Shown in pieces: positions 1-20,904 of a DNA stretch of 20,904 nt; within the stretch, counting starts at the first letter, position 1, and each line of letters opens with the position of its first letter. Source of the DNA: Streptomyces megasporus (lineage in GTDB: Bacteria > Actinomycetota > Actinomycetes > Streptomycetales > Streptomycetaceae); contig NZ_JODL01000047.1 in the NCBI RefSeq assembly GCF_000718985.1, forward strand, positions 1 to 20,904, given 5' to 3'. A program made the position numbers and the translations under genes. A model generated the notes under the pieces. That model saw only the letters and a program-made list of their open reading frames with translations, was not told the DNA's origin and searched no databases.

Positions 1-19
1 CTTCCCTTCGCTGTTCCCG

Positions 20-25
20 ACTCTA
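20..25 (-). promoter_or_regulatory. Possible rRNA-operon promoter/leader (extended -10)
   Basis: Read on the minus strand, positions 1-60 contain TTCTGATAGAGTCGGGAAC followed by CGAAGGGAAG. TGATAGAGT is an extended -10 element (TGN-TANNNT). The wording resembles leader and promoter sequences that I recall upstream of Streptomyces rRNA genes, which would then lie to the left, outside the window. No convincing -35 is visible at the right distance. The identification rests on memory of the motif only, so it is weak. Confidence 0.3.
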
Positions 26-154
26 TCAGAACCCTTTTCGGTTTCCGAATCCCCGGTCGGCGGGGTCCTGCCTTTTCCTGCACGCCGTTTCCGGCGCGGA
101 CCTCACCGTAGCGGATTTCCCCGCCGGCTCCTAATCGAGCCGCTCCGGAAACGC

Positions 155-172
155 ATTACGGCATGCCGTAAT
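155..172. promoter_or_regulatory. 18-bp perfect palindrome, candidate operator
   Basis: ATTACGGCATGCCGTAAT is a perfect 18-bp palindrome with no loop, in the gene-free stretch 1-300 downstream of proC. It reads as a dimeric repressor or activator site rather than a terminator, because it has AT-rich ends and no loop. A GTGACA-like -35 lies upstream on the minus strand near 190-195, so the palindrome would overlap the matching -10 position. I do not recognise the regulator. The rest of 1-300 holds nothing else I can support. Confidence 0.45.
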
Positions 173-300
173 CCACCCCCGGAAGGGTTGTCACACGAGT
201 GAGTGGTCGCCGCAGGACGCGGCAGAAGGGCTGACCGGAACCAACCGGCTCCGTGACAGCCCGGAGAACATTACACGACGAGTCGCCGTGCGCCAAATCG

Positions 301-1113
301 CTAGCTCTTGTCGCCCGAGGCCAGTTCACGGCTGCGGTCGCGGGCCGCTTCCAGGGCCGCGATGAGGGCGGCGCGGACACCGTGCTTCTCCAGCTCGCGG
401 ATGGCGCTGATCGTGGTGCCCGCGGGAGAGGTGACGGCCTCACGGAGCTTGACCGGGTGCTCGCCGCTGTCGCGGAGCATCACCGACGCGCCGATGGCGG
501 CCTGGACGATCAGGTCGTGCGCCTTGTCCCGGGGAAGGCCGAGCAGGATGCCGGCGTCGGTCATGGCTTCCACGAGGTAGTAGAAGTACGCCGGGCCCGA
601 GCCGGAGAGGGCCGTGGCGGCGTCCTGCTGTGACTCCGGAACGCGCAGCGTCTTGCCCACCGGCTTGAAGATCGCCTCGGCGCGAACGAGGTGTGCCTCG
701 TCGGCGTGCGCACCGGCGGAGATCACGGACATGCCCTCGTCCACCAGAACCGGGGTGTTGGGCATCACGCGGACGACCGGGGTGCTCTCGGGGAGACGCT
801 CCTCCAGGAAGGTCGTCGGGATACCGGCCGCCGCGCTGATGACCAGACGGTCGGCGGGGACGTGGGGTGCCAGCTCCTCCAGGAGGGCCGCCATGTCCTG
901 CGGCTTGACCGCCAGGATGAGGGTGTCGGCGGTCTTGGCCGCCTCCGCGTTCGTGACCACGGTGACGCCGTGCCGTGTGCGCAGTTCCTCGGCACGTTCC
1001 GGGCGGCGGGTGGTGACCAGGAGGTCGGACGGCGACCAGCCGGCGCGGATCATGCCCGACAACAGGGCCTCGCCGATCTTGCCTGCGCCGAGGACGGCGA
1101 TCTTCTGGGTCAT
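301..1113 (-). CDS. proC: Pyrroline-5-carboxylate reductase
   Basis: ProC catalyses the last step of proline synthesis, NAD(P)H-dependent reduction of 1-pyrroline-5-carboxylate to L-proline, in the cytoplasm. The 270-residue product has an N-terminal Rossmann motif (VLGAGKIGEALLSGM, about residues 6-20), the AVKPQ segment that follows the nucleotide-binding fold, VVRVMPNTP near residue 115, and the family C-terminal signature ALSGSGPAYFYYLVEAM with the downstream EAVTSPAGTT. Length is normal for the family. I place the start at the ATG at 1113, because AAGGTGAG sits 7 bases upstream; a GTG 12 bases earlier would destroy that site, and other Streptomyces ProC proteins begin at the same residue. 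The gene appears monocistronic, with a 211-base gap before the next minus-strand gene upstream. Confidence 0.97.
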   Translation of the reverse strand: MTQKIAVLGAGKIGEALLSGMIRAGWSPSDLLVTTRRPERAEELRTRHGVTVVTNAEAAKTADTLILAVKPQDMAALLEELAPHVPADRLVISAAAGIPTTFLEERLPESTPVVRVMPNTPVLVDEGMSVISAGAHADEAHLVRAEAIFKPVGKTLRVPESQQDAATALSGSGPAYFYYLVEAMTDAGILLGLPRDKAHDLIVQAAIGASVMLRDSGEHPVKLREAVTSPAGTTISAIRELEKHGVRAALIAALEAARDRSRELASGDKS

Positions 1114-1324
1114 GGGACGGCTCACCTTGTCCGATCCGGTGCGTGCTGTGCTGCACCGTCATCCTCGCACCCGCGGTGCCGTCGCCGTCGGACCGTCCAC
1201 CTGGCGGTCACGAGCATGTGCCGGGCGGGTTTGGAAGTCCGCTCCGTCGACGTGATCGGGTTTCCCCCCGGCCCCTCTCCACGAGCGGTCCCGCTTCCTC
1301 TTCTCCCGTCCGCGTGGCCGGCGG

Positions 1325-2062
1325 TCAGGGCGTACGGCGGCGGAGAGTGACCGCACCCAGGGCGAGGACGAGGGCGGCGCTGCCGGCGACGACCACGACG
1401 TCGCGGACGAAGTCGCCGGTGATGTCGGAGCTGCGCAGGACCTCGTTCATGCCGTCCACCGCGTAGGACATGGGGAGCACGTTGGAGACGGCCTCGAGGA
1501 CGGGTTGCATGCTGTCGCGCGGCGCGAACAGGCCGCAGAGCAGGAGCTGCGGAAAGATGATCGCGGGCATGAACTGGACGACCTGGAACTCGGTGGCGGC
1601 GAAGGCCGAGACGAACAGGCCCAGTGCCGTGCCGAGGACGGCGTCCAGCAGGGCGACGAGCAGCAACAGCCAGGGCGAACCCGCGAAGTCGAGGTCCAGG
1701 AACCAGACCGCCACGCCGGTGGCCAGCGCCGCCTGGGCGATGGCCAACGTTCCGAAGGCCAGGGCGTAGCCGAGGATCAGGTCGGCCTTGCCCAGCGGCA
1801 TGGACAGCAGGCGCTCCAACGTCCCCGAGGTGCGTTCGCGCAGGGTGGCGATGGAGGTCACCAGGAACATCGTGATCAGCGGGAAGATGCCGAGCAGCGA
1901 TGCGCCGATGCCGTCGAAGGCGCGGCGGTCGGAGTCGAAGACGTAGTACAGGAGGGTCAGCAGAAGCACCGGGACGAGCAGCAGGAGCGCGATCGTGCGG
2001 CGGTCGTGGCCGAGCTGCCGCAGGACGCGACGGGCGGTGGCCAGGGTGCGGTGGGTGTTCAC
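1325..2062 (-). CDS. ABC-2 type transporter permease
   Basis: This is the membrane component of an ABC-2 exporter and works with the ATPase encoded just upstream. The 245-residue product has about six hydrophobic segments (roughly residues 22-41, 55-75, 95-122, 130-152, 162-180 and 222-240). It also carries the ABC-2 loop signature RERTSGTLERLLSMPL (76-91), which couples the permease to the nucleotide-binding subunit. Its GTG start overlaps the ATPase stop as GTGA (2059-2062), so translation is coupled. Related pairs export drugs, lipids or antibiotics; the substrate cannot be inferred. I see no clear hairpin after the stop codon. Confidence 0.9.
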   Translation of the reverse strand: MNTHRTLATARRVLRQLGHDRRTIALLLLVPVLLLTLLYYVFDSDRRAFDGIGASLLGIFPLITMFLVTSIATLRERTSGTLERLLSMPLGKADLILGYALAFGTLAIAQAALATGVAVWFLDLDFAGSPWLLLLVALLDAVLGTALGLFVSAFAATEFQVVQFMPAIIFPQLLLCGLFAPRDSMQPVLEAVSNVLPMSYAVDGMNEVLRSSDITGDFVRDVVVVAGSAALVLALGAVTLRRRTP

Positions 2063-2817
2063 CGGATCGCCTCCTCGCGGCGGGCGGTGTCGACCAGGTG
2101 GAGGAAGGCGTCCTCGATGGTCGGGGTATTGGTGCGGGCGCGCAGGGCTTCGGGGGTGTCGTCGGCCAGGACACGGCCGGCGCGCATCAGCAGCAGGCGT
2201 TCGCAGCGGTCGGCCTCGTCCATGACGTGGGACGAGATGAGCAGGGTGGTGTCGCGTTCGGCGGCGAGGCGGTGGAAGAGGTTCCACAGGTCGCGGCGGA
2301 GCACCGGGTCCAGACCGACGGTGGGCTCGTCGAGGACCAGCAGTTCGGGGGCGCCCAGGAGGGCGACCGCCAGGGAGACCCGTGAGCGCTGGCCACCGGA
2401 GAGGTTCCCGGTGAGGACGTCGGCGTGGGAGGTGAGGTCGACGTCGGTGAGGGCGCGTTCGACCTGGTCGCGGCGGTCGGCGCGGGCGAGGCCGAGGACG
2501 GAGGCGAAGTAGTCCAGGTTCTGGCGCGCGGTGAGGTCCGCGTAGACGGAGGGCTCCTGGGTGACGTAGCCGACGCGGGAGCGCAGCGCTGCGGACCCGG
2601 CCGGTCGGCCGAGGACGTCGAGGGTGCCGGTGACCTTGGCCTGGGTCCCCACGATGGCGCGCATCAGCGTGGACTTGCCGCAGCCGCTGGGGCCCAGAAG
2701 GCCGGTGACGGTGGAGCGCGGCACCTCGAAGGCGAGGTCGTCGAGAACGGTACGGCCGCCGCGGACGACGGTGAGGCCGTCGGCCCGGATGGCCGCGTCG
2801 GCATTGGAATTCATCAT
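2059..2817 (-). CDS. ABC transporter ATP-binding protein
   Basis: This is the nucleotide-binding subunit of an ABC-2 exporter, 252 residues. All the motifs needed for ATPase activity are visible: Walker A GPSGCGKST (42-50), Q-loop glutamine 87, signature LSGGQ (139-143), Walker B LLVLDEP (159-165), D-loop GLD (168-170) and switch histidine 197 in SSHVMDEA. The C-terminal part resembles the CcmA/NodI-type drug-exporter ATPases. Two ATG codons lie side by side (2817 and 2814). There is no Shine-Dalgarno sequence, but a -10 element ends 7 bases before the first ATG, which favours 2817 and a leaderless mRNA. The permease follows with a GTGA overlap. No regulator gene is attached. Confidence 0.93.
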   Translation of the reverse strand: MMNSNADAAIRADGLTVVRGGRTVLDDLAFEVPRSTVTGLLGPSGCGKSTLMRAIVGTQAKVTGTLDVLGRPAGSAALRSRVGYVTQEPSVYADLTARQNLDYFASVLGLARADRRDQVERALTDVDLTSHADVLTGNLSGGQRSRVSLAVALLGAPELLVLDEPTVGLDPVLRRDLWNLFHRLAAERDTTLLISSHVMDEADRCERLLLMRAGRVLADDTPEALRARTNTPTIEDAFLHLVDTARREEAIR

Positions 2818-2824
2818 GTGTTGA

Positions 2825-2854
2825 ATAATGCTCCCGTGTCACCGCGAGCGTCAA
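2825..2854 (-). promoter_or_regulatory. Promoter of the ABC exporter operon (leaderless)
   Basis: On the minus strand TTGACG (2854-2849) and CATTAT (2830-2825) are separated by 18 bases, a good match to the housekeeping sigma consensus. The -10 ends 7 bases before the ATG at 2817, so transcription should begin at or next to the start codon. This is the best -35/-10 pair in the window. Confidence 0.6.
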
Positions 2855-2875
2855 GCGGAACCGGGCACGCACGCG

Positions 2876-2911
2876 CACGCCCTCGCCCGGAGCGCTCCGG
2901 GCGAGGGCGTG
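2876..2911. terminator. 36-bp perfect inverted repeat, probable bidirectional terminator
   Basis: CACGCCCTCGCCCGGAGC (2876-2893) is followed directly by its exact reverse complement (2894-2911), forming an 18-bp GC-rich stem. It lies 67 bases after the stop of the acetyltransferase gene (minus) and just upstream of the promoter of the ABC operon, where it would insulate the two units. It lacks a U-tract, as is common for Streptomyces terminators. Confidence 0.75.
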
Positions 2912-2978
2912 GCAGGGGAGGTGTGTGGAAGCGGCTCCCTCGCGAAGGCCGTCGCGGGGCCGTGGGGTTCGGGGCCCC

Positions 2979-3569
2979 CTATGTTCCTCGGGGCGATGCT
3001 TCTCGGGGCGCCGTCCCGGGGAGAGGGCGGCGCAGAACGAAGCGGTGCATCCCGCCGTCGAGGCCGACGTCCCGGAAACCCGCCTTGAGCAGCACCCGCT
3101 GGGAGGGCAGGTGCCCCGGGTCCGTCTCCGCGCGCACCTCGGCGACCCCCGGCAGGCCCAGGGCCCAGGTGGTCAGGGCGCGCGTCGCCTCGGTGGCGAT
3201 GCCCCTGCCCCGGTACGTCTCCACCAGGCCGTAGCCGATCTCCACCGAGCCGTTCTCGTCCGGCGCCGAGTGGAATCCGATGTCGCCGACGGTCTCCCCG
3301 CCGTCCCGCACCACGATCTGGTAGAGGCCGAAGCCGGGGCGGTAGGCGTCGGCGAGGAACATCCGGGCCACGAGGGCGAGGCCGCCGAGCGTCCCTTCGG
3401 AGGGATAGCCCTCGGCCCAACGGGCGCCCGCCGCCGGACGTCCCTTGAGGAGGGGGCCGATCTCCTCCGGGCGCACCTCGCGCAGCGTCAGCCGCGGGGT
3501 GGTCAGGACATTGCCCCCGTCCGCGGCAGTGCCCGCGGGCGCGGTCCCTCCCGTCCGGCGGCGCGGCAC
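2979..3569 (-). CDS. GNAT family N-acetyltransferase
   Basis: The product is 196 residues and looks like a RimJ/RimL-type GNAT enzyme, which transfers an acetyl group from acetyl-CoA to an amine. It opens its fold with LTTPRLTLREVRPEE (22-36), typical of this subgroup. The acetyl-CoA pyrophosphate-binding loop is YRGRGIATEA (119-128), preceded by the strand VEIGYGLV, and the conserved late segment SQRVLLKAGFRDVG is present. The GTG start is only 2 bases after the stop of the upstream membrane-protein gene, so the two are co-transcribed; no strong ribosome site is visible. The first 20 residues are basic and low-complexity and may not be part of the fold. The substrate is unknown. Confidence 0.88.
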   Translation of the reverse strand: MPRRRTGGTAPAGTAADGGNVLTTPRLTLREVRPEEIGPLLKGRPAAGARWAEGYPSEGTLGGLALVARMFLADAYRPGFGLYQIVVRDGGETVGDIGFHSAPDENGSVEIGYGLVETYRGRGIATEATRALTTWALGLPGVAEVRAETDPGHLPSQRVLLKAGFRDVGLDGGMHRFVLRRPLPGTAPREASPRGT

Positions 3570-3571
3570 CG

Positions 3572-4084
3572 TCAGCGCCTCCGGCCGGACCGGGGCTTCG
3601 TACCCCCGCGGGCCGCCGGGTTGCCGCGCCGGGCGGCACGGCCGGCGGCGCGGCGCTCGTACCGCTCGACGGCCCGGTCGTACTCGGCGCGCAGCCGCTT
3701 CTCGCCCGGGGCCTCGACCAGACTGCGCAGGGCGTAGGCGAGCAGGACGCCGATGAACCCGATCGTCTTGATCGTGCGCATCGACGGATCGCCGGCGCGG
3801 GTGTCGTCCGGATCGCGGGTGTAGTCGCCCAGGGTGCGGGCGAAGGCCATCGAGCTGCAGACCGCGAAGGCCACCACCAGCAGCGTGCTGACCAGGTCGC
3901 CCGTCTGGGCGATCGCCATTCCCTCGTACGCCAGCCGCAGTGCGTACGCGCCCGCGGCCGCCGCCAGCAGCGCCCCGAGCGCGAGCCCGATCCGGCGCAC
4001 CGCGTAACCACCGGAGTGGTCCACCCAGGTGGTGCCGTAGAACCGGATCGGCTCGGGCTCGGGGCGCTCCCGCTGCTCGCTCAT
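3572..4084 (-). CDS. Small integral membrane protein of unknown function
   Basis: This is a 170-residue protein that I cannot assign to a named family. After a charged N-terminus (1-28) come three probable membrane segments (about 31-52, 62-82 and 104-121). A strongly basic tail follows, rich in Arg, Ala and Gly (from about 126), starting with a helix RLRAEYDRAVERYERRAAGRAA and ending in RSGRRR. The tail should face the cytoplasm and might bind nucleic acid or phospholipid. The ATG at 4084 has no Shine-Dalgarno sequence, but CATAAT lies 7 bases before it (4097-4092), so the mRNA may be leaderless. It sits 43 bases after ilvD and 2 bases before the acetyltransferase gene, all on the same strand. 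Confidence 0.75.
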   Translation of the reverse strand: MSEQRERPEPEPIRFYGTTWVDHSGGYAVRRIGLALGALLAAAAGAYALRLAYEGMAIAQTGDLVSTLLVVAFAVCSSMAFARTLGDYTRDPDDTRAGDPSMRTIKTIGFIGVLLAYALRSLVEAPGEKRLRAEYDRAVERYERRAAGRAARRGNPAARGGTKPRSGRRR

Positions 4085-4127
4085 GGTGTCGATTATGCGG
4101 GTCCGGCCGCGACGGGCGCCGAGGGCG

Positions 4128-5966
4128 TCAGCCGAGCTTGGTGACGTCCCGCACCGCTCCCTTGTCGGCGCTGGTGGCCATGGCGGCGTACGCGCGCAGG
4201 GCGTTCGAGACCTTGCGGTCGCGGTTCTTCGGCGCGTACCGGCCGCCCAGTGCCTCGCGGCGGGCGGCGAGGGTGGCCTCGTCCACCTTCAGCTCGATGG
4301 TGCGGTTCGGGATGTCGATGGCGATCGGATCGCCGTCCTCGACCAGGGCGATAATGCCGCCCGCCGCCCCCTCCGGGGAGACGTGGCCGATGGACAGGCC
4401 CGAGGTGCCGCCGGAGAAGCGGCCGTCGGTGATCAGCGCGCACTTGGCGCCCAGGCCACGGCCCTTGAGGAAGGAGGTCGGGTAGAGCATCTCCTGCATC
4501 CCCGGGCCGCCCTTGGGGCCCTCGTAGCGGATGACGACGACGTCGCCCTCCTTCACCTGCTTGCCGAGGATCTTCTCGACGGCCTCCTCCTGCGACTCGC
4601 AGACCACGGCCGGACCGGTGAAGGTCAGGATGGACTCGTCCACGCCGGCCGTCTTCACCACACAGCCGTCCTCGGCGAGGTTGCCGTGGAGGACGGCCAG
4701 ACCGCCGTCCTTGGAGTAGGCGTGCTCCACGTCGCGGATGCAGCCCTTCGCCGCGTCGGTGTCCAGGGACTCCCAGCGCTCGGACTGGGAGAAGGCGCTG
4801 GAGGAGCGGACGCAGCCGGGGGCGGCGTGGAAGAGTTCGACGGCCTCGGGGGACGGGGAACCGCCGCGGATGTCCCAGGTCTTGAGCCACTCGGCCAGGG
4901 AGTCGCTGTGGACGGTGTGCACGTCCTCGTTGAGCAGGCCCGCGCGGTACAGCTCGCCCAGGATGGCGGGGATGCCGCCGGCGCGGTGGACGTCCTCCAT
5001 GTAGTACGAGCCGTTGGGCGCGACCTTGGACAGGCACGGCACCCGGCGCGAGACCGCGTCGATGTCGGCCAGCCCGAAGTCCAGCTCGGCCTCCTGCGCG
5101 GCGGCCAGCAGGTGCAGGATCGTGTTGGTGGAGCCGCCCATGGCGATGTCGAGGGCCATGGCGTTCTCGAAGGCGGCGCGGGAGGCGATGGCGCGCGGCA
5201 GGACGGAGGCGTCGTCCTGCTCGTAGTGGCGCCTGGCCAGCTCCACGACGGTGCGGCCGGCGTCCTCGTACAGCGCCTTGCGGGCGGTGTGGGTGGCCAG
5301 GACCGAGCCGTTGCCGGGCAGCGACAGGCCGATGGCCTCGGTGAGGCAGTTCATCGAGTTGGCGGTGAACATGCCCGAGCAGGAGCCGCAGGTCGGGCAG
5401 GCGTTCTCCTCGATGAGGGCCATGTCCTCGTCGGAGACGGCGTCGTTGGCCGACTCGGCGATGGCGCTGATCAGGTCGAGCTTGCGGACCGTGCCGTCGA
5501 CGAGGGTGGCGCGGCCGGACTCCATCGGGCCGCCGGAGACGAAGACGGTGGGGATGTTCAGCCGCAGGGCGGCCATCAGCATGCCCGGTGTGATCTTGTC
5601 GCAGTTGGAGATGCAGATCAGGGCGTCGGCGCAGTGGGCCTCGGTCATGTACTCCACGGAGTCCGCGATCAGGTCGCGGGACGGCAGGGAGTAGAGCATG
5701 CCGCCGTGGCCCATGGCGATGCCGTCGTCCACGGCGATGGTGTTGAACTCGCGGGGGATGCCGCCCGCCTCCTTGATCGCCTCGCTGACGATCCGGCCGA
5801 CCGGCTGGAGGTGGGTGTGCCCGGGCACGAACTCGGTGAAGCTGTTGGCCACCGCGATGATCGGCTTGCCGAAGTCCTCGCGCGCTACGCCCGCGGCCCT
5901 CAGGAGGGCACGGGCGCCCGCCATGTTGCGACCGTGGGTGACGGTACGGGACCTCAGCTCGGGCAT
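4128..5966 (-). CDS. ilvD: Dihydroxy-acid dehydratase
   Basis: IlvD dehydrates 2,3-dihydroxy-isovalerate and 2,3-dihydroxy-3-methylvalerate to the 2-keto acids in valine, leucine, isoleucine and pantothenate synthesis. The 612-residue product matches the E. coli-type enzymes (about 616 residues). Visible signatures are CDKITPGM around Cys122 and Lys124, the [18 protein letters not shown] block (Cys190, Cys193, Cys196) for the iron-sulfur cluster, and the C-terminal [11 protein letters not shown] and GHVSPEAA-like region. I chose the ATG at 5966, where [21 protein letters not shown] begins and a TGGAG lies 6 bases upstream with AAGGAG further up; the open frame to 6098 has no family similarity. 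I see no branched-chain leader peptide in the 141 bases upstream. Confidence 0.97.
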
Positions 5967-6050
5967 GGCTGCTCCACTCCTTCGTGAGCCGTGGACACGT
6001 CGGCCTGCGGACGGTCCGTGGTACGTGCCGGCCCTGGGGCCGTAGCCTTC

Positions 6051-6062
6051 GAGCGTACGCTC
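6051..6062. promoter_or_regulatory. 12-bp palindrome upstream of ilvD
   Basis: GAGCGTACGCTC is a perfect palindrome 85 bases before the ilvD start. TACGCT on the minus strand inside it fits TANNNT, but no good -35 accompanies it. It may be an operator or part of the ilvD promoter; a 12-bp palindrome can also occur by chance in GC-rich DNA. Confidence 0.3.
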
Positions 6063-6075
6063 CCCGCTCAACGTG

Positions 6076-6090
6076 CGGACGGAAAGTCCG
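6076..6090. terminator. Short hairpin after the TetR gene
   Basis: CGGAC-GGAAA-GTCCG gives a 5-bp stem with a 5-base loop, 18 bases after the TetR stop on the minus strand and before ilvD. It is too weak to be a convincing terminator. It shares CGGAAAG(A/T)CC with the larger inverted repeat upstream of the isomerase gene, so it could instead be a regulator site. Confidence 0.3.
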
Positions 6091-6107
6091 GATGGCAAGA
6101 CGCCGGT

Positions 6108-6836
6108 TCACTCTCCGCGCGGGGGTTCTCCGCCGGCGCGCGCGGTGGGGTCCGCGGCCGGAGCGGGTCCGGTCAGGTGGTACTGGACGACCGGTGCGAG
6201 CCGCTCGATCAGCTCCTCCGCGCTCTCGGAGGCCAGTGGTTCGAGGCCGATCGCGTAGCGCATGATCACGGTGCCCACCAGTTGGGCCGCGGCCAGCTCC
6301 ACGCGCAGCTCCCGGTCCGGGGCGTCCAGGGCGCGTGCCACGCGCTTCATCAGCTCCCGCGTCACCATCCCCCGGAAGATCCGGGCCGCGGTCTCGTTGG
6401 TGACCGCCGAACGGACGATCGCCAGCAGGGGCGCGCGGGTGGCCGGGTCCTCCCACAGTCCGAGGAAGAACCGGACGAATCGGTGGCCCAGGTCCTCGGG
6501 GGAGTCCGGGGCGAGGTGTTCCAGCACGTCCCGGACGGGGGCCAGAGAGAACTCGACGGCCGCCTCGAAGACCTGTTCCTTGGTGCCGAAGTAGTGGTGG
6601 ACCAGGGCCGGATCGACCTCCGCGCCGCGGGCGATGGCCCGGATCGACGCCTTGTCGTAGCCGCGTTCGGCGAACTCGGCGCGGGCCGAGGCGAGGATGC
6701 GGTCGCGTGCGGTCTCCCCCGCCGCGCGGGCGGCCGACGTCGGACGGCCGCGGCGGCGCGCGGGACGCGCGGTGTTCCCGGCGCCCGTTCCGTTCCCGCC
6801 GCTCGCCCTGGGGCCGCTCGACTCGGGACCGCTCAC
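6108..6836 (-). CDS. TetR family transcriptional regulator
   Basis: This is a 242-residue DNA-binding repressor-type protein. The helix-turn-helix is in [47 protein letters not shown] in two parts (residues 42-61 and 62-87), followed by a helical ligand-binding domain. The C-terminal domain resembles the TetR_C group of QacR/YcdC-like actinobacterial regulators. The first 40 residues are a Gly/Ala/Arg-rich extension ending in ARRRGRPT, which may add non-specific DNA contacts. Its GTG start overlaps the isomerase stop as GTGA (6833-6836), so it is translationally coupled to that gene. A local role or autoregulation is likely; the ligand is unknown. Confidence 0.92.
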
Positions 6837-7669
6837 TGCCCGGCCGCCGGGGCGGCGGAGCCGAGGTGGAGGCGGGTGAAGGCCAGCGCCTCGGCGAGGT
6901 CGGCCTCGCGCTCGGCCGAGGACATCGCCCGCCGGGTGTTGACCTCCACCACCACGTTCCCGTCGAAACCGGACACGGCCAGACGCTCCAGCACCTCGGC
7001 GCACGGCTGGTTGCCGCGACCGGGGACGAGGTGCTCGTCCTTCCCGGAGCCCCGACCGTCGGCGATGTGCACGTGCGCCAGGCGGTCGCCCATGCGGTCC
7101 ACCATGGCGAGGGTGTCGCTGCGGGCCGTGGCCGTGTGGGACAGGTCGAGGGTGAAGTGGCGGTAGTCGTCCTCGGTCGGGTCCCAGGCGGGGGCGTACG
7201 CGAGCATCTCGCGGTCGCGGTAGCGCCAGGGGTACATGTTCTCGACGGCGAAGCGCACGTCGGTCTCGTCCGCCATCCGCCACACGCCCTGGACGAACTC
7301 CCGGGCGTAGCCGCGCTGCCAGCGGAACGGCGGGTGCACCACGACCGTGCCCGCGCCCAGCTTCTCGGCGGCCTCGCGGGAGCGCTGGAGTTTGGTCCAG
7401 GGGTCCTTGGACCAGACCCGCTGGGTGATCAGCAGGCAGGGGGCGTGCACGGCCAGCACCGGGACGCCGTGGAAGTCGGAGAGTCTGCGCAGCGCCTCGA
7501 TGTCCTGGCTGACCGGATCGGTCCACACCATGACCTCGACCCCGTCGTAACCGAGGCGTGCGGCGATCTCGAAGGCCGTCGCCGTGGACTCCGGGTAGAC
7601 GGAGGCCGTGGAGAGGGCGACCTTCGGCTTCTTGTCCGGTTCCGAGGAGAGCACCGCTGGATCGACCAC
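6833..7669 (-). CDS. Sugar phosphate isomerase/epimerase-like TIM-barrel protein
   Basis: The 278-residue product belongs to the xylose-isomerase-like TIM-barrel superfamily (AP endonuclease 2/IolE/hydroxypyruvate isomerase group), whose members use a divalent metal for isomerisation or hydrolysis. Candidate metal ligands sit where the fold predicts: Glu143 in FAVENMY, Asp175 and His178 in TLDLSHT, His201 in HVHIADGRG, and Glu242 in VVVEVNT. VHPPF (111-115) is a further family-like motif. The substrate is unknown. I recall the same neighbourhood (isomerase near a Ppx gene and proC) in mycobacteria, around Rv0495c-Rv0500. The GTG at 7669 has no ribosome site, but TAGGCT lies 7 bases before it, which suggests a leaderless transcript. 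Confidence 0.85.
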
Positions 7670-7676
7670 GGAGAAC

Positions 7677-7682
7677 AGCCTA
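7677..7682 (-). promoter_or_regulatory. -10 element of the isomerase-tetR operon
   Basis: TAGGCT (minus strand, 7682-7677) ends 7 bases before the GTG start at 7669. There is no recognisable -35; that position is occupied by the inverted repeat at 7693-7724, so an activator or repressor probably acts here. Confidence 0.45.
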
Positions 7683-7692
7683 CGGCGCGGCG

Positions 7693-7724
7693 CGGAAAGA
7701 CCCGGCTGCCCGACGGTCTTTCCG
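7693..7724. promoter_or_regulatory. 10-bp-arm inverted repeat: terminator of the phosphatase gene or operator of the isomerase operon
   Basis: CGGAAAGACC (7693-7702) and GGTCTTTCCG (7715-7724) are exact reverse complements separated by 12 bases. The repeat lies between the Ppx-like stop (7754) and the isomerase -10 (7682), covering the -35 region. As RNA it could terminate the upstream gene. As DNA its position fits an operator for the TetR encoded by the same operon. Confidence 0.5.
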
Positions 7725-7753
7725 GCACGTGTGGGGCGTGAGTGTGGGGAAGC

Positions 7754-8695
7754 TCACGAGGCGGAGACGGGCGACAGGGCGTCCAGGCGGCGCAGGATGA
7801 CGCCCTCGCGCAGCGCCCAGGGGCAGATCTCCACCCGCTCCACGCCGAAGAGGTCCATGGCGCCCTCCGCGACCATCGCCCCCGCCAACAACTGTCGGGC
7901 CCGGCTCTCGGAGACGCCGGGGAGACCCGCGCGTTCCGCGGCGGACATGCCGGCCAGCTTGGGCACCCACTCCTCCAGGGCGGCGCGGTTCAGCTCGCGC
8001 TGCACGAACGCCCCCTCGCCGGAGCGGGGCGCGCCCGCCAGACGAACGAGCTGCTTGAAGGTCTTGGAGGTGGCGACCACGTGATCGGGCGCGCTCAGCC
8101 GGCTGAAGTCCCCGACGACCTTGGCTATCTCGTGCCGCACATGGCGCCGCAACGCGCGGACGTCGGCCGGGTCGGGCGGATCGCCGGGCAGCCAGGCCGA
8201 GGTGAGGCGCCCCGCGCCCAAAGGGAGGGAGACGGCCGTGTCGGGCTTCTCGTCGATGCCGTACGCGATCTCCAGCGAACCGCCGCCGATGTCGATGACC
8301 AGCAGCCTCCCCGCCGACCACCCGAACCAGCGGCGGGCGGCGAGGAACGTCAGCCGCGCCTCGTCCTCGCCGGAGAGCACCCGCAGCTCCACGCCCGTCT
8401 CGGCGGCCACGTGCGCCAGGACCCGGTCGGCGTTGGCGGCGTCCCGCACGGCGGAGGTGGCGAACGGCAGCAGGTCCTCCACGCCCTTGTCCTCGGCGAT
8501 CTCCAGGGCCTCCCGGACGGTGGCGGCGAGCTTCTCCACCCCGTCGGGGCGTATGGCTCCGTCGGAGTCGAGGAGTTCGGCCAGGCGCAGCTCCGCCTTG
8601 TGGGAGTAGGCGGGCAGCGGGCGGGCGCCCGGGTGCGCGTCCACCACCAGCAGATGCACCGTGTTCGAACCCACGTCGAGGACACCGAGTCTCAT
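7754..8695 (-). CDS. Ppx/GppA family phosphatase (short exopolyphosphatase type)
   Basis: The product is 313 residues, the short single-module form of the exopolyphosphatase/guanosine-pentaphosphate phosphatase family. These enzymes release phosphate from polyphosphate or convert pppGpp to ppGpp. The ASKHA-fold motifs are intact: phosphate loop 1 [15 protein letters not shown] (3-17), FATSAVRDA (78-86), the acidic LSGEDEARL (107-115), which should hold the catalytic glutamate, and phosphate loop 2 [16 protein letters not shown] (131-146). It lacks the C-terminal HD-like domain of the long forms. I recall M. tuberculosis Ppx1 (Rv0496) as the same size and in a similar neighbourhood. The ATG at 8695 has no ribosome site, while TAGCGT (8709-8704) lies 8 bases upstream. 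Whether polyphosphate or pppGpp is the substrate cannot be told. Confidence 0.92.
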
Positions 8696-8703
8696 AAGGA
8701 GCC

Positions 8704-8754
8704 ACGCTACTGCGGCCGGGCGAGCCTCATGGACCGGACGGAGGTGCATACCCT
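8704..8754. promoter_or_regulatory. Divergent leaderless promoters of the Ppx-like and Cys-rich genes
   Basis: The 65-base gap between two divergent starts contains TAGCGT on the minus strand (8709-8704), 8 bases before the ATG at 8695. On the plus strand TACCCT (8749-8754) lies 6 bases before the GTG at 8761. Neither start has a Shine-Dalgarno sequence. The -35 zones of both promoters fall in the same short stretch (about 8725-8733) without a TTGAC match, so one factor could control both genes. Confidence 0.45.
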
Positions 8755-8760
8755 GGGGGC

Positions 8761-9657
8761 GTGACGAAGACGAAAACGGCGAACCAGGGCAAAGGTCGGA
8801 ACGTCGGAGGTGAACCGCGGCGGGCCAGGGACGAGGAGGTCGGCCTCGACCACACCCGGATGTGGGTGGAGTTCCCCGACCCGGCGGACGACGAGCAGGT
8901 GTTCCGCTGCGACCTGACGTGGTTGACCTCCCGCTGGGGCTGTGTCTTCGGTCGAGGCTGCCAGGGCGTCCGCGCGGGGCGCGCGAGCGACGGCTGTTGC
9001 ACGCTCGGGGCACACTTCTCCGACGAGGAGGACGAGCAGCGCGTGGCGGCGCACGCGGCACGCCTCACGCCCGAACTCTGGCAGTTCCACGCGGAGGGAA
9101 ACTCCGAGCGCGGCTGGGTCGAGGTGACCGAGGACGGTGAGCGACAGACCCGACGGCACCAGGGCGCGTGCATCTTCCTCAACCGCCCCGGTTTCCCGGC
9201 CGGCTCTGGCTGCGCGCTGCACACGATGGCGCTGCGGGAGGGCCGCGAACCGCTGGAGACCAAGCCGGACGTCTGCTGGCAACTGCCGATCCGGCGGACG
9301 TTCGAGTGGGTGGAGTTGCCGGACGGCGAGCAGAAGCTGTACGTCTCGATCGGCGAGTACGACCGCCGTGGCTGGGGCCCGGGCGGACACGACCTCCACT
9401 GGTGGTGCACCAGCGCTCCGTCCGCCCACCAGGCCGCCGAACCGGTGTACGTCTCGTACCGACCGGAGCTGACGGAGCTGATGGGGCCGGCAGGGTACGA
9501 GCGACTGGCCCGGCTGTGCGAGGAGCGGTTGGCGGCCGGGCCGTCGGTGCCCGCCCCGCACCCGGCGGACAGGCCTCTCCTCCCGATCGTCGACGTCGGC
9601 ACGTCGAGCGCCTCGGCATCGGACCGGCAGGATCGGTCGGACGTTCCCGGTCGATGA
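8761..9657 (+). CDS. Cys-rich protein, DUF3109/YkgJ-like putative metal-binding
   Basis: This is a 298-residue soluble protein with ten cysteines: 50, 61, 67, 79, 80, 137, 151, 172, 216 and 253. The pattern FRCDLT...C-x5-C...[15 protein letters not shown], then CIFLN...GCALH, then [12 protein letters not shown] resembles the zinc/iron-chelating CxxxC-type families (YkgJ, FliB N-methylase domain, DUF3109). That comparison is by eye. As I recall, mycobacteria have a homologue of this size (Rv0495c) beside their ppx gene in the same divergent arrangement, so the association is old. It may coordinate a metal or sense redox state; no catalytic motif is visible. The last 30 residues are Ser/Asp-rich and disordered. 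The GTG start at 8761 is supported by a -10 element 6 bases upstream. Confidence 0.8.
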
Positions 9658-9830
9658 GCCGGATGCCCGGATGACGTGGTGAGGGGCCGCCCGGCAGCGG
9701 CTCGCGGCGACCGTGCGGGAGTCGGCGACTTCCGGCCGCGTGCACGGCGGATCGGTGTGGCGTTCGTTCTCGCATGCCCCGAGCCTGCCGGTGAGCCGCC
9801 TCCCCGCACCTCCGCCTTCCGCCAGGACAC

Positions 9831-9852
9831 ACCCCTGTCCTTCGTCAGGGGT
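9831..9852. terminator. Hairpin between convergent genes
   Basis: ACCCCTG (9831-9837) and CAGGGGT (9846-9852) form a 7-bp stem with an 8-base loop, TCCTTCGT. It lies in the 265-base gap between the Cys-rich gene and the sigma-like/BACON gene, which converge, so a bidirectional terminator is the simplest reading. Its inner sequence also resembles the response-regulator motif described at 18706 (14 of 16 positions on the minus strand). Nothing else in the gap is recognisable. Confidence 0.5.
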
Positions 9853-9922
9853 CGCGGGACGTGACCGAACCGCCTCCGGCCCCGTGTCAGGGCCACCGTG
9901 GCGCACCGGCGGCCCGAGCCTC

Positions 9923-11542
9923 CTAGTCCGCCTCCGCCGGCGGGGTCGTCGGGGTCGGTGAGGACTGGGGCGGCTGGTCGGACGGCTCCGGCGCGCTGGT
10001 GGGAGGCGGGTCGGAGGGCTCCGGCGCCGGGGGGTCGGACGGCCGCGGGTCGGCGGGCACCGGCGCGGTGCCGCGTCCCTGGAGGGTGATCACGGCCTTG
10101 GCCGGGTGGATCGAGATCCGCGCCGTCCACGTGCCGGCGGGTTCCCGCGCCCGGTCCACGGTGACCGTGATCGTGACCGACTCGCCCGGCCGCAGTGTCC
10201 CGTGCGTACGGCTCAGCCGCAGCCAGGGCGCGTCCACGGTGACGGACCACCGAACCGGACGGCTCCCGGAGGCGGCGAGCGTGACGAGCGTGGCGTCCCC
10301 GGCGGGCTGCGCCTCGACCGTCAGCCGTCCCGGGCCCGTGGAATCGTCCTTGCCCGTGCCGTCCTCGCCCGCCTCCTCGGACCCGTCCGGGTCCGGGACG
10401 GACGTCTCCCCGTCCCGACCGTCGGCCACGTCGACGCGGAGGTCGTTCCCGTCGCGGGAGGTGTCGGTGCTCCCGACCCGGCCCTGGTTCCCGTGGATGC
10501 CGTACGGGTCCCCCCGGTCGTTCCGCTCGGCCGCCGAGACCGGGGCGCTGCCCGGACCGGCGTCCACCGGCGGGGCCCCGCGGTACGCCGCCCACAGCGC
10601 GAGCACCGGCGCGGCGACGACCGTCGCCACGACCGTGGTGGTCACCGCGCGGCTGCGCAGCCGGTCGAAGCGTTCGGCGCGGTCCCTGACCCCGACGGGG
10701 AAGCCGCGCCGGTCGAAGCGCGGGGTGTGCCGGGCCCGTGCGCGCAGCGCGGCGAGCATGGCGGCGTGCACCTCCGGGCGCGGCGCCTTCAGCACGGTGA
10801 GCGCTCCGGTGTCCGCGGGCGCGGTGCCGGGCCACGGGCCGCCCGCCAGGACCCGCTCGGCGGTGCGGCGGCACTCGGGGCACTCGTCCACGTGCCGCAC
10901 CAGCTCCCGGCGCAGCGCACTGCCCAGCAGCACCTCCCGATCCCCGGCGAGCCGGGCCACGGCCGCGCAGCCGCCCCGATCCAGGACGGCGAGCGCGGTG
11001 CGGGTGCGCTCCACCTCGCAGGCGCCGCTGGAGAGCAGCAGCTCGGTGCCGTCGTGGTCCAGGCCGAGCACGGCGGCGACCTCGTGGACGGGCAGGTGGT
11101 GGCGCACGGCCAGTTCCAGGGCCTCGCGCTGCTCGGGGCTCGTGCCGGCGGCCTCCGGCCAGGCGAGCGCGGTCAGCTCGCGGCGGCGCGCGGTGGCGAC
11201 GGGGCCGGGGAGCTCGGGAGGCTCGGGGCGGTTCCGCTGTTCGGCGAGGCGCCGCAGGCAGGACCAGCGGGCCAGCGCGTACAGCCAGGCCCGGTGCAGC
11301 GCCGTGTCGCCGGGGGTGCGGCCTCTGCGGCGCTGCCGTTCGGCGACGGCCAGGGCCTCGCCCAGGGCGGTGATGGCCGCCTCGTGCTCGCACATGACGG
11401 ACAGGCAGTACGTGAACAGCCCGTCCAGGTGGTCCAGGTAGGGGCCGAAGCGCACCGGCGGCTGCGCCGCAGCGCGGTGCGTGCCACGGTGCGCCCGGTG
11501 TGCGCCGGTGGGATGCGTGGGGTGCTCGCGCCGAGTGCTCAT
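9923..11542 (-). CDS. Membrane-anchored sigma-factor-like / zinc-finger / BACON-domain protein
   Basis: This is a 539-residue chimera. Residues about 34-100 resemble ECF sigma region 2 (LFTYCLSVM..., HRAWLYALARWSCLRRL), and 122-186 resemble region 4 with its helix-turn-helix (SPEQREALELAVRHHLPVHE, then VAAVLGL). Next come an anti-sigma-type zinc-binding motif H217-x3-C221-x2-C224, a linker, one membrane helix (about 300-320) and an acidic spacer. An Ig-like BACON domain (about 406-491) and a Pro/Ser tail with EPSDPP-like repeats should lie outside the cell. The sigma regions are degenerate, so it may not be an active sigma factor. It resembles ECF groups with C-terminal zinc-finger and membrane extensions. 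The ATG at 11542 directly follows a GTG at 11545 that lies 7 bases after TACGGT (11558-11553); translation may begin at that GTG. Confidence 0.8.
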   Translation of the reverse strand: MSTRREHPTHPTGAHRAHRGTHRAAAQPPVRFGPYLDHLDGLFTYCLSVMCEHEAAITALGEALAVAERQRRRGRTPGDTALHRAWLYALARWSCLRRLAEQRNRPEPPELPGPVATARRRELTALAWPEAAGTSPEQREALELAVRHHLPVHEVAAVLGLDHDGTELLLSSGACEVERTRTALAVLDRGGCAAVARLAGDREVLLGSALRRELVRHVDECPECRRTAERVLAGGPWPGTAPADTGALTVLKAPRPEVHAAMLAALRARARHTPRFDRRGFPVGVRDRAERFDRLRSRAVTTTVVATVVAAPVLALWAAYRGAPPVDAGPGSAPVSAAERNDRGDPYGIHGNQGRVGSTDTSRDGNDLRVDVADGRDGETSVPDPDGSEEAGEDGTGKDDSTGPGRLTVEAQPAGDATLVTLAASGSRPVRWSVTVDAPWLRLSRTHGTLRPGESVTITVTVDRAREPAGTWTARISIHPAKAVITLQGRGTAPVPADPRPSDPPAPEPSDPPPTSAPEPSDQPPQSSPTPTTPPAEAD

Positions 11543-11593
11543 CACCCAGCCGACCGTAGGCGGAAGGCCGACGATCCCTGGCGATGCTTGCGC

Positions 11594-11642
11594 GGGTTTA
11601 ACCCTTACGGGTGACAACTTGCGGGAAAACGCACAAACGCAC
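11594..11642. promoter_or_regulatory. Repeat-rich AT-containing island between two divergent genes
   Basis: The 321-base gap between the sigma-like/BACON gene and radA contains overlapping inverted repeats GGGTTTAACCC (594-604) and ACCCTTACGGGT (601-612 of 11 kb). An exact 8-bp tandem repeat AAACGCAC (11627-11634 and 11635-11642) follows. It is the only AT-containing island in the gap. After it, 11643-11710 is strongly purine-rich on the plus strand. These are possible regulator sites for either gene; no family is recognised. Confidence 0.35.
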
Positions 11643-11833
11643 AGTGAAGACGGAGGAACGGCCGGGGGAAGGTCGGAGGTGAAGCGGGGGAAGGCGGGAA
11701 AGCAAGGGACCGACGAGCGTGGCGGGCCCGGCTCGGAGCGCCGATCGGTACCGCGGCCCCGGGTGTCGACCGGGGTCTGCCGAGCCGCCCACCGGGATGC
11801 CGACCGAGGCGTCGGCCGAGACGCCGGTCCGCG

Positions 11834-11856
11834 GTGTCAGAGGCTCCGACTACCGT
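11834..11856 (+). promoter_or_regulatory. RecA-independent DNA-damage (PafBC-type) promoter of radA
   Basis: GTGTCAGAG (11834-11842), eight bases, then TACCGT (11851-11856) matches the actinobacterial damage-promoter consensus tTGTCRgtg-N8-TAnnnT at 7 of 9 upstream positions, with exact spacing and an exact -10. The -10 ends 7 bases before the radA ATG, so the transcript should be leaderless. In mycobacteria this promoter class is driven by PafBC and includes radA. Confidence 0.65.
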
Positions 11857-11863
11857 GAGGCCC

Positions 11864-13276
11864 ATGGCTGCCCGCAAGTCGTCCGCCAAGGACCGTCCCT
11901 CCTACCGCTGCTCCGAGTGCGGCTACACCACGGTCAAGTGGCTCGGCCGCTGCCCGGAGTGCCACGCCTGGGGCACCGTCGAGGAGGTGGGCGGCGCGCC
12001 GGCGGTCCGCACCACCGCGCCCGGCCGGGTCTCGGCTCCCGCGCTGCCCATCGCCCAGGTGGACGGACAGGTGGCCACCGCGCGCGGCACGGGCGTGCCC
12101 GAGCTGGACCGGGTGCTCGGCGGCGGCCTGGTGCCGGGTGCCGTGGTGCTGCTCGCCGGCGAGCCGGGCGTGGGCAAGTCCACCCTGCTGCTGGACGTGG
12201 CGGCCAAGGCCGCCGGTCCCGACCACCGCACCCTCTACGTCACCGGCGAGGAGTCCGCCGGGCAGGTGCGGCTGCGGGCCGACCGGATCGGGGCGCTCGA
12301 CGAACACCTGTACCTGGCCGCCGAGACGGACCTCGCCGCGGTGCTGGGACACCTGGACGAGGTGAAGCCCTCGCTGCTGGTCCTGGACTCCGTCCAGACG
12401 GTGGCCTCCGCGGAGATCGACGGTGCGCCGGGCGGCATGGCGCAGGTGCGGGAGGTGGCCGGGGCGCTGATCCGCGCCTCCAAGGAACGCGGGATGTCCA
12501 CGCTGCTGGTGGGGCACGTCACCAAGGACGGGGCCATCGCCGGGCCCCGCCTGCTGGAGCACCTGGTGGACGTGGTGCTGCAGTTCGAGGGTGATCGGCA
12601 CGCCCGGTTGCGGCTGGTGCGCGGGGTGAAGAACCGCTACGGGGCGACCGACGAGGTCGGCTGTTTCGAGCTGCACGACGAGGGGATCACGGGGCTGGCC
12701 GACCCGTCGGGGCTGTTCCTGACCCGACGGGACGAACCGGTGCCGGGCACCTGCCTGACCGTCACCCTGGAGGGGCGCCGTCCCCTCGTCGCCGAGGTCC
12801 AGGCCCTGACGGTGGACTCCCAGATCCCGTCTCCCCGGCGCACCACCTCGGGGTTGGAGACCTCGCGGGTGTCGATGATGCTGGCCGTCCTCGAACAGCG
12901 GGGGCGGATCACCGCCCTGGGCAAGCGCGACATCTACACCGCCACCGTCGGCGGGGTGCGGCTGTCGGAGCCCGCCGCGGACTTGGCCATGGCGCTCGCG
13001 CTGGCCAGCGCCGCCGGCGACACTCCGCTGCCGAAGAACCTGGTGGCGATCGGGGAAGTGGGGCTGGCGGGCGAGGTCAGGCGGGTCACCGGGGTGCAGC
13101 GCCGGCTGGCCGAGGCGGCACGCCTGGGCTTCTCCCACGCCCTGGTGCCGGTCGATCCGGGCAAGGTGCCGGCGGGGATGCGGGTGACGGAGGTCACGGA
13201 CATAGGGGACGCGCTGCGGATGCTGCCGGCCCGGCCCCGTCGGAGCGCGCCACAAGACGCCGACGGCCGCCGGTAG
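11864..13276 (+). CDS. radA: DNA repair protein RadA (Sms)
   Basis: RadA is a RecA-like, DnaB-type helicase that promotes branch migration during recombination. The 470-residue product has the N-terminal zinc finger C16-x2-C19-x10-C30-x2-C33 and Walker A GEPGVGKST (99-107). Walker B is LLVLDSVQT (171-179), and the RadA-specific KNRYG (256-260) is a variant of KNRFG. A C-terminal Lon-protease-like domain (from about 325) lacks the Lon catalytic Ser, as is usual for RadA. I start at the ATG at 11864, where the family sequence begins; the frame is open 30 bases further upstream, but that part is the damage promoter. disA follows 48 bases later. In mycobacteria RadA binds DisA and restrains its activity. 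Confidence 0.97.
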   Translation: MAARKSSAKDRPSYRCSECGYTTVKWLGRCPECHAWGTVEEVGGAPAVRTTAPGRVSAPALPIAQVDGQVATARGTGVPELDRVLGGGLVPGAVVLLAGEPGVGKSTLLLDVAAKAAGPDHRTLYVTGEESAGQVRLRADRIGALDEHLYLAAETDLAAVLGHLDEVKPSLLVLDSVQTVASAEIDGAPGGMAQVREVAGALIRASKERGMSTLLVGHVTKDGAIAGPRLLEHLVDVVLQFEGDRHARLRLVRGVKNRYGATDEVGCFELHDEGITGLADPSGLFLTRRDEPVPGTCLTVTLEGRRPLVAEVQALTVDSQIPSPRRTTSGLETSRVSMMLAVLEQRGRITALGKRDIYTATVGGVRLSEPAADLAMALALASAAGDTPLPKNLVAIGEVGLAGEVRRVTGVQRRLAEAARLGFSHALVPVDPGKVPAGMRVTEVTDIGDALRMLPARPRRSAPQDADGRR

Positions 13277-13324
13277 ACTTTGCCCTGGTCTCGCCCGTAC
13301 GTACGCATGACCCGAAGGAGTGCC

Positions 13325-14425
13325 GTGGCAGCCAATGACCGGGCAGCAGCCGGCTCCGACGGCCTGATGCGCGCCTCGCTGAGCGCCGTCGCGCCGGGTA
13401 CCGCCCTGCGCGACGGCCTGGAACGCGTTCTGAGGGGGAACACCGGCGGGCTCATCGTCCTGGGCATGGACAAGACCGTCGAGTCGCTGTGCACCGGCGG
13501 TTTCGTGCTGGACGTGGAGTTCAGCGCGACGCGCCTGCGCGAACTGTGCAAGCTGGACGGCGCGCTGATCCTCGACAAGGACATCACCAAGATCGTACGG
13601 GCGGGCGTCCAGCTCGTTCCGGACGCCTCGATCCCCACGGAGGAGACGGGGACCCGGCACCGCACCGCGCAGCGGGTGTCGATCCAGACCGGTTTCCCGG
13701 TGGTGTCGGTGAGCCAGTCGATGCGGCTGATCGCCCTGTACGTCGACGGCCAGCGGCGGGTGCTGGAGGACTCGGCGGCGATCCTGTCCCGGGCCAACCA
13801 GGCGCTGGCGACGCTGGAGCGGTACAAGCTGCGTCTGGACGAGGTGGCGGGCACGCTCTCCGCGCTGGAGATCGAGGACCTGGTGACCGTCCGCGACGTC
13901 TCCGCGGTCTCACAGCGGCTGGAGATGGTGCGCCGGATCGCCACGGAGATCGCCGAGTACGTGGTGGAGCTGGGCACGGACGGGCGGCTGCTCTCCCTCC
14001 AGCTCGACGAGTTGATCGCGGGCGTGGAGCCGGAGCGCGAGCTGGTCGTCCGCGACTACGTGCCCGAGCCGACCGCGAAGCGGTCCCGCACGGTCGGCGA
14101 GGCGCTGGCCGAGTTGGACCGGCTCTCCCAGACCGAGCTGCTCGACCTGCCCACGGTGGCCCGGGCGTTGGGGTACAGCGGCTCGCCCGAGTCTCTGGAC
14201 TCGGCGGTCTCACCGCGTGGTTACCGCTTGCTGGCGAAGGTGCCGCGGCTGCCGAACGCCGTGATCGAGCGGCTGGTCGAGCACTTCGGCGGGCTGCAGA
14301 AGCTGCTGGCCGCGAGCGTGGACGACCTGCAGACCGTCGACGGCGTCGGCGAGGCGCGGGCCAGGTCGGTCCGTGAGGGCCTGTCGCGGCTGGCGGAGTC
14401 CTCGATCCTGGAGCGGTACGTCTAG
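13325..14425 (+). CDS. disA: DNA integrity scanning diadenylate cyclase DisA
   Basis: DisA condenses two ATP into the second messenger cyclic di-AMP and scans DNA for branched structures. The 366-residue product has the DAC domain (about 25-160) with catalytic DGA (78-80, in [10 protein letters not shown]) and RHR (111-113, in TRHRTAQ). A helical spine follows (about 165-300), and the C-terminal tandem HhH domain that binds DNA junctions includes [20 protein letters not shown] and [12 protein letters not shown]. Length and residues are normal, so it should be active. The GTG start is fixed by GAAGGAG 4 bases upstream. It probably shares the radA transcript; TAGACT at 13274-13279 could be an extra -10 but has no -35. 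In Streptomyces c-di-AMP controls potassium transport and osmotic balance. Confidence 0.97.
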
Positions 14426-14454
14426 CGGCGCCGCGGTCTCGCGGACGGGGCCCG

Positions 14455-14483
14455 GGGCTCGGCCCCGCTCGAGGGCCGAGCCC
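14455..14483. terminator. Strong bidirectional terminator after disA
   Basis: GGGCTCGGCCC (14455-14465) and GGGCCGAGCCC (14473-14483) form a perfect 11-bp stem with a 7-base loop, followed by TTCGTT. It lies 29 bases after the disA stop and 46 bases before the stop of the convergent gene, so it serves both. Confidence 0.85.
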
Positions 14484-14529
14484 TTCGTTCCGGTCCCGTT
14501 GCGTCTCGGGCCCGTGGTCGGGTGGGAGG

Positions 14530-15402
14530 TCAGTCCTTGGTGAGGACGAACGAGGTGCGCACCTTCTCCTCCAGCCCCTCGATCTCGGCCTCGACCAGAT
14601 AGGTGCCCGCCTTGGCGGTGTCGCGCGGGGTGGCGCACCCGGGGGTGCTGTGGCGGCGGTCCCACTCCAGGGTGTGGACGGCCGTGCCGCCCGCCGGGAC
14701 CCGGTAGAAGGCGGTGCTCCTGCCCTTGGAGCAGTCCTCGGACTTCCAGACCTTCTCGCCCCCGCCCCCGGCCTCGGTGATGGTGAAGACGGTGCCCTCA
14801 CCGCCGAAGTCGACCTTGCAGGCGCCGTCGCCCTCGTTGCGCACGGTCAGCCGGAAGGTGGGCTTCTCTCCGGGCGCGTACCGGTTCTCGACGCTGCGCA
14901 GCGTCACCTCGACCGAGCCGGGACGACAGTTCGGGAGGCCGGAATCGGCCGGCACGGCCTCGGCGCCGCCCGAAACGCCGGTGTCCGCACCACCGTTCGC
15001 GCCCCCGTCCGCGCCGCCCGCGCCGCCGTTCACGGCGCCGCCTCCCTCGCCGTCGGCACCCTCGGAACCTCCTGTGCCGCCCAAGCCACCCGAACCGCCC
15101 GTCGCACCGCCGTCCACGCCGCCGTCCGCACCGCCCGCGCCGCCGCTCACCTCGTCGCGCCCGCCGGGATGTTCGCTGATCAGAGACTCGGAGGAGGAGG
15201 GCCCGGGTGTGATGGTGCTGGGGGCGTGACCGCCGTCCCGCCCGCTGCTCTGGTCGTTTCCGCCGTCACCGCCGGAACTCCCGGACCTGACCGCCCAGAA
15301 GACGAGCAGCCCCAAGACCAACAGGAGCGCAAGCACAACCGCCCTTCGCCGCCAGTAAATGGAGGAAGGAAGGGGTCCAACCGGATGGCGCAGAGATCCC
15401 AC
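14530..15402 (-). CDS. Anchored secreted protein with Gly-rich spacer and Ig-like (BsuPI-like) domain
   Basis: The product is 290 residues and has no assigned function. A short cytoplasmic segment ending in the basic WRRRA is followed by one membrane helix (about 21-39). A Gly/Ala/Asp spacer (about 85-148) contains the duplicated unit GGAGGADGG. A C-terminal beta-rich domain (about 158-288) has four cysteines (159, 195, 224, 256) and ends in AGTYLVEAEIEG...TSFVLTKD. That domain resembles the BsuPI-like/Ig-like fold by strand pattern (YAPGEKPTFRLTVRNEGDG, then VWKSED, then GTYLVEA). It should lie outside the membrane with the spacer crossing the wall. I start at GTG 15402, because TAAGGT ends 6 bases before it; a TTG at 15408 would add two residues (MR). 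Confidence 0.7.
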   Translation of the reverse strand: MGSLRHPVGPLPSSIYWRRRAVVLALLLVLGLLVFWAVRSGSSGGDGGNDQSSGRDGGHAPSTITPGPSSSESLISEHPGGRDEVSGGAGGADGGVDGGATGGSGGLGGTGGSEGADGEGGGAVNGGAGGADGGANGGADTGVSGGAEAVPADSGLPNCRPGSVEVTLRSVENRYAPGEKPTFRLTVRNEGDGACKVDFGGEGTVFTITEAGGGGEKVWKSEDCSKGRSTAFYRVPAGGTAVHTLEWDRRHSTPGCATPRDTAKAGTYLVEAEIEGLEEKVRTSFVLTKD

Positions 15403-15408
15403 GCGCAA

Positions 15409-15414
15409 ACCTTA
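15409..15414 (-). promoter_or_regulatory. -10 element of the Gly-rich protein gene
   Basis: TAAGGT on the minus strand (15414-15409) ends 6 bases before the GTG at 15402. This fits a leaderless mRNA and decides between the TTG (15408) and GTG starts. No matching -35 is seen. Confidence 0.4.
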
Positions 15415-15489
15415 CGAGACATCAAGTACCCAGACGGTCTTACCCGCCGCACAGGTGGTCAACTTTTATGATGAACGGCCTCGCGGGGT

Positions 15490-15556
15490 CTGACGATCGT
15501 CAGGGGCGACACCCGACGATCGCCAGGTGTGACCGCCTCGTCGCCTTCCGTACCGT
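15490..15556 (+). promoter_or_regulatory. PAP2 promoter with two tandem GAC-N4-GTC regulator sites
   Basis: Site 1 is CTGACGATCGTCAG (15490-15503), a perfect 14-bp palindrome. Site 2 is CCGACGATCGCCAGG (15513-15527), which matches 13 of 15 positions of site 1 exactly 23 bp downstream. Site 2 abuts a -35 TGTGAC (15528-15533); a 17-base spacer leads to -10 TACCGT (15551-15556), 6 bases before the PAP2 ATG. This is the layout of an activator-dependent leaderless promoter. The motif is nearly the same as the one upstream of the histidine kinase gene at 18706. Confidence 0.65.
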
Positions 15557-15562
15557 TCACGC

Positions 15563-16168
15563 ATGAGCAGTGATCTTCACAGCGGTCTCCACGACGACCT
15601 TTATCGCGACGTCACCGATTTCGCGCACGACACTCCCGGTTGGGTGCACGCCCTCGCCGAGTACGGCACCGAGGGCGGAATCCTGATTCTCCTCGCGCTC
15701 CTCGCCGCGGCGTGCTGGCGGGTCCGGCGCGCCCGGGCGCGAACGTTCGCACGGGCTCTGCTCGGCCCGGTGGGGGTGGCGGTGGCGTACGGCGTCAGCG
15801 AGACCGTCAAGTTGCTCGTGCGGGAGGAGCGGCCGTGCAGGACCGTGGTGGGCGCGGCGGTTCCCATCGCGCCCTGCCCGGAGTCGGGCGACTGGTCCTT
15901 CCCCAGCAATCACGCCACCATCGCCCTCGGTTCGGCGGTGGCCGTCGTGCTCGCCTGGCGGGCGATGGCCTGGGTGGTGCTGCCCCTGGCGATACTGACG
16001 GCGTTCTCACGGGTGTTCATCGGCGTGCACTACCCGCACGACGTGGTGGCGGGCGCGGTGTTGGGCACGGTCGTGGTGTTGTCGGTGACGTGGGTGGCGA
16101 CGCGACCGGCGGCCGTGTTGGCGGACCGGGTGCGCGCGCGGCTGGGTCACACCAGCCCTGCCTCGTAG
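15563..16168 (+). CDS. PAP2-family membrane phosphatase (possible undecaprenyl-pyrophosphate phosphatase)
   Basis: This is a 201-residue membrane phosphatase. The three PAP2 motifs are complete: K83-x6-R90-P91 (KLLVREERP), PSNH (114-117, a variant of PSGH) and SR-x5-H-x3-D (S149 R150, H156, D160 in SRVFIGVHYPHD). About five membrane segments surround them. Enzymes of this size include BcrC-type undecaprenyl-pyrophosphate phosphatases, which recycle the cell-wall lipid carrier and give bacitracin resistance; phosphatidic-acid or other lipid phosphates are alternatives. The ATG at 15563 has no ribosome site and appears leaderless. The 3' end overlaps the convergent response-regulator gene by 22 bases. 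The promoter sites suggest control by that regulator. Confidence 0.9.
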   Translation: MSSDLHSGLHDDLYRDVTDFAHDTPGWVHALAEYGTEGGILILLALLAAACWRVRRARARTFARALLGPVGVAVAYGVSETVKLLVREERPCRTVVGAAVPIAPCPESGDWSFPSNHATIALGSAVAVVLAWRAMAWVVLPLAILTAFSRVFIGVHYPHDVVAGAVLGTVVVLSVTWVATRPAAVLADRVRARLGHTSPAS

Positions 16169-16839
16169 GCGACGATCGCCGCCTGGACTCGGTTGCCGAC
16201 CTCCAACCGGTCCAGGATGGCGCTCACATAGCCCTTCACGGTGCCCTCGGTGAGGTGCAGACGCCTCGCGATCTCCGCGTTGGAACATCCCTCTCCGACG
16301 AGGGCGAGGACTTGGCGTTCGCGGCTGGTGAGTGCCTCGGTGCGCGCTCGGGCAGCCGCGCCACGTGCCATACGGTGAGCGCCCAACTCGCTGATGACGT
16401 GCCGGGCGACCTTCGGGGAGAGGAAGGCGCCGCCGTCGGCCGCGGCCCGCACGCCGGAGAGCAGCTCGTGCGGATCACCGGACTTCAACAGGAAACCACT
16501 GGCGCCGCCACCGAGCGCGCGAGTGATGTAGGCGTCTTCGGAGAAGGTGGTCAGGATGACGACGGCGGTGTCCGGAACGGCCCGTACGATCTGCTCACCG
16601 GCGGCCAGCCCGTCCAGGCGTGGCATGCGGATGTCGAGCAGGGCCACGTCCGGCCGGTGGGCGCGGGCGAGTTCGACGGCCTCGCGTCCGTCGTCGGCCT
16701 CCGCGACCACCTCGATCCCGGAATCCGCGGAGAGGATGGCCCGCACCCCGGCGCGGATCATCGCCTCGTCGTCGGCAAGCAGTACGCGGATCGCCCCGGC
16801 TCCCGCCGTCCCCGTTTTCCCCGCCTCATCCCCCGTCAC
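16147..16839 (-). CDS. NarL/LuxR-family two-component response regulator
   Basis: This is a 230-residue response regulator. The receiver domain (about 16-132) has the acidic pair D23-D24, phospho-acceptor D69 in VALLDIRMP, T97 and K119 (FLLKSG). A linker leads to a LuxR-type helix-turn-helix (about 168-228: LTSRERQVLALVGEGCSNAE, then GTVKGYVSAIL). The GTG start at 16839 is set by GGAGGGAGAG just upstream and lies inside the end of the kinase gene (14-base overlap), so translation is coupled. The frame is open further upstream, but that part is the kinase tail in another frame. NarL-family regulators bind short inverted repeats as dimers, which fits the GAC-N4-GTC sites near both neighbouring genes. 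The gene end overlaps the PAP2 gene by 22 bases. Confidence 0.94.
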   Translation of the reverse strand: MTGDEAGKTGTAGAGAIRVLLADDEAMIRAGVRAILSADSGIEVVAEADDGREAVELARAHRPDVALLDIRMPRLDGLAAGEQIVRAVPDTAVVILTTFSEDAYITRALGGGASGFLLKSGDPHELLSGVRAAADGGAFLSPKVARHVISELGAHRMARGAAARARTEALTSRERQVLALVGEGCSNAEIARRLHLTEGTVKGYVSAILDRLEVGNRVQAAIVAYEAGLV

Positions 16840-18691
16840 TTCGCTCTCCCTCCACGGTGCTTCCGTCATCCCCGGTTCCGCCGCTTTCCCGTTCGACGCT
16901 TTCTCGTTCGGCGCCTCGTTCGGCGTCGCCTCGAAGGCCGTCATCCCGACCTCCGTTCCCCCTGTTCTCGTGGCCCTGGCTCTCGTCGTTCCGGCCCTCG
17001 CCACCGGGCTCTCCCCCCATCGGCACGATGGTCTTCTCGATCAGACGGTCGTCGGCGAAGCACAGCCGGTAGGTCGCCACACTGGTGAACAATTCGCCGC
17101 TGGTCCGGTAGTACTCGCAGCGGGCTCCGGGCGGAGGGGCGGGCGCACGGTCGACCGGCGGGTCGAAGATCGCCCGATCGGGCAGGCCGCGCCGAACATC
17201 GGTCTCCACGTCGCCGACGCGCAACCGCTCGTACGTCGCGCGGGGCAGTACGGAGTGGGTGGTGGTGTAGGCGTACCAACCGAGGACGGCCGACACCACG
17301 GTGATCGCGGCGCCGCCCGCCGCCATGGACGTCCTCAGCATCCAACGCCGTCCCACCCGCTGCTGCTGGACGAGCCGGAGGGCCGCGATGTCGATCTCCT
17401 CCGCCCCCGCTCCCAGCGTGACTCCCCGTACGTCGAGCCCCCGCGCACCGGCCCCGGCCCGGTTCCCGGCCGTGTACGGCAGCCTGGCCCGGACTTCGAA
17501 CCCGCCGTCCGGCCGCTTGCCCGCGGTGAACCTCCCGCCGACCAGCCGCACCCGCTCCCGCAGGGCGGCCAACCCGCTGCCGCACCCCGGGGCGGACCGG
17601 TGGCCAAAGGCGCCCCGGGGACCCCGGGCGCCGTCCGGTGCCTCCGGTGGCGGTGGCTCGTTGACGACGGTCACCGTGGCCGCGTCCGGGCCGCGCTCGA
17701 CGGCCACGGTGACGGCGGCTCCGGGGGCGTGCTTGGCCACGTTGGTCAGCGCCTCCTGCACCACCCGATGGGCTGCCCGCTCCACCGGCTCCGGCAGTCC
17801 TCCGGTGTCCTCGACCGCCGACCGCACCCGCAGTCCGGAGCCGGCCGCCCGCTCCACCAAGGCGGCGATCGACTCCCCGACCGGGGCCAGCGGGGCCTGC
17901 CCGGCCCCGTCCCGCCGGCTCCGGTCACGCCCTCCGAAGGGGCCATCGTCGCGCAGGACGCCGATGATCTCGCGCAGCCGTTCGGTCGCGTCGGACGCGG
18001 CGGCGCGCACCTCCCCCGCCGCCGCACGGTGCTCCTCGGCCAATCCCGGTGTCACCTGCAGCGCCCCGGCACGCAGCGCGATCAGGCTCAACTCGTGGCC
18101 GAGCGCGTCGTGCATGTCCTCGGCGATCCGGGCACGCTCGCGCAGCCGGGCCCGCTCGGCCACCATCGTCCGCTCGCGCTCCAACTGCGCCGCGCGATCC
18201 AGCAGGGCGCGCACCAGGGCCCGGTCCTGACGGCGGTAGCGGCCCGCGAGCCACGGGAAGACGGAGCCGAAGAGCAAGGTCCCGACGAGGACGAGCCACA
18301 CCATGACCGGATCGGGTGCCCTCAACGGAACCAGGGCCGTCCCGACCGCGGCGACCGCGGCGAAGGCCCGCAGCGCGCTCCGCGTCCGCTCCGCCCTGAA
18401 CCCCAGCACGGCGGCGAAACCCGCCAGCGCCGGCCCGTAGGAGAGGGTGAACAGCCCCGGCGAGGCGGCCAGCGAGAGCCCCGCGGCCAACAGCCAGCTC
18501 ACCACCGGGCGGGTACGGGCCAGGGCCACCGCCACGGCCAGCACCGCCGGCCCGCCCATCGTCCACCACCACTCCACGGGGCCGGTGCGGCCGTACCGGT
18601 CGCCCAGCGCCACGGGAACGCAGACCACCGCCCACGCCAGGGTGCCGCGTACGGCGGTACGTACTCTCACCCTCGCGACGCTACCGGCCAT
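16826..18691 (-). CDS. Histidine kinase with C-terminal membrane-anchored BamE-like domain
   Basis: This is a 621-residue kinase of the HisKA_3 (NarL-partner) type. About five N-terminal membrane segments (to residue 150) precede a coiled coil, the phospho-acceptor box EDMHDALGHEL with His194, and the HATPase domain with N317 (VVQEALTNVAKHA) and GSGLAALRERV (371-381). Unusually, the protein continues. After a linker comes another membrane helix (about 455-476) and then an outside domain (about 480-556: YERLRVGDVETDVRRGLPD..., CEYYR..., YRLCFADDRLIEKTI). It resembles SmpA/BamE-like modules and has two cysteines (525, 544) that could form a disulfide. A charged low-complexity tail of about 60 residues ends the protein. 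The ATG at 18691 has a poor ribosome site; GTG 18670 lies 7 bases after TAGCGT and may be the true, leaderless start (614 residues). Confidence 0.92.
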   Translation of the reverse strand: MAGSVARVRVRTAVRGTLAWAVVCVPVALGDRYGRTGPVEWWWTMGGPAVLAVAVALARTRPVVSWLLAAGLSLAASPGLFTLSYGPALAGFAAVLGFRAERTRSALRAFAAVAAVGTALVPLRAPDPVMVWLVLVGTLLFGSVFPWLAGRYRRQDRALVRALLDRAAQLERERTMVAERARLRERARIAEDMHDALGHELSLIALRAGALQVTPGLAEEHRAAAGEVRAAASDATERLREIIGVLRDDGPFGGRDRSRRDGAGQAPLAPVGESIAALVERAAGSGLRVRSAVEDTGGLPEPVERAAHRVVQEALTNVAKHAPGAAVTVAVERGPDAATVTVVNEPPPPEAPDGARGPRGAFGHRSAPGCGSGLAALRERVRLVGGRFTAGKRPDGGFEVRARLPYTAGNRAGAGARGLDVRGVTLGAGAEEIDIAALRLVQQQRVGRRWMLRTSMAAGGAAITVVSAVLGWYAYTTTHSVLPRATYERLRVGDVETDVRRGLPDRAIFDPPVDRAPAPPPGARCEYYRTSGELFTSVATYRLCFADDRLIEKTIVPMGGEPGGEGRNDESQGHENRGNGGRDDGLRGDAERGAERESVERESGGTGDDGSTVEGERSDGG

Positions 18692-18721
18692 CCGTGTTCC
18701 ACGCCCCTGACGAAAGTCAGG
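18678..18721 (-). promoter_or_regulatory. Kinase operon promoter with GAC-N4-GTC regulator site
   Basis: CCTGACGAAAGTCAGG (18706-18721) is an inverted repeat with 6-bp arms and a 4-base centre. It matches 13 of 16 positions of the PAP2 site 1 region (15489-15504). Downstream on the minus strand TAGCGT (18683-18678) fits a -10, 22 bases from the site edge (23 in the PAP2 promoter) and 7 bases before GTG 18670. The position fits autoregulation by the response regulator of the operon. Confidence 0.55.
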
Positions 18722-18854
18722 TGTGCGCAGGTGGGGTGGGACGGGAGCGTGAGCACGACGGAGCACGACATGGGGTACGAAGGGTGGTCCCGGAGGCCCC
18801 ACCGGCGCGGACCGCTGCGTCGCCGCGCCCCGCCATGTCAGGATCGGAAGCGCC

Positions 18855-19817
18855 ATGACTGCGACCACATCCGAGCACAGCGCCACCGGTCTCCATACGA
18901 CCGATCCCCGTCCCCCCGAGTCCCCCGCCCCCACCGACCTCCACGCCCCCGTCATCGAGTGGTTCGATCGACACGCCCGTGACCTGCCCTGGCGCCGCCC
19001 CGAGGCGGGTGCCTGGGGGGTCATGGTCAGTGAGTTCATGCTCCAGCAGACGCCCGTCAACCGGGTGCTGCCCGTCTACGAGCAGTGGCTCGCCCGCTGG
19101 CCCCGTCCCGCCGACCTGGCCGCCGAGCCGCCCGGCGAGGCCGTGCGCGCCTGGGGGCGGCTGGGCTACCCGCGCCGAGCCCTGCGCCTCCACGGCGCCG
19201 CCGCCGCCATAACGGAACGGCACGGCGGCGACGTGCCCCGCGAGCACGCCCAGCTCCTCGCGCTGCCGGGCGTGGGCGAGTACACGGCCGCGGCCGTGGC
19301 CTCCTTCGCCTACGGGCAGCGGCACGCGGTGCTGGACACCAACGTCCGGCGCGTCTTCGCCCGCGCCTTCGGCGGACGGGAGTTCCCGCCGACCGCCACC
19401 ACCGCCGCCGAGCGCAGGCTCGCCCGGGCCGTCCTGCCGGAGGACGACGCGACGGCGGCACGCTGGGCCGCGGCGACGATGGAGCTGGGCGCCCTGGTGT
19501 GCACGGCCCGACGGCCGGATTGCGCGCGCTGTCCGATCGCGGACCTGTGCGCCTGGCGCCGAGCGGGCTCCCCCGCGCACGACGGTCCGCCGCGCCGCGG
19601 CCAGAGTTACGCGGGCACCGACCGCCAGGTGCGCGGCAGGCTGCTGGCCGTCCTGCGGGAGGCGGTGGAACCGGTGCCCCAGTCCGTCCTGGACGAGGTG
19701 TGGGACGAGCCGGTGCAGCGGGCCCGCGCACTGGACGGGCTGGTGGCGGACGGGCTGGTGGAGCCGTTGGAGGGCGGCGTCTACCGGCTGCCCCAGAGCC
19801 GGCCCCGGGGCATGTGA
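18855..19817 (+). CDS. mutY: A/G-specific adenine DNA glycosylase
   Basis: MutY removes adenine mispaired with 8-oxoguanine and so prevents G:C to T:A mutations. The 320-residue product has catalytic Glu60 in SEFMLQQT (59-66), the helix-hairpin-helix LPGVGEYTA (137-145), catalytic Asp161 in AVLDTNVRRV, and the four iron-sulfur cysteines C216-x6-C223-x2-C226-x5-C232. A short winged-helix-like C-terminus (about 258-315) replaces the NUDIX-like 8-oxoG-reading domain found in E. coli MutY, as in other actinobacterial forms. Residues 1-28 are a Pro/Thr-rich extension. The ATG has GGAAG 4 bases upstream. The gene is divergent from the kinase gene and ends in a strong hairpin. Confidence 0.95.
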   Translation: MTATTSEHSATGLHTTDPRPPESPAPTDLHAPVIEWFDRHARDLPWRRPEAGAWGVMVSEFMLQQTPVNRVLPVYEQWLARWPRPADLAAEPPGEAVRAWGRLGYPRRALRLHGAAAAITERHGGDVPREHAQLLALPGVGEYTAAAVASFAYGQRHAVLDTNVRRVFARAFGGREFPPTATTAAERRLARAVLPEDDATAARWAAATMELGALVCTARRPDCARCPIADLCAWRRAGSPAHDGPPRRGQSYAGTDRQVRGRLLAVLREAVEPVPQSVLDEVWDEPVQRARALDGLVADGLVEPLEGGVYRLPQSRPRGM

Positions 19818-19819
19818 CA

Positions 19820-19848
19820 CGGGGTGCGGCGCCCGACGCCGCACCCCG
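19820..19848. terminator. Terminator after mutY
   Basis: CGGGGTGCGGCG (19820-19831) and CGCCGCACCCCG (19837-19848) form a perfect 12-bp stem with a 5-base loop, starting 3 bases after the mutY stop. It separates mutY from the sigE promoter. No U-tract follows. Confidence 0.85.
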
Positions 19849-19890
19849 CCCGTCCTCCGTGTCCGTCCCGCGCGTCCATCCCGCCCCCGG

Positions 19891-19969
19891 CCGTTACACA
19901 ACCGTCGGACAGCCGTGCGGTGTCCGTGCCCTTCCCGTGCGGTGAGTCGCAACACCTCCTCCGTAGCGT
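19891..19969 (+). promoter_or_regulatory. sigE promoter region with five 11-bp CCGT direct repeats
   Basis: CCGT recurs at 19891, 19902, 19913, 19924 and 19935, exactly every 11 bp. The third and fifth units share CCGTGCGGTG, and the fourth begins CCGTGC. The array ends at the -35 zone of a putative -10 TAGCGT (19964-19969), which has no good -35 of its own. Tandem 11-bp repeats upstream of a weak -35 are typical of OmpR/PhoB-family activators. CseB, the known activator of sigE in S. coelicolor, is of that family. The 5' untranslated region would be about 69 bases. Confidence 0.55.
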
Positions 19970-20044
19970 CCCTGCCCTGACCGGCCACGACGGGGCACTG
20001 ACGAGGAGCCGCGGGGGATCCGCGCGGTGAAGTGGGAGGCGGGC

Positions 20045-20647
20045 ATGACCACCACGGCGACGGAACCACGGGCGACGGCACCGCGGACGCCGGAACCACG
20101 GACGCCGGAACCACGAGAACTGGACTTCGAGGAGTACGTCCGCACCCGGCAGGACGCCCTGCTGCGCACCGCGCGCCGCCTCGTCGCCGACCCGCTGGAC
20201 GCCCAGGACCTGCTCCAGACCGCCCTGGCCCGCACCTACGGCCACTGGGACGCCATCGCGGACAAGTCGCTGGCGGACGCCTACCTGCGCCGTGTGATGC
20301 TCAACACCCGCACCCAGTGGTGGCGCTCCCGACGGCTGAACGAGATCCCCACCGAGACGCCGCCGGACGTGGTCGGCGTGGACGACGGCTTCGAACAGTA
20401 CGCCGACCGCTCCCTGCTCCTCGACATACTGGGCACGCTGGCGCCCAAACAGCGCAGCGTGGTCGTCCTGCGTCACTGGGAGCAGTTGGACACCCAGGAG
20501 ACGGCGGCGACGCTGGGCATGTCACCGGGTACGGTCAAGAGCACTCTGCACCGTGCGCTGGCACGGTTGCGCGAGGAACTGGACGAACGCACCCGCCGGG
20601 AGCGCGGGGAAGGTGACGTGGGGATGGCGAACAGACGGTGCCGTTGA
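20045..20647 (+). CDS. sigE: ECF sigma factor SigE (envelope stress)
   Basis: SigE is the ECF sigma factor that directs cell-envelope stress genes in Streptomyces, switched on by the CseB/CseC two-component system rather than by an anti-sigma factor. The 200-residue product has region 2 (about 30-100: EEYVRTRQDALLRTARRL, DAQDLLQTALARTYGHWD, LRRVMLNTRTQWWRSRR) and region 4 (about 126-180: LAPKQRSVVVLRHWEQLDTQ, ETAATLGMSPGTVKSTLHRA). These blocks match S. coelicolor SigE closely from memory. The ATG at 20045 has GGGAGG 5 bases upstream; a GTG at 20027 would include that site. Compared with the 176-residue S. coelicolor protein it has about 22 extra N-terminal residues, TEPRATAPRTPEPRTPEPRE-like, made by a 15-bp tandem repeat. 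The stop overlaps the next gene by 10 bases. Confidence 0.94.
   Translation: MTTTATEPRATAPRTPEPRTPEPRELDFEEYVRTRQDALLRTARRLVADPLDAQDLLQTALARTYGHWDAIADKSLADAYLRRVMLNTRTQWWRSRRLNEIPTETPPDVVGVDDGFEQYADRSLLLDILGTLAPKQRSVVVLRHWEQLDTQETAATLGMSPGTVKSTLHRALARLREELDERTRRERGEGDVGMANRRCR
20086..20115 (+). repeat. 15-bp tandem repeat inside sigE
   Basis: GACGCCGGAACCACG occurs twice in exact tandem (20086-20100, 20101-20115), with a degenerate third copy at 20056-20070. It keeps the reading frame and encodes the TPEPR units of the N-terminal extension of SigE. Copy number could vary between strains. Confidence 0.8.
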
Positions 20648-20865
20648 CGCCCGGTGCCCGAACGGCGGTGGCGTCGGCCGGTGCCGTCGTCGTCCTGCTG
20701 GCGTTCACACTGGCCGGCTGCGACAGCGGCGGCGTGCGGATAGAGACGTCCGCCGCGCCCACCACCGACGTCCCGCGCCCGCACGCGTCTCCGCTGACCG
20801 CGCCCCCGCCCTCCTCCCCCACCCAGGGGGGGGGGCGCAGAAGAGCGAAGAGAGGGAAGAAATGA
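20638..20865 (+). CDS. Lipoprotein N-terminus in the cseA position; frame ends early after a G10 run
   Basis: The frame encodes 75 residues and begins at GTG 20638 (or TTG 20644, whose TTGA overlaps the sigE stop). Residues 10-28 form a lipoprotein signal ending in LAGC (lipobox Cys28), followed by a Thr/Pro/Ser linker. In S. coelicolor the gene after sigE is cseA, a lipoprotein that dampens the CseC sensor, and this is the expected position. CseA is much longer and has a folded domain. Here the frame runs through ten consecutive G (20826-20835) into a basic tail RRRAKRGKK and stops at 20863-20865. Loss of one G would leave the frame open to the window edge, but that reading does not look like CseA to me. 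It may be a frameshifted cseA, a different small lipoprotein, or a sequence error. Confidence 0.5.
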   Translation: MPLTPGARTAVASAGAVVVLLAFTLAGCDSGGVRIETSAAPTTDVPRPHASPLTAPPPSSPTQGGGRRRAKRGKK

Positions 20866-20904
20866 CCTACATCCTCTGGAGCTGAGGGGCGCGGGCGGCG
20901 GTGG

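What the first reader, a model, noticed from the sequence alone, without database searches (positions are those of the whole stretch)
15490..18721. Candidate self-contained envelope-stress circuit: two-component system, PAP2 phosphatase and shared GAC-N4-GTC sites
Near-identical inverted repeats lie upstream of the kinase gene (CCTGACGAAAGTCAGG, 18706-18721) and the PAP2 gene (TCTGACGATCGTCAGG, 15489-15504, with a second copy 23 bp downstream). The distance from the promoter-proximal site edge to the -10 is 22 and 23 bases. The two genes flank the response-regulator gene, which encodes a NarL-type DNA-binding domain suited to such dyads. The simplest reading is that the regulator activates its own operon and a lipid-carrier-type phosphatase, next to sigE. 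The sites are seen; the regulatory link and the phosphatase substrate are inferred.
Basis: partly seen in the sequence, partly recalled or inferred. Interest (0 to 1): 0.75.

Follow-up and report, generated by a model that had tools for sequence, protein, structure and literature searches.

The report
Sensor-regulator circuit controlling a lipid phosphatase
Next to a known cell-wall stress operon, many Streptomyces carry a sensor kinase and DNA-binding regulator that very probably switch on only themselves and a neighbouring membrane-lipid phosphatase, through palindromic DNA sites kept at a fixed distance from both promoters.

Summary
Observation confirmed; central inference well supported. 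The short dyad core alone is unremarkable; its geometry is not. Of 26 genomes with this gene order, 21 of 22 testable ones have a dyad 22-23 bases upstream of the kinase -10. In 23 of 26 a tandem pair, 23 or 24 bases apart, precedes PAP2, again 22-23 bases from the -10. In 21 whole genomes a stricter motif, built from these promoters, occurs 116 times; 29 sites lie within 5 kb of PAP2 (0.14 expected). Where the two-component system lies elsewhere, 15 of 16 genomes keep a recognisable PAP2 pair, some degenerate; where absent, 4 of 28 do (not significant after tree correction). The neighbour is the true sigE-cse operon. The kinase has a conserved C-terminal membrane helix and extracytoplasmic domain with two invariant cysteines and a modest BamE/BLIP-like fold match. 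Binding, activation, signal and substrate are inferred. Verdict: a real, apparently closed two-promoter regulon; new variant of a known kind.

The parts
15489..15504 (+). PAP2 operator, distal dyad TCTGACGATCGTCAGG
   Evidence: tandem pair conserved in 23 of 26 syntenic genomes
15512..15527 (+). PAP2 operator, proximal dyad CCCGACGATCGCCAGG, 23 bases on; 23 bases from the -10
   Evidence: spacing to the -10 is 23 in 22 of 26 and 22 in 1
15551..15556 (+). PAP2 -10 TACCGT, 6 bases before the ATG (leaderless)
   Evidence: sequence; TACCGT/TACGGT-type hexamers in relatives
15563..16168 (+). PAP2-family membrane phosphatase, 201 aa, catalytic motifs KX6RP, PSNH and SRX5HX3D intact
   Evidence: PF01569 E 2.3e-19; best NCBIfam models are undecaprenyl-diphosphatases, below cut-off; motifs
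16147..16869 (-). NarL/VraR-type response regulator (receiver + LuxR/GerE HTH); start uncertain, frame open to 17004
16826..18670 (-). Sensor histidine kinase, 614 aa from GTG 18670 (621 aa if ATG 18691): about six N-terminal membrane helices, HisKA_3 + HATPase, C-terminal membrane helix and extracytoplasmic domain
17270..17326 (-). C-terminal transmembrane helix of the kinase
   Evidence: hydropathy peak; conserved in alignment A2
17021..17257 (-). C-terminal extracytoplasmic BamE/BLIP-like domain with two invariant cysteines
18678..18683 (-). Kinase operon -10 TAGCGT, 7 bases before GTG 18670 (leaderless)
   Evidence: sequence; such a hexamer 22-23 bases from the dyad in 21 of 22 testable syntenic genomes, window included
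18706..18721 (-). Kinase-regulator operator, single perfect-arm dyad CCTGACTTTCGTCAGG
20045..20647 (+). sigE (ECF sigma factor; context, not shown to be a target)
   Evidence: TIGR02983 187.6 bits against cut-off 141.55; cseB and cseC follow it in relatives

Best explanation
A NarL-type two-component system forms a small closed feedback circuit. The kinase senses a state of the membrane or wall, probably through its C-terminal extracytoplasmic domain, and phosphorylates the regulator. The regulator dimer binds CTGNC-NNN-CGNCAG dyads centred near -43 of two leaderless promoters: one dyad at the kinase-regulator operon, two dyads 23 bases apart at PAP2. It recruits RNA polymerase to promoters that have a -10 but no good -35. 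The product is more of the system itself and more of a BcrC-type PAP2 phosphatase, most likely acting on undecaprenyl pyrophosphate. Shown by sequence comparison: sites, geometry, conservation, rarity and association with the system. Inferred: binding, direction of control, signal and substrate.
For: Kinase-promoter dyad with 22-23-base spacing in 21 of 22 testable syntenic genomes (22 in 4, 23 in 17). PAP2 tandem dyads in 23 of 26, with 22-23-base spacing to the -10 in the same 23. The kinase-to-mutY gap, from extrapolated starts, varies from 34 to 881 bases, so the spacing belongs to the kinase promoter. In 21 genomes, 29 of 116 strict-motif sites lie within 5 kb of PAP2 (0.14 expected); 20 of 21 genomes have one. 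With the system elsewhere in the genome, 15 of 16 keep a recognisable PAP2 pair (z > 3; 10 of 16 at z > 5); without it, 4 of 28 (2 of 28 at z > 5). In 7 of 16 such genomes an ACTTTCGKC-type dyad also lies near the kinase start. Eight of 14 non-syntenic PAP2-system modules have a dyad of 13 bits or more upstream of PAP2.
Against: No binding or expression data. After tree correction only 6 independent pairs remain (about 3.7 agree, 0.3 oppose, 2 do not differ; median sign-test p 0.25). Four genomes without the system keep a pair (L079, L089, L082, L063), and one with it has none (L080); seven with it (L071, L072, L077, L078, L081, L083, L084) keep only degenerate pairs of 8.6-11.2 bits, against 33-51 in the 23 class A genomes. 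L035 and L059 lack the usual PAP2 pair and L042 has it only weakly; L059 also lacks the kinase dyad. Eight relocated systems (L122, L123, L126, L131-L135) show no ACTTTCGKC dyad. The strict motif was built from the promoters whose neighbourhood it then scores, and the 80 slices are the 80 best PAP2 scorers, not a random sample. PAP2 falls below NCBIfam cut-offs for every named phosphatase it matched.
Confidence: 0.72

Rival explanations
1. The regulator binds the same dyads but represses: it lies over the -35 of both promoters and is released on signal, so the system is an autorepressed brake.
For: A dyad spanning about -51 to -36 could occlude polymerase; the sequence data do not give a sign.
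Against: The distance to the -10 is fixed at 22-23, and by inspection no -35 hexamer lies between dyad and -10 in the window; both are typical of an activator that replaces the -35. Tandem upstream sites at PAP2 also suit activation (recalled knowledge of NarL-family regulators).
Confidence: 0.13
2. Another regulator reads the dyads: CseB or sigma-E next door, or a different NarL-type regulator such as the paralogues found.
For: Four genomes keep a pair without the system. Paralogous systems carry related CGACTTTCGTCG / GCGACGAAAG dyads, and a 60% paralogue has CCTGCCTTTCGTCAGG upstream (L185).
Against: Dyad presence follows the NarL-type system in cis or trans, whereas disA-mutY-sigE synteny is present with and without the dyads. 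CseB matches PhoB, OmpR and MtrA models, a class that usually binds direct repeats (recalled).
Confidence: 0.12
3. The dyads are RNA hairpins or terminators, or chance palindromes of a GAC/GTC-rich genome.
For: CCCCTGAC/GTCAGGGG arms could form a stem; one copy (9834-9849) lies between convergent genes, where a terminator would be expected. The core motif is common genome-wide.
Against: Both sites lie between divergent genes and upstream of apparently leaderless start points, so neither downstream gene would transcribe them. Position and spacing are conserved across species.
Confidence: 0.03

Closest known systems
LiaRS / VraSR-type NarL-family envelope-stress systems (Firmicutes; AbrB1/B2 of S. 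coelicolor is called a homologue in PMC9739842, passages)
   Same: Regulator closest in PDB to VraR (E 6.4e-43); DesK/VraS-type kinase core; autoregulation predicted.
   Different: Kinase scores 19.6 against a cut-off of 450 for LiaS; no LiaF match among the seven window proteins scanned; the target is a PAP2 phosphatase; extra C-terminal sensor-like domain.
BcrC/UppP recycling of the undecaprenyl carrier (B. subtilis)
   Same: PAP2 family with intact motifs; a stress-linked phosphatase gene. In B. subtilis BcrC is an undecaprenyl pyrophosphate phosphatase and bcrC is regulated by two ECF sigma factors (titles in the reference list of PMC3123327; PMC5723303 seen only in the search listing and start of abstract).
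   Different: Here control is predicted to run through a dedicated two-component system with fixed operators; substrate not shown.
sigma-E/CseABC envelope stress response of S. coelicolor (PMC6767563, passages read)
   Same: Chromosomal neighbour, with mutY between.
   Different: CseBC is a separate two-component system. The passages read say sigE transcription depends completely on CseBC, and name only VanRS, CseBC and sigma-E as shown envelope-stress players in S. coelicolor at that date.
BamE / beta-lactamase-inhibitor-protein (BLIP) fold
   Different: Attached to the C-terminal end of a histidine kinase, outside the membrane; sequence similarity below thresholds.

Membership tests
NarL/FixJ-type two-component system | Receiver domain + GerE HTH regulator; HisKA_3 + HATPase kinase | tested here: met
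   PF00072, PF00196, PF07730 and PF02518 above gathering scores; H-box and receiver motifs present
LiaFSR / VraTSR | Kinase passes the LiaS equivalog cut-off | tested here: not met
   NF052531 19.6 bits against 450
LiaFSR / VraTSR | LiaF/VraT-type membrane protein beside the system | tested here: not met
   neighbouring products scanned are PAP2, MutY, SigE, DisA and one protein without any match
Undecaprenyl-diphosphatase of the BcrC/PAP2 type | PAP2 fold family with KX6RP, PSGH-like and SRX5HX3D motifs | tested here: met
   PF01569 69.9 bits against 27.2; motifs
Undecaprenyl-diphosphatase of the BcrC/PAP2 type | Passes a curated equivalog model (SepP NF047884 or PRK11837) | tested here: not met
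   60.4 against 250 and 59.2 against 229; hence 'works like', not 'is'
Undecaprenyl-diphosphatase of the BcrC/PAP2 type | Hydrolyses undecaprenyl pyrophosphate | not testable with these tools
   needs an enzyme assay
Streptomyces sigE-cse locus (neighbour) | SigE-family ECF sigma factor followed by CseB and CseC equivalogs | tested here: met
   sigma gene in the window; CseB 384.7 against 350 and CseC 790.5 against 700 in L053, CseB also in L045 and L061; the window's contig ends before cse
BamE/BLIP fold (kinase C-terminal domain) | Pfam BamE match | tested here: not met
   2 of 36 rows, best E 0.14
BamE/BLIP fold (kinase C-terminal domain) | Same three-dimensional fold | tested here: inconclusive

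The most novel reading that the evidence does not exclude
The kinase is the type of a family whose sensor is a C-terminal extracytoplasmic BamE/BLIP-fold domain with a conserved cysteine pair, placed after the ATPase domain and a last membrane helix. It reads the outer-leaflet state of the lipid-carrier cycle and controls nothing but its own synthesis and one carrier phosphatase: a dedicated homeostat for lipid-carrier recycling, running in parallel with sigma-E.
Probability: 0.33. Interest if true: 0.68.

Novelty: new variant of a known kind. Interest (0 to 1): 0.52.

Why it matters
Streptomyces make and meet many antibiotics that attack the lipid II cycle. The 2011 S. [quoted passage not shown] A two-promoter regulon with exact operators, next to sigE-cse, gives a concrete regulator-target pair to test and a possible reporter for carrier stress. 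The C-terminal extracytoplasmic domain, if it senses, would be an unusual kinase architecture.

Tried and rejected
The generic dyad TGAC-N4-GTCA as a genome-wide regulon marker was rejected: 124 sites in the genome, and the 2-mismatch 16-mer was no commoner than its reversed control (478 against 460).

Further targets: I opened 12 loci around other strict-motif sites, 2 from the own genome and 10 from relatives. Six sites (L221-L225, L231) lie inside frames that passed my coding filter. Four more (L187, L226, L227, L228) lie in longer frames whose codon G+C looks coding by eye. L230 looks intergenic and L188 is unclear. The site that recurs in three related genomes (L221-L223) lies inside a frame whose product looks to me like oligoribonuclease (recognised by eye, not tested). 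The other far-off sites, about 75 of 87, were not opened. In the 26 syntenic slices only three sites of 15 bits or more lay away from the two promoters: L035 2776, L055 7745 and window 9834; the L049 site that the script calls 'other' is its kinase promoter, mis-labelled because only part of that kinase was aligned.

The dyad at window 9834-9849 was considered as a third target and set aside: it lies between convergent 3' ends.

A LiaFSR or MadRS identity was rejected on curated cut-offs. Sequence searches of the C-terminal domain against PDB and Pfam gave nothing significant; the whole-kinase fold search showed only kinase cores.

Tree-corrected test: the association of dyad and system is not significant with 6 independent pairs. 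In that test 67 of 70 rows were used, and dyad labels were set by hand (all class A rows except L035 and L059 counted as having it; class B rows with z above 3). The z values come from 40 single-base shuffles of each upstream region.

Upstream of the regulator gene in the relocated systems the PAP2-site matrix gave no convincing dyad (15 loci L165-L179, best score 10.3 bits).

Literature: the searches listed no paper that, by title and start of abstract, describes this system. The library holds only open-licence PMC papers.

The regex for the regulator's HTH matched only some rows and was not used further.
Full report
WHAT IS THERE. The window is a contig of a Streptomyces-type genome (named relatives). 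Order: radA, disA (13280-14425 +), an unmatched G-rich protein with an N-terminal hydrophobic stretch (14530-15408 -), PAP2 (15563-16168 +), response regulator (16147-16869 -), kinase (16826-18670 -), mutY (18855-19817 +), sigE (20045-20647 +). Both -10 elements end 6-7 bases before a start codon, so both messages should be leaderless. That favours GTG 18670 as the kinase start; the database copy also has 614 residues.

CHANCE. The short core is not special in the window, and it is common in the genome (124 copies). A loose 16-mer is as common as its reversed control (478 against 460). The finding stands on the flanked motif, its position and its conservation.

CONSERVATION. A search of 199 genomes of the genus with the PAP2 protein matched 198. 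I took slices around the best hit of the 80 best-scoring genomes besides the own one, plus four of the five loci of named species; lower-scoring genomes were not examined. This gave three classes. Class A is the window's order with the system between PAP2 and mutY (26 including the window). Class B is the same order without the system there (44). Class C is PAP2 with a related regulator outside this order (14; for one, L036, the contig is too short to tell). One locus (L038) had no PAP2. At the kinase, 20 of 22 testable class A genomes have a TGAC/TTAC-type dyad 22 (4) or 23 (16) bases from a TAGCGT-like -10 (the script looked for the hexamer only at 13-24 bases). L066 has a dyad that the regex missed, 23 bases from TAGGTT. 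L059 has none. L054, L056, L060 and L087 could not be tested because the aligned kinase does not reach its start. At PAP2, 23 of 26 have the tandem pair, 23 bases apart in 19 and 24 in 4, and in the same 23 the proximal copy lies 23 (22 genomes) or 22 (1 genome) bases from the -10. Exceptions: L035 (a dyad displaced far upstream), L059 and L042. Dyad columns of the kinase promoters hold 1.4 bits each on average against 0.3 in the spacer and 0.2 upstream; the rows were chosen by a dyad regex, so this contrast is partly built in. The kinase-to-mutY gap, from extrapolated starts, varies from 34 to 881 bases, so the fixed distance belongs to the kinase promoter.

RARITY. CTGNCKWWCGNCAGG has 4 distinct sites in the own genome: these two promoters and two others. 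Over the own genome and 20 of the other 25 class A genomes (about 182 Mb) there are 116 sites. Of these, 29 lie within 5 kb of PAP2, against 0.14 for uniform scatter, and 20 of 21 genomes have at least one. In the 20 relatives, strand-wise, 131 hits compare with 111 for the reversed pattern; by my count 34 of the 131 are at this locus, leaving 97. So there is no sign of a wider regulon at this stringency. The pattern was derived from these promoters, so the test shows closure of the regulon rather than an independent proof of conservation.

TRANS TEST. If the regulator acts on PAP2, the dyads should stay when the system moves and decay when it is lost. In class B, 16 of 44 genomes carry the orthologous system elsewhere: regulator 68-73% identical in 15, and G049 by kinase alone. 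Five further genomes carry only a more distant regulator (62-65%, the class C kind) and were counted as lacking the orthologue. A recognisable tandem pair (z above 3) is kept in 15 of 16 with the system and in 4 of 28 without (Fisher 2e-7; Mann-Whitney 3e-6). At z above 5 it is 10 of 16 against 2 of 28. Seven of the 15 are degenerate (8.6-11.2 bits, left arm changed or second copy poor). On a tree of 67 of 70 genomes only 6 independent contrasts exist on well-supported branches; they lean the predicted way (3.7 to 0.3) but are not significant. The four exceptions without the system (L079, L063, L082, L089) sit inside or beside clades that have it, as recent losses would.

RELATED SYSTEMS. In 7 of the 16 relocated systems (L120, L121, L124, L127, L128, L129, L175) an ACTTTCGKC-type dyad lies near the kinase start; in 8 (L122, L123, L126, L131-L135) it does not; L125 runs off its contig. 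Eight of 14 class C loci have a dyad of 13 bits or more 70-290 bases upstream of the PAP2 match. More distant paralogues use CGACTTTCGTCG-type dyads. The operator type thus appears to belong to this regulator family.

TARGET. PAP2 has the complete catalytic motif set. Its best-scoring curated models are undecaprenyl-diphosphatases SepP and PRK11837, both far below cut-off. BcrC-like carrier recycling is the likeliest role, not a shown one.

NEIGHBOUR. In the class A relatives checked, the sigma gene is followed by CseB (L053, L045, L061) and CseC (L053, the only one tested for it); a frame between sigE and cseB in L053 matched no model. So it is the sigE of the sigma-E response described in PMC6767563 (passages). 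No dyad of 15 bits or more lies at sigE in the 22 class A slices that include it (the window counted), so the two responses look parallel rather than hierarchical.

VERDICT. Real and well supported as a closed autoregulatory circuit with one effector; ordinary in its parts, unusual in its closure and in the kinase tail.

Noticed in passing
window 9834-9849: CCTGTCCTTCGTCAGG, a strong match (25.1 bits) to the PAP2-site matrix, lies between the 3' ends of convergent ORFs (8761-9657 + and a BACON-domain gene 9923-11617 -); none of 14 other class A slices that reach 2 kb upstream of radA showed a site of 15 bits or more there.
   Followed up: partly
window 17021-17326 (kinase C-terminal end): Conserved C-terminal membrane helix plus extracytoplasmic BamE/BLIP-like domain with two invariant cysteines; no Pfam match for the window's copy.
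   Followed up: yes
L139-L149 (for example L142, L143, L146): Some paralogous systems have CGACTTTCGTCG ... GCGACGAAAG palindromes upstream of the kinase, suggesting a family of related operators.
   Followed up: partly
window 14530-15408: G/A-rich protein with an N-terminal hydrophobic stretch, divergent from PAP2, with no Pfam or NCBIfam match, found beside PAP2 in the class A and B slices; it shares the PAP2 operator region and might be co-regulated.
   Followed up: no
L079, L063, L082, L089: Genomes that keep a PAP2 dyad pair without a detectable orthologous system: recent losses or capture by another regulator.
   Followed up: partly
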